Shown here piece after piece: positions 1 to 64,000 of a DNA stretch of 64,000 nucleotides; within the stretch, counting starts at the first letter, position 1; the number at the start of each line of letters is the position of its first letter. The DNA is taken from contig JAGSHN010000012.1 in NCBI GenBank assembly GCA_029855935.1, positions 62,001 to 126,000 on the forward strand, given 5' to 3'. The stretch comes from Candidatus Thorarchaeota archaeon (lineage in GTDB: Archaea; Asgardarchaeota; Thorarchaeia; Thorarchaeales; Thorarchaeaceae). The notes below the pieces were generated by a model that had not been told where the DNA came from, made no database searches, and saw only the letters and a program-made list of their open reading frames with translations. Made by a program: the position numbers and the translations under genes.

Positions 1-203
1 ATGGCAGAGAGATTGTCCTTGGTCATGGGCGGTCGCGACACAGTATCCTGCGCCATCTGTGCAGGGTAGGGCCCACGATGATGTTTGCCACGGGAATATT
101 TCCTCAGAGGCGTCTGCCGTGGTGGGACTGTTCAGACGACATAGACTGAATGTACAACGAGAATCTCCCCCGCATCATCACTGCACCCGGTATACTTTGG
201 GGT

Positions 204-2000
204 CTATCGTGCAGCTAGTGCGTGTTGGACCTGAAGACTGTAGAGGGAGTGGTACTTACCGCGCTTGGCCACAAGTTCGGAGTGAGTACCCTCCTCTACT
301 ATCCGCCCATCCTCCAGGACAATGATTCTGTCAGCTTGGACTATTGTGGAGAGCCTGTGCGCGATCACAATGGCCGTGCGCCCACGGAGAAGCATCCGCA
401 TCCCCCTCTGTATCGCATGTTCTGTGTATACATCCACTGAACTTGTGGCCTCGTCGAGCACAAGGATGCGAGGATTCTTCAGCAGAGCCCGTGCGAAGCT
501 TATCAGCTGGCGCTCGCCCTCGGAGAGTCGACCCCCTCTCTCGCCCACTTCGGTGTCAAGGCCGTCCTGAAGACTCTCAAGAACACGACGGGCGCCTATT
601 GTGTCGAGGGCCCTGATTACCTCTTCGTCGGTCGCATCAGGTCTACCATACCTTATGTTGTCCCTCACGGTGCCCATAAACAGAAACGCCTCTTGTAGGA
701 CGAGCCCGATTGCTGCGCGCAATGACCTCTGAGTGACCCTCCTGATGTCCACCCCATCAATCTCTATGCTACCGCTCCTGATGTCATAGAATCTGTTGAG
801 AAGGTTGACGACCGTGGTCTTTCCGGCACCTGTATCGCCGACTATGGCAACAGTCTCACCGGGCTGGATCTCAAGACTGAAGTCGGTGAGGATGTCAGTC
901 CCCTCGATGTAGCCAAAGGTCACGTTCCGGAACCTGATGTGGCCTCTCACGTCTGTCAGGTCAATGGCATCGGGGACATCTCTGACTGTGGGTTCTGTGT
1001 CAATGATTGAGAAGACCCGTTCTGCCCCGGCAAATGCGCTCTGGACGTTGGTGTAGAAGTTGGCGATGATCAATATCGGCCTGAAGAACTGGTTTGTATA
1101 CCTGATGAAGAGCACAAGTGTGCCCAGTGTCAGCGTGCCCTCCATCAGTCTCAGGCCACCAACCCAGAGGATGAGGAAGATGCCTATTCCACCGATGAAC
1201 CTGATGGCGGGAAAGAATGTTGCCTGGGCCTTGCCAGCCTCGATATTGGCCCTGTAGTCGAGATCGATCACCTCATTGAACCTCGCAATGCTCGTTTTCT
1301 CGCGAGCAAAGCTCTTTGTCACTATGGCGCCAGCAATGGATTCTGCAAGGCTTGAGGTCACGATGGAGATGGTCTTTCTCGTCTTGCGATATGCGCTCTT
1401 TAGTTTCCCTCTGAAGTATATCGTGGCGACCAGCAGCAGTGGCATTGCCAGTAGGGTGACAAGAGCCAGCTGCAGGTCAACAGTGATGATGATAGCTCCA
1501 ATCATAGTCACAATGAAGACTTGTGCAAAGGTCGTGATCAACCCACCATTGAGGAGTTCTCCCATCCTGTCGATGTCATTCGTCAGTCTGGATATCACCC
1601 TGCCGCTCGTGGAACGGTCATAGAAGTCTTGAGACATCATCTGCAGTCTGTCGTACAGGTCCTGCCGGATGTTGAATATCGCCCGTTGTCCCATCCCGGT
1701 CATCAGATACTGCATGGAGTAGCCTGTGAGCCATGCGGCAATCTGCAGTCCAACATAGAGAAGCGCGGTGGTGGCCAGAGCGTTCAGGTCACCGGTTGGG
1801 AAGTCGATGTCTATTGCATGCTTGAGAACAAAGGGACTGTACAGGATTGCGGCCATATTGGCGGCCATCAGTATGATGACTGCAAGAAACTCCTTGCGAT
1901 ACACTAGGAGATAGCCCACCATCCTCGCCAGAAGTGTCCTGTCCGGATAGTCGTAGCTCCTTGCATCGGGATCGTCCTGCTCGTCGAGATGATAGCCCAT
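204..2000 (-). CDS. ABC exporter half-transporter, catalytically complete half
   Basis: Half-transporter of 598 aa with an exporter-type membrane domain (about residues 30-325, six helices) and a C-terminal ATPase domain. Visible motifs are Walker A GDTGAGKT 388-395, Q-loop Gln436, signature LSEGE 492-496, Walker B with catalytic Glu517 (LDEATS) and H-loop His547. This half has an intact hydrolytic site. It starts 8 bases after the stop of the upstream half-transporter on the same strand, so the two almost certainly form one heterodimeric exporter of the TM287/288 or BmrC/BmrD kind. It sits in the cytoplasmic membrane and would export a hydrophobic compound or lipid; the substrate cannot be read. 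Family very sure. Confidence 0.93.
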   Translation of the reverse strand: MGYHLDEQDDPDARSYDYPDRTLLARMVGYLLVYRKEFLAVIILMAANMAAILYSPFVLKHAIDIDFPTGDLNALATTALLYVGLQIAAWLTGYSMQYLMTGMGQRAIFNIRQDLYDRLQMMSQDFYDRSTSGRVISRLTNDIDRMGELLNGGLITTFAQVFIVTMIGAIIITVDLQLALVTLLAMPLLLVATIYFRGKLKSAYRKTRKTISIVTSSLAESIAGAIVTKSFAREKTSIARFNEVIDLDYRANIEAGKAQATFFPAIRFIGGIGIFLILWVGGLRLMEGTLTLGTLVLFIRYTNQFFRPILIIANFYTNVQSAFAGAERVFSIIDTEPTVRDVPDAIDLTDVRGHIRFRNVTFGYIEGTDILTDFSLEIQPGETVAIVGDTGAGKTTVVNLLNRFYDIRSGSIEIDGVDIRRVTQRSLRAAIGLVLQEAFLFMGTVRDNIRYGRPDATDEEVIRALDTIGARRVLESLQDGLDTEVGERGGRLSEGERQLISFARALLKNPRILVLDEATSSVDVYTEHAIQRGMRMLLRGRTAIVIAHRLSTIVQADRIIVLEDGRIVEEGTHSELVAKRGKYHSLYSLQVQHALAAR

Positions 2001-2008
2001 CCTCTACG

Positions 2009-3910
2009 TCACCCCTCCTGTGTTTCCACTGACGTCCGTTGCAGTGCCCTCGTTTCCATCTCTGTCAAGGTCTCGTATATCCCTGCATAGATGCCGCCTG
2101 CAGCCAGAAGCTCCTCGTGCGTTCCAATCTCGACAACACGTCCTCTCTCCATCACGACAATGAGATTGGCATTCCGGATGGTGCTCATCCGGTGAGTGAT
2201 GACGAACGTGGTCCGCCCTCTCATCAGATTCTCGAGTGCCTGCTGTATGAGCATCTCCGTCCTAGCGTCTACCGCGCTCGTTGAGTCATCCAATATCAGT
2301 ATTCTGGGGTCGGCGAGCAGGGCCCGTGCTATTGCAATCCTCTGTCGCTGACCACCACTGAGCGTGACCCCACGCTCTCCCACCATCGAGTCATATCCCT
2401 CTGGTAGCCTCTCGATGAACTCGTGTGCCATGGCAGCCCGCGCGGCGGCCTCTATCTCCTCTTGTGAGGCATCAGGTCTTGCAAAGGCAATGTTCTCCCT
2501 GACAGTGGCGGAGAACAGGAACGGGTCCTGATGTACGATGCCAATCCTGCGCCGGAGGTCAGTAAGACGATACATCCTCACGTCTATTCCGTCGACCAGC
2601 ACACGGCCTGGCGGTCTCACAGGACAGACAGTACCGTCTATCTCAATCTTCCCATCTTTGGCATAGTATCGTCGTCCCTCAATCTCCACGCAACCGTGTT
2701 CGTCCAGTCTGTACGTCCTGCCCCGATACTGGATAGTCGGACTGGGGTCAACATCGTAGAGCCGAGGAATCAGTCTTGTCAGACTCGACTTGCCAGACCC
2801 CGTTCCTCCGACGAGGGCCACAATCTGCCCGGGTAGGACTCTGAAGCTGACCCCGTCCAGAATCATTCTGTTTCCATCATAACCAAAGCATACGTTCTCG
2901 AACTCCACCTCGCCCTGTATGTCTGAAATCTCCACAGGTTGTTCCGGGTCCCTTATCTCGTCTTCGTGGTCGAGAACATAGAAAGTCCTCTCCGCAGCGG
3001 CCGAGGCGCGTTGATACATCCCGATTCCCCAGCTCAGGAATCTGGCTGGCAGGATTAGCATTCCAATGAGTGCGACAAAGGCGACGAACTCGCCGTACGT
3101 GAGACTACCCTCGACGAATCTGACCCCACCGACATAGACCAGCAGACCTGTGATCACTCCCAGCAGTGCTGGCAGCAACGGCTGATACAGCGCCGCCAAC
3201 CTGAACGCCCGTGTAGCCACATCTCTGTACTCCTCGTTGGCCCTGCGGACGCGCTGTCCCTCTCTGTCCTCCGACGTAAAGGAACGGATTATCTTGATGC
3301 CCACTATGTTCTCGGTCAGCACGGAGCTGAGCCGGCCGTACATCTGTCTGGCCCTGAAGAACACTGGTCTGACGTGTTTCGCAAAGGCGACACCGAACAA
3401 TGCGACGACTGGTAGGGCGACAAACATGTACATTGTCAGGCCGGGACTGATGAGCCACATCATGACATAGGTGCCTATCAGCTGGACTATGCCCATGAAT
3501 ATGACACGGTAGCCCCAGACGAGAAACTCCCTCATCGTAGTGACATCGGTTGTGACGCGTGCGATCAGCTGTCCCGTTTCGTTTCTGTCGTAGAAGGCAA
3601 GATCTTTCTCCATCAGCGCCTCGTAGAGGTCCTGCCGGAGTTCGTATATTGATCGATGCGCCGAGAGTACCGCACCGTACCTCGCGATGATGTCAAACAC
3701 TGAGTAGAGGCCCGTGAGCCCCAGATACAACAAGGAGTATGGAATGAGGAGCGCTGGGTCGGCACTGGGAATGACGCTGTCGATGATGGTCGACAGCACT
3801 GATGGAGTGAGAACATTGAAGGCTGTGCCAATTGTGGCCGACACTAGAAAACCAAAGAACAGTCTCTTGTGGCGAAGCGGATACTGCGTCAGCCTCCATA
3901 TGTACCCCAT
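2009..3910 (-). CDS. ABC exporter half-transporter, degenerate half with NBD insertion
   Basis: First gene of the exporter pair, 633 aa. The membrane domain covers about residues 15-305 and the ATPase domain 335-615. Walker A GGTGSGKS is at 368-375, Gln461 is the Q-loop, signature LSGGQ is at 517-521 and His573 is the H-loop. Walker B reads ILILDD with Asp542 where the catalytic glutamate normally stands, the mark of the degenerate half in heterodimeric exporters such as TM287 and BmrC. Unusually, about 45 extra residues (roughly 389-434, predicted beta-rich, with two cysteines) lie between Walker A and the Q-loop; the partner lacks them. The protein is correspondingly longer than its family norm of about 580 aa. 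Confidence 0.92.
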   Translation of the reverse strand: MGYIWRLTQYPLRHKRLFFGFLVSATIGTAFNVLTPSVLSTIIDSVIPSADPALLIPYSLLYLGLTGLYSVFDIIARYGAVLSAHRSIYELRQDLYEALMEKDLAFYDRNETGQLIARVTTDVTTMREFLVWGYRVIFMGIVQLIGTYVMMWLISPGLTMYMFVALPVVALFGVAFAKHVRPVFFRARQMYGRLSSVLTENIVGIKIIRSFTSEDREGQRVRRANEEYRDVATRAFRLAALYQPLLPALLGVITGLLVYVGGVRFVEGSLTYGEFVAFVALIGMLILPARFLSWGIGMYQRASAAAERTFYVLDHEDEIRDPEQPVEISDIQGEVEFENVCFGYDGNRMILDGVSFRVLPGQIVALVGGTGSGKSSLTRLIPRLYDVDPSPTIQYRGRTYRLDEHGCVEIEGRRYYAKDGKIEIDGTVCPVRPPGRVLVDGIDVRMYRLTDLRRRIGIVHQDPFLFSATVRENIAFARPDASQEEIEAAARAAMAHEFIERLPEGYDSMVGERGVTLSGGQRQRIAIARALLADPRILILDDSTSAVDARTEMLIQQALENLMRGRTTFVITHRMSTIRNANLIVVMERGRVVEIGTHEELLAAGGIYAGIYETLTEMETRALQRTSVETQEG

Positions 3911-3956
3911 TCTCTCACCGTCAGTACTATCAGATCATCCGAGTCATTGATGCGTT

Positions 3957-4373
3957 TCATCTGCACTTCTCGACAAGAAGTCTTCCGAGATTCTCGCAGG
4001 CCTCGATGTCCTCCTGTGTCGGATGGCCCTTCACTCGCAGTGGTCCGTCACCCACAAACTCTCCACCGAGTTCCCGCAGCCTGTCAGCCACAATGCCTGG
4101 AGCCTCTCCACTCCACCCGTAAGAGCCAAAGGACGTGACCTTTAGACCGTCCAGCCGCGGAAGCTCGGCCATTATCTGTCGCACCTTTGGCAGAGGCCTC
4201 TTCATCCTAGTCGAGCAGCCCAGTGCCAGCGCACATGCATCGCCTAAGCCGTCAAACTCTCTAGCACGTTGCAGCACGCACTCGCCACCAGCCTCAGTGA
4301 TTCCTCTGCATATGGCCTGAGCCATTGCCTTTGTCTTGCCGGTCGTGCTCTCGTAGACAACAAGAATCTTCAT
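3957..4373 (-). CDS. Flavodoxin-like FMN protein
   Basis: 138-aa flavodoxin fold. The N-terminal beta strand MKILVVYES runs into a Ser/Thr/Gly phosphate loop (STTGKT, residues 9-14) that binds FMN phosphate, and GSYGWSGEAP in the middle matches the loop over the isoalloxazine ring. It is close in style to the flavodoxin domain of rubredoxin:oxygen oxidoreductases (FprA), but no metallo-beta-lactamase domain is present. It is likely a soluble electron carrier. The start at 4373 was chosen because the protein then begins directly with the first flavodoxin strand; an upstream in-frame ATG at 4469 would add 32 non-homologous residues and overlap the divergent nth region. Confidence 0.85.
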   Translation of the reverse strand: MKILVVYESTTGKTKAMAQAICRGITEAGGECVLQRAREFDGLGDACALALGCSTRMKRPLPKVRQIMAELPRLDGLKVTSFGSYGWSGEAPGIVADRLRELGGEFVGDGPLRVKGHPTQEDIEACENLGRLLVEKCR

Positions 4374-4498
4374 CGTTGTTCCAGCTCCCTTCTCACTCCT
4401 GTTTGAAAAGCCTTCCAAATCGGCATCGCACACTCGTGTGTCAGAGCGTATTTGGTCGTACCGTCCCATCTATATCTCTGAACGCTCACAGTCAACGG

Positions 4499-5194
4499 GT
4501 GTCATCTCAGGAGTTTCTCAGAGAGAAGGCCCGCAGATTGTGTGATCTGCTCGTCTTGCATTACGGGGACCACATATCCGCTCGGACGTTGCCACCGGTG
4601 GACGAGTTGGTCCTGACCATTCTCAGTCAGAACACCACCGACACGAATGCCCGTCGGGCATTCGAGGCACTCAAGGCAAGATATTCCAGTTGGGATGATG
4701 TTGCCGGGGCACCGCCCTCGGATGTGGCCGATGCCATCCGCTCCTCAGGAGCATTCCGGGTGAAGGCCAAGAGAATACAGACAGCATTGCGCGAGATAAG
4801 GCGACGTATGGGCAGCATAGACCTGTCATCACTGGCCGAGATGTCGCTCGAGGAGGCAAAGCAGTTCCTGACATCGCTACACGGCGTCGGCCCCAAGACA
4901 GCTGCAATCGTTCTACTGTTCTCGTTCCATCGTCCTGTCCTCCCCGTCGACACACACGTCTATCGTGTGACCCGTCGCCTCGGTCTGATTGACTCAAGGG
5001 TTTCTCGGGAGAAGGCACACATCATCCTTGAGGGAATGATTCCCCCTGAGTGCATCTTCTCGCTGAATCACAATCTTGTCCGTCACGGGCGTTTCGTCTG
5101 CCGTGCAAGGTCACCCAAGTGTGATGAATGCTTCCTGTTCGAGATATGTGACTATGCACTCGTAGGAGATGCTGGGTCCATCCGACAGGGGTGA
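4499..5194 (+). CDS. nth: Endonuclease III (DNA glycosylase/AP lyase)
   Basis: Base-excision repair enzyme that removes oxidised pyrimidines and nicks at abasic sites. The helix-hairpin-helix LHGVGPKTA carries the catalytic lysine, and PVDTHVYRV carries the catalytic aspartate. The C-terminus has the [4Fe-4S] motif C-x6-C-x2-C-x5-C (from CRARSPKC). The GTG at 4499 gives 231 aa, near the family norm of about 210-230. Starting at the ATG at 4325 would add 58 residues that look non-coding and overlap the divergent flavodoxin gene. It is divergent from flavodoxin and followed by the antiporter on the same strand. Confidence 0.92.
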   Translation: MSSQEFLREKARRLCDLLVLHYGDHISARTLPPVDELVLTILSQNTTDTNARRAFEALKARYSSWDDVAGAPPSDVADAIRSSGAFRVKAKRIQTALREIRRRMGSIDLSSLAEMSLEEAKQFLTSLHGVGPKTAAIVLLFSFHRPVLPVDTHVYRVTRRLGLIDSRVSREKAHIILEGMIPPECIFSLNHNLVRHGRFVCRARSPKCDECFLFEICDYALVGDAGSIRQG

Positions 5195-5262
5195 CAACCT
5201 TCAAAAGAAGTGTGATGGAATGAGGCCGTCATCCTTGAGTGTGTCACTTGGTGTGATCCCCC

Positions 5263-6570
5263 ATGGTCCTTCCGATACTGGAACCCTCTGCATGGGAGCC
5301 TCTGTTGGTCATCGGCCTCGGCATTGTGCTCGCCTTTGCGGGAGCAGTCGTGATGAAGCGACTGGGAATACCGCAGATACTGGGATTCATGCTGGCCGGG
5401 GTCATCCTCAGTGTCCTTGGCGTGATCACCTCGGATGTCAGGGCCGCACTGTTCCCGGTCGTCAATCTTGCCCTTGGGATGATTGGCTACAATATCGGTC
5501 TTGAGATTCGTAGAGAGGTCTTTCGTGGCAAGACGCGTCAGATGGGGACTATACTCGTTCTTGAGTCAATACTGACGTTTGTCGTGGTCACACTGCTGAC
5601 CAACCTCCTACTCTCAAACATCTATGTTGCAATTGTCTTTGGCGCACTTGCCAGTGCCACGGATCCTGCCTCCACTGTGATGGTCATCTGGGAGCGTAAC
5701 TCGAAGGGCACACTGACGGACACGCTGATGTTCGTCCTCGCCCTTGATGATGTGGTGGCAATACTTCTCGCGAACATCTCCATGTCGCTGGTCACAGTAG
5801 CATACTCCGGTTCTACTCTGCTCGGTGATGCACTCCTCGTCACACTCTTCGACATAGTCGCTTCAGCCGGCGTTGGTGCAGTCTTTGGTGCTGGAATGGT
5901 CTACTTCATTAATCGGGAGGACGACCGAGCCAAGCTTCTTGAGTTCGAGCTGGGCCTGATAATACTGCTCGTCGGGCTGATGACTTGGCTGCACCTGAGT
6001 GCAATCCTGTCGTGTATGATCTTCGGCTTTGTAGTTGGTAACTACGTCAGTCCTGAGAAGGACCCCGTCTGCCACACACTCAAGGTCGTGATGTCGCCGG
6101 TCGTGATGCTCTTCTTTGTGATTGTAGGTGCCTCGATCAATGTGTGGAACGTCCTGAGTCTGACCACGGTCCTGCTGGCGGTACTCTACGTGGGTGGTCG
6201 GAGCGTTGCCAAGTACGTCGGCGCATACACTGGTGGCAGGCTGACGGGCGCCCCCTCGGTCACAACGAGGTATCTCGGCTACTGTCTGATGTCGCAGGCA
6301 GGTGTGGCGGTGGGTCTCTCGCTCATTGTGGAGGAACAGTTTGGTGCCGCGGGCCTTGCCGATATGGGCCTCCTGATTCTAGACGTCGTTGTCATAACGA
6401 CGATGATTCTGCAGATACTCGGCCCCATCTTTGCCTCTGAGGGTCTCCGGCGCGCAGGAGAGTATCCTGTGACATGCGCCCCCCGAACGGGGGTGGCCAC
6501 AACAGGTCCTCCCAATGAACGCTCAATACTAGACGGCGGTCCTCCCGATAGCGCGCCACCTGACCCGTGA
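5263..6570 (+). CDS. Cation:proton antiporter (Na+/H+ exchanger, CPA family)
   Basis: 435-aa polytopic membrane protein with about 12 hydrophobic helices. The first segment contains GIPQILGFMLAGVILS, the usual first motif of CPA2/KefB-like exchangers. Midway, ALASATDPASTV and ALDDVVAILL correspond to the crossing unwound helices with the Thr-Asp and Asp-Asp residues that carry ions in NhaA/NapA-type antiporters. No C-terminal TrkA-N or TrkA-C domain is present; the last 40 residues are polar and proline-rich. Likely role: sodium or potassium export coupled to protons. Ion specificity cannot be read. Confidence 0.9.
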   Translation: MVLPILEPSAWEPLLVIGLGIVLAFAGAVVMKRLGIPQILGFMLAGVILSVLGVITSDVRAALFPVVNLALGMIGYNIGLEIRREVFRGKTRQMGTILVLESILTFVVVTLLTNLLLSNIYVAIVFGALASATDPASTVMVIWERNSKGTLTDTLMFVLALDDVVAILLANISMSLVTVAYSGSTLLGDALLVTLFDIVASAGVGAVFGAGMVYFINREDDRAKLLEFELGLIILLVGLMTWLHLSAILSCMIFGFVVGNYVSPEKDPVCHTLKVVMSPVVMLFFVIVGASINVWNVLSLTTVLLAVLYVGGRSVAKYVGAYTGGRLTGAPSVTTRYLGYCLMSQAGVAVGLSLIVEEQFGAAGLADMGLLILDVVVITTMILQILGPIFASEGLRRAGEYPVTCAPRTGVATTGPPNERSILDGGPPDSAPPDP

Positions 6571-6609
6571 TGCATGCATCTTATGAGGCGACGCCCGCAT
6601 TGTCTTGCT

Positions 6610-6921
6610 ATGTCGTCAAGCAGAGACTGTGTCAGAGATCAGCCGTGGAACGTCCGATGCGGTGTGAAGAGTCAGAAGGGCATCTGTGCCATTGGCCACA
6701 AAGTGGGTGATGAGGTCCTCTTCACAGAGAGAGGCCTGCGTGGCGAGCTATGTATCAGTGCTTTGTACTCGATGCTACCGAAGGTGTTCGCAATGATGTT
6801 CAACGCGTACTTTCCGTGGCTTGAGAATCAGTGTACTGCCATTCACGCGTGCCCCGATGCCGAGAATCCCGTTGTCTTTGAGTTGATGCGGGTCGAACGC
6901 GAGAAAAAGGATGACGAGTAG
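6610..6921 (+). CDS. TIGR04076-family small cysteine-rich protein
   Basis: About 103 aa. Spaced cysteines and the phrases KGICAIGHKVGDE, LYSMLPKVFAMMFN and CPDAENPVVFELMR match the TIGR04076 family, which is widespread in anaerobes and has no assigned function. The family usually starts close to the first cysteine block. The ATG at 6610 is preferred over those at 6574 and 6583 because a TATA-like stretch at about 6580-6587 would place the transcript start at or near 6610, giving a leaderless mRNA. Family assignment rests on recall of the motif order, not on a search. Confidence 0.7.
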   Translation: MSSSRDCVRDQPWNVRCGVKSQKGICAIGHKVGDEVLFTERGLRGELCISALYSMLPKVFAMMFNAYFPWLENQCTAIHACPDAENPVVFELMRVEREKKDDE

Positions 6922-6951
6922 GTGGATCTGTGATATCGCTCCGTTTCCCAC

Positions 6952-7380
6952 TCACGAGTCACTCTCTCTCATCTCGCTGTCGTTCCCAAAGGTTTCAATC
7001 ATGTCGCGATGGACCGCATCGCTGTCTGGACGATTGGTCATCACAATTAGTGTGCGGCCGTACCAGCCGCAGTCGAGGCAGTAGTAGGCCGGCTGGAGGG
7101 CCCCAAGAAGACCAAGGTCAACCTGAGATGTTATCTGAATCACTCTGAAGCTCTTGCAGTTCGGGCAGATGGGGATATCCTGTGAGATACCCTTCTTCTT
7201 CATCTCTTCAAGAGCGTGCCTGACAAACTCAAGTCTACGAAGCTCGACTAGCTCCCTCCTTGAGAGCACAGAACCTACCGTGTTGCGCAATCGCAGCATC
7301 TCCACAAGGTGATACCGTGATGTCACCTGCGGCTCAGGAAAAGACACCGCGTACCACTGTTCGGTCCCGCGTGCACTCAA
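6952..7380 (-). CDS. Zinc-ribbon protein of unknown function
   Basis: 142 aa. A helical N-terminal half with many Arg/Leu/Glu residues is followed by two cysteine pairs, CPNC and CLDC, about 29 residues apart, typical of a zinc ribbon. The C-terminal tail is acidic and polar. I do not recognise a named family. The longest reading starts with TTG at 7380, and an AT-rich element at 7381-7391 (minus-strand TATA candidate) lies very close to it. A later start is therefore likely: GTG at 7347 or ATG at 7299. The function could be nucleic-acid binding, judged only from the zinc ribbon. Confidence 0.6.
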   Translation of the reverse strand: MSARGTEQWYAVSFPEPQVTSRYHLVEMLRLRNTVGSVLSRRELVELRRLEFVRHALEEMKKKGISQDIPICPNCKSFRVIQITSQVDLGLLGALQPAYYCLDCGWYGRTLIVMTNRPDSDAVHRDMIETFGNDSEMRESDS

Positions 7381-7510
7381 CTTATTAATTCATTTACGCA
7401 TTCCGCTCACAACCGCGTCAGCGAGGTATAATCATGTCATCCGAGTTACGCTCCCTCGGACAATCACCGTGCCGTACGCACATCCTCCCGCCGTGGGGTA
7501 GCAGTCTAGT

Positions 7511-7535
7511 CACCCCCCGCAGTCCACTCGGGGTG
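7511..7535. repeat. GC-rich inverted repeat upstream of membrane regulator
   Basis: CACCCC at 7511-7516 pairs with GGGGTG at 7530-7535 across 13 bases. It lies in the 217-base space between two divergent genes, 63 bases before the regulator start. It may be a hairpin or a binding site; the arms are short and this may be chance. Confidence 0.25.
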
Positions 7536-7597
7536 CAGTCTCTCCCCCATAATCCGGCTGCAGAATACTCCGCGGCGTCTGTCAGACTGTTCTGGAG

Positions 7598-8101
7598 TTG
7601 GTCTGCTTGAGCGAGCGCCCCGGCCTGAGTGGCTCACTGATCGACATTGTCATTGTTGTCTTCTCCGTCGGTGTTCTTCTTGGGTCCGTCACTGTCTGGA
7701 TGGCGTCCGCGACAGTCTCGCGCGAGATAGTCTTCGTCACAACAACGGTGGCACTCGTCATTTCTCTAGTCCTTGTGATCAGCGTGGCTGCTCTCGTTGT
7801 GGTTCGACTTCACAGACGCGTGGCCCGTCTTGAGCAGTCGTTGAACAATCGGGATGAGAGGCTGCCCGCAGTGGAGCCATCTGTGGTTGTCGTAACTCTC
7901 ACGAACATCGAGCGTCGGATTCTGAACCGGCTGGAGGAGAATGATGGGATCATCGCACAGGACGAGCTCAGACGTGTCACAGGTCTGAGCAAGTCCACAC
8001 TCAGTGTTTCGTTGTCCTCGCTGGAGCGAAAGGGGCTCATCCGACGGGAAACACGGGGCAGGACGAAGATTGTCCAGATGGTCTCCAGTGTGCGTCGATG
8101 A
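7598..8101 (+). CDS. Membrane-anchored winged-helix transcription regulator
   Basis: 167 aa. Two hydrophobic helices (about residues 13-35 and 43-68) are followed by a basic linker and a C-terminal MarR/IclR-like winged helix (about 100-165). The HTH contains the segment DELRRVTGLSKSTLS and then the wing KGLIRRETRGRTKIV. The design resembles archaeal membrane-tethered HTH proteins that respond to envelope signals. The reading frame begins with TTG at 7598; TTG at 7607 has GGAG (7594-7597) at better spacing and may be the true start. It lies just upstream of a gene for an abundant-looking surface protein whose promoter holds a perfect palindrome, so local control is plausible but unproven. Confidence 0.78.
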   Translation: MVCLSERPGLSGSLIDIVIVVFSVGVLLGSVTVWMASATVSREIVFVTTTVALVISLVLVISVAALVVVRLHRRVARLEQSLNNRDERLPAVEPSVVVVTLTNIERRILNRLEENDGIIAQDELRRVTGLSKSTLSVSLSSLERKGLIRRETRGRTKIVQMVSSVRR

Positions 8102-8183
8102 TATCGTCCCTAGAACGGTCTGCGCCTCAGGTAACTCTCCATTGTTGTGAATCAGCAGCATAAGCCCCTCCCTCGTTGGCAGA

Positions 8184-8196
8184 GTGAACGGTTCAC
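8184..8196. promoter_or_regulatory. Palindromic operator candidate before surface-protein gene
   Basis: Perfect palindrome GTGAAC-G-GTTCAC (8184-8196). It ends only 7-8 bases before the AT-rich element ATCTATTACTATCC (about 8204-8217), which sits where a TATA box for the gene at 8268 should be. The position is where an archaeal activator or repressor would contact the promoter. Confidence 0.45.
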
Positions 8197-8267
8197 AGCG
8201 AACATCTATTACTATCCACTCCGGAAGATGTTCCAGAAACAATCTCCAACGGAGGAAAAGAAGAGCT

Positions 8268-10055
8268 ATGAAGCGCCACATACTGTTGGCCGCACTGATC
8301 GGCCTTCTGATAGGGACTGCAGTTGTCGGGATCGTGCCGGCGCACGCTACGACGCCCTCTGCGTCGCATCACGCTCTGCAGGCCTTTGAGCCATTCGAAG
8401 AGGTTCAGCCAGGAGTCTACCTCTACTGGCAATGGTGGAATGAGAGCTATACGGAGAGCTCCCCCAGTTACCCGAATGGGAGTGATGACTGGAGCGACGG
8501 CTGGGATGACGACTGGAGTGAGCCCAACTGGACCCCGGCTGACGGGGGCGAGTTCTTCTACTATGTGATGGATACGGACGGCAACGGCTACTGGATTGCC
8601 CAGAATATGCAGTTCAAGTCGAACTTCTCGTGGACTTGGAACAATCTGCTGGTCAGCATAGTTGTCGATCCGGACGGGTCCTACGTGTCTTGGCTTTCAG
8701 GCCAAGGTATCGAGGAGGACATCTGGGAAGTGATCTACAGCGAGGAACCGGAGGCACTCACAGGCGACGAGATTGTCGTCTTCTCTGGCTTCTACTACGC
8801 CGACACCTACAGCAGCTATCTCTTCAACATTTCATATGAGTGGTATGACGAGGAGATGCATCCTGTAGACCCGAACACCGTGATTCCTAATCTCGCCGAA
8901 GGCTACGAGTGGGCCGCCGCTATGAACGAGTCGATCAGTGATTCGTTCGAGTGGTCCTACAAGGGATTCGGCTATGACATCCACGAGATGGCTGTTGTCG
9001 CCAACCAGACACGGTGGATGGAGCACTACTTCATGGGTATGAGTGCGTTCAACGACACCAATGGTAATGGAGTTCTTGACCTGGTGTACAACACTATTGG
9101 TATCGACTTCAATGGGGACGGCCAGGTCGACTGGACGTATCAAGAGCTGAACGACACAGCCTCAGAGACCGCCTATGCCTTCTACTCAGAGGAGGCCGAG
9201 CTCGGCGCAGTTCGGACACCGTTCGTAAACTCGGATGGTCAGATTGAGTGGGGCGCAGAGGTGACGGACATCGATGGTGCCTTCTATTCGGACGACTACT
9301 GGGCCTCGATGATGCCAGCGATGCCAGGTGGGTACGAGATGGGCTGGGGTGAGGATGACCCCTCAGAGCCTGTGTCAATACCCGCGACTGTCGACTCGAT
9401 GTCCATGACGTACAGGTTTGAGATGACAGACACGGCTGCGGTTCTCAAGATAGACCAGTACGTCGGCGATTTCCACCAGCCTGGCACGAGCGACCCCGTA
9501 CCGGAGCTTGAGGGACTCAGTCTCTCTCTCGCATACTGGAGCACGTTCTCCACATACAACCTCACGGTCGAGAGTGACGACGAGATCGTCTTTGGCGATG
9601 ACTACGAGGCGGAAGAGGAATTGGTCATAGAGCCTGTCCCTGTTTCCAGTGGTGACGTTTCGTTCCAAGTACAGGACGACCTACTTGCCTCGGTCAACTT
9701 TGGAGGCACCTACGTCTGGGGCCGCGATGGTCAGACATATGATGTGGGGACTGCCCTCTATCCTCTCTTCGAGTTTGAGATGCCCTTTGAGCAGGGTGGT
9801 GGAGAGGGTGCTTTCCTGACTGAGGCTGGTCCACTCTCTGGCGGGGTCTACTACTACAGCTCATCCTACAAGAACTGGGACGGATACTCGATCACTCACG
9901 ACCCCATGTTTGAGGTCTATCCCGATGTGCCCCCAGGGCAAGTGAGTAGCTACGTCAGTGGCCTCGTCACCGCTTCCACGGTCCTCTCAATCGGTGGCGT
10001 AATCGCTGTAGTGGCAGTTGTAGCACGCATATACGTGCTGCGCAAGAGGAAGTGA
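8268..10055 (+). CDS. Secreted, C-terminally anchored acidic surface protein
   Basis: 595 aa. Residues 1-28 form a signal peptide (MKRHILLAALIGLL core, AHA-type cleavage site). A long acidic, Trp/Tyr-rich extracellular part follows, then one C-terminal transmembrane helix and a basic stop (VLRKRK). Short Asp/Asn-rich loops such as DTDGNGYW and DFNGDGQVDW resemble calcium-binding loops. ATG 8268 is chosen because GGAGG lies at 8251-8255 and the signal peptide starts there; an upstream ATG at 8184 would bury it. No catalytic motif is recognised. It may be a cell-surface or S-layer-associated protein. Confidence 0.82.
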   Translation: MKRHILLAALIGLLIGTAVVGIVPAHATTPSASHHALQAFEPFEEVQPGVYLYWQWWNESYTESSPSYPNGSDDWSDGWDDDWSEPNWTPADGGEFFYYVMDTDGNGYWIAQNMQFKSNFSWTWNNLLVSIVVDPDGSYVSWLSGQGIEEDIWEVIYSEEPEALTGDEIVVFSGFYYADTYSSYLFNISYEWYDEEMHPVDPNTVIPNLAEGYEWAAAMNESISDSFEWSYKGFGYDIHEMAVVANQTRWMEHYFMGMSAFNDTNGNGVLDLVYNTIGIDFNGDGQVDWTYQELNDTASETAYAFYSEEAELGAVRTPFVNSDGQIEWGAEVTDIDGAFYSDDYWASMMPAMPGGYEMGWGEDDPSEPVSIPATVDSMSMTYRFEMTDTAAVLKIDQYVGDFHQPGTSDPVPELEGLSLSLAYWSTFSTYNLTVESDDEIVFGDDYEAEEELVIEPVPVSSGDVSFQVQDDLLASVNFGGTYVWGRDGQTYDVGTALYPLFEFEMPFEQGGGEGAFLTEAGPLSGGVYYYSSSYKNWDGYSITHDPMFEVYPDVPPGQVSSYVSGLVTASTVLSIGGVIAVVAVVARIYVLRKRK

Positions 10056-10076
10056 TTGGGCCGCGCCGCCCTCCCC

Positions 10077-10095
10077 TCTTTTTCTTTTTTTTCTT
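10077..10095 (+). terminator. T-rich archaeal terminator
   Basis: Pyrimidine tract with runs of five and eight T directly downstream of the surface-protein gene, the usual archaeal RNA polymerase termination signal. Confidence 0.65.
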
Positions 10096-10187
10096 GACTC
10101 ATCTGTGTGATTAGCATCAATCTGTGCGCGGAAGACTATTTTACCGCTCTGTGTTCCTCAGTCATCTCCGCAGATGAGGTCAGTACC

Positions 10188-11216
10188 TTGAACAAGACGA
10201 GTATTCTATCGTGGTTTCTGTTGGTGCTCATCATATCGATAGCTGGCACCTTGAGCGCCCGGTCCGGGCCAATCCAACAGAGTAGTCTCTCGGATGATGG
10301 CGGCGCTGTGATAGTCGACCATACGTGTGTCAATCTTGACATTGTTCCCGAGCGGTGGATCTCAGAGGCCAAGAGCGATCTCCGGGTCCACTATGCCCAC
10401 ACGAGTCATGGTGGTCAGATAACCATAGGCCTTGAGAGACTGATGGCCTCCAACTCCTCTCTCGGGGTCGACATAGGCGATAACTATCTGCCAGACTCCA
10501 GTGGTCTGCTGTGCATCTATGACGGGAACGATGGCGAGTCATATATCACTCCTGATCTCTACTGGCAGGCACCGGACGGCCTGCAGATGACACAGAACAC
10601 GCTTGATGCGAACCCTGAGATATCAATCTCCCTCTGGTCGTGGTGCACGCAGCTCGACTACTACTCAGAGGAGTCTGTGCAGGAGTATCTGGATGCAATG
10701 GCATATCTGGAGTCCCAGAACCCGGATGTCACCTTCATCTATATGACAGGCAATGCACAGGCCACTGATGAAGGGGGCTACAACCGGTGGCTGAGGAATC
10801 AGATGATTCGAGAGTACTGCATCCAGAACGGGAAGGTCCTCTTCGACTTTGCAGATCTCGACTCGTGGAGTAACGGCGAACAGGCCACGTACGAATACGT
10901 CGATGGCGACACGACCTATTCGGTACCTGTGGAGCATCCAGACTTCCACGGTGATGAGGCCGGACACACGACCTTCACCAGTTGTGAGCAAAAGGCGCGT
11001 GCATTCTGGTATATGATGGCGATGCTGGCTGGTTGGACGGGACCTGATGGCGAGCACTCTACAACACCCTCGACGACATCCTCCGATACTTCGGCCGGAG
11101 GTTCAACCAACACACTGTGGTCCTGGGTGACTAATTCACAGACACTCATCATAGTTCTCTCCGTGTTCGTGGTGGCCGTCGCGGTGATTGGCGTCCGACT
11201 GCGCAGGAGAGGCTGA
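10188..11216 (+). CDS. Secreted, membrane-anchored protein of SGNH-like appearance
   Basis: 342 aa from a TTG start. GAGGT at 10176-10180 precedes this TTG by seven bases and the protein then opens with a short charged n-region and a hydrophobic signal core, so TTG 10188 is preferred over GTG 10107. The ectodomain has phrases I know from an uncharacterised secreted family: HYAHTSHGGQ near the N-terminus, SLWSWCTQ, VTFIYMTGNAQ and KVLFDFADLDSW. Their order resembles SGNH-type hydrolases, but I cannot point to a certain catalytic triad. A Ser/Thr-rich linker and a C-terminal helix (about residues 315-337) anchor it outside the cell. A TATA-like ACTATTTTACC lies at about 10136-10146. Confidence 0.75.
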   Translation: MNKTSILSWFLLVLIISIAGTLSARSGPIQQSSLSDDGGAVIVDHTCVNLDIVPERWISEAKSDLRVHYAHTSHGGQITIGLERLMASNSSLGVDIGDNYLPDSSGLLCIYDGNDGESYITPDLYWQAPDGLQMTQNTLDANPEISISLWSWCTQLDYYSEESVQEYLDAMAYLESQNPDVTFIYMTGNAQATDEGGYNRWLRNQMIREYCIQNGKVLFDFADLDSWSNGEQATYEYVDGDTTYSVPVEHPDFHGDEAGHTTFTSCEQKARAFWYMMAMLAGWTGPDGEHSTTPSTTSSDTSAGGSTNTLWSWVTNSQTLIIVLSVFVVAVAVIGVRLRRRG

Positions 11217-11261
11217 TGATCCGGACGCCCACGTGGGAGCATTCGCTCACCCTGCTCCGGT

Positions 11262-11876
11262 CTAGTTCCTTCCCCTCAGTCTTGGAATGAACATCGGCAC
11301 GCGTCTTCGATACTCGGCATACTCCTCACCGAACTCTCTGAGCAGTTCGGTTTCCTCCTTGTGTGCCACTAGGTAGTTGACCAGACACACTAGCGGGGTG
11401 GCGGCTAGGGAGTACAGGGCCGACAGGATCAGTGTCATGCCGATGTGAGACAGCACACCCCCCAAGTACTGTGGATGCCTCACGAACGAGTACACTCCAG
11501 TGGTGACAATTTGCTCTGGCCGGTGTAGTTCCGCGACGCGCAGGCTGACCGCGCGAACACCCGCCACACCTAAGATGGCACCTGGTACGAGGAAGGCGAG
11601 TCCTAGCAGCAGATGGTCCAGAGGGATGGAGATGGCCCACATACTCATGTTGCCAGCTGGCACTATGTTGAGCTTGAACCTCTCCTGGGGCGCGAGCCAG
11701 ACTCCAGCCCAGAATCCGAAGTAGAGATATCCCGACACCAGCCCGAGCTGCTCGCCTATCCTGTCGCCGCGTTCCCTGCCGTACTTCTCTCGGAGCTCTT
11801 GGTGTTCATACGACCTGAAGAGGAGAGGGAGGTCGAGGAGGAATCCCACCACACAGAGAAGGAACAGTAACGCCAC
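11262..11876 (-). CDS. Isoprenylcysteine carboxylmethyltransferase-like membrane methyltransferase
   Basis: 204 aa with about five hydrophobic helices. The C-terminal part holds the ICMT/PEMT signature: TGVYSFVRHPQYLGG, then HKEETELLREFGEEYAEYRRRVPMFIP (quoted only as the HKEE and EYAEYRR parts that bind S-adenosylmethionine and line the cavity). Archaeal members methylate unknown lipid or prenyl substrates. The start is GTG at 11876; the nearby ATG is out of frame. It is divergent from the MFS gene across a spacer with an inverted repeat. Confidence 0.85.
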   Translation of the reverse strand: MALLFLLCVVGFLLDLPLLFRSYEHQELREKYGRERGDRIGEQLGLVSGYLYFGFWAGVWLAPQERFKLNIVPAGNMSMWAISIPLDHLLLGLAFLVPGAILGVAGVRAVSLRVAELHRPEQIVTTGVYSFVRHPQYLGGVLSHIGMTLILSALYSLAATPLVCLVNYLVAHKEETELLREFGEEYAEYRRRVPMFIPRLRGRN

Positions 11877-11926
11877 ATATCACATCAATGACGTCCCATC
11901 TTATCTCCCCTACGCTGCCAAGCTGG

Positions 11927-11960
11927 GCAGACGATGAGTCGTGCCGTCGTGCTCGTCTGC
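11927..11960. repeat. Inverted repeat between divergent ICMT and MFS genes
   Basis: GCAGACGA (11927-11934) and TCGTCTGC (11953-11960) are perfect 8-bp arms separated by 18 bases, in the shared upstream region of two divergent genes. Possible operator or transcript hairpin. Confidence 0.35.
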
Positions 11961-12040
11961 TCCCTCGACTGTTGTGATATAGGAAAGAGATTTCTAGGAG
12001 CGAGTCAGATGTCCTGTACGCATCTGCGGGAGTCTTTGTC

Positions 12041-13258
12041 TTGACGGAGCGTCGGGTTGCCACTCAGATGTTATTGCTCTGCGTTCTGGGTGCTCTGGCC
12101 ATCTTCAGCTCAACGATGGCCAAGTCGCCTGTGCTACCTTACTTTGCCAAGTACCTGAACGCTGGGGACGCGGAAAGAGGTCTGATTGGTGCCGCCTCTC
12201 CTGCAACTGGTGTTCTTGTCAGTGCGCCCGTCGGGGTTCTGATGGATCGGAAGGGTCCCAAGCTGCTTCTATGGACTGCGGCCTTTCTGTTCGCATTTGT
12301 CCCCTTCCTCTACTTCTTTGTGACAATGCCAATCCAGCTCTTTGTCGTCCGTTTCATTCACGGATTCGCTACAGCCATTCTCGGGCCAGTGGCACTGGCC
12401 ATTGTGGCTGGCTGGTTTGGAGAGGACCGTGGCGAGAAGATGGCGCTATACTCCTCGTCCACAAGAGTCGGTCGTACGATGGCACCACTCGTGGGCGGTT
12501 TCCTGCTTGCAGTGCCCATCTTCGAACAGCTCGGTGTTGATGTCTATCGAGGGGTGTATCTCCTCTGCGGCCTTGTTGGTCTCTCAGTCCTTGCAATGGC
12601 GATACTTCTCCCCGTCGAGGTCGATAGGATCTCTAGAATGCCCTCTCCGGAGAACACCGTACCCATCTCTGCTGTACTGAGAAGGGACGTACTGGTGATA
12701 TGCGCTGCGCAGGCTGCGACCTTCTTCTTCTATGGCGCGTACGAGTTCTTCTTCCCCCTCTTTTGGGAGGAGCAGATTGGGGCTCCTGAATGGATTGCTG
12801 GCCCTGCGTTCACTCTTCTGACAATCACCCTGTTGGTGGCAGGCCCCGTATTCGGCCGCATATCAGACCGGCGTGGCCGAGTGCCATTCATAGTATCGGG
12901 TCTGTTGTCGCTGAGTGTCTTGGTTGCATTTGCCACGTTTGTCCCTGATATGTTGGTACAGTTCGCATTGATTGTCCCGATTGGCCTGTCCATTGTGGCC
13001 ACAGATGCAACAACCTCGCCCCTCGTCACTGAGCGTGTAGACCCATCCCAGAAGGGCACGGCGCTTGGTCTACTCAGTACAATAATGGACGTGGGACACT
13101 CAACAGGACCGCTGGTCGTGGGTCTTCTGCTTGTGCTCGGTGGTCACAGCTATGTATTCGCCTTCACTACCGCTGCACTCTTTCTGTCACCTATCCCCCT
13201 TCTTGTGCTCCTGATATTTAGGCGCAGAATGAGTGAAGTGAGTGAGCATGCGGCATGA
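12041..13258 (+). CDS. MFS transporter
   Basis: 405 aa with twelve predicted helices in two halves. The loop GVLMDRKGPKLLLW between helices 2 and 3 is the major facilitator motif A, repeated in the second half as GRISDRRGRVPFIV. This places it in the drug:H+ antiporter-like branch of the superfamily. The substrate is unknown. Start TTG 12041 is preceded by GGGAG at proper spacing; an ATG nine codons later is the alternative. It is likely expressed alone. A 7-bp hairpin overlaps its stop codon. Confidence 0.9.
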   Translation: MTERRVATQMLLLCVLGALAIFSSTMAKSPVLPYFAKYLNAGDAERGLIGAASPATGVLVSAPVGVLMDRKGPKLLLWTAAFLFAFVPFLYFFVTMPIQLFVVRFIHGFATAILGPVALAIVAGWFGEDRGEKMALYSSSTRVGRTMAPLVGGFLLAVPIFEQLGVDVYRGVYLLCGLVGLSVLAMAILLPVEVDRISRMPSPENTVPISAVLRRDVLVICAAQAATFFFYGAYEFFFPLFWEEQIGAPEWIAGPAFTLLTITLLVAGPVFGRISDRRGRVPFIVSGLLSLSVLVAFATFVPDMLVQFALIVPIGLSIVATDATTSPLVTERVDPSQKGTALGLLSTIMDVGHSTGPLVVGLLLVLGGHSYVFAFTTAALFLSPIPLLVLLIFRRRMSEVSEHAA

Positions 13259-13274
13259 CCCTGAAACGGGTCAT
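13255..13274 (+). terminator. Hairpin over the MFS stop codon
   Basis: ATGACCC pairs with GGGTCAT around a six-base loop; the left arm contains the MFS stop codon. It lies between convergent genes and lacks a clear T-run, so it is more likely an mRNA 3' end structure than an intrinsic terminator. Confidence 0.3.
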
Positions 13275-13317
13275 ACCGCTAGCATTGCTGTCTGGCCGAC
13301 AGATGGCAGAGTACCGC

Positions 13318-13896
13318 CTATATCTTGCCCACCAGACTGACAGACGGTGCTAGGTCCTTCTCACCAGGCTTCCATCTGGCCGGGCATACCCTGCCCTCGT
13401 GCTCGGAGACATACTTGGCTGCGAGAAACTTCCTGTGAATCTCCTCGATGTTGCGACCAATGTCGTTGCTATGAATCTCCGCCGACACGAGCTTGCCATC
13501 AGGGTCAATGATGAATGTACCCCGCAGAGAGAGGCCTACGTCCTCCAGATACGTACCGAACATCCTGCTGAGCCTTCCTGCAGGGTCGGCCAGCATCGGG
13601 TACTTGACCTTGGATATGGCCTGGGAGTGATCGTGCCACGCCTTGTGGACGTAGTGTGTGTCAGTGCTGACGCTCATTATCTCTGCGCCCTCCTTGCGGA
13701 AGTTCTCATAGAACTCGGCTGCATCCTCAAGCTCCGTCGGGCAGACGAAGGTGAAGTCCGCCGGATAGAACAGGAGGACTACCCACTTTCCCTTGTAGTC
13801 CGAGAGCCTGATCTTTCCAAAGTCGTCCTTCTCGGGGAGGTATGCGTCGACCTCGAAGTCTGGAACCTCTTCTCCAACCTGTATCACGTTGTCCAA
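13318..13896 (-). CDS. Peroxiredoxin, 2-Cys (AhpC/Prx1 type)
   Basis: 192 aa. The peroxidatic cysteine is Cys52 in DFTFVCPTELED; the resolving cysteine is Cys171 in GRVCPARWKPG, so this is a typical 2-Cys enzyme that reduces hydrogen and alkyl peroxides. It starts with TTG at 13896, with GGTGA-like bases just before it. A clear TATA box (TTTAATATT, about 13927-13940 on the minus strand) lies about 35 bases before the start. No dedicated reductase is adjacent. Confidence 0.95.
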   Translation of the reverse strand: MDNVIQVGEEVPDFEVDAYLPEKDDFGKIRLSDYKGKWVVLLFYPADFTFVCPTELEDAAEFYENFRKEGAEIMSVSTDTHYVHKAWHDHSQAISKVKYPMLADPAGRLSRMFGTYLEDVGLSLRGTFIIDPDGKLVSAEIHSNDIGRNIEEIHRKFLAAKYVSEHEGRVCPARWKPGEKDLAPSVSLVGKI

Positions 13897-13925
13897 TTAC
13901 ATCACCGGACTTAACGATAGTGAAG

Positions 13926-13942
13926 TAATATTAAACGATTTC
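13926..13942 (-). promoter_or_regulatory. TATA box of peroxiredoxin gene
   Basis: AT-rich element reading TTTAATATTACTT on the minus strand, centred about 35 bases before the TTG start; a purine-rich BRE-like stretch lies just upstream. Confidence 0.55.
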
Positions 13943-13956
13943 GGTCCGGCATCATC

Positions 13957-14457
13957 TCAGGTGTTGGGTTCGGTATGGGAGATTGTTATGGCTGGCGCAG
14001 ACCGTCCTGACCTCATCCCACGTACCTCTCCTATCCTTGCCGCTATGCCCCCTGCGATTGCACTAAGAAGCCAGATCTGGCTCGGGTCTGTCACTGGTTT
14101 CGCGGCCCATATCTGTGGCCACAGTGGATGTCCACCGACAATCCAACCCAACAGGGAGTCGGAGACAATGGCCAGCAGGAGCATTATGAGGCCTGCAAGC
14201 ACTCCTTTGACAACGGGACAGATGTGGAGGCGCAGGCTGCAGCCCTGGTTCATCAGATTGGAGTAGGTCACGGGAACTACCACAACCGGCACAATGACCA
14301 ACCGGGTCCACCAGAAGAGCGAGAACTCAACGGACAGTCCCAGCATGACACCAACTAAGGTCGTGATCAGATAGAGCGGTAACCAGACCTTGACAATCCA
14401 CATCCATGTCTCGATGTCAGACCTCACAGACATTGTCTTATCGCCGTCCGAAGACAT
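13957..14457 (-). CDS. Four-helix membrane protein, unknown
   Basis: 166 aa with four hydrophobic stretches (about residues 21-42, 48-66, 82-107 and 126-140). The loops are short and the C-terminal tail is hydrophilic. I do not recognise the family and see no catalytic motif. The gene ends just upstream of the peroxiredoxin promoter and reads the same way, but the TATA box between them suggests separate transcripts. A start at the second Met (residue 9) is also possible. Confidence 0.6.
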   Translation of the reverse strand: MSSDGDKTMSVRSDIETWMWIVKVWLPLYLITTLVGVMLGLSVEFSLFWWTRLVIVPVVVVPVTYSNLMNQGCSLRLHICPVVKGVLAGLIMLLLAIVSDSLLGWIVGGHPLWPQIWAAKPVTDPSQIWLLSAIAGGIAARIGEVRGMRSGRSAPAITISHTEPNT

Positions 14458-14583
14458 GTGGTGATACTAATTACTGATGTGATGTGGTGCTCTGCCTGAT
14501 GCGCGCCGGGGGACCGAACACACCCTATGAGACGATATTGGGAACCTTGATAGGAACGGGTCTCACAATATGACTTGGTGAAT

Positions 14584-14733
14584 ATGGCTCGGCACATTGT
14601 GGTCGCGGATGACATCTACCTGCGACTGAAGGCGCTGAAGAAGCCAGGGGAGAGCTTTAGCAACGTGATCAGACGCCTGATAGAGGAGGCAGACGCAACG
14701 ATGCCTGCAAGAGTGCCCGCGTCAACCTCTTGA
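14584..14733 (+). CDS. Orphan VapB-like antitoxin (UPF0330/DUF217 type)
   Basis: 49 aa. The sequence opens ARHIVVADDIYLRLKALK and continues with GESFSNVIRRLIEEA, the short pattern of archaeal VapB antitoxins: a strand for ribbon-helix-helix-like dimerisation, then a helix. Such proteins normally precede a VapC PIN-domain toxin. Here the next gene (AsnRS) is convergent and ends 5 bases away, so no toxin partner is present. It may be a free-standing DNA-binding regulator or the remnant of a toxin-antitoxin pair. Confidence 0.72.
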   Translation: MARHIVVADDIYLRLKALKKPGESFSNVIRRLIEEADATMPARVPASTS

Positions 14734-14737
14734 CAGC

Positions 14738-16027
14738 TTATGGAGTTACTCGGTTCAGTACCCTTGGGAACGCGCATGCGTCTCTGATGTGATCCAGCTT
14801 GAGGAGCCACCAGACAAGCCGTTCTGTGCCAAGTCCGAACCCTGAGTGTGGCACCGAGCCGTATCGTCTTAGGTCGAGATACCACTGATAGTCTGCAGGG
14901 TCGAATCCCTCTGCCTTCACACGCTCTATGATGTTGTCAAGGTCCTCCTCTCGTGCGCCACCGGTGGTCATCTCGCCGTAGCCCTCCGGGGCCATCAGGT
15001 CGGCCGATAGGACATATCCGGGATTGTCCGGGTCGCGCTTCACATAGAACGGCTTGATCTCCTCCGGGTATCGGTAGATGAAGAAGGGCCTGTCAAAGTG
15101 GTTTGACAGTGCGCGCTCGGCTGGGGCACCAAAGTCTGTCCCGGGCCTCATGTCGATGCCCTTCTCCTGCACAATCTTGACCGCCTCATCATAGGTGATC
15201 CTCTTGAACGGCGGTCTGATTGAGAGCAGGTAGTCAGGGTCGCGTCCGAGTGAGCTGATTGCGTCAGGCATCTTCTCAGCCACTGTCTTGCATATGTACG
15301 AGAAGAGATGCTCCTGAACCTGCATTATCTCCTCAAGGCCCTTGAAGGGGCACTCCGCCTCGATGTGCCAGTACTCTGTCAGGTGGCGGACAGTCCTAGA
15401 CTTCTCGGCGCGGAAGGATGGAGTTATGGAGTAGACATCGCCAAGCGCGAAGATGAGTGCCTCTAGATAGAGCTGTGCGCTCTGGCTCAGGTATGCCATT
15501 CTGTCAAAGTACTTGAGGCTGAACAGCGTTGCACCACCCTCGCATGCGCTGCCCACAAGGATTGGTGGGAAAGTCTCCGTGTAGCCGTTCTCGTAGAACC
15601 ATTCGCGTGCCGCGCGCACGACCTCCGCCTTGACCTGCATGATCTGGGTCAGTTTGCGGCTCCGGATCCAGAGGTGTCTGTTGTCCAGAAGGACCTCGAC
15701 CGACTGATCCTTGGTGATTGGGAACATGTGTGAGGGACCAATCAGCTCAAAACCGGTTATCTCGAGCTCAATTCCTCCGGGCGCTCTCTTGTCCTCCTTT
15801 GCCAGCCCAGTTATCTTCACAGACGACTCTATACCAAGATTCTCTGGTATCTGGACCTGAGGGTTCAGATTGGGATGATGCACGCACTGGAGTACTCCGG
15901 TTTCATCACGCAACACAATGAAGGTTGCCTTGCCGTGTATCCTCTTCCTGTAGACCCATCCTCTGATGGTGTAGGTCTCACCGGGTACTTTCACGTCACG
16001 AATCTTGACGATGCCATCCGTGCTCAA
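14738..16027 (-). CDS. asnS: Asparaginyl-tRNA synthetase
   Basis: 429-aa class IIb synthetase that charges tRNA(Asn). The N-terminal OB-fold anticodon-binding domain (about 15-105) is followed by the class II core. Motif 2 is in the segment TPSFRAEKSRTVRHLTEYWHIEAE (core FRAEKSRTxRH, with WHIEAE), and motif 3 is GFGLGTERLVWW. The ending HIRDACAFPRV matches AsnRS (usually HIRDTIPFPR) better than AspRS. A TTG start at 16027 follows GGGATGAG; TATA CTATTATAAGG lies at about 16060-16070. Its presence implies direct asparaginylation rather than sole use of the amidotransferase route. Confidence 0.92.
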   Translation of the reverse strand: MSTDGIVKIRDVKVPGETYTIRGWVYRKRIHGKATFIVLRDETGVLQCVHHPNLNPQVQIPENLGIESSVKITGLAKEDKRAPGGIELEITGFELIGPSHMFPITKDQSVEVLLDNRHLWIRSRKLTQIMQVKAEVVRAAREWFYENGYTETFPPILVGSACEGGATLFSLKYFDRMAYLSQSAQLYLEALIFALGDVYSITPSFRAEKSRTVRHLTEYWHIEAECPFKGLEEIMQVQEHLFSYICKTVAEKMPDAISSLGRDPDYLLSIRPPFKRITYDEAVKIVQEKGIDMRPGTDFGAPAERALSNHFDRPFFIYRYPEEIKPFYVKRDPDNPGYVLSADLMAPEGYGEMTTGGAREEDLDNIIERVKAEGFDPADYQWYLDLRRYGSVPHSGFGLGTERLVWWLLKLDHIRDACAFPRVLNRVTP

Positions 16028-16106
16028 TGCTCATCCCACGTAGGGGGCCTCATTGTGGACCTTATAATAGTATGGCCGTTGCTGACGGATTTCTTTCTGT
16101 GGCTCC

Positions 16107-16829
16107 CTACAGCCCGAACGAGTATACGTACAGCACCATCACAATGACGGCGATTATGAGCGAGGCAATTACCTGCCACTGTCTTGGCTCGGTCATCGGT
16201 TCCTCGACACGTGTGTATCTGAACCTGTCAAAGAAGAGATAGGCTATGGGCAGCGTGATGATGGTCGCCAGTATCTGGTCCGCGATCCAGTGCTGCCTGA
16301 CGAAGAGGGTCGATACCATCACTGCAATGGCAATGGGCCAAGACACGTAGCCATACTCTCTCTTTGCCCTCCAGAGGGCGTATGCTGAGAGCAGGGACAT
16401 TGAACCGTGGAGACTGGGGAAGCAGTTCACCTGTACATCTGTCTGATAGAGCAGCCTCACCTGTTCGGAGAAGAAGTCTGTCCCAGTGACTATCCGCTCG
16501 GGACCGAGCACAGGAAATATCAGATAGATCGCGTAGGCGACGAGGCTGACCACCACATATGAGATGAGCATGGCATTTCTGAACTCGCGCTGGACAAACG
16601 AGAGATACACGTAGCTGAAGAAGATGAACGAGTAGAACACGTACCAGTAGATTATGATCACCGGTGGAATGAGTGGTATCATCAGGTCCAGCGGTGTCGC
16701 CAGTGTCACCGGTGCATGTATGTGCAATGACAACTCTGCCACAGGCGTGTACAACAAGGACACACCAAGAATCACAAGGATGGTGATGATGCCATACAGT
16801 ACCCAGATGTATTCTCTCACGTCCGACAT
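16107..16829 (-). CDS. PAP2-superfamily membrane phosphatase/transferase
   Basis: 240 aa with about six helices. The motif FPSLHGS (C2) and the later STLFVRQHWIADQ (C3) carry the two catalytic histidines and the Arg of the PAP2 acid phosphatase superfamily. The NCFPSLH form is like the inositolphosphorylceramide synthase/PAP2_3 branch, so a lipid phosphate is the probable substrate. ATG 16829 is preferred to ATG 16844 because the TATA-like GTATTTTTGG (about 16853-16863) would start the transcript near 16832, giving a leaderless message. Confidence 0.85.
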   Translation of the reverse strand: MSDVREYIWVLYGIITILVILGVSLLYTPVAELSLHIHAPVTLATPLDLMIPLIPPVIIIYWYVFYSFIFFSYVYLSFVQREFRNAMLISYVVVSLVAYAIYLIFPVLGPERIVTGTDFFSEQVRLLYQTDVQVNCFPSLHGSMSLLSAYALWRAKREYGYVSWPIAIAVMVSTLFVRQHWIADQILATIITLPIAYLFFDRFRYTRVEEPMTEPRQWQVIASLIIAVIVMVLYVYSFGL

Positions 16830-17007
16830 TGCGGTACTGGGCATCTCGTCCTACCAAAAATACGTTCCTCTTCAATCTGGCACGTCGCGTACCCCACTGT
16901 GAGTCGGTCGATAACAAGAGGCCGAGTCTTGTAGAGAAGAAATGGTGGACGAGGGGCTATGCACCAAGAGGCGCAAAGACCCTCATCCTGTTGCTGTTGC
17001 CGGAATC

Positions 17008-18054
17008 CTACCTCTGGATGAGCCCGTATCCGTAGGCTGGGTCCCATCCGGACGGGCCAAGATCCAGTGCGGTGCTGTGGAGATATCCACGAATCGTGTT
17101 GGTTCCCGTGTCGTCAAAGGTGCCGACGGGCATCTTCCCGTTTATGGCAATGATAAGGGCCACGAGTCCGGCCACGTGGGGGCAGGCCATCGATGTGCCC
17201 GAGAGGGTATCATAGCCGCCACCCTTGTAGGTGCTGTAGATTCCGACACCTGGGGCCGTGACCTCGACGTACGACCCGGTGTTCGAGAACGACGCCACCG
17301 CGTCATCCTTGTTGGTTGCACCAACAGCAATGACCTCTGCGTACGCGGCCGGGTAGGAGATCTCCTCGGTGGAGGGGTCTCCGTCACCCTCATTGCCTGC
17401 TGCAGCGACGAGTACAATACCCATGTTGTAGGCATGGATGATCGCGTCGTGGACCTCTGTGGGCGCGGATGAGGCTCCCAGGCTCATGCTGATGACATCG
17501 GCATCATCAGCTGTGCCCTCGATGCCATCAGGACCCTGACAGGCAAGGTAGATTCCTGTCACAAGGTCGCTCCAGTCACCTCTGCCTCCGTTGCCGAGGA
17601 CCTTGATAGCGTATATCTCGACGTTGGCGTACATTCCCACGACGCCATTGCCATCGCGAACAGCTCCAATGGTACCTGCGACGTGAGTGCCGTGTCCGTT
17701 CTTGTCATCGGCGCTTCTGCCACCAGTCGCATCGACGGTCCACTTGATGTTTGAGACAAGATCCGGATGGTCAAGGTCTATCCCAGTGTCGAGGATAGCG
17801 ACTTGGACCTTCGTTGTGGGCTGGTCTCCGTCATAGTTCCCATTGAACACTCTCTCGATGCCCCACGGCGTCTCGGGGTCGTTGTCTTGCCACGGGTATG
17901 TTGTTTCGTCGCCTCCACCCGGCCCCGCCCAGGGCGGTGGTCCGACTAGGGCGACGAACCCTTTGTGCTTCGGAGTCACTGCAAACGCTGCCACCGGGAA
18001 GGTGGACACAGCGAAGAGAAGCAGGATCAATCCGGCGAGGGTCTTAGTCTTCAC
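17008..18054 (-). CDS. Secreted subtilisin-like serine protease
   Basis: About 348 aa, family S8. The signal peptide (TLAGLILLLFAVSTFPVAAFA core) is followed by a very short pro-region and the catalytic domain. The triad is visible: Asp in AILDTGIDLDHPD, His in NGHGTHVAGT and Ser in SGTSMACPHVAG. The oxyanion Asn is in AAAGNEGDG. The C-terminus stops just after the domain, so there is no membrane anchor and the enzyme is probably released or held loosely. GTG 18054 is preferred because GGTGA ends 6 bases before it; GTG 18066 is the longer option. It is divergent from a small secreted protein across a striking inverted repeat. Confidence 0.92.
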   Translation of the reverse strand: MKTKTLAGLILLLFAVSTFPVAAFAVTPKHKGFVALVGPPPWAGPGGGDETTYPWQDNDPETPWGIERVFNGNYDGDQPTTKVQVAILDTGIDLDHPDLVSNIKWTVDATGGRSADDKNGHGTHVAGTIGAVRDGNGVVGMYANVEIYAIKVLGNGGRGDWSDLVTGIYLACQGPDGIEGTADDADVISMSLGASSAPTEVHDAIIHAYNMGIVLVAAAGNEGDGDPSTEEISYPAAYAEVIAVGATNKDDAVASFSNTGSYVEVTAPGVGIYSTYKGGGYDTLSGTSMACPHVAGLVALIIAINGKMPVGTFDDTGTNTIRGYLHSTALDLGPSGWDPAYGYGLIQR

Positions 18055-18133
18055 TTTCTCTCTCACCTGTCAAAGGAGTCTGTCCGTCATTCGGCTGACA
18101 GACTGCTCTCCAAGTGCCCTGCCACCTAATAAA

Positions 18134-18186
18134 TATTGGGTGAATTCTATAACCTACTTGGTGTAGAGTATATATTTCACCCAATA
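18134..18186. promoter_or_regulatory. Divergent operator candidate: 11-bp inverted repeat
   Basis: TATTGGGTGAA at 18134-18144 and its exact reverse complement TTCACCCAATA at 18176-18186 are separated by 31 bases. The left arm overlaps the minus-strand TATA candidate (AATATTTATTA) of the protease gene. The pair lies between the protease and the small secreted protein at 18305. Confidence 0.5.
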
Positions 18187-18274
18187 GTCTGGGATACGTT
18201 CGTCGCAACACTCTGATAGAGTTCCATCATCCCATCTCTCAGCGGGTCAAGTCTTAACTCATAGGCTCACAGAG

Positions 18275-18282
18275 TTTATATA
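18275..18282 (+). promoter_or_regulatory. TATA box (TTTATATA)
   Basis: A textbook archaeal TATA box. A transcript start 26 bases on would fall at about 18301-18305, right at the start codons of the next gene, so the mRNA is probably leaderless. Confidence 0.7.
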
Positions 18283-18304
18283 GAATGTCGTCAGACCGTC
18301 CGTG

Positions 18305-18796
18305 ATGGTCATGGCCCGGCGTAATCTCATCTCCATTCTTCTCCTCTCCGTCCTGATCATAGCCGCATCATCGACTGTTGCCTATGCCTCAAGTGTCACA
18401 GTCCGGAGCAGTAATAGACAGGTCTCTGTCACGCTCTCAATTGTGGAGGCATTCTATACGGATGCGGACGGGGACGGATACGAGGACGACGTTGTCGGTT
18501 ATTTCGACATCTTTCTGGGCGGCCGACAGCGCTACACAATGGACATCTCTCCGGCATTGACTCTGCCCTCTGGAGAGTCCTACACCTACCTCTACACGGT
18601 CAACACCCGTCTGTCGACACTACACTGTACGATGTACTTCTACGACCACGCGCTGGAGAGCGGAAACTACACATTCAGTGTTGATATCGTGCTGTATACG
18701 GGTGGTGTTGCTGCAGGGCAGACCCACTACTCCTTCGACCCACCGGGCGGATCTGGCGATGCAGATCCGTGCGGCTTCCTTGTCGTGAGCGCCTGA
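18305..18796 (+). CDS. Small secreted protein with one calcium-type loop
   Basis: About 163 aa. It has a signal peptide (hydrophobic core SILLLSVLIIAASSTVAYA) and a beta-rich ectodomain. One loop reads DADGDGYEDD, like a single thrombospondin-3/dockerin calcium loop. There is no C-terminal anchor. The start is at ATG 18305 or ATG 18311; GTG 18302 is also in frame. It is divergent from the subtilisin and could be its substrate, inhibitor or partner, but no sequence motif proves that. Confidence 0.7.
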   Translation: MVMARRNLISILLLSVLIIAASSTVAYASSVTVRSSNRQVSVTLSIVEAFYTDADGDGYEDDVVGYFDIFLGGRQRYTMDISPALTLPSGESYTYLYTVNTRLSTLHCTMYFYDHALESGNYTFSVDIVLYTGGVAAGQTHYSFDPPGGSGDADPCGFLVVSA

Positions 18797-18883
18797 CACT
18801 CCTCCTCGTGACGCGAGTCAGCTCGGTCCGTGGAATGCCGCAGTCCTGAGGGCTTTGGGGGGCCAAGACGGGGTGAAACAACA

Positions 18884-19993
18884 ATGCCACTATCACAGCT
18901 TGACCTAAAGATACTGCATCTAATCGAACTGAGGCCCACAATCTCAGTTCAGGAACTGGCAAAGATGACCGGTGTGAGCTGGATCACAGCCAATCGTCAC
19001 ATCAAGAAGCTGAGAGAGGACCGTGTTCTGTCAGACCCTGTCGCAGTGTTCAATCCCGACCGACTGGGCCTCGAACGTCACGTTGTTTTTCTAGAGGCGA
19101 CAGGAGAGTCTGGTCTGCAGGCGCTTGAGATTGCATGCGATGTCCATCCCTATACTCACTACAGGTCACGGGTGTACGGCCCGTATCCCGGGCTCTTTGT
19201 CCAGTTTGACATTCCTCCCGTAGGTGCCACCCTACTGCAGGAGTTTCTCGACGAGCTGGCAGGAATGGGGCACGGTCAGGTCCGTGTCTCTCGTAGGAGT
19301 TCGGGTTTCAGGGCGTCGACCATCCCGAGCCTCACACTGTTCGACCCCAAGACGATGACGTGGCACTATGACTGGACTAAGTGGACCGAGCAGATAGGGC
19401 GCCTATCCCCGAGGCTCGAGCGCCCTGGGGTCTCTCGTGGTGCGGATCAACGCCTCAACCTCACTGAGGCCGACCTTGGAATCTTGCGCGAGCTCACCTC
19501 GAACGCCAATCTCAATCAGGCGATTCTCCAGAAGATGTTCTCCCTATCACAGAGCACGGTGAGTAGAAAGGTCATCTCCATCCGCGAGCGGTTCATCGAG
19601 TCCGTCCGTGCTCAGATTGACCGGTCCCGGTTCGACATCACGTCCACCAAGATGTTCTACAGCGAGAACGTCGACGATGCCACCCGAGCCCGGCTCTTCA
19701 ATGCATTCTCTCTTGACACTGCCCCGCCGTTCCCGATGTCCATCGACCTGCTCGATGATGGCGGTGTCCTGTTGTGGGGGCGGATGCCACCCTCTCACGA
19801 GCACAATCTGTTCTACGCGCTGTGGCGGTACCTGCATAACCTTCAGGTGTTCACGATGGACACAGTCCGCGACCACAGCCGCCTCTACTGGTTCTACCCG
19901 GCGAACTACGATGTCGAGTCCCAACAATGGAGATGCGACCGCACGTGGATGGTGGAGCAGCCCCTTGATGACCTGCGCAAGGCCCTGAAATAG
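18884..19993 (+). CDS. Two-headed Lrp/AsnC-like winged-helix regulator
   Basis: 369 aa. An N-terminal HTH of Lrp type (residues 1-55: LDLKILHLIELRPTISVQEL then TGVSWITANRHIKKL, read here in parts) is followed by an alpha/beta region with little similarity to the RAM domain. A second HTH sits at about 188-235 (ILRELTSNANLNQAILQ, then SLSQSTVSRKV). Two DNA-binding heads in one chain suggest it bridges two sites or two half-sites. ATG 18884 follows GGTGA by seven to eight bases; an earlier ATG at 18830 lacks this. Confidence 0.8.
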   Translation: MPLSQLDLKILHLIELRPTISVQELAKMTGVSWITANRHIKKLREDRVLSDPVAVFNPDRLGLERHVVFLEATGESGLQALEIACDVHPYTHYRSRVYGPYPGLFVQFDIPPVGATLLQEFLDELAGMGHGQVRVSRRSSGFRASTIPSLTLFDPKTMTWHYDWTKWTEQIGRLSPRLERPGVSRGADQRLNLTEADLGILRELTSNANLNQAILQKMFSLSQSTVSRKVISIRERFIESVRAQIDRSRFDITSTKMFYSENVDDATRARLFNAFSLDTAPPFPMSIDLLDDGGVLLWGRMPPSHEHNLFYALWRYLHNLQVFTMDTVRDHSRLYWFYPANYDVESQQWRCDRTWMVEQPLDDLRKALK

Positions 19994-20041
19994 GCATTCT
20001 CCGGTCCCTGTCTAAAGTATCATGACCGGACGGTGCCGAAG

Positions 20042-20072
20042 AAAAAGCGGGGTGGGGGCACGGAGGGCCCCC
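20042..20072 (-). terminator. Hairpin plus T-run terminator of thioferritin gene
   Basis: On the minus strand GGGGGC and GCCCCC (20054-20059 with 20067-20072) form a GC hairpin followed within nine bases by TTTTT (20042-20046). It lies 42 bases downstream of the thioferritin stop codon, between convergent genes. Confidence 0.55.
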
Positions 20073-20114
20073 AATTCCTAGGATGTGTCCCTGTGCGGGA
20101 CAACTGGTGTCAGC

Positions 20115-20666
20115 CTACCTCAGGAACTTGCTGACGAATGGCGAGGTCTCGCCGCGACGCATGAAGTGGCCCGACGGTCCCTCCCCGAGGAACTCTGAGA
20201 ACCACGACTCATGCTCAATCTCCTCGTGCAGGATGGCCACCACGAGCTCGTACGTCCTATGATCCTTTCCCGCCGTCATCTTTGCAAGCTGAGTGTAGCC
20301 CCTGACAGCACATCTCTCCGCCTCGACAAGGACCTTCAGAATCTCTCTGACATCCGTCGGGTCCTCGGGGAGCAGGGCGGGTGGGCAGGCGGACATGTCG
20401 TGGAACTCCTTCATGTCCTGTGGGAGCTCGCCTCCAAGCTCGTATATCCGTGGTACCAGTGCCTCGAAGTGATTTCTGTCCTCGACTCTCGCGACCTCTG
20501 CTATCTCCTTGAGTCCCTCTCCCTCAAGTCCTATGAGGTGGACTCTGAGAATTGTGTAGTAGTAGTACGTCGTCAGCTCGGCTGAGGCATTCTTGATCAA
20601 CAGCCTGAGGAGCTTGTCCAGGTCGACCCCGGCATTCTCCACCATCTCTCTTGCTACTCGCGCCAT
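20115..20666 (-). CDS. Thioferritin (DPSL, Dps-like ferritin)
   Basis: 183-aa four-helix ferritin-like protein. Diiron ligands are visible as Glu30, Glu62 with His66 (VEDRNHFE), Glu117 and the EExxH in HEEIEHESW (147-155). Cys94 and Cys119, 25 residues apart, match the cysteine pair that defines the archaeal DPSL or thioferritin group, which uses hydrogen peroxide to oxidise iron and protects DNA. It is transcribed away from a Fur-family regulator, with candidate operators between. GGTGA precedes the ATG. It is very likely induced by peroxide or iron. Confidence 0.85.
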   Translation of the reverse strand: MARVAREMVENAGVDLDKLLRLLIKNASAELTTYYYYTILRVHLIGLEGEGLKEIAEVARVEDRNHFEALVPRIYELGGELPQDMKEFHDMSACPPALLPEDPTDVREILKVLVEAERCAVRGYTQLAKMTAGKDHRTYELVVAILHEEIEHESWFSEFLGEGPSGHFMRRGETSPFVSKFLR

Positions 20667-20675
20667 TCTATCACC

Positions 20676-20712
20676 TTACTTCTATCTCGAAGTAACTTCT
20701 ATATAATAGTTT
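20676..20712. promoter_or_regulatory. Divergent promoter with two Fur/PerR-like palindromes
   Basis: A perfect inverted repeat TTACTTC-N6-GAAGTAA (20676-20695) sits where the thioferritin transcript should start. Next to it, an 18-bp imperfect palindrome AACTTCTATATAATAGTT (20694-20711, 14 of 18 positions symmetric) covers the minus-strand TATA box. The plus-strand TATA (TTATAT, 20725-20730) puts the regulator's transcript start at about its GTG. Confidence 0.6.
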
Positions 20713-20753
20713 CTACACATATCCTTATATTCAGCCGGTTCCAGTCCTCTGCT

Positions 20754-21158
20754 GTGATCGCCCAACTCAAGAGACATGGACTACGGCTCACGCCGCAGAG
20801 AATGGCCATACTACGCACGCTAGAGGAGATAGGTCATCATCATCCCTCCTTCTCCCAAGTCTGTTCCGCGGTTCAGAGCGACCATCCCAACATCAGTCAG
20901 TCGACCATACTGAAGAACCTCGAGGCCTTTGAGAGGATTGGCATCCTACGCAGCTTTCACTATCGTGGTGAGACCCGATACGAGCTCAACCCTGCGCCGC
21001 ACGTCAATCTGATTCGTGAGGACGGTGCAATAGTCGATATCGAAGATGATGCCATCAGGGGCCTGCTTGTCAAACTCCAGAGGGCTGTGGCAGAGAGAGT
21101 CGGCGCCGACGTGGATCGCATCCTCATAATCGCTGAGACTGAGCAGAACAGAGGCTGA
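20754..21158 (+). CDS. Fur-family regulator lacking the structural zinc cysteines
   Basis: 134 aa. The N-terminal winged helix (about residues 1-77: LTPQRMAILRTL, then SQSTILKNLEAFERIGIL) is typical of Fur/PerR. In the dimerisation domain the usual H-x-H-xx-C-xx-C segment reads PHVNLIREDGAIVDIE: one histidine (His83) remains and both cysteines are gone; the second C-terminal CxxC is absent too. Metal sensing must therefore use fewer ligands or a different chemistry. The probable target is the adjacent thioferritin gene and itself. The start is GTG 20754, probably leaderless. Confidence 0.85.
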   Translation: MIAQLKRHGLRLTPQRMAILRTLEEIGHHHPSFSQVCSAVQSDHPNISQSTILKNLEAFERIGILRSFHYRGETRYELNPAPHVNLIREDGAIVDIEDDAIRGLLVKLQRAVAERVGADVDRILIIAETEQNRG

Positions 21159-21236
21159 GTGCGGTGTCGCGTGGACTTCCCAATCCTTAAGTGGTTTCAC
21201 GATAATATGTTCTGTTGACTATTGAGGTGAAACTTA

Positions 21237-21482
21237 GTGCAGGTGAGAAAGAGGGACGGTTCTCTCGAGGCATTTATGCCTGAGAAGATCGTCGTCAGTG
21301 CTGTGAAGGCGGGCGCACCCTACGAGGTCGCCCGTGAGATTGCGAGTTCCTTCAAGGCGTCATCGGATGTCGTTGACACGCCCAGCATCCGCGAGTACGT
21401 CCTCAGCGAGCTCAAGTCACGTGGTCACACGTCTGTTGTCAGTAGCTGGGAGAGCTATGACAAGGAGAAGCGCAAATCATAG
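21237..21482 (+). CDS. Stand-alone ATP-cone domain protein
   Basis: 81 aa, consisting only of an ATP-cone: VRKRDGSLEAFMPEKIVVSAVKAGAPYEVAREIA in parts (VRKRDG, PEKI, KAGAP). This nucleotide-binding regulatory domain usually caps ribonucleotide reductases or the repressor NrdR; a free copy has neither the catalytic barrel nor the zinc ribbon. It may act in trans on a reductase or as a nucleotide-sensing adaptor. GTG 21237 has GAGGTGA at 21224-21230. The C-terminal tail is short and charged. Confidence 0.78.
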   Translation: MQVRKRDGSLEAFMPEKIVVSAVKAGAPYEVAREIASSFKASSDVVDTPSIREYVLSELKSRGHTSVVSSWESYDKEKRKS

Positions 21483-21809
21483 ACATCGGATACACTGATC
21501 GCAAACGATAACCATAGAGTGCATAGTAACCGGGCACCACAGAGAGAGGCGAGCGGACTAGATGCCGTGCGCCTCTCGACTATTGCTTTTCTACTGTTTC
21601 TCGTTCGTACTGTTTGCCTGCAGGGAGCAGTTTCACTATCGTATACGTGACGCTCTTGTCTGCCCGGCTCAGATCTGTTCTCTGTGATGATACATTCTCG
21701 CGAGGGCGGGCTCTGTCAGCCTGCTACTGCGTTACTGTTCGCAGGAAACACCTTGCAAGCCTCGTGCGAAGGAGGACCAGACTGTTGCCAACGGCCCGAC
21801 CGTTCATTC
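21483..21809. other. 327-base non-coding gap
   Basis: Between the ATP-cone gene and iorB, which point toward each other. I see no convincing coding frame or RNA gene. The only structure noted is an 8-bp stem at 21544-21577. Confidence 0.5.
21544..21577 (+). terminator. Hairpin after ATP-cone gene
   Basis: GAGAGGCG (21544-21551) pairs perfectly with CGCCTCTC (21570-21577) over an 18-base loop, followed by a T-rich stretch with TTTT. Possible 3' end signal. Confidence 0.4.
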
Positions 21810-22427
21810 TTACTCTCGGAGGCAACTCGCCCCCGCCTTGAGTCCAAGCTCGAAGGCACGAGAGTTGGCGTCACGTGTCTTTGGCGGCACAAGTGCTAGG
21901 ACAGCCTCGCGGACCTTTTCCACGGGGATTGGAAAGTCCTCACAGGCACAGGCTGCACCCACAAGAACGGAGTTCTCAGTCCTCGGATTGCCAGCCTTCA
22001 TCGCCAGCCCGAGTGAGTCAAGCACCACCACCCTGCTCGTCACGGTCCTGACCCGCTCCTCTATCATCTCCAGCGTGACGTAGTTCCTCTCCTTATCGGC
22101 AATCAGCTCTGCTGTCTCGATGGGTGAGGGCATCACTCTGTTACTCATGATGACGACGCCATCATCTCTCAGGTATTCGATGTATCTGAGGGCCTCCGTC
22201 GCCTCCATTGCAATCATCATATCGGCCGTGCCGTACGGAATGATTGGGGAGATGGGCTCTCCAACTCTAAAGTGGACATAGATTGAGCCACTGCGCTGGG
22301 ACAGACCGTGCTGCTCTCCTGTCATTACCTCGAGGCCAGCGTCGACTGCCGCCTTACCCAAGATGGATGAGAGGAGCATCAGGCCTTGGCCACCCACCCC
22401 GGTGAAGATTATATTGTACGTCTTCAT
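21810..22427 (-). CDS. iorB: Indolepyruvate:ferredoxin oxidoreductase, beta subunit
   Basis: 205 aa. The N-terminal glycine motif GVGGQGLMLLSSILGKAA and QHGLSQRSGSIYVHFR are the hallmarks of the gamma-type 2-oxoacid:ferredoxin oxidoreductase subunit as found in IorB. With IorA it oxidatively decarboxylates aryl pyruvates from aromatic amino acids to aryl-acetyl-CoA and reduces ferredoxin. Its start codon overlaps the iorA stop by four bases (ATGA type), so the two are translationally coupled. Confidence 0.93.
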   Translation of the reverse strand: MKTYNIIFTGVGGQGLMLLSSILGKAAVDAGLEVMTGEQHGLSQRSGSIYVHFRVGEPISPIIPYGTADMMIAMEATEALRYIEYLRDDGVVIMSNRVMPSPIETAELIADKERNYVTLEMIEERVRTVTSRVVVLDSLGLAMKAGNPRTENSVLVGAACACEDFPIPVEKVREAVLALVPPKTRDANSRAFELGLKAGASCLRE

Positions 22428-24328
22428 TGCCTCACCTCCATCCTCCGCGGAGCATCAACAGGACAGACCTGTCGGCACTCAAGGCATCCATCGCACAGGT
22501 CCTGCTGGATGACCATCTTGCGGTCGCTCTCATCGATGACTATGGCCGGGCAGTAGAACTCCCTGATGCAGGCGTAGATGTTCCTGCATACCTCCTTGTC
22601 ATTGACACTCGGTACGATCTTCTCGCCACGCTTCTTCTTCTCGCGGTCACCGTAGAGTGCGCACTCGCGTCTTGAGATGATGACATTGAACCCCGGTCTC
22701 TGTATGGCCTCCATTATTGGCTTGACGCACTCGCGTGTCTCGTACGGGTCGATGATGGTGACAGAGTCTGCTCCAAGGGCCTCGAAGAATCTCTCCATGT
22801 TGATCTTTCTCGCTGGCGTGTGACCTGCGTCGTAGGTGCTGTTGGGGTTCGGTTGCTGACCAGTCATTGCGGTGACAGAGTTGTCGAGGACGAATAGTGT
22901 GACGTTCGAGTTATGATGAATCAGGTTGACGATTCCGGGCAGGGCGGCGTGATAGAGCGTCGAGTCGCCGACCATTGCAATGACCTTGTCCTCAAGAGCC
23001 ATCTCCATACCTGCGGAGAGGCCCACAGACGCACCCATAGCGAGCATCGAGTCGCTGAAGTTGTTCGGAGGCAGGAACGCCATCGAGTAGCAACCTATGT
23101 CGTTGTTGAAGACGATCTTGTCCCTTATCTTGAGTCTGGTGAGCGCCTGCCGGAATGCCCACAGAGTGCCTCTGTGCGGACAGCCGGGACAGAAGATTGG
23201 CGCCCTATCCGGAAGGACACCCTCCTTTGCTCTCTTGGCCCTCTCGAGAACGGCATCGTAGTCCACGCTGGTTTCCCGACCGAGCACACCCGCAAGGACA
23301 CGTTCGACAATTGGAACATTGTACTCCAGCATCTCAGGGAAGTGTCCGCTCCGCTTTCCAATGATGCGGACCGATGGGTTCGCGTCCTTTGCCAGTGCCG
23401 TGATGCGTGTCTCGAGAAACGGTGAGAGCTCCTCGACCACAATGACGGTGCTCACTCGTTTCAGGAAGTCTGCAATCTTCCTCTCGGGTAGCGGATAGAG
23501 TGTCCCGATCTTCAGCACTGGGAGGCTCACACCGAGGTTCCGCATTGCCTCTTTGACGTGGAGATAACAGACGCCGGCTGTTATTATGCCGACGTCGCCC
23601 TCGCCCTCATCGACCCGGTTGAACTCCGACTCCTCGAACTCCTCACGTATCCTCTTCACCTTCTCAAGGAGCCTGGCCTTCAGCTCGCGTGCGACTGCTC
23701 CGACGGTGAAGTAGCTGTCACGGACATCAGCCCATCTCTTCCTCTTGAACGGTGTGCGTTTCAGGTCGCCCAGGCGCACCATCCCCCGCTGATGATTGAC
23801 CCGTGTTGTGGTCCTCACGATGACGAGGGTTCTGTACCTCTCGGAGACCTCGAAGGCCCACTTGACCATGTCGTAGGCCTCCTGTGCGGTCGACGGTTCG
23901 ATCATAGGGACGTAGGCGGCCTCACCGAAGTATCTCCCGTCCTGCTCAGACTGTGATGAGTGTGCGTGCGGGTCGTCCGCGATCAGGCACACACAACCCG
24001 CTCTGAGTCCTGTGTACGCCATACTGAGCATAGAGTCGCTGGCGACGTTCATACCCACACTCTTCATCGAGGTGAACGACCTCATTCCCGCCATTGATGC
24101 GCCGGCCACGGTCTCGAGTGCAACCTTCTCGTTGATGGCCACATGCATCCTGAAGTCACCGAAGTGCGTCAGCACCTCGCTGAATGTATCCAGTATCTCT
24201 GAGGTGGGACTGCCCGGATACGCTGCGACAACCTTGACATCGGCCTCAAGCGCTGCTCGTACGACTGCCTCGTTCGTCAGCATCAGCGCTGGGCCGTGAT
24301 CCTCTCTCTTGACATCCTCCACTGTCAT
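22424..24328 (-). CDS. iorA: Indolepyruvate:ferredoxin oxidoreductase, alpha subunit
   Basis: 634 aa. Domains in order: pyrimidine-binding domain (AAYPGSPTSEI near the N-terminus), a middle transketolase-C-like part, the thiamine-diphosphate domain (FCPGCPHRG, GDSTLYHAALPG and LDNSVTAMTGQQPNP), then a ferredoxin tail. The tail's second cluster is complete (CDGCLECRQVCP), but the first reads C-x2-Ile-x2-C-x5-CP, so one expected cysteine is isoleucine. ATG 24328 is chosen because the TATA-like CAATACTTAATC (24374-24385, minus strand) lies too close to ATG 24373 for that codon to be in the transcript. Confidence 0.92.
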   Translation of the reverse strand: MTVEDVKREDHGPALMLTNEAVVRAALEADVKVVAAYPGSPTSEILDTFSEVLTHFGDFRMHVAINEKVALETVAGASMAGMRSFTSMKSVGMNVASDSMLSMAYTGLRAGCVCLIADDPHAHSSQSEQDGRYFGEAAYVPMIEPSTAQEAYDMVKWAFEVSERYRTLVIVRTTTRVNHQRGMVRLGDLKRTPFKRKRWADVRDSYFTVGAVARELKARLLEKVKRIREEFEESEFNRVDEGEGDVGIITAGVCYLHVKEAMRNLGVSLPVLKIGTLYPLPERKIADFLKRVSTVIVVEELSPFLETRITALAKDANPSVRIIGKRSGHFPEMLEYNVPIVERVLAGVLGRETSVDYDAVLERAKRAKEGVLPDRAPIFCPGCPHRGTLWAFRQALTRLKIRDKIVFNNDIGCYSMAFLPPNNFSDSMLAMGASVGLSAGMEMALEDKVIAMVGDSTLYHAALPGIVNLIHHNSNVTLFVLDNSVTAMTGQQPNPNSTYDAGHTPARKINMERFFEALGADSVTIIDPYETRECVKPIMEAIQRPGFNVIISRRECALYGDREKKKRGEKIVPSVNDKEVCRNIYACIREFYCPAIVIDESDRKMVIQQDLCDGCLECRQVCPVDAPRRMEVRQ

Positions 24329-24560
24329 CCTTCTGCCGCCTCTGAGGTTGGTCGGTCTAGATTCCCCCGCCACAGATTAAGTATTGTGATGTACACACGC
24401 TAGGTGAAACGGCAGAAGCAGGTAGGTGCCCGTAGTTCCTAAAGGCGAACAGCACGAGAGTTACGACCCGACAAAGGTTGGAGAATCAGACATAGTGTGC
24501 CCAGGGGCGTGCTATCCTGTTCTGAGAGAGATATAATGCTTTATTAGCACTAGCAGGTAC

Positions 24561-25388
24561 ATGGTTCTCCACATAGTTTCTGACATTGGTGGTGATGAGG
24601 TGAGGGTTAAAGGAGGTCGGTTGAAGAAGAACATCGAGATAGATGCCGGAGAGTGGGAATATGTTGAGATTCCGTGTAGGAGTGGCAGCACAATATACAT
24701 TGATGCCTATGAACTGGATGGAGAAACATTCAACGTGTACATTGTTCCTTCAGATGATGTCAAGCGTGCACCCATTCTTGGGACTGTGACGGAATTCGAT
24801 GAAACAAAGGCGCTCTGGTCTAAGGAAAAGGTACCAGAGATTAAGAAGAAGTACGTAGCAAAGGAACGGGATACACTTTACGTCTTTTTTGATAACTACC
24901 ATGCCAAGTCTAGGTACAAATCAATTGACATCGACATCCGAGTTGAGCATCCGCCGCTATCGGTGGGTGACGAACCGTTACGAGAGAGTATCGACATCGA
25001 TCCTGGCTATCTAGAAACGATTGAAATAGATGCCAAACAGGGTGACGTAATAAGAGTCTTTGGTCGCGTCACAAAAGGCAAAGACATCACAATCCACGTC
25101 CTGAGCAAGATCTACGAAACCCCTGACTACGTCCACATCGGCAAGTCGTACTATACAGCCGAGAAGATTGATGAGATTGACATAGACTATCAGTGTCGTA
25201 AAACCGAACCTCTCCTTGTGGTTCTAGACAATACATATTCTCGTCGAACAATGAAGACGGTTGATGTGTCAATTGTTGTCATACGGGGTGGCGAATCTGG
25301 AGCCGGTGAATGGGTTATCTGTCCTTTCTGCCAGCAGAAGAACCCTCTTGGCTCTACCGAATGCAGTAACTGCGGGGCGAGGCTATAG
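24561..25388 (+). CDS. Double GOLD-like beta-sandwich protein with zinc ribbon
   Basis: 275 aa in three parts. Two repeats of about 100 residues (25-128 and 141-241) each end alike: FFDNYHAKSRYKSIDIDI (109-126) and VLDNTYSRRTMKTVDVSI (221-238). This DN-x-Y-S-x-K-x-V ending resembles the last strands of the eukaryotic GOLD domain (p24 and Sec14-like proteins). A zinc ribbon follows (Cys254, Cys257, Cys268, Cys271). No signal peptide or membrane helix is visible, so it is probably cytosolic. Codons are visibly richer in A/T endings than in neighbours. TATA-like GATATAATG lies about 30 bases before the ATG. GOLD membership is my inference. Confidence 0.65.
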   Translation: MVLHIVSDIGGDEVRVKGGRLKKNIEIDAGEWEYVEIPCRSGSTIYIDAYELDGETFNVYIVPSDDVKRAPILGTVTEFDETKALWSKEKVPEIKKKYVAKERDTLYVFFDNYHAKSRYKSIDIDIRVEHPPLSVGDEPLRESIDIDPGYLETIEIDAKQGDVIRVFGRVTKGKDITIHVLSKIYETPDYVHIGKSYYTAEKIDEIDIDYQCRKTEPLLVVLDNTYSRRTMKTVDVSIVVIRGGESGAGEWVICPFCQQKNPLGSTECSNCGARL

Positions 25389-25490
25389 GCCGACTTGCAG
25401 CTTTGATCTGCACAGAACGGTTCTCCGTACGAACCTTGACACAAGAGAAGATGGCTGCCCACTGGGGCCGCCTTTGTCCTTCTGCGGTTC

Positions 25491-25521
25491 AAAAAGGAGC
25501 TGAGAGGACCGAAGTCCTCTC
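25491..25521 (-). terminator. UUCG-tetraloop terminator of acyl-CoA dehydrogenase gene
   Basis: On the minus strand GAGAGGAC and GTCCTCTC (8 bp) close a TTCG loop, and five T follow six bases later (25491-25495). It starts ten bases after the stop codon, the layout of a bacterial-style intrinsic terminator. Confidence 0.65.
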
Positions 25522-25530
25522 TCAGTGCGT

Positions 25531-26772
25531 CTAGTCGAACTGACCCTTCTGGCGGTACGGGAGGTACTCCTTGCCGAAGATCTCCCTACCCATCACTATC
25601 TTCATTATGTGCGCGCCGCCCTCGGCACCGATGGTGTAGGAGCGGACGCCCCTGTACGAGGCCTCAAGCGGACACTCCTTCGTGTAGCCAAAGGCGCCGT
25701 GCCACGTCATCGCGCGGGTGATGATGTCCAGAGCGTCGTGCGGTGCTCTGTACTTCGCCGCCGCGGTGAACTTTGCGACATCCAGAGCAGTGTAGTTGGG
25801 ATCCTTCTCGCGGTACACCTTGTCCATCAACCAGGCAGACTTGTAGGTCAGGCCTCTGTCTGCCTCGAGTGCCATCCACGAGTCAACGGCCTCGAACATG
25901 ATTCCCTCGAATGCCGCCAGCGGTCGACCGAACTGCTTGCGCTGCTTGACGTACTCGACACCGATGTCGAAGGCACCCTCGGCTGCACCAAGGCAGGTTG
26001 CCGCTATGAGACACCTTGCGGCCGAGAATCCCATCATAGCGTAGTAAAAGCCTCGACCGCGCTCCCCGATGATGTAGTGCTTGGGAATCTCGACATCCTC
26101 TATGTTGAAACCGCCGGTGGAAACGCCCATTCTACCCATGTCCTCGAAGAGGGTGGTTGTGATCCCGGGATGGAGGCCATCGCCCAGGTTGAGTGGGAGG
26201 ATGAATGCGGTGAAGGCCTTGTGGTCGCCCTTCGGGTCCTCCTTCGCGAGGGTGAAGTAGACACCGCCGTACTTCTCGGACTCCCTGACGCCGCTGATGT
26301 AGACCTTCTCGCCGTTGACCACGAAGTTATCGCCCTTGGGCTTGATGATTGTCTTGGTGGAGTTGACAAGGTCGGAGCCGCCAGTGGGTTCTGTTGTGGC
26401 GATTCCGAAGAACAGGTCCCCCTTGGTCACACGCGGGAGGATCTCGCTCTTCGCCTCGTGCGTACCGTACATGTCGAATATTGCCGCCCAAGATGCCTCA
26501 ACAAGGTACATCACGGGCAATGCGATGGAGAGGTCCGCACGCGCCAGTTCCTCTGCCGCGATGCAGGCCATCACCCACGAGAGACCAGCACCACCGTACT
26601 CCTCGGAGACAGTCGGCGCCCACAGCTGCATCTCGGCCATCTTCTTGATCAGGTCGCGTGGGATCTCGTGATTCCTGTCGTAATCCTGCCAGACTGGAGC
26701 GACATACCTCTGAGCGAAGTCGCGAACGGCCTCGCGGAACATTCGCTCCTCATCAGACTCTTCGAAGTTCAT
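25531..26772 (-). CDS. Acyl-CoA dehydrogenase
   Basis: 413-aa flavoenzyme that introduces the alpha-beta double bond in acyl-CoA esters. N-terminal helical domain, then the beta domain with ATTEPTGGSD (FAD contact), then the C-terminal helical domain with the QRKQFGRPLAAFEGI signature. The catalytic base is probably Glu384 in IGAEGGAHIMK, at the same place as the MCAD glutamate. The chain-length or branched-chain preference cannot be read. It may serve amino-acid or lipid oxidation together with IorAB. No ETF genes are adjacent. Confidence 0.92.
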   Translation of the reverse strand: MNFEESDEERMFREAVRDFAQRYVAPVWQDYDRNHEIPRDLIKKMAEMQLWAPTVSEEYGGAGLSWVMACIAAEELARADLSIALPVMYLVEASWAAIFDMYGTHEAKSEILPRVTKGDLFFGIATTEPTGGSDLVNSTKTIIKPKGDNFVVNGEKVYISGVRESEKYGGVYFTLAKEDPKGDHKAFTAFILPLNLGDGLHPGITTTLFEDMGRMGVSTGGFNIEDVEIPKHYIIGERGRGFYYAMMGFSAARCLIAATCLGAAEGAFDIGVEYVKQRKQFGRPLAAFEGIMFEAVDSWMALEADRGLTYKSAWLMDKVYREKDPNYTALDVAKFTAAAKYRAPHDALDIITRAMTWHGAFGYTKECPLEASYRGVRSYTIGAEGGAHIMKIVMGREIFGKEYLPYRQKGQFD

Positions 26773-26951
26773 CTCAAACTACCTCGTTCTTCTCGGGTTC
26801 CGTTGTCGGTTGACTGGCCGGCCTGAATCTTGGGTCACTTATAGATATTCCCAAAGCCGACCGTTGGAGGTAGCTCTCTGTCGGACAGGACAGACGCGGC
26901 CGGGACACTTGCTGTTCAAGATAGGTGCGCGTCAGTCACTCCTCTGAGTCA

Positions 26952-29483
26952 TCACTCGATTCTGCGCTTTGTCTCTTGGACCAAGTCCATGTGACGGAAT
27001 CCTCTGACGACAATCCACTGTACAACAATCGACGCAACGAAGACTGCGAGGACTGAGAGGATCATTGTCTGGGCGTAGATGCCCACGAGGAACTCGAAGA
27101 AGTCGTTGTTGAACGCGTTTGCCAGCTCGTTCAGGGCCGCGTGACTGAGCGGCACACCAAGTGCCAGACCCACCGTGGTGACGACCAGATTCTCCACAAG
27201 GAACAACCGCTCGATGAGAGATGGCGAGGCTCCCATCATCATCGCCGTTGCGACCTCTCGTCTGCGTTCGAGGACGTTGATGACCGCAGTGGTCAGGACC
27301 ACCGAGCCGGACAGCGCCAATGACAGCCCTATCAGAATATCGAGAAACAGCCTGAGTTCATCCATATACCGGGACATGTCGTCGGCAGCCTCTGCTGGCG
27401 AGATAGCAGAGCGTACTCCAGCAATATGTCTGAACACCCTCTGTCGAACAACAGAGGTGTCTTCCGGGCTGCGGGCCTTGATGTATATCGTGTTGGCGCC
27501 GATCTGTGCCTGACCCACCAGACCGCGGGCCACCGCATAGCTCATCCAGCAGACTAGGGTGGTACTCTCCACGGTCACTCCCGTTACGAGAACACTGGAG
27601 TTGGCCATCGTGAACGTGTACCTGAGAGGATAGAATGATGTCACATTGAATCTTGGATGAAGAACGTTGATGTAGTCACCCTTACCAATGCCGAGCCGCT
27701 TGGCAGTACCGCGAGTGATGACGATTCCACTATCGTTGAACGCCCCATCTGGACTGAGGAATTGAAACTGATGCACAGAGTCTTCAGGGTCCTGCACCCT
27801 TAGCTGGAGAATCACCCTGCTGTCAGACTGGTTCACAGTTAGAACAGTCGAGAACGTGATTCCTGCGTAGGCGGTCTTGACCTCTGGCCAGGACTCTATC
27901 ACTTCAAGGTCATGGTCGATGGCAAAGGGGTCTTTGAAGTCCGTGTACTGAACCTGAAGGTCCCAACCCTCTCTCACCCTCATTGCCTCCAGTGTGATTG
28001 CGAATGAGTCGTTTACGCCAGCAGTGGATGCCACAAGCACGAGCCCTATCATTATGCCACCAATGGTCGAGATTGTTCTGCGCCTGTTTCGAAACAGATT
28101 CCGTAAGACAATCTTGTTTCGCGTCCTCGGCTCCGAGCCTGTGAGACGTTTCATCATCCTCTCCACGAGCGGCTTGCGCCCCATCGTCACTGCTGCCGGG
28201 TCATCCCGCATCGCCTCGGTAGGAGTCATTCTCACGCATCTTCGCGCAGGTACCAGGCTGCCCACGACAACAGCGGCGATACCCAGTATCATGCTCGCCA
28301 GATCTATCTCGGGGTAGAACCCGTAGTAGCGGAAGGGGACGACCATCATGCTCAGATACGTGTCTGTGAACCAGTGACCAATGGCCTCGCCCACGACCAC
28401 ACCTGCCATTCCTCCCACAACTCCTATGACTAGGCCATAGGCGAGATACTTCCGCATTACGTCGCCACTGCCGTAGCCCAAGGCCAGTGCCACACCCACC
28501 TCCTGTCGCTGGGCATTGACCAGTCTTGACATCGTGATATACGTGCCGAGAGCAGCGAAGAGCAGAATGAATGTGGGAAAGATCGAGACCATCTCCGCAA
28601 TCCCATCGAGGTCGAGCTTGAGTCCGGCATAGGAAGGTTCGTCCTCTCTGGGCGTGGGTGGCATCACGTTGTATCCGCGGTCTACAAGGACTGCCCTCAG
28701 TGCCTCCATCGTACGATCCCTGACATCACGTGTTGTGCCGGGTCGCATTGTTACACAGATGTCGTTGGCCGCATCTTGGCTCTCTCCGAGGAGGTGCTGC
28801 ATACTGCTCAGAGGCACATAGAGCAGACCGAACCTCCGTGGCGAGGGCATCAAGTCCTGCCATGAGGCAGCGATCCAGAGATACTCCGCAGTGCCGGCAT
28901 CACCAAGGATGTGAACATCTGTTGAGTCGTTCACGTTCCCGCTGGCAAGGAGGTTGAGATGCGAGCCCGGAGTGAGACCATGATAACTGGCAAGCCGTGC
29001 ATCTACTATCCCCACATACTCATTGTCCGGTCGTGAGGCATTCCAGTTGTCATCGGCAAACCATCTCCCCTCCATAAGCTGAATGTCATTCACAGTCGGG
29101 TGCCGCCCCCCTGTCACATTGATGCCGATGACGCGGACCCCTATCAGGTTCAGCTGCCCTGAGTTGTTCTCGAGCGCTGTCATCTCGCTGACAATCCTGC
29201 ACTCAAAGGAGTCGATCGGGTACGTCTCCTGCAGTGTCGAGATGATGTCAGTGACATTGGCTATGGAGAACATCTCAGTTGAGAGGACGGTACTTATCCT
29301 GAAGTCAGCGAGATGCAGACGGTCGTACGTCAGACTGTAGGTGTTCTCCAAGTTGAGGTAGGCGGGATAGAATCCGGAGAGTGCAGCTGTACCAAGCGCG
29401 ACCATGATTGCCACTCCCGTGAACTGCAGCCTGTGGGTTGCAATATCGCGTCGGACAGAGCGGTACAGGGCACGTCTTGTCAA
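26952..29483 (-). CDS. MacB/FtsX-type ABC permease
   Basis: 843 aa. Helix 1 (about 15-37) is followed by a large extracellular MacB-like domain, three helices with FtsX signature (about 285-415), a second helix and ectodomain, and three more helices at the C-terminus (about 715-830). The arrangement is two FtsX modules in one chain, as in LolCE/DevC-like long permeases. It starts three bases after the stop of the ATPase gene, so the two are one unit. This class moves or releases lipids and lipoproteins by mechanotransmission rather than by a classic pore. Substrate unknown. Confidence 0.88.
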   Translation of the reverse strand: MTRRALYRSVRRDIATHRLQFTGVAIMVALGTAALSGFYPAYLNLENTYSLTYDRLHLADFRISTVLSTEMFSIANVTDIISTLQETYPIDSFECRIVSEMTALENNSGQLNLIGVRVIGINVTGGRHPTVNDIQLMEGRWFADDNWNASRPDNEYVGIVDARLASYHGLTPGSHLNLLASGNVNDSTDVHILGDAGTAEYLWIAASWQDLMPSPRRFGLLYVPLSSMQHLLGESQDAANDICVTMRPGTTRDVRDRTMEALRAVLVDRGYNVMPPTPREDEPSYAGLKLDLDGIAEMVSIFPTFILLFAALGTYITMSRLVNAQRQEVGVALALGYGSGDVMRKYLAYGLVIGVVGGMAGVVVGEAIGHWFTDTYLSMMVVPFRYYGFYPEIDLASMILGIAAVVVGSLVPARRCVRMTPTEAMRDDPAAVTMGRKPLVERMMKRLTGSEPRTRNKIVLRNLFRNRRRTISTIGGIMIGLVLVASTAGVNDSFAITLEAMRVREGWDLQVQYTDFKDPFAIDHDLEVIESWPEVKTAYAGITFSTVLTVNQSDSRVILQLRVQDPEDSVHQFQFLSPDGAFNDSGIVITRGTAKRLGIGKGDYINVLHPRFNVTSFYPLRYTFTMANSSVLVTGVTVESTTLVCWMSYAVARGLVGQAQIGANTIYIKARSPEDTSVVRQRVFRHIAGVRSAISPAEAADDMSRYMDELRLFLDILIGLSLALSGSVVLTTAVINVLERRREVATAMMMGASPSLIERLFLVENLVVTTVGLALGVPLSHAALNELANAFNNDFFEFLVGIYAQTMILSVLAVFVASIVVQWIVVRGFRHMDLVQETKRRIE

Positions 29484-29486
29484 GTC

Positions 29487-30236
29487 TCACCACCTCAGCT
29501 CTCTGGCCCTCTTCTGTTGCGTGTTGCTCCGCACTTCTCCCACACGACCATCCCGCAGCTCCACAATCACGTCCGCTATCTTTGCAATCTCGCGATTGTG
29601 TGTCACAACCACGACAGTCTTGTGCTCCTCTTCTCTGACCCTGAAGAGTTCGGTCAGCACCTCAACTCCCGTCCTGTAGTCGAGGGCGCCTGTGGGCTCG
29701 TCGGCAACGATGAGAGCAGGGTCTTTGGCCAGAGCTCGGGCAATAGAGACCCTCTGCTGTTCACCTCCAGACAGTTCTGCAGGAAAGTGGTCAGCTCGCT
29801 CCTCCAGGCCCACCTTTATCAGCAGACGCAGAGCGTGCGACCTGATTGCCTGCTTGCTGAAGTCTCTTCGACCGTCTGTTGTGGAAACACCGACCAGTTC
29901 GAGCGCAAACTCGACGTTCTCCAGTGCGGTGAGAGTTGGAATCAGGTTGAAGAACTGAAAGACGAAGCCGATGTTCGTCCTGCGGTGTTCCGTCAGGCCG
30001 GTGAGATCGGTGGGGAGCTCTCTCCCATCGAACAATATTGTCCCTGATGTGGGAGTATCCACTCCTCCTATCAGATTGAGCAGCGTGGTCTTGCCTGAGC
30101 CTGATGGTCCAAGGATGACGACGAATCGCTCGCGCTCAATGTCCAAGTCTACGCCGCTGAGCGCATAGACCTCGACAGTGCCCATCTGATAGACCTTTGT
30201 CACTCCTCTGATACTGACCAGCGGATCACTACTCAT
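29487..30236 (-). CDS. ABC ATPase of MacB/LolD type
   Basis: 249 aa. Walker A GPSGSGKT at 43-50, signature LSGGEQQR, Walker [13 protein letters not shown] and H-loop VVTHNRE are all intact. The ADEPTGALD form and the insert before the signature are typical of the LolD/MacB ATPases that pair with FtsX permeases; the permease gene follows at once. Confidence 0.93.
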
Positions 30237-30330
30237 ACTGCGGCCTCAACTCTCTCCTGATGCATCGCGGAGAGAAAAACATTGAGAGTGCATCCTGGCC
30301 AGTTGCAATTACGTCGTGTTCTGTCCCATC

Positions 30331-30747
30331 TCACCCAGTGACGATGACCCTGATGTCACACTCTCTGTCTATCGTCCCACGAAACAGGTATCTGATGTGA
30401 ATTGTGGCCTCACCAGTGCCAGTTGCTCTGAAGATCCACCTCACTCTCTCCTCATCAGCCCCAGTGATACCGGGCATCTCCATCCGCTCCGGATGAAGGT
30501 ACTCCGCCTCCTCACGTTGGAACTCCACACACTGGCCGTCGATGGTGAACTCAGCATCCTCTCCAACCGACCCGTGGCGCATATACTCAAAGCAAAAACT
30601 CTCTCCAGCTGCGACTCTGATACTGCCCTCCTCGCATGTCACGCGTCTGATGTCACCGTGTGGCGGTCTCAAGCCTCTCACTCCGTCATTGGTCTGGTGC
30701 AGTGGTCTTGAGATAGACCGCCGCCACTCAATACCTTTGTGATGCAA
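30331..30747 (-). CDS. Small beta-rich protein, weakly chagasin (I42)-like
   Basis: Up to 138 aa; the N-terminal 35 residues are basic and a later start is likely. The rest is a run of beta strands. The pattern GESFCFEY, then PGITGADEERVRWIFRATGTGEATIHIRY (read in parts), recalls the FG loop and final strands of the chagasin-type cysteine-protease inhibitors. The diagnostic NPTTGYxW loop is missing, so the assignment is weak. No signal peptide is seen. It sits between the ABC ATPase and a CPBP protease on the same strand. Confidence 0.5.
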   Translation of the reverse strand: MHHKGIEWRRSISRPLHQTNDGVRGLRPPHGDIRRVTCEEGSIRVAAGESFCFEYMRHGSVGEDAEFTIDGQCVEFQREEAEYLHPERMEMPGITGADEERVRWIFRATGTGEATIHIRYLFRGTIDRECDIRVIVTG

Positions 30748-30783
30748 TCTCTCTCACGTGTTGGGGTACGTGCCACCTGACCA

Positions 30784-31629
30784 TCAGTACAGGTCTGAGG
30801 CTTTGATCGGTTCATCTCTTGATAGGCCTCTCGGTCCATAGACAAGTACCAGTATCGTGGCAACAACGAAGACCAGCGGAATCAAGTACAGAGCGCTCAC
30901 AATCGGCAGGGCCTGTAGAACGGTCATCGCTCCGAGCGCATTCTGGGTGGCGTGAAACACCGTCACAACGAACAGATTCCCGTTCGACGAGTTGAACATC
31001 CACACGTAGACAATCGACGCGATGATGTTACCAATGAGGATAATCCAGAACGAGCCATAGATTCGGAGCATTCCACTGTCCTTGACCAGAAAGTGAGGGA
31101 CGTGCCACGCTGCCCAGATGACACCCAGAATGATGCCCGACACCAAGGCATTGTATCTCTCCTGCAGTACAGGTAGGGCGTATCCCCGCCAGCCAATCTC
31201 CTCCCACACGTTCATGACAAAGGCCTGAATGAACATCACCAGCAACAGGAGGGGATCTGGAGGTAAGATTGTCCCCGTCCCCTGGACAACGACCTGTAGC
31301 CACATCCCGGCATAGAACAGTGCCAGCTGGAGGACAAAGGCAACTAGAAGCCACCACAATGGAAACTTTCTCTTGAATAGGTCGAACAGCCCTCGTGTCC
31401 CCTCTACTCCACGGTGACGACGCAGCACGACAATCGCAGCCACTGTGGGTGAGAATCCTCCCATGATGAGGAACGGGACCACCGTGTCACTGGGAAAGAG
31501 ACCGTAGGACGACAGCACCCATGGTAGAAACCCGAGGTAGCCGATGACTAGCACAAGTACTGCATATTCAACTAACCCCAAAGGGGCAGTCCCCTCGTCC
31601 CTCTCTGTAGAGTGTTCTGTGACCGCCAT
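30784..31629 (-). CDS. CPBP intramembrane glutamic protease (CAAX/Abi family)
   Basis: 281 aa with about eight helices. The paired glutamates Glu143-Glu144 with Arg148 (WEEIGWRGYALPVL), His176 (WAAWHVPH) and the late FHATQN histidine are the four conserved motifs of CPBP/Rce1-like proteases. Archaeal substrates are unknown; relatives process prenylated proteins or bacteriocins. ATG 31629 is chosen because the family starts close to the first helix; earlier in-frame starts would pass through the A/T-run promoter or terminator region. Confidence 0.85.
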   Translation of the reverse strand: MAVTEHSTERDEGTAPLGLVEYAVLVLVIGYLGFLPWVLSSYGLFPSDTVVPFLIMGGFSPTVAAIVVLRRHRGVEGTRGLFDLFKRKFPLWWLLVAFVLQLALFYAGMWLQVVVQGTGTILPPDPLLLLVMFIQAFVMNVWEEIGWRGYALPVLQERYNALVSGIILGVIWAAWHVPHFLVKDSGMLRIYGSFWIILIGNIIASIVYVWMFNSSNGNLFVVTVFHATQNALGAMTVLQALPIVSALYLIPLVFVVATILVLVYGPRGLSRDEPIKASDLY

Positions 31630-31655
31630 TTTGTGCTGTCTTGCAGCCCCGCAAT

Positions 31656-31665
31656 AAAAAAAAAA
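31656..31665 (-). terminator. T10 run between HAD and CPBP genes
   Basis: Ten A on the plus strand give ten T on the transcript strand, 89 bases after the HAD stop. This suits archaeal termination; it could also serve as the TATA region (TTTTTATTG) of the CPBP gene 27 bases on. Confidence 0.5.
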
Positions 31666-31753
31666 CATTCTCGACCGAGGTGGCACCAGCCACAGAGCAA
31701 CAATCGCTGTGACAGGTCCTATGTGATCACACATGACTGTCTGGTCACGAGCC

Positions 31754-32494
31754 CTACCCGGTCAGTCTCAGAAGATCCGCGATGTGGTCAATGATGATGA
31801 CCGATGGATCTAATTCCTGCGGACTGACATCCGACTCGCACCACGTTATTAGCACTGGTTGCATCCCAGCTCGTTGTGCGGCCACCACGTCGTCATCCAC
31901 GCGATTGCCGACGTAGAGGCACTTGGAGGGGATCACACCAATCTTGTTGGCCACCTTGTTCAGGAGGAATGGCGAGGGCTTTCTGAGGCCCGGCACATTG
32001 GAGTACTCGATGGCGTCGAAGAGGTGGAGTATTCCGTCGTTCCTCAGCATTCTTGCTGGATCAGTGAAACGGTTTGATGCAATGCCCAGTTTCAGGCCTC
32101 TTCTCCGCAGCTCAATGAGAGTCTCGTGACAGCCATCTATGAGACTGGGTCGTTGTCGAGCGAGAAGATCGTCCCACTTAGCCTGATACTCTCGTGCCAG
32201 CCTATCGAGGTTCTCCGTGACTCCGAGGGCCATGAGAAACCGCTTGTCGTATTCGAGCCAGATGTCGTCTGTCGGTCGCCAGTGCTGTCCGACTTGATTG
32301 TCCACCATGTACTTGTCCAGCCACTGGCCTGCCGACTGCATCAATATGGCGACGAGCTCGTCGTAGCTGCGCCCCTCGTGAGTTGTGATGCCGAGCTCTG
32401 TGAGGAAATCGACACGCAGGTCGTGCGCTGGTCTGTAGAGTGTCCCACCAAGGTCAAAGATGATCGCCTTCACAGATGCGTGTTTCTGTGGCAT
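31754..32494 (-). CDS. HAD-superfamily hydrolase
   Basis: 246 aa. Motif I is IIFDLGGTLYRP (nucleophile Asp; the usual second Asp is Gly), motif II lies at GIASN, and motifs III and IV in LRKPSPFLLNK and YVGNRVDDDVVAAQRAGM. A helical cap (about 20-110) places it among C1-cap phosphatases of the phosphoglycolate phosphatase/dehalogenase type. The substrate is unknown. AGGAG precedes the ATG by eight bases; its promoter overlaps that of the divergent TPR gene. Confidence 0.85.
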   Translation of the reverse strand: MPQKHASVKAIIFDLGGTLYRPAHDLRVDFLTELGITTHEGRSYDELVAILMQSAGQWLDKYMVDNQVGQHWRPTDDIWLEYDKRFLMALGVTENLDRLAREYQAKWDDLLARQRPSLIDGCHETLIELRRRGLKLGIASNRFTDPARMLRNDGILHLFDAIEYSNVPGLRKPSPFLLNKVANKIGVIPSKCLYVGNRVDDDVVAAQRAGMQPVLITWCESDVSPQELDPSVIIIDHIADLLRLTG

Positions 32495-32523
32495 GACAAG
32501 GCTCCTGTGACGTTACTACAACT

Positions 32524-32537
32524 CAACTCTTTTTAGT
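32524..32537. promoter_or_regulatory. Shared A/T element for divergent HAD and TPR genes
   Basis: CTTTTTAGTA reads as a TATA-like box in both directions (CTAAAAAG on the minus strand). It is about 35 bases from each start codon. Confidence 0.4.
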
Positions 32538-32565
32538 ACTACCCGGCTCTCCTCACCTGTTTCAC

Positions 32566-33723
32566 ATGCCCCCCACCGAGGACCTGTTGAAGTCAGTCGA
32601 GGAGCACCTTGAGGCTCACCCCAACGATGCTGCTGCTTGGAATGTGAGGGGCGTTCTTCTCGCTCAGATGAAACGTTTTGGCGAGGCGCTGCGCGCACTC
32701 GATCAGGCTGTCCGGCTCGACCCACAGCTGCGTGATGCGCACGTAAACCGTGGCAGGGTTCTTCTCGCTCTTGGTCCCAAGAGGGCCGAGGAGGCGCTGC
32801 GGTCCTTTGACCGGGCCTTGGCCATCGCACCCGAGGATGTCGAGGTTCTTCGTGACAAGGCAATGGCACTGAGGATGCTCGGCCGGTCGGCTGATGAGCT
32901 TGGATGTCTGCATCGGATGGCTGAGCACAACCCGGATGACAAGGGACTGTGGCTGCGTATTGGTGATCTCCATCTTGAGCTGGGGGAGTTTGCGGAGGGC
33001 GTGAAGAGTTATGACCGGGCGCTGGAGCTCGACCCAGAGCTGGTGCCCGCACTGATTCATCGTGCCATAGCACTCTCGCTCTCCAAACAGTGGTCGAGGG
33101 CTGTCAAGTCGGCAGAGCGGGCAACAAAGATTGCTCCTGATAATCCTGAGGCGTGGCTTGTCCTCGGCGATGTCAATCTGCGTGCTGAGAGGTACAAGGC
33201 AGCCACAAAGGCGTTGAAGCGTGCTGCCCAGCTTCGTCCTGAGGACCCCTCGATTGAGAACACGCTCGGTCTTGTTGCGTTCAAGTCCGGTCACTTGAAT
33301 GACGCTCTGACCCACTTCCGGCGCGCAGTTTCCCTGAAGAGGGACCACAAGTCAGCACTCAAGAATCTGGCACTCATCCATATGGAACTCGGGGAGTGGG
33401 ACCGTGCTCGGGATGCGTGGTTGCAGTTCATCAGAGTGGAGAAGAGCGATCCTCGAGCGTGGGACGCCTATGCCACCACCTGCGCGCGGCTGAACGATTT
33501 CTGTACAGCTCACGAGGCTTGGGAGCGTGCGAGGAAGATTCTCAAGCGAATGGGTGAGGACGCCGAGGCTGAGCGCATTGCAACGCTGGCTCGTGCGGCA
33601 AGAACGAACTGCTCCCGGCTCAAGAAGGCCGCTCGTGCCGAGAGAGAACGCGAGAGGGTGCGCCGCGCGCATCGTGACCCGCGTGACGCGTGGCGCAGGA
33701 TTCGCGAGAAGAAACGGAAATAG
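32566..33723 (+). CDS. TPR-repeat protein with basic tail
   Basis: 385 aa made almost wholly of tetratricopeptide repeats, about nine copies of 34 residues with the W-x-G-x-A and Y-x-A-x-P-type positions (for example AWNVRGVLLAQMKRFGEAL, ALIHRAIALSLSKQWSRAV and AWLVLGDVNLRAERYKAA). The last 55 residues are very basic (Arg/Lys/Glu). It is a scaffold for protein-protein contact; the tail could bind nucleic acid or membrane. No signal peptide, so cytosolic. Partner unknown. Confidence 0.9.
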   Translation: MPPTEDLLKSVEEHLEAHPNDAAAWNVRGVLLAQMKRFGEALRALDQAVRLDPQLRDAHVNRGRVLLALGPKRAEEALRSFDRALAIAPEDVEVLRDKAMALRMLGRSADELGCLHRMAEHNPDDKGLWLRIGDLHLELGEFAEGVKSYDRALELDPELVPALIHRAIALSLSKQWSRAVKSAERATKIAPDNPEAWLVLGDVNLRAERYKAATKALKRAAQLRPEDPSIENTLGLVAFKSGHLNDALTHFRRAVSLKRDHKSALKNLALIHMELGEWDRARDAWLQFIRVEKSDPRAWDAYATTCARLNDFCTAHEAWERARKILKRMGEDAEAERIATLARAARTNCSRLKKAARAERERERVRRAHRDPRDAWRRIREKKRK

Positions 33724-33773
33724 TTCGATGAGTGTCCTCATTCTTGGTCACGGTGCCCCGGCCACTATTGTGT

Positions 33774-34901
33774 CTATGTCACAACGCGTGGCGGAGCGAA
33801 TTGACGGAGCCTCTTGAGTGCCACCACTCTATCTCTGCGTCCAAGCTTGGCCTCCTCAAGTGCCTGTCTGAGGAACACGATGGCCTCATCGTAGTTCTTG
33901 CGAGGGACGGGGAATGGCACTCCATCCTTTCCTCCGAAGGCAAAGGTCATTCGTACGGGGTCCGACCACGACGGAGGCTCACCGTATATCATCTCCGATA
34001 TCAGAGCCAGCCCGCGCACGGTCGCCGGACCAATCCCCTCGACTCGGAGAAGTTCTTCGTATCCACGTGGCTCGATCTCATACGCGCGACGCACTGCGTT
34101 CCAGTTCATCCGACGCGGCAGTACCTTATAGGCAGGCACCTGCAGTGTCCTTCCGTCAGGCTCAATCCAGTCCAAGAGAGTCGACTGTCCGTAGGGTCTG
34201 AGATTCTCAAACATCCGACGCAGGCGTGGCACGCCCTCTTTGACAAGGTCGACGGACGTGTCCCTACAACTGCTTGAGCTGCCAGCCGTCATGTCAAGAA
34301 CATGTTCCTCGACCTTACCGGATATCATTCCCGAGTGCGGCTCCTCGACTATGTTGTCGACATGCTCAGAACACCAGTGATATCGTCTGGCATCACCGCT
34401 CTTGTCATTCATCCCCTGCTGAACAACGGTCCAGTCCCCATCAGCGTCCACGAAGAAGACGTGCTGGTACAGGGAGTATCCGTCCTGAACTGCTGCATTG
34501 TCCACCTTCGCCACCATGCGGCTCGTGTCCGCCAGCTGAGCCCCATCGAGACCGAAGTCCTCTAGGGCTCTCAGCTGTTCCGGCACCCTCAGAGATGCCC
34601 TTCCTTTGCCCCCGACCGCAACCACGCCGTGCGTTTCAAAGGAGAGCACAGACTTGAGCACACCGCATGTGACGGTGGTCGAGCCTGAGCTGTCCCAGTC
34701 GTAGCCCAGCACATTTGACAGCGCCTGAAAGTACACGGGGTCCGCAAGCCTTCTGAGAAGTTCTGTTGTCCCGTACTCGTCGACGATGAACTCGCATATG
34801 GCTGACGCCATGGGCATCATTCGCTTGACGAGCCAGTGTGGAGCCCTCCCGGGATGAAGCCTGAGATCGGCAACTCCGGACCTTCTCATCTGTACCAACA
34901 T
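33774..34901 (-). CDS. DUF763 protein
   Basis: 375 aa. The opening RRSGVADLRLHPGRAPHWLVKRM, then LADPVYFQALSNVLGYDWDSSGSTT (key pieces LHxGxxPxWL and DWxSSGxTT) match DUF763, a family of archaea and thermophilic bacteria. A helix-hairpin-helix-like LLRVEGIGPATVRGLALI lies near residue 285, which suggests nucleic-acid binding. A mid-region histidine/cysteine cluster (YHWCSEH) could bind metal. The function is not known; a nuclease or repair role is a guess. Confidence 0.8.
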   Translation of the reverse strand: MLVQMRRSGVADLRLHPGRAPHWLVKRMMPMASAICEFIVDEYGTTELLRRLADPVYFQALSNVLGYDWDSSGSTTVTCGVLKSVLSFETHGVVAVGGKGRASLRVPEQLRALEDFGLDGAQLADTSRMVAKVDNAAVQDGYSLYQHVFFVDADGDWTVVQQGMNDKSGDARRYHWCSEHVDNIVEEPHSGMISGKVEEHVLDMTAGSSSSCRDTSVDLVKEGVPRLRRMFENLRPYGQSTLLDWIEPDGRTLQVPAYKVLPRRMNWNAVRRAYEIEPRGYEELLRVEGIGPATVRGLALISEMIYGEPPSWSDPVRMTFAFGGKDGVPFPVPRKNYDEAIVFLRQALEEAKLGRRDRVVALKRLRQFAPPRVVT

Positions 34902-35006
34902 GTCCCCTCTGCCCGCGAAGAGAGATAAGCATAACAGGTCGCCGAAACTATTGAATCAGGCCTTGGGTCTCGGACCAAGGACAATGGTCTTCGTCCTTAC
35001 GATGTT

Positions 35007-35576
35007 TCACTCGTCTCGACTGTTCTGTGTTTCGCTAGCCTGTTCTCCCTCGTGAGAGAGGAACTTCCTGTAGTATGTGAACATAGTGTACACTAGGGAC
35101 AGTGACACCACTAAGAACGAGAGCAGCGCCACATTGAAGATGACATTGATTGCCTGTGGCACATCTCTAAAGACCTTGATGACCCAACTATCGCCATCCA
35201 TCGTCCCATTGACTGCCAGATGGGTGTCACCAGTTGCATAGACATGAACTCTGGTCAAGGCTGTGGCAACTGCCTCCTGATTGGCACTTGATGCGTCGAC
35301 TAGGTACCTGCAAGAATATAGTGTGCCGTTGAAGTATATCGACACATTAGCCTCAACAGTCGCAAAGGACTGACTGCGTTCTGTGACCACTATGTCTATC
35401 CAGTAGTCGTGACCGCGCTCCAAGAGATATGTCAGGGAGATCTGCGGACTTGCCCCCTCCTCAGTATGGATGACGTACAGATCTCTTGCGCTATAGGTGA
35501 GCAGCGAGGTCCCAGCGAGGGTGACAACGATGACTATCTGCAAGACTATGACCTTTTGCCATTGCTTCTTGTTCAT
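35007..35576 (-). CDS. Membrane protein with one extracellular domain, unknown
   Basis: 189 aa. One helix at residues 9-28, an extracellular beta-rich domain of about 115 residues with several N-glycosylation sequons (NVS, NGT), a second helix (about 145-168) and a short charged tail. I do not recognise it. ATG 35576 has GGAG six bases upstream, better than the ATG at 35612. It may present a ligand-binding domain outside the cell. Confidence 0.68.
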   Translation of the reverse strand: MNKKQWQKVIVLQIVIVVTLAGTSLLTYSARDLYVIHTEEGASPQISLTYLLERGHDYWIDIVVTERSQSFATVEANVSIYFNGTLYSCRYLVDASSANQEAVATALTRVHVYATGDTHLAVNGTMDGDSWVIKVFRDVPQAINVIFNVALLSFLVVSLSLVYTMFTYYRKFLSHEGEQASETQNSRDE

Positions 35577-35756
35577 TACATCTCCGTCCGGCTTCATCCC
35601 ATTCCTGCGCACCGCGTGATCGCGGTGGCCTCAACACGCTATCTGATGCGGACTCTGATATTACTTTCTGCAACTGGGACGCTGTGGTCCGACTATCGAC
35701 GCCAGAGTGAGTGAGGTCCTCCGCGAGAGAGAATGGATATTGTACAGCTGGCAAGC

Positions 35757-35797
35757 CTTTTATTTCGGAGGTCGATGTAAATGTGAGATTTCTCACA
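35757..35797 (+). promoter_or_regulatory. TATA box plus palindromic operator before the Trx-PriL cluster
   Basis: CTTTTATTT at 35757-35765 is a TATA box. The perfect palindrome TGTGAGA-TT-TCTCACA at 35782-35797 covers the predicted transcript start (about 35787). Binding there would block transcription of the thioredoxin-methyltransferase-zinc ribbon-primase run. Confidence 0.55.
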
Positions 35798-35811
35798 CCG
35801 AGTGATGAATC

Positions 35812-36351
35812 ATGTCTTTCAGTGCTGAGTGGGACCGGGCAGTCAGCTATGAGGAATTCCTGGAGTCGGCCCGAGAGAATGTCGAACTGATGAGAGCACG
35901 GTTCAACGACCTACTCATCAAAGAGGAGGAGGCCGAGACTCTCAAGACACTGCAGAACGACATCTACGTGCTGGTGATAGGCACCGACCGATGCTACGAC
36001 ACGGCTGGGAATCTGCCGGTCCTTGCAAGGATGGCCTCACTCTCCCCGAAGATTCATCTCCGGGTGCTGGACAGTGATAAGAACGCCGAGTTTCATCAGT
36101 TGTTCAAGGTGAACGGGAAGAGAAAGACTCCCGTGGTCCTCTTTCTGAACTCGCAGTTCGAGGAACTATGTCGCTGGATCGAGCGTCCGAATGCCGCCTA
36201 CAAGCTCATCAACGAGAAGACGAACCCCTCGCTGGAGGAGCGAAGAGCGCGTCTCAAACAATTGTACAGCGACCCGGAGATTCTCCGACAGAGTATGAGC
36301 GAGTTTCTCCGTCTCTTCCTACGTGCTGACTTCATTCTCGGGCGGCACTGA
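35812..36351 (+). CDS. Thioredoxin-fold protein (Thioredoxin_9 type), one active cysteine
   Basis: 179 aa. The opening MSFSAEWDRAVSYEEFLESA and the later KIHLRVLDSDKNAEFHQLF and GKRKTPVVLFL match Thioredoxin_9 proteins. The active-site helix starts DRCYDTAGNLP: only Cys61 is present, without the second redox cysteine, so it cannot act as a classic dithiol thioredoxin. The cis-proline loop is KTPVV. It ends one base before the methyltransferase start, indicating tight coupling. Confidence 0.8.
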   Translation: MSFSAEWDRAVSYEEFLESARENVELMRARFNDLLIKEEEAETLKTLQNDIYVLVIGTDRCYDTAGNLPVLARMASLSPKIHLRVLDSDKNAEFHQLFKVNGKRKTPVVLFLNSQFEELCRWIERPNAAYKLINEKTNPSLEERRARLKQLYSDPEILRQSMSEFLRLFLRADFILGRH

Positions 36352-36352
36352 G

Positions 36353-37012
36353 ATGGACGACCTGCGCAGGGCCGACTGGTCCGGGCAGCAGCAGATCTCC
36401 GGACTCGCGTCATCGTACAGAGCACGTTATGGAGAGCCCGTATGGCGGGTCCTGCTCTCGCTCCTCGACAGGAGGCGATATCGCCGTGTGATAGATCTGG
36501 GCTGTGGTCCCGGCCTGTTCCTCGCCGATGCGGCACAGCGTCTTGGTGCAGAGATGCTAGTTGGACTGGACGCGAGTGTCGAGATGCTGGAAACAGCAAG
36601 ACAGGTCCTCTCACGGATGGCTCCGGAACAAGATGTGATGCTGGTCTGTCATGACCTCGACGCAGGCCCCCTTCCACTCAGAGATGCCCACCTTGACCTT
36701 GTCTTCTCAGGCTATCTTCTCCACGAGCTTGACCGACCCGAGATGACACTCCGCTCGGTGAGCTCGGTCTTGGTTGATGGAGGCCTCTGTGTATCTCTTG
36801 ACTATGTGTCAGGCAATGAGGAGAGTTTTGTGAAGGCAATGGTCGCTCTCGGAATGGATGAGGGACGCGCTCGAAGTCGATATCCACACATGTGTAGTCG
36901 AAGTGCGGCGGACATAGTGCATCTCTTTGAGGCTGCAGGGCTTACTGACATTCGTCACGTGATGGTCAATGGTCACAGAGCTATAGTTTTAGGCACAAAC
37001 GGTTCTCACTGA
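36353..37012 (+). CDS. Class I SAM-dependent methyltransferase
   Basis: 219 aa. Rossmann-type SAM site: motif I VIDLGCGPGLFLADA, motif II LVGLDASVEMLE, and motif IV-like LDLVFSGYLLHEL. The C-terminal part is family-variable, so the substrate cannot be given. ATG 36353 directly follows the previous stop codon; the longer ATG at 36323 would overlap the thioredoxin gene. Confidence 0.88.
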   Translation: MDDLRRADWSGQQQISGLASSYRARYGEPVWRVLLSLLDRRRYRRVIDLGCGPGLFLADAAQRLGAEMLVGLDASVEMLETARQVLSRMAPEQDVMLVCHDLDAGPLPLRDAHLDLVFSGYLLHELDRPEMTLRSVSSVLVDGGLCVSLDYVSGNEESFVKAMVALGMDEGRARSRYPHMCSRSAADIVHLFEAAGLTDIRHVMVNGHRAIVLGTNGSH

Positions 37013-37018
37013 CGTTGG

Positions 37019-37228
37019 ATGTTGGTGACGCGCGTGTCCCCGGATCGTCGACACTCCCCTTGGGCATATGAGGAACACGAGCTGCATTGCCCAAAGTGTG
37101 GTAGCACTCGTGTGGTGCGTGACCTGAACCGGTGGGCTCTTGCACGTGGTGTCCAGCTCTTCAAGTGTGCTGCGTGCGGAAAACGCTTCTACATTCGCGG
37201 AGTCGATGACTACAGGCCCACATATTAG
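37019..37228 (+). CDS. Small zinc-ribbon protein
   Basis: 69 aa. Two cysteine pairs CPKC and CAAC are spaced about 26 residues apart, with aromatic and basic residues between, as in nucleic-acid-binding zinc ribbons of transcription factors. It starts six bases after the methyltransferase stop and ends 37 bases before primase. No named family recognised. Confidence 0.75.
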   Translation: MLVTRVSPDRRHSPWAYEEHELHCPKCGSTRVVRDLNRWALARGVQLFKCAACGKRFYIRGVDDYRPTY

Positions 37229-37265
37229 GGCTGGTTGTGACTGATGTCTGAGGGAGGTCCTGCCT

Positions 37266-38408
37266 CTGTACCCGGAGAGACGTTTCCTAAGATACCCTTT
37301 CTCGGCGCAGGCACGAAAGGCCACACGCGAGCAGGCCCGTGACGTACGCTCGCTGATAGAGATGCTCTCCGACCCGAGTAACGAGTACATAATTGCAGAG
37401 GCGGAACGCCGGATAATCGCGGCTCTTGACCAAGAGCCAATCCCACTGGTTGACAACCGTGACCGTCGTGATTTCCTCATCTATCCAACTGCTCGTCTTA
37501 TTGTTGAGAGGATTGGGAACCAGCGTCTGAGGGAGTATCAGGCCGAGGCAGAGTCGAAGGCCGTGAACGCCCATCTCTCGGATGAGGTTGACACGGAGTT
37601 CGTTGTCCATATGTGCACCGAGTCCTTTGGGTGGGACGTGCGCATCGTGGGATCGGAGCACGAGAAAGACAGGCTTCCAATTCCTCTTCGACTGTACAAT
37701 CTGAGAATGCGATTCGAGAACTATCTCGAGGTGGCTCCGCAGTTCCATCAGTCGTCGTGGAAGCTCGTCAATCGTCCTCTCGACCGTGGATGGGTCCCAA
37801 TACGACGTTCCGAACTGGACCGCCTGATCTCCGGGAAGTTTCGTCAGATCATTGTCCAGTCAACACTGGAGGTCCCGACTCTTCTCCCCGCAAGGCTGAC
37901 GGAGGCTGTTCAGCGCATAGAGAGCGAGCTTGGGTCCAAGATCCGGCGTACCGCACCTCTTGAGATAAGTGAGACGAGCACGAGCGCATTCCCACCGTGC
38001 ATTGCGCAGATGCACAGCGATGCCTTGGCGGGAAAGAACCTTCCTCACGAGGCCCGATTCGCCCTTGCAGCCTTCCTCCTCAACATCGGGATGAGCACGG
38101 ACGAGGTCATGAGAGTGTTCAGTGCGTCGCCAGACTTTGTTCAAGACCTCGCGCGTTATCAGGTCGAACATATAGCGGGGCAGCGTCGTGGTGCGGCCTC
38201 TCGGGAGGGCGGATACACGGCCCCGGGTTGCAGAAAGATGCAGGGCAATGGCCTCTGTCCTGTGTATCTCGGTTCCGCCTTTGATCCCTTGTGCGAGTAC
38301 GTGCTTCACCCGTTGCAGTTCTACGAAACGCGGGCCTGGGAGATTGCACACGGAATAACGAGCCGTACCTGGTACGGTCGCAAGAGACAGAAGAAGCAAC
38401 ACTTCTGA
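37266..38408 (+). CDS. priL: DNA primase large subunit PriL, probable CTG start
   Basis: 380 aa. PriL binds PriS and its [4Fe-4S] domain regulates primer synthesis. The four cluster cysteines are Cys245 (FPPC), Cys322, Cys331 and Cys343. The first ATG in frame (37362) lies inside the conserved N-terminal domain: codons before it read RRFLRYPFSAQARK, the usual opening of PriL proteins. The frame is open only back to 37245 with no ATG, GTG or TTG. CTG 37266 (or 37260) follows GGGAGG (37252-37257) at good spacing. An alternative is ATG 37244 in another frame followed by a frameshift. Confidence 0.88.
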   Translation: MYPERRFLRYPFSAQARKATREQARDVRSLIEMLSDPSNEYIIAEAERRIIAALDQEPIPLVDNRDRRDFLIYPTARLIVERIGNQRLREYQAEAESKAVNAHLSDEVDTEFVVHMCTESFGWDVRIVGSEHEKDRLPIPLRLYNLRMRFENYLEVAPQFHQSSWKLVNRPLDRGWVPIRRSELDRLISGKFRQIIVQSTLEVPTLLPARLTEAVQRIESELGSKIRRTAPLEISETSTSAFPPCIAQMHSDALAGKNLPHEARFALAAFLLNIGMSTDEVMRVFSASPDFVQDLARYQVEHIAGQRRGAASREGGYTAPGCRKMQGNGLCPVYLGSAFDPLCEYVLHPLQFYETRAWEIAHGITSRTWYGRKRQKKQHF

Positions 38409-38414
38409 GCCCGC

Positions 38415-39284
38415 TCAGGATGGCCTTGCTGTGCTTCGGGTATAGTAGTACAGGTACTCCTGAGCATATCCTGCGTATCGGCCGAAGTACTCCCTCGCAG
38501 CCTTGGACTTTTTGGCGTACGACTTGCCGCTCTCAGTGAAGATGTCATAGTGTCTCTGAATCACGCGTTCAATCCACACGTCTATCGGAAATGACTCCAA
38601 GAATCCGAGGGAGAAGAGGCATACACAGTCGGCGACCTTATCGCCCACACCGTGCAACGTCTTGAGTTCGTGATGCGCCTCCTCGTAGCTCAGTCGTCTG
38701 AGTTTGCGTTCGGTAACAAGGCCCTCGTCAATCGCCTTGGCAGTACGGACTATGAACTCAGCACGCCAGTCCAGACCGAGTGACCGTAGGTCGTTCACGT
38801 CGGCCCTTGCGAGAACATCGGGACCGGGCATACCGTGATACCTCTGGCCGTGAAACTCGTATGCCGGGCCGTACCCCTCCCTGATCCTCTGAGCAACTCT
38901 CTGGATGGATGGTATGTTGTTCCGTATCGAACAGATAAAGGTCACCAGACAGGGGAAGAACGGATCGGAGACTATTCTCAGACCGGGTGCGAACGCGATT
39001 GCCTCTCTCATCACATCGTCCTTAGCAATCTCTGTCTGGATGTCTCGCAACGGGTCATCGAGCCTGAACAGTCTTCTCACACTAGCAGCGTCGACCTCTT
39101 CCGAGGCCTCATAGAGGAGCCTGTCGCCCTGCTGTTCGACATATATCACCTGTCCCAGATCCGTGCAGAGATACCCATCTCCGTGGCGTGTCCAGCAGAA
39201 GGTCTGGCCACACTCAAGGGTGTCGCGCAGGCTGAAGTCCCTCACCGTAATCTCCTGCATAGCCCCCACTGCTCCTCCTGACAA
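38415..39284 (-). CDS. ogg: 8-oxoguanine DNA glycosylase, OGG1 type
   Basis: 289 aa with the three-domain OGG1 layout rather than the short archaeal AGOG. The N-terminal beta domain has LRDTLECGQTFCWTR, the middle has CSIRNNIPSI (substrate pocket), and the HhH motif LHGVGDKVADC carries catalytic Lys216, with Asp235 in FPIDVWIERV. It excises 8-oxoguanine and cleaves the backbone by beta-elimination. It is convergent with priL, six bases apart. A start at Met9 is possible. Confidence 0.92.
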   Translation of the reverse strand: MSGGAVGAMQEITVRDFSLRDTLECGQTFCWTRHGDGYLCTDLGQVIYVEQQGDRLLYEASEEVDAASVRRLFRLDDPLRDIQTEIAKDDVMREAIAFAPGLRIVSDPFFPCLVTFICSIRNNIPSIQRVAQRIREGYGPAYEFHGQRYHGMPGPDVLARADVNDLRSLGLDWRAEFIVRTAKAIDEGLVTERKLRRLSYEEAHHELKTLHGVGDKVADCVCLFSLGFLESFPIDVWIERVIQRHYDIFTESGKSYAKKSKAAREYFGRYAGYAQEYLYYYTRSTARPS

Positions 39285-39298
39285 GGCTATCTCTACTA

Positions 39299-41392
39299 CT
39301 ACTCTCCTGCGCTCTCGTCAACACCCCGTGAGCCTCTGAGGTAGGCCCTGCGCTTCAGATAGACGAACACAGCGAGCAGTGCCACGATAGTTGTCACGGA
39401 AACGGGTGCGACACTGTCCACCCAGTGCCTGTGGGGATTCCAGTCCCAGTTGTCAGGTATGAGGTCGCCATCGGTGTCGGTGCTGGTGGGCGACATATAG
39501 TGATACACTTCGAATGCGTCAGTCCATCCATCGCCGTCCGTGTCCACAGAGAGAGGGTTGATGTGGTTGAGAATCTCGAACAGGTCGTCGAGCCCATCAC
39601 CGTCAGTATCGATCGATGTCGCGTTCAGTCCCGTGGCTATCTCAAAGGCGTCATCGAGTCCGTCGCCATCGGTGTCAGCAGATAGAGGATTGGAGTGGTA
39701 GACGTAGATCTCCTCATAGTCACTGATACCATCACCATCGGTGTCCGTCAGTATTGGTGATGTGCCGAGTGCTGCCTCCTCGCCATCGGTGATGTTGTCT
39801 CCGTCAGAGTCCTGCAGCACCAGACTTGACCCCCACTTGTATTCATCCGAGTCGAGGGCACCATCGTGGTCCGAGTCCCTCTCACGTGGGTCGCTGCCAA
39901 TCGCTATCTCAAAGTCGTCCTCGAGTCCGTCCGCGTCAGAATCAAGCCGGTAGGGATCGAGCCCATTGTCCACCTCATAGGTGTCACTGAGTCCGTCCCC
40001 GTCCGCATCATCGAGGCACGTGACATTGGTGTGCGCCACAATCTCATCCGGCCCGAGGTTACTGATGACAAGTCTGTACTGGCCCGGCGAGTTGGCGAGG
40101 TACTTGAGATTGATGAGGCCGTCGTTCTCTGTTCTCTCGTAGACAGTCCTGCCCGTCGATACACTGACAATCCTTGCATAGACTGTTGCATTGTTCTGCC
40201 ACGTCACAGTCGCATTGACAAAGCCATCAACGCTCACAACGAATCCGAGATCCGCTGTGCCGTTCACGGGGAGTACGCGTGACCTCCAGAAGGATAGGAT
40301 ATCACCATCACCTGCTCTTCCGAGCAGCATAATGGCACCTGCTGCGGAGGCCACGGCCTCTCTTGCCTTTACAAAACTGTAGTAGAGCTCGTCCGCATCG
40401 TCGTCTATGCCCCCGCTGAGGCTGTCATAGAAGTATCCCTGAGAGGCATAGACGGCCGAGGTATTCCTGTTCCAGAGTTCCCAAGCGAGAGAGTGTTCCG
40501 AATATCCCCTGTCCATCGCGCTGTGCACCATTCCTGCACCGACATCGGCCGACATGACAATCATGAGGTCAGGAATCCAGCTGGTCCTCTGATAGATGTT
40601 GGACTCCAAGCGCGACCTGAGAAGCACCTGAGTACCGTATGGGAACTGGCTCCTGTGAAAGAGCAACCGGTCATACGATATCGCCGTCAGTATCTCCGTC
40701 CCCTGCCCGTCGAGCATCTGGACAAACTCCGCTGCTCCCGGGTCGTGGTCATAACCTGCCCTACCCGTACTGCTGAGGACATAATAGACATCGCAATGCA
40801 GTGAGAGATTGACCAGAATCCTTGCGGTCTCCAACACTGCTGCGACGCTGACTCCAACGTCGTTAGCACCAGGTGTATCATACCGACTGTCGAGTATACC
40901 TGTGACAAGGACCGCTGGTCGCGGCGACGGCCCGATCCCGGTCTGTACTGCGTATAGTGTCTGGTACTGGCCCGTGGTCCCGAACCAGAGTCTACCTTGG
41001 GTGAGGGCATTGAGCGTCGTGTTGACCCATTGTTGGGCCGCTGAGAGCATTGTTGATGGCCTGTCATGCTTGATGTCCCAGGTCCGTGACCCGTACGTCG
41101 AGGCGAGGGTATCGGTGAGATCGTGCATGGAGGTTTCCGAGGAGACATTCCAGATATCCTCCCACAGTGCTGTCACGTTGATGAACGATGCTCCTGCACC
41201 GGCAAGGTGTCCTGTCCACGCTTTCTGTGGGCTCCCCTTTGTATCGGTCATATAGTATCGATCTACATTCTTTGTGGTGTTTCCGAGCGACATCGCCATA
41301 GTCGCACCCAGAATGGTGACAAGTACAACAGCGACTACGACTATGTGATGGGGACGCGAAACAACTTGTCGTGAATCGTACTCGTCGCGCAA
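39299..41392 (-). CDS. Surface protein A: degenerate M28-peptidase domain plus TSP3 repeats
   Basis: 697 aa. One helix at 15-36, an M28-like domain (about 75-360), a beta-sandwich (about 375-460), about nine thrombospondin-type-3 calcium repeats (461-650) and a C-terminal helix (662-680). In M28 enzymes the zinc motif is H-x-D...GANDN and later EE-x-GLxGS; here it reads SRYDTPGANDVG (His to Arg170, Asp178 kept) and STGRAGYD (both glutamates lost). It is therefore probably not an active peptidase. It is anchored outside the cell and likely stiffened by calcium. Paralog of the next gene upstream on the same strand. Confidence 0.8.
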   Translation of the reverse strand: MRDEYDSRQVVSRPHHIVVVAVVLVTILGATMAMSLGNTTKNVDRYYMTDTKGSPQKAWTGHLAGAGASFINVTALWEDIWNVSSETSMHDLTDTLASTYGSRTWDIKHDRPSTMLSAAQQWVNTTLNALTQGRLWFGTTGQYQTLYAVQTGIGPSPRPAVLVTGILDSRYDTPGANDVGVSVAAVLETARILVNLSLHCDVYYVLSSTGRAGYDHDPGAAEFVQMLDGQGTEILTAISYDRLLFHRSQFPYGTQVLLRSRLESNIYQRTSWIPDLMIVMSADVGAGMVHSAMDRGYSEHSLAWELWNRNTSAVYASQGYFYDSLSGGIDDDADELYYSFVKAREAVASAAGAIMLLGRAGDGDILSFWRSRVLPVNGTADLGFVVSVDGFVNATVTWQNNATVYARIVSVSTGRTVYERTENDGLINLKYLANSPGQYRLVISNLGPDEIVAHTNVTCLDDADGDGLSDTYEVDNGLDPYRLDSDADGLEDDFEIAIGSDPRERDSDHDGALDSDEYKWGSSLVLQDSDGDNITDGEEAALGTSPILTDTDGDGISDYEEIYVYHSNPLSADTDGDGLDDAFEIATGLNATSIDTDGDGLDDLFEILNHINPLSVDTDGDGWTDAFEVYHYMSPTSTDTDGDLIPDNWDWNPHRHWVDSVAPVSVTTIVALLAVFVYLKRRAYLRGSRGVDESAGE
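39420..40010 (-). repeat. TSP3-type calcium repeat array in surface protein A
   Basis: Repeats of about 22-24 codons with the core D-x-D-x-D-G-x-x-D (DTDGDG, DSDGDN). The DNA repeats imperfectly, for example the unit for DTDGDGLDD occurs several times. Confidence 0.85.
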
Positions 41393-41411
41393 CTGTCTGT
41401 CCTCCCGCGGC

Positions 41412-43400
41412 TCATCCTCCTCGATTGTACCGTATCTTCTTCACTGCCAGCCAGATGCCCACCAGCACGGTGACACCGAGCGCGACCCAGGTCGGTATCT
41501 CCTGTGTCCACGGTATCTTTGGATCCCAGTCCTCTCCGTCAGGTATGGAGTCCCCATCAGTATCGTTGTTGAAGGGCAGTAGTCCATTCTCAACCTCATA
41601 CAGGTCGGTGAGACCATCCCCGTCGGTGTCATTTGACAGGGGGTCGAGACCATTGAGCACCTCGAACAGATCTGTCAGGCCGTCACCATCCGTGTCCGCC
41701 ACGAGGGCACTTGTGTTGTGCTCAATCTCCAAGGAGTCTATGAGACCATCCCCGTCGGTGTCATCATTTAGCGGGTCGAGGCCCATCTCAAGCTCTGTGG
41801 CATCGTCGACTCCATCGCCGTCGGTGTCGGTTGACAATGGGCTGAGACCATGCTCTATCTCAAAGCCATCCTTGAGAGAGTCCCCATCGGTGTCGACCAA
41901 CCACGGATTAGACCCTATCATCACCTCGACGTAGTCGGAGGCACCATCCCCGTCCGTGTCTGGTGACCGTGGGTTCGTGCGGAGTTCGTATTCTTGATCA
42001 TCGGTCAGATTGTCGGCGTCGGTGTCGGGTGAGATGGCATCGGACTTGAACAGGTACTCCGTTCCGTCATCGAGGCTGTCCATGTCAAAATCGTGATATT
42101 GCGAGAACGAGTAGTCTACTATTGCGCTGGCGTTCCCCGTATTAGTCACCTGAAACGTATAGATGCCGGGTGCCTGAATATCTGCTGTGATGACGAGGCT
42201 GCCGCTGTTGGATGTGCCCTGTCCTATGTCATTCCCCTGGGGATCCACTATGTGTGCTGCAAGCTGCGTCCCGCTCGTCCATCCCAAGGCGAGTGTCAAC
42301 CGCGAGACACCTGTAAGCGGCATTGTTCCCGCCTCGGTGTAGTTAGTCCCAATTGACATCTGGCCCGCGAACGCAATCTCCCTCCCTGTTCCAAAGTTAC
42401 CTAGCATCCATGTCAGGGAGGCGACGAGGCCCACCGCCTCTGCTGCCTGCGCGTAGTCGTATCTCGCGTTGTTCCAGTTGTCGTCATCCGTCGGGACATA
42501 GTAGTAAGGCTGGCTCAATACGAAGCTCGGGACACCCGCATTGGTGCCATCATACGCACCAGTACGTGTCCATCCTCCTGCTGGTGCTGGACTCTTTGTC
42601 GTGAATCTTGCACCCGCGAGATAGGAGGCCCGTACGGCCACCTCGCCCATGAAGTCCACATTCTGAAAGCCCGAGTCGTGATAGTTCGATACAAAGAGCA
42701 GTCCAGCCGGGGAGCTCGCCTCATGATGCAGGAGTGTCGAAAACCAGAAGATTGCAGCAGGCCGTCTTCCCTCATCAATCAGCTGGTTCATGAACGTCCG
42801 GAGTCCCAGATTCCCACTACTCCCTGAACCATAGCCTGTGGTGATGGTGTTGGTGAGAACAAACATCACATCGTTTGTCAGCGGATATTGATAGAGTAAT
42901 CTGGCTGTCTCGACGACGGCTGCCGCTGAGGCGCCGAAACCATTTGCTCCAGCAGTGTATCTCGATGCAATTGTACCGGCAATGATGATTGGTGCGCGAT
43001 TGTCGGTTGTCCCGTGCAGGACACCGACCAGTGTCTCCTCCACCGTTTCTCTGTCAAAAGCGATATGATTGTCTGTGGCATTTCTCATTGCCTCATCGAT
43101 ATACTCCCACGCGCCCGCGAGCGGGTCTGATGGCTTCCGGTCGAGAGGATACCACACTCTCTGAGGATACAGCTCGGAGAGGTCCTTCACGATAGTCCTG
43201 ATCCGGTCGACACTCACGTCGTCAAATATGCTCTTCCAGACATTGTTGACCTTGGTCGTGGCACTAACCACAGAGTGCCGATACGGCACGGCGCGTTGTG
43301 TGTTCAGCTCTGTGACCACACCAGCCTGATGAAAAATGAAACCAACTCCGAGAATCAGTAGTAGTCCCAATGCGAGGACCGCGCCGTTCCGAGGGCTCAT
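41412..43400 (-). CDS. Surface protein B: degenerate M28-peptidase domain plus TSP3 repeats
   Basis: 662 aa with the same architecture as protein A: helix 8-25, M28-like domain (about 55-340), beta-sandwich, seven to eight thrombospondin-type-3 repeats (about 430-635) and a C-terminal helix. Degeneration is greater: [11 protein letters not shown] lacks both the His (Arg147) and the bridging Asp (Gly154), and the EE pair is TNTITTGYG. Protein A starts 19 bases downstream, so the pair is one operon arising from a duplication. The fold may bind peptide or glycan without cutting it. Confidence 0.8.
41520..42090 (-). repeat. TSP3-type calcium repeat array in surface protein B
   Basis: Runs of DTDGDGxxD units about 22-23 codons apart, often followed by [12 protein letters not shown]-like linkers. 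Protein-coding repeat. Confidence 0.85.
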
Positions 43401-43473
43401 ACCAGCGACCCCCCCGTGTGCGCTTGATTAAGCTTTTGAAGTACGCCATCCGAGATGCCCACCGCGAGAGGAA

Positions 43474-43995
43474 TCACCGCAGCTCCTCAGCGTGCTCCAG
43501 TATCAGATTAGCCACAAGTTCTGTGTTGTCAGGTGAGACCACTCTCCACCCCTCCAGCCTCTCGTCCTCTGCTACATCTTCGTCGCAGACTATGGCCACA
43601 ATTCTCTTCACTGCGGGCGGTGGAGGAACTGCCTCCCCCCTGATGCACCACAGACGAGGTATCGGCTCTCTCTTCATCCCCTCAATGATCACTATATCGG
43701 CGTCGAGACGCTCCACAATCTCCCTGAGCGGCAGCCTCTGCCTCCATCTCATCGTTGTGACGCTTGGGCCAACCAGTGCAGTGCCACTGGCACCTGCCTC
43801 CCACAGTCTCCTGGTGTCAGTTCCTGCCTGCGCCAAGACATCCTCGTTGCTGCTCTTCACAGCCGCTACGCGAACACCTCTCCTCATCAGCTCAGGTATC
43901 ACTCTCTCCAGCAGTGTGGTCTTGCCGGATCCCGAGAGGCCGGATATTGCAAACACCCGTTGCGATGACGAGTTCCGAATGGTCCTGTGGGTCAT
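43474..43995 (-). CDS. mobB: Molybdopterin-guanine dinucleotide biosynthesis protein B
   Basis: 173-aa P-loop GTPase-like protein. Walker A GLSGSGKT at 19-26 follows VFAIS, and IVIIEGMKREPIPRLWCI is the MobB switch-like motif. In bacteria it assists MobA in attaching GMP to molybdopterin; here it suggests molybdenum or tungsten enzymes elsewhere in the genome. ATG 43995 is chosen since TATA-like TTTTTAAGG lies at about 44025-44035 (minus strand); the longer ATG at 44145 would overlap the divergent ABC gene. Confidence 0.88.
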   Translation of the reverse strand: MTHRTIRNSSSQRVFAISGLSGSGKTTLLERVIPELMRRGVRVAAVKSSNEDVLAQAGTDTRRLWEAGASGTALVGPSVTTMRWRQRLPLREIVERLDADIVIIEGMKREPIPRLWCIRGEAVPPPPAVKRIVAIVCDEDVAEDERLEGWRVVSPDNTELVANLILEHAEELR

Positions 43996-44072
43996 ACCAC
44001 CAGCTCGCGGTGTTGCTCCAGTAGGAACCTTAAAAATCGGTTTATCTTGGTCACAGGGCGGAGAGAGCTCCT

Positions 44073-44855
44073 TTGGCCAATGACATTGACAACGACATTG
44101 CGGTTCTGTGTCAGGATGTTCATCGAGACTTTCAGGACGGCTCACGAGTGATTCGTGTCCTGCGGGGGACCGACTTGGAGGTCCGAAAGGGTGAGTTCGT
44201 TGCCATAGTGGGCGCCTCGGGCTCCGGAAAGACTACTCTCCTCAATCTCATTGGCGGACTGGACCGGCCGACAAGCGGGAAGATATTCGTCGATGGCATC
44301 GAGATAACGGCGCTGGACGACGAAGAGATGGCTGAGATGCGGCGCAACAAGATTGGGATCCTGTTTCAGGATCAGTACCTGCTGCCTGTCTTCACAGCGC
44401 TCGAGAACGTCCAGGTGCCGATGCTGTTGAACGAGGTGAGGGCCAAGGAGCGAGAGCGACGTGCTATGGAGCTACTCAAGGCCGTCGGTGTCGACCACCG
44501 TGCGCACCATATGCCTCACGAGCTCTCCGGCGGAATGCGGTCAAGAGTCGCTCTCGCGCGTGCATTGGCAAACGATCCTGCTATTCTTCTCTGCGATGAG
44601 CCGACTGGCGACCTCGACCACAAGACCGGGGGCGAGATAATCCGGCTGATGCGTGACCTAGCCAAGAAACACAACCGCGCAGTCCTTGTCGTCACCCACG
44701 ACCCGGAGGTGGCAAGGATGGCGGACCGCATCCTCCTACTTCGTGATGGCAAGCTTGTGGAGGAGCTAGTGAGCCGTTTCTTCAAGCCCAGTGGCGTCGA
44801 TGTCACCGTAGCTCGCGACCCGGACTCTAGGAGTTCCGCACCAACAGAGGGGTGA
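44073..44855 (+). CDS. ABC ATPase 1 of the four-gene FtsX system
   Basis: 260 aa of LolD/MacB type. Walker A GASGSGKT 47-54, signature LSGGM with R-S-R following, Walker B LLCDEPTGDLD and H-loop VVTHDPE. Starts with TTG 44073 after GGAGAG. The permease 1 start overlaps the following ribosome binding site four bases after its stop, so it is co-translated. It energises permeases 1 and/or 2. Confidence 0.92.
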   Translation: MANDIDNDIAVLCQDVHRDFQDGSRVIRVLRGTDLEVRKGEFVAIVGASGSGKTTLLNLIGGLDRPTSGKIFVDGIEITALDDEEMAEMRRNKIGILFQDQYLLPVFTALENVQVPMLLNEVRAKERERRAMELLKAVGVDHRAHHMPHELSGGMRSRVALARALANDPAILLCDEPTGDLDHKTGGEIIRLMRDLAKKHNRAVLVVTHDPEVARMADRILLLRDGKLVEELVSRFFKPSGVDVTVARDPDSRSSAPTEG

Positions 44856-44859
44856 TGCC

Positions 44860-47742
44860 TTGAGTAGCGGAGGTCGAAGGACCCCACGGGGCAACCGGTT
44901 CTACTCCCTCTCATATGCTCTCGAGTCTATCAGGTCCTACCCATTCAGGGCACTGAGCCTTGCCATCACGCTGAGCCTGGGCCTCTCGCTCATCGGCTCT
45001 GTGCTCATATGGGCTGACACAGGTGTTCAGGTCAGTGTGAACAACTACTTTGACAACACGGCCTTTCAGATGCTTGTCGAGGCTCCGCCGGGGCAGGAGG
45101 CGATACTCTCTCAGGCCGACCAGTATGCAGCGTCGAGCAGTCTGGTCAAAGACACGTTCAAGATAAACTCCACAATCGGGCTGGTCTATGGCAGCCGGCT
45201 GCCCAATGACACAGTCTACGGACTGGATGAGCCCCTGTATTCGTCGGGGATGAAGGACTGCCAGGTCCTCTTTGTTGACAATCAGTTCCTCGAAACGGCG
45301 CGACGCAGCTTTCTTGTTGATGGTGAGTTCTCTCTCCGAGAGGGTGAGGCTCTTGTCTCGGTACAGTTCCTGACGTATGTACACCAAGTATATGGCATAA
45401 CTCTCACGGTCAACTCCACATTCGACCTTGAGCTATTGATGAACGCTCCTGCAGGTCCCTCTGGACCCATTGGGGATATGTCACGGACAAGCCTGCGCGA
45501 TCTGCGGATAGTCGGTGTCTACGAGGTTCTGGGGTACAACTCTCTCATCGAGCAGGCCTTTCCCTCCATTATGCGTTCAAACTATGCCTATGTCCACTAC
45601 GACACTCCTGTGCTAGGCATCCGTGACAGTGTGATGATCCTGTCCGACAGTGTTGACACCTCTGGCATTGAGGAACATGGGTTCTTCAGGCCGCGGCTCT
45701 TCATACGGGCCTCGCCAACAGCGCTCGTCGCCGCGGGGCCCGACAAGATTGCCGAGAATCTTCTCACACTAAAGGCCCGCCTTGAGGAACAGTTTGATGT
45801 CACCGTCTACGGTCTAGGCGAGATTCTCTATCTCCAGCGCGTGGTCGATACCTATCGTGATACGACCCCTCTGATCTCTCTCAACCTACCTCTCTTCATT
45901 CTTGCAATGTTTCTCTCGGTGTTCGCGGCAGACACCTTTATGGCTGCACGCAGGACCGAGGTGAGCGCTCTTCGCTCCAAAGGCGCAAGTTCGGGTCAGA
46001 TCTATGGTATATTCGTTGTAGAGTCCGCCCTGATGGCCATCGTCAGCGTGGTGTTCGGGATTACTCTCAGCGTAGTCTTTGCTGCTCTAATTCCCTCAAG
46101 CGTCGCATTTCTGCAGTTCGACTGGGATGTCTATCAATTCTATCTTCAGAACACAGTACTCACTCCTACGGCTCTGCTGTACTCCACTCTCTTCTGTATA
46201 GTACCACCCCTCCTCTTCATTGTCTATGCTGCGAGAAAGGCCACCCGCGCTGAGATCGGCGTGATGATGGTCGAGGGTACCGAACCTATATCAGAGGGCG
46301 ACGAGGGCAACCGGTTCACACTGGGAATCTCCCTGTTCCTTCTTGCGATGGTGCTCGGTGCCGCATTACTCCTCCCCGCGGACCCGCTCCTCATATCGCT
46401 GGAGCTCGGTCTGGGGACTGCAGCATGGTTCTTTCTGGCATACAACGGCTCACGAGTCACACGTATCGGATTCGCCAACATCACCTCGCGGCTGGCCTTT
46501 GTTCTCGGGGAGAAGAACATAGTGGCCGCCGGGAACCTGAAGATGCGGAGGGGCCGCATCGTTCCACTAATGGTCGTTCTGGTACTCACGCTCTCCTCTA
46601 CAGTCGCCTTCACAGTCCAGGCGACAACATTTCAAACGGACCTGTCAAAGGAGGTCCGCTATGCTGTCGGCGCGGACCTGAGAGTGACCACAACATCAAA
46701 ACCCTTCAATTTCACAAGGACGATCTCCAGCTATCCGGGCGTCGATGATGCAATGGCCGTGCTACAGACGTGGGGTGGGATCAACAATGAGATAATCTCA
46801 ATAGAGGCACTCGACCCGCTGAAGTATTCCGACTTGGGATACTTCGACCAGTCCAGTTTCAACGGTGAGGACCCAGAGGCGATACTGGGACAACTTGCCC
46901 GTGTGGAGAACGGAATTCTGATGAGCAAGTATCATGCCGACCGCTGGAACAAGACGATCGGCGATACAATCACCCTCACCGTCGGCGGCCGTCTTGCAGC
47001 TGTGAGCATCACATTCGTCATCGTGGGTCTTGTCCACACGGCTCCGGGATTCGGGTACGCCTCCATTGCTGATGCCCCGTCGTCCAGGCTCGGTGCTGGC
47101 TTTGGTCTGCAGGCGCCTCACGGTGGCTTTGCAATAGCGAATCTTGAGTTTGTGTCTGCCCAGACGGGTATCAATACCGCCCGTCTGTTCTTCGGCGACC
47201 TCGTGACAGTGAGCGACACAACTCTTCTTCTCAGGTCGCTCAACGACCTCCCGGGCGTGTCAGCGACCACTCCCGAGACCTTCAACCTCTACAGTCATTC
47301 CTTTGGTACAGCCCTCTTCCTGAGCACGGTAGAGGGCCTGTTCTCCATCGGTTTCACCATGTCGTTGTTGCTCAGTATATTCTCGCTGACACTCTTCTTG
47401 GGATCGATAGTACGGGAACGACGTCGTGACTATGCGATACTACGCGCAGTGGGAGCCTCAAGGAAGCAGGTGATACGTGTGGTCCTGGCCGAGTTTGTGG
47501 GCGTGGTTCTCGCCTCCCTGACCCTCAGTCTCATCTTGGGGATGGTCTTCGGCTATGTCCTCAGTATAGTGGTATTCTCCATGAGTCCGTTCTCACGGAT
47601 GCTTGCACCAGTCATTGTTGTTCCTGTCGGCTTCCTGACTGTTGTCGTTTTGTTGGAGCTGGTTGCGATGGTGGGTGGCTCCTATCTCCCGGCGAAGGAG
47701 GCTGCGAAGACGGATCCTGCAATCGTGCTCAGAAACTTGTGA
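44860..47742 (+). CDS. Giant FtsX-type permease 1
   Basis: 960 aa. Opening helix (about 30-52), a large extracellular domain (55-335), three helices with FtsX signature (about 340-475), a further pair of helices (about 490-530), a second ectodomain, and three C-terminal helices (about 825-955). Full symmetry of two FtsX modules gives ten helices, like long MacB/YknZ-like permeases. TTG start with GGGGTGA before it. Pairs in sequence and length with permease 2, with which it shares RTEVSALRSKGAS-like coupling helices. Confidence 0.9.
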   Translation: MSSGGRRTPRGNRFYSLSYALESIRSYPFRALSLAITLSLGLSLIGSVLIWADTGVQVSVNNYFDNTAFQMLVEAPPGQEAILSQADQYAASSSLVKDTFKINSTIGLVYGSRLPNDTVYGLDEPLYSSGMKDCQVLFVDNQFLETARRSFLVDGEFSLREGEALVSVQFLTYVHQVYGITLTVNSTFDLELLMNAPAGPSGPIGDMSRTSLRDLRIVGVYEVLGYNSLIEQAFPSIMRSNYAYVHYDTPVLGIRDSVMILSDSVDTSGIEEHGFFRPRLFIRASPTALVAAGPDKIAENLLTLKARLEEQFDVTVYGLGEILYLQRVVDTYRDTTPLISLNLPLFILAMFLSVFAADTFMAARRTEVSALRSKGASSGQIYGIFVVESALMAIVSVVFGITLSVVFAALIPSSVAFLQFDWDVYQFYLQNTVLTPTALLYSTLFCIVPPLLFIVYAARKATRAEIGVMMVEGTEPISEGDEGNRFTLGISLFLLAMVLGAALLLPADPLLISLELGLGTAAWFFLAYNGSRVTRIGFANITSRLAFVLGEKNIVAAGNLKMRRGRIVPLMVVLVLTLSSTVAFTVQATTFQTDLSKEVRYAVGADLRVTTTSKPFNFTRTISSYPGVDDAMAVLQTWGGINNEIISIEALDPLKYSDLGYFDQSSFNGEDPEAILGQLARVENGILMSKYHADRWNKTIGDTITLTVGGRLAAVSITFVIVGLVHTAPGFGYASIADAPSSRLGAGFGLQAPHGGFAIANLEFVSAQTGINTARLFFGDLVTVSDTTLLLRSLNDLPGVSATTPETFNLYSHSFGTALFLSTVEGLFSIGFTMSLLLSIFSLTLFLGSIVRERRRDYAILRAVGASRKQVIRVVLAEFVGVVLASLTLSLILGMVFGYVLSIVVFSMSPFSRMLAPVIVVPVGFLTVVVLLELVAMVGGSYLPAKEAAKTDPAIVLRNL

Positions 47743-47752
47743 GGTTGGACAG

Positions 47753-50659
47753 ATGACGACCAAGACACAACGACCCATCTATAGAGGCAACCCCTTCTGG
47801 GCTATCTCCTATGCGTTCACCTCGCTACGGAACTATCCCCTACGCAACATGGGCATTGCACTTGTTCTTGCCATAGGTGTGGCGCTTCCGACCACCGTCT
47901 TTGTGTGGTCGTCGACGGGGACAAACATGGTCACCCATCAATACTTTGAGACGCACTCTTTCCAGATGGCAATGCTACCTGACGCCGGAGAGAACTTTGA
48001 GTCCTCTCGTATGGGTGATGCGATGACTGAAGTCACGGCAAGTCCCTACATTGAGGCCGCCCACCTTGTCCCATCAACCATCGGCATCCTCGCGGGCGGT
48101 GTGTTCCCTGAGTGGTCGCAGTACGATATGACTGGGCAGGTGTATCGCGACGGAATGAAGGACATGCGGGTGATGCTCGTCACGAACGACTTCCTCTCAA
48201 ACGCCTCAGTGGACTTTGAATACAATGGCACCTTCCATCTTGACCCCGGACAGGTCCTTGTATCAGAGAACTTCATCACCTACACCGAGCAGGTCTACAA
48301 TGTGACTCTGACAATTGGGAGCACTATTAGTTTCGACCTGTTGCAGCTAGGTTCTCACGCAACAGCTGGTGATCCCAATAGTCTTGGTGCAGTGCGCTTC
48401 TCCAATCTCGTCATTGCTGGCATATATCGCAGTCCGACGAAGCGTCTGTTGGTGACTCAGGTATTCCCCTCGATGTCGCGGAAAAACTGGGATCCGATGA
48501 GCCTCTACACGGAGCCTGTGCTTGGTCTGGCAGACTCGGTGATGATGCTACAGAGTGATGCAGGTGAGGCCGTCATAGCGAACGTCCGCAACAGGGGCTT
48601 CTTCGCTCCTGTCGTCTTCCTGAGGGGATCTGTCGAGGGTCTGATTGAGGGTGGTGTGGGAGCAATCGGGGCACATCTCGTGTCCGTGCGAGAGCAGCTC
48701 TCAGAGGCCTACCCCAAGATAACAATCAAGGGTCTATCAGAGATCTGGAGCCTTGATGCGACGATTCGCACCTACCTCGAGAGCCAGATACTGACGATAA
48801 TTGTCTTCCCCGTCCTCATCATGAGCCTAATGCTCACTGTCTTCACCTCTGAGACGTCCATCGCCCGACGGAAGGGTGAGATAAGCGCTCTTCGTGCGAA
48901 GGGGGCATCCTTCAATCAGGTCTTCTCAACCTTCATGTGGGAGTCTCTCGTCCTCTCAGTCCTTGGATTCGTCATTGGAGTGTTCCTCGCGCTACTGATG
49001 GCTCCGCTGGTGGGATCTGCCAGTGGTCTTTTCCAGTTTGACCGGACTATGATGACCGAGTTCGTCAAGTATCTCACGATTCCCCCACTTGCGCTCGTAA
49101 TTGCTGGTGCACTGGCAATGTACCTCCCCGCGTCATATCTTCTGCACGTGGCACGCAGGATTGATGTTTCAGAGGTAGGCCAACCAACGGCCAATGTGCC
49201 TGATGAGGAGACCGAGGAAACAAGTGTCCTCCGATACGCGGTGGGGCTGTCGCTCGTTCTTGGCTTTCTCCTCGCTCTTCCAGAGATCATGGCGCCTCGC
49301 GGTGCGGCAGCCATCGGTGAAATCGTCCTCACGACGCTTCTACTCTTTGTGGCCTCCTACTTCGGCTCGAAGACGATGCGATACGTAACATCACGGTTGT
49401 CCGGTGGCACCAATTTCCTGCTTGGTGAAAAGGCTCTCTATCTCAGCCGGAGCCTGCGAAAGCGGAAGGCACAGTTCATACCGTTGCTGGTCATTCTAAC
49501 ACTCACCCTGACCACTACGTCGATGATGATCATCCAGTCATCGAGTTTCCGGGCCACCCTAGACCACGAGATTGGCTATGCCATTGGTGCTGACCTACGA
49601 GTGGAGGGTGATGTTCTCCCTGTCGAGTTCAACAAGTCCATCCTGCAACAGCCCGGCGTGTACAGGGTGACACCAGTGTTGCAGTCCATTGGGTCGGTGG
49701 GCTCGAACACATTCTTCCTAGAAGGAATCGATCCGCTCAACTACTCCAAGATAGGCTACTTCACTCAGGACAGCTTTGTCAGCGGTACTGCCCAACAGGT
49801 TTTGTCCGCCCTAGCTGAGACGTATGCGGGCATCATCATCAGCGACTTCTACTCTCAGCTATGGAACCGGAGCATTGGGGACTCTGTCACAATGACGTTC
49901 TCGATGGTCAATGGTACGAGGACAATGGACTTCGAGATCGTCGGAATAATGCGCAGTGCTCCCGGTTTCGGGATGGCATCGGTCACAGATCTGCCCGGCC
50001 GCTCCTTCGGCTCGCAGTTGGGCTTTCAGGTCGTCGGGGAGGGATTCGCTCTGGTCAACCTTGATTTCCTCTATCGTGAGGCGTACATCCACACGGCAGA
50101 CTTGTTTCTAGCAGATGCCGTTGACTTTGCGAACATCACAGCGGCGATAGAGTCGATTCAGGCATTGGGTCAACTGGATGTCTACTCCCCACTCACGTTC
50201 GACATTGCCGCACAGTCGTACTCGATAGACCTCTTCCTGTCCGGCATAAACGGACTGACTATCATCGCCTTCGTGCTGTGTGCGTTGATGGGTCTCTCAG
50301 CAATCGCACTGTTTCTCGGCTCAGCAGTTCTGGAACGGAAGTCGGAGTATGCCATCTTTCGTGCACTCGGCGGGACACGTCGCCAGGTGGTGTCCATAGT
50401 GTTCGGTGAGTTTGCAGGGACAGTGGTGGCAGCGATAGGCATCAGCATCCTGCTGGGTCTTGTGTTCGGCTACTCGATGAGCCTGCTCACGTTCGGGATC
50501 TCCCCCTTCTCGCCCATACTTCCGGAGGTGCTGTCCTTCCCGTTGCAGATAATGGGATTGACCATACTGGCCGAGAGTGCCGTAATGATTCTCAGCTGTT
50601 ACATTCCCGCACGTCGAGCAGGGGCAGTGGACCCCGCCGTCGTATTGCGGAACCTGTGA
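47753..50659 (+). CDS. Giant FtsX-type permease 2
   Basis: 968 aa, paralog of permease 1 with the same order of helices and ectodomains. The coupling segments match (RKGEISALRAKGASFNQVF versus RTEVSALRSKGASSGQIY) and both end in DPA-x-VLRNL. GAGGT seven bases before ATG 47753 overlaps the stop of permease 1; the longer reading from 47642 lies in another gene's coding frame and is rejected. Permeases 1 and 2 probably form a heterodimer. Confidence 0.9.
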   Translation: MTTKTQRPIYRGNPFWAISYAFTSLRNYPLRNMGIALVLAIGVALPTTVFVWSSTGTNMVTHQYFETHSFQMAMLPDAGENFESSRMGDAMTEVTASPYIEAAHLVPSTIGILAGGVFPEWSQYDMTGQVYRDGMKDMRVMLVTNDFLSNASVDFEYNGTFHLDPGQVLVSENFITYTEQVYNVTLTIGSTISFDLLQLGSHATAGDPNSLGAVRFSNLVIAGIYRSPTKRLLVTQVFPSMSRKNWDPMSLYTEPVLGLADSVMMLQSDAGEAVIANVRNRGFFAPVVFLRGSVEGLIEGGVGAIGAHLVSVREQLSEAYPKITIKGLSEIWSLDATIRTYLESQILTIIVFPVLIMSLMLTVFTSETSIARRKGEISALRAKGASFNQVFSTFMWESLVLSVLGFVIGVFLALLMAPLVGSASGLFQFDRTMMTEFVKYLTIPPLALVIAGALAMYLPASYLLHVARRIDVSEVGQPTANVPDEETEETSVLRYAVGLSLVLGFLLALPEIMAPRGAAAIGEIVLTTLLLFVASYFGSKTMRYVTSRLSGGTNFLLGEKALYLSRSLRKRKAQFIPLLVILTLTLTTTSMMIIQSSSFRATLDHEIGYAIGADLRVEGDVLPVEFNKSILQQPGVYRVTPVLQSIGSVGSNTFFLEGIDPLNYSKIGYFTQDSFVSGTAQQVLSALAETYAGIIISDFYSQLWNRSIGDSVTMTFSMVNGTRTMDFEIVGIMRSAPGFGMASVTDLPGRSFGSQLGFQVVGEGFALVNLDFLYREAYIHTADLFLADAVDFANITAAIESIQALGQLDVYSPLTFDIAAQSYSIDLFLSGINGLTIIAFVLCALMGLSAIALFLGSAVLERKSEYAIFRALGGTRRQVVSIVFGEFAGTVVAAIGISILLGLVFGYSMSLLTFGISPFSPILPEVLSFPLQIMGLTILAESAVMILSCYIPARRAGAVDPAVVLRNL

Positions 50660-50719
50660 GGAGGACATAGACGTGAGACTGCGCAGCTCAATAACCTTAA
50701 CTGTTCATTTCTGGCGGAG

Positions 50720-51751
50720 ATGTGTGATGGCCCTATGACCGTGACAGAACAGATAGACTACTATCACGACTTCCCCGACGATGTCGTCGTCAGTGTCGAC
50801 AACGTCTACAAGATCTACAAGACCGCAGAGCTGGAGGTCGTCGCCCTCAGTGGAGTCTCGCTACAGATTCTTGAGGGTAAGATAATGTGCGTTGTCGGTC
50901 CGTCGGGTTCTGGCAAGACAACTCTGACAAATATCATAGGTGGCATCACCAAGGCCACCGTGGGAAAGGTCTACTGGGCCAATCTCAGGACCGATATCAC
51001 CAAACTGCCCGAGCGCGTATTGACAGAGGCGCGGAGAAACTTCATTGGGTTTGTCTTTCAGGTCAACAATCTGCTGCCGCATCTCAATGCCTGGCAGAAT
51101 GTGGAGCTGGCCGCAAGGATTGCTGGTGTTCCACGTCACGTCCGCAAGGAGCGCGTTGACAGGCTCATCAAGCTGGTAGGCCTGGAGGAGCGAAAACGTA
51201 ACAAGGCAACAACACTCAGCGGCGGGGAGCGCTCTCGTGTGGCAATTGCCAGTGCACTTGTGAACCTGATTGACACCGAGGGCAAGGGACTCGTTCTCTG
51301 TGACGAGCCAACTGGCGACCTCGACCCCGAGACAGCAGAACGTATTCTTGAGCTGTTTCAGGAGCTAAACGAGACGCTGGGGACCTCCTTCTTCATCGTG
51401 ACTCACAGCCAGCAGGTTGCATCGAAGGCCGACATCACTGTGGAGATTCGAGATGGTATCATCTCAGGATTCCATCAGGCTGGCATCGACCTGGACACGC
51501 TCGACCACACTCGCATTGTGAAGCTGGACAACAACTATCGTCTGCCGATGCCGCTAGACCTGCTTGAGAAGGCGGGCAACCCGACAGAGTTCAGGATCAG
51601 CTACGAGGATGGGAGATTCATTCTTGAGCCTCAGCGTGGTGAGATGGTCGACCAGCTCCGAGAGCGTCAGACCCGGAGATGCAGAGTCTGCGGGCACGAG
51701 ATACCCCCGGGAAGCTACATCTGCAGCAACTGCGGCTCGACCATCCGGTGA
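50720..51751 (+). CDS. ABC ATPase 2 fused to AbrB-like domain and zinc ribbon
   Basis: 343 aa. ATPase part: Walker A GPSGSGKT 60-67, signature LSGGE 166-170, Walker B LVLCDE 191-196, His229. Beyond the ATPase, residues 263-304 (HTRIVKLDNNYRLPMPLDLL and GRFILEP) have the look of an AbrB/SpoVT swapped-hairpin domain. A zinc ribbon follows (Cys321, Cys324, Cys335, Cys338). ABC transporter ATPases rarely carry either part. The tail may bind DNA or dock a partner, linking transport to gene control. ATG 50735 is an alternative start. Confidence 0.88.
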   Translation: MCDGPMTVTEQIDYYHDFPDDVVVSVDNVYKIYKTAELEVVALSGVSLQILEGKIMCVVGPSGSGKTTLTNIIGGITKATVGKVYWANLRTDITKLPERVLTEARRNFIGFVFQVNNLLPHLNAWQNVELAARIAGVPRHVRKERVDRLIKLVGLEERKRNKATTLSGGERSRVAIASALVNLIDTEGKGLVLCDEPTGDLDPETAERILELFQELNETLGTSFFIVTHSQQVASKADITVEIRDGIISGFHQAGIDLDTLDHTRIVKLDNNYRLPMPLDLLEKAGNPTEFRISYEDGRFILEPQRGEMVDQLRERQTRRCRVCGHEIPPGSYICSNCGSTIR

Positions 51752-51761
51752 TGCAGGCCTA

Positions 51762-52184
51762 TCAGGGCGGTCTGGCATCCGCGTGACGATAGATTGAGAT
51801 CAGTTCCTCGATGCACCTAAGGTTCGCCATCAGTGCGCGTATTCTCAGCCTAAGACGCCGGTTGATACGAATGTGTTTCCGCTCGAGATGTCGCTCCACT
51901 GTCTGATCGAGGTCGATTCCCTCTTGGTCAAAGTCTGTCAGGATGAGGACAGAACCACGCTCTCCCAGTGTCTCGGCCACTCTGTCGATGGTTTCCTCGA
52001 TGCTGCGTCCCGTGTGAAGGCGCACGATGCGCGATGTCACTCCCAGTGCCCGGAGGACTGACTCGTCCCTCTTGCCCTCTACCAGCACGAGCATCTCAGG
52101 GTACTGCGTGCCAAGGCTGGACAAGAGTTCTATCAGTTTTTGCTCGTTCCTCTTGAGCCTACGAGGTCTAACCGCTGGTGCCAT
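51762..52184 (-). CDS. Small Toprim-domain protein
   Basis: 140 aa. The Toprim signature is seen as Glu36 in VLVEGKRDESVLRALG and Asp84-x-Asp86 in LILTDFDQEG, the metal-binding residues of primases, topoisomerases and RNase M5-like nucleases. Nothing else is fused, as in the archaeal short Toprim proteins of unknown role. The N- and C-termini are basic. Convergent with the ABC operon; transcribed just after the alcohol dehydrogenase direction-wise upstream gene. Confidence 0.85.
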   Translation of the reverse strand: MAPAVRPRRLKRNEQKLIELLSSLGTQYPEMLVLVEGKRDESVLRALGVTSRIVRLHTGRSIEETIDRVAETLGERGSVLILTDFDQEGIDLDQTVERHLERKHIRINRRLRLRIRALMANLRCIEELISIYRHADARPP

Positions 52185-52202
52185 TGGCTACCTCCTTCTC
52201 TC

Positions 52203-53258
52203 TCAGGGCCTGATCGCGACCTTCATACTCTCCCCCTTGCTCATCATCTCAAGCGCGTCTCGAATCTGGGAGAGTGGCATCTCGTGAGAGATCAACACTG
52301 ATGGGTCAATGTCCCCGGCAATTATCAGTCTCAGGGCCTGCTCGACGTGTCTGGGCGTCAGATGAAATACCCCTTTCAGTGTCAGCTGACCGTAGTGGAA
52401 TCTGACAGTATCGACGGTGAACTTTGTGCCGGTCGCTGCACCACCAAAGAGCACAGTGGTCCCTGCATCCCTTGTCATGTCGACTGCCTGCTCCCACGTC
52501 TGGGGCAGGCCGACAGCCTCGATGACGACATCCGCTCCATATCCTGCCGTTGCATCGCGCACCACTTGGACCGCATTCTCATCGGCTGGGTCAATCACGA
52601 TGTCTGCACCCGCTCGCTTTGCCATCCTTCTTCTCAAATCGGCTAGGTCGGAGACCATCACCGTGGAGGCACCAGCCTTCTTGGCGAGCATTATCAGCAT
52701 CTGTCCTATGGGACCCGCTCCTATTATTGCGACCGTGTCGCCCAGCCTGATTCCCGCCTCCTCAATACCGTGAACGACACATGCGAGGGGCTCTGTCAGT
52801 GCTGCGTGTTCGAAGGGCAGGTCGTCCGGGATCTGATGTGTATTCCACTCGACAACCGGAGCCGGCACCCTGATGTACTCTGCAAAGGCGCCGTTGACGA
52901 GATTCTCCTTCAGTCTGAGGCAGAGGTTGGGTCGTCCTCGCTTGCAGAAGAAACAGTGGCCGCATGGGGCCGAGTTGGTCGCGACAACACGCATCCCCGG
53001 TTGAAACTGCGTGACATCCTCACCGACCTCATCCACAATCCCTGCATACTCGTGTCCGAAGAGTGCTGGAACGTTCTTGATGAGCAGAGGATGGCCTCTC
53101 TTGTATGTCTTGACATCGGTGCCACAGGTCAGCGCCGCCTTTACTCTGACGAGTATCTCTCCAGCACCTATCTCGGGGATGTCGGTTTCCTCGTACCTGA
53201 CATCGCCAACGCCATAGTACATCGCAGCCATCATTCTTCCATGGGGCATTGCAGTCAT
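52203..53258 (-). CDS. Zinc-dependent alcohol/polyol dehydrogenase (MDR family)
   Basis: 351 aa. Catalytic zinc site: Cys in ALTCGTDVK and GHEYAG; structural zinc: C-x2-C-x2-C-x7-C (CGHCFFCKRGRPNLC). NAD(P)-binding IIGAGPIGQM in the Rossmann domain, with Asp at the second strand end (VSDLAD), which favours NAD. Resembles sorbitol, threonine or galactitol-1-phosphate dehydrogenases; the exact substrate is not readable. A TATA-like CATTTATG (about 53280-53288, minus strand) places the transcript start at the first ATG, so it is leaderless. Confidence 0.9.
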   Translation of the reverse strand: MTAMPHGRMMAAMYYGVGDVRYEETDIPEIGAGEILVRVKAALTCGTDVKTYKRGHPLLIKNVPALFGHEYAGIVDEVGEDVTQFQPGMRVVATNSAPCGHCFFCKRGRPNLCLRLKENLVNGAFAEYIRVPAPVVEWNTHQIPDDLPFEHAALTEPLACVVHGIEEAGIRLGDTVAIIGAGPIGQMLIMLAKKAGASTVMVSDLADLRRRMAKRAGADIVIDPADENAVQVVRDATAGYGADVVIEAVGLPQTWEQAVDMTRDAGTTVLFGGAATGTKFTVDTVRFHYGQLTLKGVFHLTPRHVEQALRLIIAGDIDPSVLISHEMPLSQIRDALEMMSKGESMKVAIRP

Positions 53259-53383
53259 CGGTGGGCCCCCTGCCAGCGCATAAATGGTTTCCTGAACGGC
53301 TCACGCTGCTCCTGCTCATCATCGACGGACATACCACAACGTCTTAATCGTGACTGGTGTGTCGTCTGGGCGGCGATGGCGAG

Positions 53384-53872
53384 ATGCGAATCAGATCAAG
53401 GTATCCTGAACACCTCGAGTACACGTCCACCACCGACTGGGACGGTGCGACAGGCGCACATGCCAAGACTGGAGAGGGTCGCGAGTTGGTCCTCGACACT
53501 CCTCCGACATACGGGGGTCGGGGGCAGGGACTGTGTCCGGATGAGCTCTTCATCACCTCTGTGATTGGATGTCTGAACAACACCTTTCTCGACTTTCAGA
53601 GGCGCTTTCGGCTCGAACTCATCTCGCTGCATCTTGAGGGACGAGCAACGGTCGAGTTTGATAGTGAGGGCTACAAGATCGTCGGGATAAGGGTGACGGG
53701 CGAGGTGGTCGTTGGTCCCGATGAATATGACGTGGGGGAGCGCTGTATTGAGTTGATGAAGAGATACTGCCACGTATACAGGTCGGTATCGAAGTGCATA
53801 CCGTTCGAGTTTGACATCTCACTTCGTGAGGCAACGGAGGAGGAAGTACAACCGGCACAGGCCTTGGACTGA
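53384..53872 (+). CDS. OsmC-family peroxide reductase-like protein
   Basis: 162 aa. The two OsmC cysteines are present: the one in IGCLNNTFLDF at the start of the long central helix and the one in VSKCIPFEF. OsmC/Ohr proteins reduce organic hydroperoxides or modify thiols. ATG 53384 is chosen since the TATA-like CTTAATC (about 53343) starts the transcript after GTG 53357. Confidence 0.85.
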   Translation: MRIRSRYPEHLEYTSTTDWDGATGAHAKTGEGRELVLDTPPTYGGRGQGLCPDELFITSVIGCLNNTFLDFQRRFRLELISLHLEGRATVEFDSEGYKIVGIRVTGEVVVGPDEYDVGERCIELMKRYCHVYRSVSKCIPFEFDISLREATEEEVQPAQALD

Positions 53873-53898
53873 GTCACTGCCCCGTTGCTGTCTGTTGT

Positions 53899-54393
53899 TC
53901 ACTGATCATCCCTATTCTCCTGAATCAGTGCAGCAATCCTCTTCATATAGCTCGTTATGTTTGTCCAGTAGCTGCCCTTGAAATAGACGCTGTGACAGTC
54001 CTCGCACAGCCAGAACTCGTCATAGTAGTTGTAGGTCTGTTCAGGGACGAGGCCGTTCACTCTCTCCTTCTGATCCCCCGTCAGATGAATCAGCCGGCCA
54101 TTGCACTTCGAGCAGCGGGCCGTGTCGGGATTGACCTTGGGGGCGATGCGAAAGTGGCGGAACACGTCCGCAATCTCGTTGTCGACATCGCCCCTGACGA
54201 GCATTGCAGTGATTCCCTGCCGGGTGGCCTGCTCGTAGAGTGTCCCATCTGAAGTGAGCAGGATGCGCTCCTGTTCGCGTGCCAGTCTGAGAAGCTCACC
54301 ATCAGCGCAGTCGTGAAGATAGAGCGTGTCCTGACCGGTGAGGCGAAGCCATGTGGCCAAGCGTCCGAGCATAGCGTCCACGACGAACCTCAC
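53899..54393 (-). CDS. Mut7-C RNase-domain protein
   Basis: 164 aa. MRFVVDAMLGRLATWLRLTG, then LLTSDGTLYEQA, are the Mut7-C (PIN-like) RNase signatures with acidic residues Asp6 and Asp49. The C-terminus has a zinc ribbon (CSKC and CEDC). Likely an RNA-cleaving enzyme; the last gene of a minus-strand set YkgJ-PHP-Mut7-C with a 12-base gap. Confidence 0.9.
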   Translation of the reverse strand: MRFVVDAMLGRLATWLRLTGQDTLYLHDCADGELLRLAREQERILLTSDGTLYEQATRQGITAMLVRGDVDNEIADVFRHFRIAPKVNPDTARCSKCNGRLIHLTGDQKERVNGLVPEQTYNYYDEFWLCEDCHSVYFKGSYWTNITSYMKRIAALIQENRDDQ

Positions 54394-54405
54394 TGTCTGA
54401 CCTCC

Positions 54406-55251
54406 TCATTGCCGTAGTGAGGATTGGCGGAGCCTGTCAACTGTCCCGATTGGTACGGTCACACCACCGAGCAGAGCGTAGGACTCTGGGTCATGATAGT
54501 CGCTTCCACCTGTCTCGATGAGGCCGAGCTCCCTTGCAGTCCTCCGGAGAGCATCAAACGCGTCTTTGCCAGGCGAGTTGGGATAGGCATATTCTACTTC
54601 GACGCCCCTCAGGCCGAGTTCCACAAGTTCTCTCAATAGTCCCTGGATGGTCTCTACGGGGAAGAAGAGTGGATGGGCGAGCACCGGGACTGCACCAACC
54701 GAGTCCAGCAGACGGACTCCATCATAGAGGTCAATCATCTCGCGTCGGACGTATGCGGGACGCCCCTCTCCCAAGTACCTCTCGAAGGCCTCGTTGATGT
54801 CCCTGACAACGCCTGCCTCGACAAGCAGGCGCGCGAGATGCGGTCTCCCCGGTGACTCTACGTTCTCCAGTATCGCTCTCACACTCTCCTCGTCGAGGTC
54901 GATACCAAGGTTGCGTAGACGCTCGACCATCTTTGGGAAACGCCGCTCTCTGCCCTCGCGGAAGTGTTGCAGCCTCTTCTCAAGTCTTGGCGAGTGTTCT
55001 GGCACCAAGTAGCCGAGGAGGTGAACCTCCTCCCCGTGCCAGTCTGTGCTTATCTCAATGCCGGGTACGCGGATGAGCCAGTCCGGTGCGGGTGTTTCGG
55101 TGAACTCTTGGAGCCCCGCTGTGGTGTCGTGATCCGTCAGGGCAACGCCGCCGAGATTGATGTCAACCGCCATTCGGACAATCTCTGCTGGCGGATGGAC
55201 GCCGTCTGAGCGGTCGCTGTGAACATGCAAATCCGCTTGGTCTCTACTCAA
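54406..55251 (-). CDS. PHP-family phosphoesterase (RNase AM/YciV-like)
   Basis: 281 aa. All PHP metal motifs are present: DLHVHSDRSDG, LTDHDT, GIEIS, GRPHLARLL, VLAHPLFF and GGSDYHDPE. This matches the 3',5'-nucleoside bisphosphate phosphatase/5'-3' exoribonuclease group (YciV/TrpH). It overlaps the upstream YkgJ-like gene by eight bases, so they are coupled. Confidence 0.92.
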   Translation of the reverse strand: MSRDQADLHVHSDRSDGVHPPAEIVRMAVDINLGGVALTDHDTTAGLQEFTETPAPDWLIRVPGIEISTDWHGEEVHLLGYLVPEHSPRLEKRLQHFREGRERRFPKMVERLRNLGIDLDEESVRAILENVESPGRPHLARLLVEAGVVRDINEAFERYLGEGRPAYVRREMIDLYDGVRLLDSVGAVPVLAHPLFFPVETIQGLLRELVELGLRGVEVEYAYPNSPGKDAFDALRRTARELGLIETGGSDYHDPESYALLGGVTVPIGTVDRLRQSSLRQ

Positions 55252-55699
55252 CGGGCCTCGCCTCCCTCACTAGAGTCCTGATGAGTGTGCGCACCCCGTG
55301 GCAGATCCGTCTTATCTCATCGTCTGATACTGTGCTGCGAGATGGGCACTCCTCGTCTACGATACATCTGTCAGCACGTGCGTCGTATACAACCGGATAG
55401 TATCTGCACCCTTCGGGTCTATGTTCATAGATCCTGCAGAGTTTCGAGGACGGGTCGTAGAAGAAGCAGTGTCCGTCTATATTGCGTAGTTCGTAAAAGC
55501 CGTCCTGCGCACGATGGACGAACTCATCTCTATCGTATCCGAGCGACTCGATACGTCGAATGTCATCCTGCGTGAGGGTCATCTCGGTCTTGAGGCAGCA
55601 GAGCCTATCCTCATCACAGTCGCCGTTGTGATTACAGACAAACGGGCTCAATATGTTCATCGCCTCGGTGTGATGGGATTGCTGATGCTCGGTCGTCAT
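55244..55699 (-). CDS. YkgJ-type cysteine-cluster protein
   Basis: About 151 aa. Nine or so cysteines in the YkgJ/CxxCxxCC order: CNHNGDCDEDRLCC, then CFFYDPSSKLCRIYEHRPEGCRYYP in parts, then CIVDEECP. The family probably binds iron-sulfur or zinc and has no firm function. The start is uncertain: ATG 55699 gives a short leader; ATG 55660 begins nearer the first cysteine and follows GAGG. Confidence 0.85.
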   Translation of the reverse strand: MTTEHQQSHHTEAMNILSPFVCNHNGDCDEDRLCCLKTEMTLTQDDIRRIESLGYDRDEFVHRAQDGFYELRNIDGHCFFYDPSSKLCRIYEHRPEGCRYYPVVYDARADRCIVDEECPSRSTVSDDEIRRICHGVRTLIRTLVREARPVE

Positions 55700-56261
55700 C
55701 TGCTGTGGGTCAAGGAGGATGAACGGGCGGCCGGTCCTGCTGGGCCCACTCCACAACGTCGACCACTTGGTGACTGGTTGATTGGTCAGTCCCCATTCTG
55801 CGCATGGCCCTCTTCTATGCCCTAGTGTTTCCTCGGGTCAGCCGTCGGACGAGACCAGTCGTTTGGCCGTGGCCAGACGGACTGCCCGTAGTACTGACCT
55901 CAAGTCCTGTGCTCAGGGGCCTCTTGCCAGTCAGGCTCACGAATGTCAGTTCGTGGAGCCTTCTGATCACACGGACAAGGTCAGTAGGCTGGCTCATTGC
56001 ACCGCGGAGCAGTCGTCCACGGTCGAAGAGAGCGAGCAGGCGCTCAGCGATGTTCATAGTGGTTCATCCATGATGGGCAGCTCGGAGCATAGAACAAAAG
56101 GTTTTCCAAGTGACGTATCTGCTCCAACTCTCCTCGTCCAGACAGGCAGATCTGCGACACATCTCTTCACACTCCTGTTAGCGTGCCTGCGCCGCCAAAT
56201 GCCAAAGCGCTATAAGGCAGTTGGAGAGGTCAGTCGCAGACTCCAGCAGGTGACATCAGAG
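55700..56261. other. 562-base region between ykgJ-like gene and abcE
   Basis: Apart from the doubtful ORF above, it holds the abcE promoter (CTATAAGG at about 56209-56216). Continuation of the abcE frame upstream of 56262 gives composition unlike a real protein. Confidence 0.5.
55815..56057 (-). CDS. Possible 80-aa basic protein, doubtful
   Basis: A single ORF on the minus strand between the YkgJ-like gene and abcE. The first half is a plausible basic helix pair (ERLLALFDRGRLLRGA, then DLVRVIRRLHELT). The second half is low in structure and Ser/Thr/Gly-rich. No ribosome site or TATA box of quality. It may be spurious. Confidence 0.3.
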   Translation of the reverse strand: MNIAERLLALFDRGRLLRGAMSQPTDLVRVIRRLHELTFVSLTGKRPLSTGLEVSTTGSPSGHGQTTGLVRRLTRGNTRA

Positions 56262-58076
56262 ATGCGAATCGCAGTTATCGACCGACACAGGTGCCGGCCC
56301 AAGGACTGCACTCACGAGTGCAGACGGTTCTGCCCCCGCGTCCGGACTGGCGACGAAACAGTGGTGTTTCCCGATGGTCCTGACAAGCCGCCAGTGATTG
56401 TAGAGGAACTATGCTCTGGTGAGGGCATCTGCGTCAGAAAGTGTCCGTATCATGCGATTAGCATAGTGAATCTACCTGAGAAGCTGGAGACTGACACGAG
56501 CCACCGCTATGGTGTGAACGGGTTCCAGCTGTTCCGACTGCCAATACCAAAGGAGGGCCGTGTGCTGGGCCTGATTGGTCCCAATGGTGTCGGAAAGACG
56601 ACGGCCATAAGAATACTTGCGGGAGAGATCAGACCGAACCTTGGTCGAATTGACGACCCCCCCGACTGGGACGAGATCATCCTTGAGTTTCGCGGGTCGG
56701 AGCTCCAGCCCTTCTTTGAGAGAATGCGAGATGGTGTCATCACCAGTGTCCATAAGCCTCAGACCATCACTGACCTCCCCAAGGTCAGGAACATTGCGGA
56801 GCGTCCAATCAGTGAGCTGCTGGAGTCCGTCGACACGTCGGGCCGTCTTGACGAGCTGAAGGCGGATATGGGCCTTCGAGAGATCTGGGACCGTCCTGTC
56901 AAGTTCCTCAGTGGTGGCGAACTCCAGAGGGTCGCCGTGACAGCGGCAATTGTGCGTGAGGGAGATATCTACTTCTTTGACGAGCCGACAGCATATCTTG
57001 ATGTCCGAGAGCGGCTCCGTGTGGGAAAGGCCATCCGCCAGCTGTCCGAGATGGGAAAGACAGTCGTTGTCGTCGAGCACGACCTATCTATTCTCGACTA
57101 CGTGTCGGACCTTGTCTGCATCTTCTACGGCGACCCGGGTGTCTATGGTATAGTCTCTCATCCTCACAGCACACGCGTGGGCATCAACATATTCCTTGAT
57201 GGTTTCATCCCAGACGAGAACATGCGCTTCCGTGACATGGCAATCTCGTTCAAGGGCATGACCTCTGAGGACGAGGAGTTCATTGGTGCCGAGACACTTC
57301 TCCAGTATGGCAAGATGCGGAAGCGTTTCGAGAACTTTGAGCTTTTGGTCCACGGTGGACGTGTGGCGCGAGGCCAGATCATCGGGATACTCGGTCCCAA
57401 CGGTATTGGCAAGACTACGTTCGTCAAGATGCTGGCAGGCATAATCGAGCCCGACGAGGGCGAGGTGCCGACAAAGACGGTCTTGGGGACTGACCTGAAG
57501 GTGTCGTACAAGCCTCAGTACATTGAGCAGGACTTCCCCGGCACGGTCCGTATGTACCTGCGTGAGGCTGGCGGTGCGGTCATCGACACTGCAGACTTCA
57601 GGACCGCTGTCCTGCGTCGTCTGGGCCTTGAGAATCTGCTCGACCACGCAGTGACGGACCTGAGCGGTGGAGAGCTCCAGAGGACAGAGATTGCGGCGTG
57701 TCTGGCACGGGACGCGGACATCTATCTCTTCGACGAGCCATCGGCCTTCCTTGATGTCGAACAGCGTCTGGCGGCCTCACGTGCCATCCGGCGGATGATT
57801 CAGGGTGCTGGGAAGACAGCGTTCGTGGTGGAGCACTCAATCCTGATGGCGGACTACCTGAGCGACAGTCTGGTCGTCTTCAATGGTACTCCCGGACGGT
57901 ATGGTGAGGCATCACCCGTGATGACACTGCGCAGGGGGATGAATATGTTCCTGAAAGATATGGGGGTGACCTTCCGGCGCGACCCCCAGACTGGTCGTCC
58001 GAGGGTCAACAAGGACGGTTCGCAGCTTGACCGCCAGCAGAAGGCGATGGGCGAGTACTACTACATCGGCAAGTGA
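56262..58076 (+). CDS. abcE1: ABCE1/Rli1 ribosome recycling factor with altered Fe-S motif
   Basis: 604 aa. It splits ribosomes after termination. The N-terminal ferredoxin-like domain has a complete first motif (Cys11, 16, 20, 24). The second motif reads Cys51-x2-Glu54-x2-Cys57-x3-Cys61: Glu54 (GAG at 56421) replaces a cysteine conserved in archaea and eukaryotes. ATPase 1 has GPNGVGKT, LSGGELQR and FDEPTAYLD; ATPase 2 has GPNGIGKT, LSGGELQR and FDEPSAFLD. The stretch DDPPDWDEIILEFRGSELQ and the NLRFRD-like hinge match eukaryotic ABCE1 well. ATG 56262 follows GGTGA by eight bases. Confidence 0.95.
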   Translation: MRIAVIDRHRCRPKDCTHECRRFCPRVRTGDETVVFPDGPDKPPVIVEELCSGEGICVRKCPYHAISIVNLPEKLETDTSHRYGVNGFQLFRLPIPKEGRVLGLIGPNGVGKTTAIRILAGEIRPNLGRIDDPPDWDEIILEFRGSELQPFFERMRDGVITSVHKPQTITDLPKVRNIAERPISELLESVDTSGRLDELKADMGLREIWDRPVKFLSGGELQRVAVTAAIVREGDIYFFDEPTAYLDVRERLRVGKAIRQLSEMGKTVVVVEHDLSILDYVSDLVCIFYGDPGVYGIVSHPHSTRVGINIFLDGFIPDENMRFRDMAISFKGMTSEDEEFIGAETLLQYGKMRKRFENFELLVHGGRVARGQIIGILGPNGIGKTTFVKMLAGIIEPDEGEVPTKTVLGTDLKVSYKPQYIEQDFPGTVRMYLREAGGAVIDTADFRTAVLRRLGLENLLDHAVTDLSGGELQRTEIAACLARDADIYLFDEPSAFLDVEQRLAASRAIRRMIQGAGKTAFVVEHSILMADYLSDSLVVFNGTPGRYGEASPVMTLRRGMNMFLKDMGVTFRRDPQTGRPRVNKDGSQLDRQQKAMGEYYYIGK

Positions 58077-58078
58077 GA

Positions 58079-58906
58079 CTAACGTTTCAGGCCTCTGTAC
58101 CAGTATGTCCTGTTCCCTCTTCTCTTCTCCTCGTCCATCTCCGCGAGCACTCGCACAGCCTCGTTGGCGCATCTGACAACATCGTCCTCGCCGCGCACCG
58201 CAAACTCGTCCCGTATCCTGTTGGCATAGACGGCACACACTGCTCCAGTCCTGAATCCATAGATGTTGCCAAGCGTGAAGAGTGTAGCTGCCTCCATCTC
58301 GAAGTTAGCCACATTTGCCCTCGTGAGGTCCTTGATCAGAGTCTCGCTCATGCTCTGAGTATAGCCGCCGAACCCTGGTCTTGACTGACCCAAGTAGAAT
58401 GAGTCCGTTGAGGCGGATATCCCAAGATGGTATCTCAGCCCCAGACTCTCTGCAGCCTCTATGAGCGCAAGAACCACCTCGTAAGAGGCAGCAGCAGGAT
58501 ATTCGGCCCTCACATACTGTCTACTCGTCCCCTCCAGTCGCACGGCCGCTGTTGATATGATCAGGTCACCGAGGTCTACGTCCTTCTTCAGGGTGGCTGT
58601 CGACCCGACACGGATGAATGTCCTCGCTCCGACGTTGGCGAGCTCCTCCACGACGATGGCCGTGCCGGGGCCTCCTATGCCTGTTGAGCAGGCTGACAAC
58701 GGGACCCCCTTGTAGGTTCCCGTGTGAGTGACGAACTGACGATGCGATGCCACCTGTCTTCTCGTTTCCCAATACGAGCTTATCTTCTCGACGCGCTGGG
58801 GATCCCCTGGCATCAGAACGACCTCTGCCACGTCACCCTCACCCACCTCTAGATGGTACTGTTTCCTGTCCTCCGTGACTGGCCGGGTTGCTGACACACG
58901 CTTCAT
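58079..58906 (-). CDS. udp: Uridine phosphorylase
   Basis: 275 aa. NP-I nucleoside phosphorylase fold: VVLMPGDPQRVEKIS and CSTGIGGPGTAIVVEEL bind phosphate and ribose, FIRVGSTATL the phosphate, and VANFEMEAATLFTL carries the Glu-Met-Glu ribose motif. The EMEAATLF form is typical of uridine phosphorylase rather than purine phosphorylase. ATG 58906 agrees with family length; the longer reading from 59044 overlaps the aldolase gene upstream. Confidence 0.9.
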   Translation of the reverse strand: MKRVSATRPVTEDRKQYHLEVGEGDVAEVVLMPGDPQRVEKISSYWETRRQVASHRQFVTHTGTYKGVPLSACSTGIGGPGTAIVVEELANVGARTFIRVGSTATLKKDVDLGDLIISTAAVRLEGTSRQYVRAEYPAAASYEVVLALIEAAESLGLRYHLGISASTDSFYLGQSRPGFGGYTQSMSETLIKDLTRANVANFEMEAATLFTLGNIYGFRTGAVCAVYANRIRDEFAVRGEDDVVRCANEAVRVLAEMDEEKRRGNRTYWYRGLKR

Positions 58907-59014
58907 CGTGACACACTCTTTCCCCGTATCGTCTTGCGTCCCGCGTTTTGTTCCTTTCGTATCGAAGGTTTCTATAGGCGTTGTGACCAGAGTAGTGTGT
59001 TCAGGTGTCTGCTG

Positions 59015-59905
59015 ATGAGTCCTGTCGACGACCGACTGAAGCATCTACCATTGGGAAAACTTGTCCGTCTTCACAGGCTGCTCTACGAACACGGCCCGGG
59101 CAACGGACGCCTGTTGATACTGCCCATTGATCAGGGGCTGGAGCACGGTCCTGTGGACTTCTTTCCAAATCCCGAGTCTGCCAACCCGGATTTCCAGTTC
59201 AGGCTTGCACGCGAGGGTGGCTTCTCCGCCATCGTTCTGCATCTTGGCTTGGCGCAGAAGTACGCGCGCGAGTATGCGGGAGAGGTGCCCATAGTCCTCA
59301 AGCTGAATGGAAAGACAAACATTCCATCGGATGCGCACGCCCTCTCTGCGCTGACTGCCTCAGTCGAGGATGCTGTGAGAATTGGTGCCGACGCCGTTGG
59401 ATACACTATGTACGTCGGGAGCCCGAACCAACACACGGACTTTATGCAGTTCCGCAGGGTCAAGGCCGATGCTGACAGGTACGGGATGCCTGTGATACTC
59501 TGGTCCTACCCCCGTGGAGAGGCCATCGAACGCAAGGGTGGTCGGGACTCTCTCTATGCCATAGACTACGCAGCCAGGGTGGCCTGCGAGCTCGGTGCGG
59601 ACCTCGTGAAGCTGAACGTACCTGTGGATGACCCTGCACGCAGGGGCGACCAGCCCGAGCCGTACTCATCACTCTCGCTCTCCCTTGAGGAGCGTGTTCG
59701 AAAGGTCATAGAGTCCGCTGGCAGGACGCTTGTGCTGTTCTCGGGGGGTCACAGGGTGAGCGATGACGATCTTCTCCGTAGGGCACGCGTCTGTGTCGAA
59801 CAGGGCGCCACTGGACTGATCTTCGGACGTAATGTGTGGCAACGTGAGTTTGGTGATGCTCTACGTATCGCACACGAGCTGAGACGCATCCTTGGGGCCA
59901 GCTGA
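59015..59905 (+). CDS. fba: Fructose-bisphosphate aldolase, archaeal class I
   Basis: 296 aa, DhnA-type. Cleaves or forms fructose 1,6-bisphosphate. The Schiff-base lysine is Lys199 in ADLVKLNVP; LPIDQGLEHGP is the phosphate/substrate loop and GYTMYVGS and FSGGH are family motifs. ATG 59015 is chosen by alignment to the family start. With the aldolase/phosphatase at 60076 it gives the cell two aldolases, suggesting separate use in glycolysis and gluconeogenesis. Confidence 0.93.
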   Translation: MSPVDDRLKHLPLGKLVRLHRLLYEHGPGNGRLLILPIDQGLEHGPVDFFPNPESANPDFQFRLAREGGFSAIVLHLGLAQKYAREYAGEVPIVLKLNGKTNIPSDAHALSALTASVEDAVRIGADAVGYTMYVGSPNQHTDFMQFRRVKADADRYGMPVILWSYPRGEAIERKGGRDSLYAIDYAARVACELGADLVKLNVPVDDPARRGDQPEPYSSLSLSLEERVRKVIESAGRTLVLFSGGHRVSDDDLLRRARVCVEQGATGLIFGRNVWQREFGDALRIAHELRRILGAS

Positions 59906-59930
59906 TCACGACAGGGTCGTCATGCCAAAG

Positions 59931-60017
59931 TATTATATGGACATAGAATATCGTCTGCGCGACTGCACCATTCGGACTCCGACAGACCTAAAAGGAGAGC
60001 AGGAGGCGTCGGAATCC
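59931..60017 (+). promoter_or_regulatory. Promoter and leader hairpin of FBP aldolase/phosphatase gene
   Basis: TATTATAT (59931-59938) is a TATA box for a long leader of about 115 bases. GGACTCCGAC (59974-59983) pairs with GTCGGAATCC (60008-60017), 9 of 10, over a 24-base loop that holds AAAGGAG. Possible leader control. Confidence 0.4.
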
Positions 60018-60075
60018 TCTCAACAGGTGTTGTCATCACCGGTTCAGTCGTACAGGCGTCAGGAGCATGTTGACG

Positions 60076-61224
60076 ATGGTCGAAACTACAATTAGCGTCA
60101 TCAAGGCCGACATTGGCTCACTGGGTGGTCATGTTGTCGTGCCTGACTTTCTGATGGAGCTCGCACGCAAGAGATTGAAGGAAGCAGTACAGAAGGGCAT
60201 CATCAAGGACTTCTACGTTGCCAATGCTGGCGATGACCTCGAACTCATCATGACCCATCACAGAGGTGAGGGTTCCGAGGACGTCCATCGCCTTGCCTGG
60301 GACATCTTCAATGAGGGCGCCAAGCTGGCACGCGAGAAGAAGATCTATGCTGCCGGACAGGACATCCTCTCCGATACCTTCAGCGGAAACGTCCGTGGTA
60401 TGGGTCCCGGTTCTGCAGAGATGACGATTGAGGAACGCAAGTCTGAGCCGATAGCCGTCTTCATGGCTGACAAGACGGAGCCCGGGGCATTCAACCTCCC
60501 GCTCTTCAGGATATTCGCGGACCCATTCAACACTGCAGGTCTGGTGATTGATCCGAACCTCCATCAGGGTTTCGTGTTTGTAGTCCAAGACATCAAGCAG
60601 TCGGAGCCGCACTTTGTAGGGTTGCGCTGTCCTGAGGAGATGTACGACCTGTTGGCCCTGCTTGGGAGCACGAGCAGATATACAATAAAGAAGATCTATC
60701 GCAAGGACGGCCTCGTGGCTGCCTCTGTCAGCACCGACAAGCTGCATCAGATTGCGGGTAAGTACATTGGCAAGGACGATCCTGTGGCGATCGTCCGTGC
60801 CCACTCAGGTCTTCCGGCCATGGGTGAGGTCCTTGAGGGCTTCACAATTCCTCATCTCGTTGCGGGATGGATGAGAGGCTCTCATGTCGGTCCACTGATG
60901 CCAGTCGGTCTGAAGGACTCTCGTTGTACACGATTCGATGGGCCGCCACGGGTCGTAGGTCTTGGATTCCAGGTTCACGACGGTCTACTCCTCGGTCCTG
61001 TCGACTTCTTCGAGGATGTGGCGTTCGATCAGACGCGTCAGCGTGCGATGGAGGTTGTGGACTATCTGCGGCGTCACGGCCCCTTCATGCCACATCGTCT
61101 TGACGAGGAGTCGATGGAGTACACCACACTGCCGAATGTGCTGAAGCGTCTTGAGGGACGCTTCTCGGACACAGAGATAGTAGTAACTGGTCAGGTATCT
61201 GATGACTCTGACTCGGCCGAGTGA
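60076..61224 (+). CDS. fbp: Bifunctional FBP aldolase/phosphatase (type V)
   Basis: 382 aa. Archaeal one-enzyme route from triose phosphates to fructose 6-phosphate. N-terminal VIKADIGSLGGH with Asp12 and His19 binds magnesium. The aldolase Schiff-base residue is probably Lys233 with Tyr230 (GKYIGKDDP), as in the Thermoproteus enzyme. DxxxDTFSGNVRGMGPG is the phosphate/metal loop. ATG 60076 is preferred over 60067 for spacing from GGAG (60061-60064). It marks real gluconeogenesis. Confidence 0.95.
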   Translation: MVETTISVIKADIGSLGGHVVVPDFLMELARKRLKEAVQKGIIKDFYVANAGDDLELIMTHHRGEGSEDVHRLAWDIFNEGAKLAREKKIYAAGQDILSDTFSGNVRGMGPGSAEMTIEERKSEPIAVFMADKTEPGAFNLPLFRIFADPFNTAGLVIDPNLHQGFVFVVQDIKQSEPHFVGLRCPEEMYDLLALLGSTSRYTIKKIYRKDGLVAASVSTDKLHQIAGKYIGKDDPVAIVRAHSGLPAMGEVLEGFTIPHLVAGWMRGSHVGPLMPVGLKDSRCTRFDGPPRVVGLGFQVHDGLLLGPVDFFEDVAFDQTRQRAMEVVDYLRRHGPFMPHRLDEESMEYTTLPNVLKRLEGRFSDTEIVVTGQVSDDSDSAE

Positions 61225-61353
61225 GAGCGTGGCGTGGCAGGAGAGATTCCGCGGCTCTCCTGCCTCCTTTCGCCCTGTGAGGTCGATCGCCCACATACAG
61301 CAGTACGAACTGTGCTCAGACGAAACGAAGTGCAGAGAGTGAATGGATGCTCA

Positions 61354-61674
61354 CTATCCGGTGCGCTTTATGATATGATACCCGAACTTGGTCTTGACGG
61401 GCTCGTGGGTCATCTGGCCGACGTTTAGGCTGAACACCGCCCGTTCGAACTCGGGGACCATCTGGCCTCTGGTGAACCAGCCCAGATCTCCACCCTTCTT
61501 CTTTGAGGGGCAACTGCTGTATTGTCTGGCCATCTCTGCAAAGTCGGCGCCCTCAGATATCCTCCGGATGATCTCCACGGCCTGACTGTGTTTCTCAACG
61601 AGGATGTGGCTTGCCCGGACCTTCCCGGCCTTTCCCTTCTCTCTCTTCTTCGTCTTACCTTTGCCCTTTCCCAT
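61354..61674 (-). CDS. Parvulin-type peptidyl-prolyl isomerase, Par14-like
   Basis: 106 aa. A Lys/Gly-rich basic tail (residues 1-18) precedes one parvulin domain: ASHILVEKHSQA, GGDLGWFTRGQMVPEFE and VKTKFGYHIIKRTG. The layout of tail plus domain, and words such as HIL-x-EKH and PVKTKFGYHII, recall eukaryotic Par14/PIN4, though bacterial and archaeal parvulins share part of this. Cytosolic; no signal peptide. ATG 61674 chosen. Confidence 0.9.
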   Translation of the reverse strand: MGKGKGKTKKREKGKAGKVRASHILVEKHSQAVEIIRRISEGADFAEMARQYSSCPSKKKGGDLGWFTRGQMVPEFERAVFSLNVGQMTHEPVKTKFGYHIIKRTG

Positions 61675-61823
61675 TCGACATACCGCCTGTGACGTTTCCG
61701 TGCGTCGCTTCATCGCAGGGATGCCAGTCTGTTAAGAGTTGCTGAGTGAATAATATGCAGATGAGCATTGGGGAATGACACCATTTCATTAGTCATAGTT
61801 TCGCTGGATGCTGTGATGAAACG

Positions 61824-62045
61824 ATGAAGGTCGTGACTATCTGCCTGCCCGAGTCATATGTTGAGGGGATGGACAAGCTCATCAAGAAGGCTATGTACCC
61901 CAATCGCTCTGAGGTGATTCGTATTGCCATTCGCGACCTCTTGATGGATGAGCTCTGGGGATCCCGTCGGTCAGGACACTCCCGTCCTCTGATGACACAC
62001 ATAGAGGAGTCCCTCGCAGAGTCTTGTTCCCGCGCGAGCGAGTGA
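61824..62045 (+). CDS. Ribbon-helix-helix DNA-binding protein
   Basis: 73 aa. KVVTICLPESYVEGMDKLI (beta strand plus helix A) then YPNRSEVIRIAIRDLL (helix B) is a CopG/NikR-like ribbon-helix-helix. The last 25 residues are polar and hold no metal-binding domain. No toxin gene adjacent. Likely a small transcription regulator. Confidence 0.85.
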   Translation: MKVVTICLPESYVEGMDKLIKKAMYPNRSEVIRIAIRDLLMDELWGSRRSGHSRPLMTHIEESLAESCSRASE

Positions 62046-62092
62046 CCGTACCTTGCATATCTTCTCTCACCGATGTATTTGACCGAGCTACC

Positions 62093-62099
62093 TTTTTTT
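62093..62099 (+). terminator. T7 run after ribbon-helix-helix gene
   Basis: Seven T, 47 bases after the stop codon, the usual archaeal terminator. Confidence 0.45.
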
Positions 62100-62112
62100 G
62101 TTCTCACTTCTA

Positions 62113-62130
62113 CAGACTCGACCGAGTCTG
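62113..62130. repeat. Perfect short palindrome upstream of acidic-tailed protein
   Basis: CAGACTC-GACC-GAGTCTG (18 bases) lies about 63 bases before ATG 62193, possibly in its leader or promoter. Confidence 0.35.
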
Positions 62131-62192
62131 AGTGTCGTGTATCGACATCAGAGACATACGTGACAATGCTCCACCAATGGAGTTGAAGAAGA

Positions 62193-62822
62193 ATGGTAAT
62201 GCGCAGGTTGTTTGGTCGGAAGAAGGAAGAAAAGAAAGAAGAAAAGGGGACCGAAGAGGCCGTCGAAGAGGCTGCCGAAGCGGCGGCCGAGGAAACAGCC
62301 GCGGAGGCAGCTGAGGGGCCAGTGCCAGAACCGGAGAGTGCTGCTGCCGAAGAGAGCAGCCCACTGGAGGTTGTCAACGAGCCCGCGGCAGAGTCGAGGC
62401 CCGAAAGTGCCGCTCCTGAGGAGACGATTCCCTATCATGACTCTCTTCAGAAGCGACTGAAGTATCTCCTTGAGGAGTCTGAGATCTCATCTACAATTCG
62501 ACCAGAGGACGAGTTTACAATCGAGATCATGGCGATGGGTGAGCGAGTGTGGGTCAGAAAGAGAGCGCACGGCCCTATAGAGTACGGCACTGGTGCCATA
62601 TCTGACAAAGATGTCTTCATCCGGGTCGCGAACGACGTCGTGCGTGAGCTGCTTGACGCACCCAACTTCACAGAGTTCTCGCGTACCTACATGCACTACT
62701 ACCGGAATGCTGACCCAGGAAAGTTCGTAAAGATTGAGCTTCGGAGATCAATCGATGAACTCACGCCTCGCGGCTATGCTCGCTGTCCACTGTTGAAGCT
62801 GCTGGTCGGCGAGTGGAGATAG
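62193..62822 (+). CDS. Acidic Ala/Glu-rich protein with C-terminal domain, unknown
   Basis: 209 aa. A basic start (MVMRRLFGRKKEEKKEEK) runs into a low-complexity Glu/Ala/Pro stretch to about residue 80. Then a folded domain of about 120 residues (DEFTIEIMAMGERVWVRKRA, later VFIRVANDVVRELLDAP) follows. The alternation could fit an SCP2-like lipid-binding fold, but that is a weak guess. The basic N-terminus may bind membrane phosphates. ATG 62199 is an alternative start. Confidence 0.65.
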   Translation: MVMRRLFGRKKEEKKEEKGTEEAVEEAAEAAAEETAAEAAEGPVPEPESAAAEESSPLEVVNEPAAESRPESAAPEETIPYHDSLQKRLKYLLEESEISSTIRPEDEFTIEIMAMGERVWVRKRAHGPIEYGTGAISDKDVFIRVANDVVRELLDAPNFTEFSRTYMHYYRNADPGKFVKIELRRSIDELTPRGYARCPLLKLLVGEWR

Positions 62823-62849
62823 TCGTTCTCTGAGGTACCTTCACCAACC

Positions 62850-62890
62850 TTATATTGTGGGGCGCAGGGCAACGCGCACCAGTTGCCCTG
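62850..62890 (+). promoter_or_regulatory. tpiA promoter with perfect 9-bp palindrome over the transcript start
   Basis: TATA box TTATATTG at 62850-62857. CAGGGCAAC (62865-62873) and GTTGCCCTG (62882-62890) are exact inverted arms with an 8-base spacer, which holds the predicted transcript start (about 62879). Confidence 0.6.
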
Positions 62891-62893
62891 TGA

Positions 62894-63610
<717 letters not shown>

Positions 63611-63653
63611 AGCGCGCATACGTACGTCACTGTTCGTGCCGTGGGTGGGACCA

Positions 63654-64000
63654 ATGGTGAAGGTATCAATAGAATGTGCCCATTGTCTGCTCCAGAGAGC
63701 CGTGAATCAAGTACAGCTTGCAACAGACGACCCCGAACTTCAGATGCGAGTCATAGCGGAGATGACCCGATTTCTTGCGAAGCGGTTCACTGCAGATGCA
63801 GTCCCCAGCCACATCGGTACGGACCGTGACCTGCTCGTACAGAGGATGACCGGACGTGATCCCTATGCGGACCTGAAGCGGCAGTCCAACAAGATGGCGC
63901 TACAGCTGCTACCCCGCCTCCTCTCGATAGTGGAGTCCTCGCCGGACGGGGAGGCGAGATTCCGGCGGGCCGCCCTGATTGCTGCAGCGGCAAACGCTAT
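63654..64000 (+). CDS. DUF89 (ARMT1-like) damage-control phosphatase, partial
   Basis: First 115 codons; the gene runs off the window. The start VKVSIECAHCLLQRAVNQ with its C-x2-C and the later LLVQRMTGRDPYADLKRQSN match the archaeal DUF89 proteins, metal-dependent phosphatases that clear damaged sugar phosphates. The active-site Asp residues lie past the end. Follows tpiA by 43 bases and may share its transcript. Confidence 0.85.
   Translation, partial: MVKVSIECAHCLLQRAVNQVQLATDDPELQMRVIAEMTRFLAKRFTADAVPSHIGTDRDLLVQRMTGRDPYADLKRQSNKMALQLLPRLLSIVESSPDGEARFRRAALIAAAANA

Follow-up and report, generated by a model that had tools for sequence, protein, structure and literature searches.

The four-gene ABC operon and its neighborhood

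In the window analyzed here (a 64,000-nucleotide stretch of a Thorarchaeia (Asgard) genome assembly of 2.97 Mb), four co-directional open reading frames at positions 44073-51751 of the plus strand encode, in this order, an ATPase (A1), two large permeases (P1 and P2) and a second ATPase (A2), with intergenic gaps of approximately 4, 10 and 60 nt (Table 1). The initial annotation had described a co-directional unit of two FtsX-type permeases (960 and 968 aa) and two distinct ATPases, and this description holds: the reading frames are as described, the Pfam profile PF02687 matches P1 and P2, each in two stretches, PF00005 matches both A1 and A2, and these components are conserved. Two of the gene starts deserve comment. 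The longest ORF of P2 begins upstream of the ATG, at TTG 47642, and translation of A2 may actually begin at Met6 (50735), because the A2 homologs mostly align only from residues 4-9.

Table 1. Genes of the operon and predicted regions of A2 (coordinates refer to the window)
Feature	Coordinates	Strand	Description
ATPase A1	44073..44855	+	260 aa; LolD/MacB-type NBD, without tail domain
Permease P1	44860..47742	+	960 aa; ~10 TM, two FtsX domains
Permease P2	47753..50659	+	968 aa counted from ATG; two FtsX domains
ATPase A2	50720..51751	+	343 aa; NBD, AbrB-like domain and zinc ribbon
A2 NBD	50783..51463	+	residues 22-248; catalytic motifs intact
A2 linker	51443..51508	+	residues 242-263; pattern E..DG......H...IDL..L
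A2 AbrB/SpoVT-like swapped-hairpin half	51509..51634	+	residues 264-305
A2 C4 zinc ribbon	51674..51742	+	residues 319-341; C321, C324, C335, C338

Both nucleotide-binding domains (NBDs) are of the LolD/MacB/FtsE type, with LolD and MacB as the nearest sequence families, and in both the Walker A motif, Q-loop, LSGG signature, Walker B glutamate and H-loop are all intact. A2 is the most conserved gene of the operon (83-91%, versus 52-67% for the permeases). Hydropathy analysis of P1 and P2 reveals 10-12 segments, TM1 and TM7 each being followed by a long gap, and both proteins display the unit typical of FtsX, namely TM1 followed by an outside domain and TM2-4; the nearest families of their FtsX domains are LolC and ADOP, and the YbbP equivalog model scores only 17.4 and 15.7 bits for the two permeases, far under its cut-off of 999. 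YbbP itself spans the membrane with 10 TM, has a large outside domain behind each of TM1 and TM7, and binds two copies of YbbA (PMC12646458). Each of the ~960-aa permeases is a fused pseudo-dimer with the YbbP topology, and therefore two NBDs are needed per permease.

Divergent from the operon, two adjacent genes (39299-43400, minus strand) encode secreted or membrane proteins (697 and 662 aa) that contain TSP3 repeats and, in one of the two, a Peptidase_M28 match; elsewhere in Thorarchaeia (L166, L167, L173 and L174), pairs of similar size are likewise found next to the operon. The ORF at 43474-44145 (minus strand) encodes a MobB-type protein (PF03205, 90 bits); its listed start overlaps the A1 start on the opposite strand, and the true start is probably internal to this ORF. 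Convergent with A2 is a gene (51762-52184, minus strand) for a protein of 140 aa, which matches Toprim weakly and below the threshold.

The C-terminal tail of A2

Residues 242-343 of A2 extend past the NBD. For this region, the initial annotation had proposed a 42-residue AbrB/SpoVT-like segment followed by a four-cysteine ribbon, both to be sought by profile search; the ribbon was recovered with Pfam and the AbrB-like segment with an Asgard-wide profile, whereas a Pfam search with the single A2 sequence, either the whole protein or the tail, yielded no AbrB match (PF04014 or PF02381) at the gathering score. The ribbon, with the spacing CX2C-X10-CX2C, scores above the Zn_Ribbon_1 (PF13240) cut-off of 25 bits (25.4 for whole A2, 27.7 for the tail alone). 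Its four cysteines are invariant in 38 of 38 diverse homologs, as is H252 of the linker, and the residues between the cysteines vary.

The Asgard-wide profile of the AbrB-like segment matched stand-alone Asgard AbrB proteins in a profile-profile comparison with 93.5% probability (E-value 2.4e-7), compared with a maximum of 0.44% among ten column-shuffled decoys. The convincing match comes from the Asgard-wide profile only; a profile built from Thorarchaeia tails alone gave a weak match to AbrB (24%). A sequence search of the PDB with the tail reached AbrB at an E-value of ~0.3 with the first alignment and mainly ribbons with a wider one. An AlphaFold2 model of the tail monomer, of moderate confidence (mean pLDDT 73.7, pTM 0.41), retrieved AbrB, MazE, SpoVT and AbrB-fold archaeal proteins as the top 13 matches in a Foldseek search of the PDB, with probabilities of 0.66-1.0 and E-values of 0.03-0.65, none below 0.001. 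Taken together, the profile and the model indicate that this domain of A2 is shaped like half of an AbrB barrel. In its AbrB-like half, R265 and P278 are invariant in the 38 homologs, and where synonymous distance is saturated, identity remains at 85-89% in the linker-AbrB part and at 67-93% in the ribbon.

Distribution of the fusion and paralogous modules

A survey of genomes for the same fusion had been suggested along with the initial annotation. The first tail profile had matches in 105 of the 228 Asgard genomes at E-values of 1e-4 or lower, some of them to the ribbon only; counted by hand, with strong full-tail matches alone included, the full tail is present in 96 of the 228 genomes, which represent seven families. 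These comprise 44 of the 47 genomes of the family to which the window belongs (f1), all 23 of f18, and members of f9, f15, f20, f22 and f27. The counter-case set out beforehand, namely a tail that lacks AbrB similarity in profile searches and is absent in all homologs, is thus not what the genomes contain. The full tail was not found in ~165 other archaea, in 250 archaeal relatives of genome G308 (a set that may overlap the former) or in 250 Bacillota, the single bacterial phylum surveyed. The weak non-Asgard matches that were inspected (in G308 and G378) turned out to be ribbon proteins without an ABC domain and were discarded. The NBD-AbrB-zinc fusion is old and conserved in Asgard. The open-access literature that we searched, outside of which most subscription journals fall, held nothing relevant on an AbrB-ABC ATPase fusion or on AbrB in Asgard or Thorarchaeota.

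The four-gene organization noted in the initial annotation is borne out for Thorarchaeia; in families f9, f15, f18, f20 and f27, the module mostly consists of A1, a single permease and A2 (in two f20 loci A2 lies in the opposite orientation, and one f9 locus has an extra FtsX permease downstream). The four-gene version is a Thorarchaeia elaboration of the three-gene module. The permease was probably duplicated in the Thorarchaeia lineage, because P1 and P2 share 35% identity with each other, compared with 31% and 28%, respectively, with the f9 permease. In the NBD phylogeny, the tailed A2 ATPases form one clade (99/93) and their A1 partners another (100/99); the pairwise distances among A1, A2 and the permeases correlate with r of 0.86-0.89, values that are inflated by common species history.

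The same genome encodes a second A1-P-P-A2 operon (operon B; contig C6, L206 3154-10560), in which the tail of the A2-like ATPase carries a textbook AbrB signature, DAKGRIVIPEAVRRLAGL, lacks the ribbon and retains the AbrB arginine pair. Tails of this type (tail B) showed sub-threshold Pfam matches to MraZ and MazE_antitoxin in four members (E-values 1e-4 to 2e-2), with the best sub-threshold scores for PF04014 and PF02381 reaching 22.4 and 22.2 bits; relative to tail B, the AbrB signature of the A2 tail (tail A) is eroded. Operon B was detected in 38 of the 47 f1 genomes and, in other families, as one weak match only. The paralogous B ATPases form a single clade (100/100), the sisterhood of which with A2 is weakly supported (88/51). 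A third type of tail is found in two f20 loci (L225 3156-4130 and L226 1508-2464), where an ABC ATPase combines a canonical AbrB motif (GRITIPEEL) with a C4 ribbon; these genes stand behind an FtsX-type ORF, and in L225 an FtsX permease precedes the gene. These f20 ATPases bridge tails A and B.

The permeases next to tailed ATPases are not always of the FtsX type. Some of the tailed ATPases in f18 and f22 adjoin genes of the oligopeptide-permease type instead; in L153 and L154, AbrB-zinc ATPases lie beside oligopeptide-permease genes, and in L145-L148 their neighbors are small multi-TM proteins together with a binding-protein-like gene, with neither A1 nor an FtsX permease adjoining in any of these loci. 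These neighbors count against a universal pairing of tailed ATPases with FtsX permeases, and therefore the tail goes with the ATPase lineage and not with one permease type. A third ABC locus of the same genome (L212 5400-6284, contig C4) was considered as another copy of the module and rejected: its ATPase is related but has a coiled-coil-like tail, a further type within this genome, and adjoins large ORFs, with no second ATPase visible.

A tentative model of the module and its alternatives

With two NBD genes for one fused permease in a module, the simplest reading is a mixed pair of NBDs, in which A1 and A2 probably sit together on the same permease; gene order and the NBD clades agree with this reading. 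Alternatively, each of the two ATPases could act as a homodimer. Under the mixed-pair reading, A1 and A2 would close on ATP and move the large outside domains, by mechanotransmission. AbrB hairpins fold as interleaved dimers, so the A2 tail would most likely dimerise in the cytoplasm and join A2 to another A2; in Thorarchaeia, such a tail dimer would perhaps link the P1 and P2 complexes. The zinc ribbon would provide a docking surface, and the tail might gate or couple the ATPase, in analogy to MetN or MalK, whose C-terminal domains are regulatory. We accordingly favor a role of the tail as an oligomerisation, regulatory or docking module; the complete model, with a mixed A1/A2 pair on a fused permease and a dimerising A2 tail that gates or couples the ATPase, we hold with about as much confidence as doubt.

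Docking of a cytosolic partner, the other role raised in the initial annotation, is in its strict form a somewhat unlikely alternative: the sole task of the tail would then be to dock one particular enzyme or chaperone of the cytosol which delivers or receives the substrate, dimerisation being incidental. The invariant residues of the ribbon and linker region (H252 and R265) are compatible with such a role, ribbons are common protein-protein interaction modules, and the association of tailed ATPases with different permease types fits it as well; nevertheless, in the families examined, no conserved soluble partner gene was recognized beside the module.

A role of the tail in transcription, as suggested in the initial annotation, is weakened on closer inspection. 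AbrB folds and ribbons often bind nucleic acids, and the canonical motif, GR[IVM].IP....RR or similar, is present in tail B and in the third, f20 tail type. The arginines proposed as DNA contacts in AbrB are R8, R15, R23 and R24 (PMC4022651). In the A2 tail, the equivalent of R15 (R274) is retained in 34 of 38 homologs and the R8 position is partly retained, but the R23 position carries a hydrophobic residue in all 38 and the R24 position is for the most part acidic or polar (E, Q or D), so that the full R8/R15/R23/R24 set of DNA-binding AbrB regulators is lacking. The mean net charge of this tail type is -0.9, compared with +1 to +4 for tail B and 0 to +4 for stand-alone AbrB proteins. With the R23/R24 pair lost and the domain being neutral to acidic, classical AbrB-type DNA binding by the A2 tail is unlikely, though the ribbon or other faces of the tail may contact nucleic acids. 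Overall, an AbrB-zinc tail with DNA- or RNA-binding activity, by which the ATPase would inform transcription about the state of transport or of the envelope, or would anchor nucleic acid at the membrane, appears quite improbable. A broader proposition, to which we assign a slightly better though still low likelihood, is that, in an Asgard-specific membrane machine, a repurposed AbrB-zinc module of one of the two ATPases either binds nucleic acid or yokes two permease complexes into one unit, and thereby directly couples what happens at the cell surface to transcription or to a cytoplasmic assembly of higher order.

Finally, that the tail is a structural remnant which stabilises A2 and has no role of its own would agree with the eroded AbrB signature and the variable residues between the ribbon cysteines but is very unlikely, considering that the tail is retained on one ATPase clade in seven families, with the cysteines, H252, R265 and P278 invariant, and is little changed at saturated synonymous distance.

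Implications and comparison with known ABC systems

In the characterised FtsX-type ABC machines compared here, a single ATPase is present in duplicate; the old Asgard module has two diverged ATPases, and one of them bears a domain that is mostly encountered in transcription factors and antitoxins. Should the tail join or gate transporters, as in the model favored here, this would be a new mode of regulation for the FtsX-type class of ABC systems; should it bind nucleic acid, DNA or RNA would be a direct target of a transporter subunit. Few envelope machines have been characterised in the closest archaeal relatives of eukaryotes, and a conserved Asgard module is a useful target.

Among the known C-terminally extended ATPases, MetN, MalK and ModC share with A2 the principle that a regulatory domain is attached C-terminally to the NBD, but they belong to importer families and have unrelated tail folds; in a fold search with full-length A2, MetN does appear, but the resemblance is confined to the order of the domains (rmsd 11-12 A). 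With the swapped-hairpin domains of AbrB, SpoVT and MazE, the A2 tail shares the fold and the sequence pattern, but in A2 this domain sits behind an ABC ATPase and is followed by a ribbon, and the DNA-contact arginine pair is lost.

By its sequence affinities, the Asgard module as a whole can be assigned to the FtsX/MacB/LolCDE (type VII) kind of ABC machines. LolCDE and MacB resemble it most closely in sequence, with LolD and MacB being the nearest families of the NBDs, and LolC and ADOP those of the FtsX domains. In LolCDE, one ATPase occurs twice, and in MacB, ATPase and permease are fused; to our knowledge, neither system carries a C-terminal tail domain of the A2 kind. The YbbAP-TesA system of E. 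coli, also of type VII, shares with the Asgard module the permease topology and separate LolD-like NBD subunits, although the sequence similarity of the permeases to YbbP is weak. Unlike YbbAP, which employs two copies of one tailless ATPase, the Asgard module employs two different ATPases, one of them with an AbrB-zinc tail, and in Thorarchaeia has two permeases.
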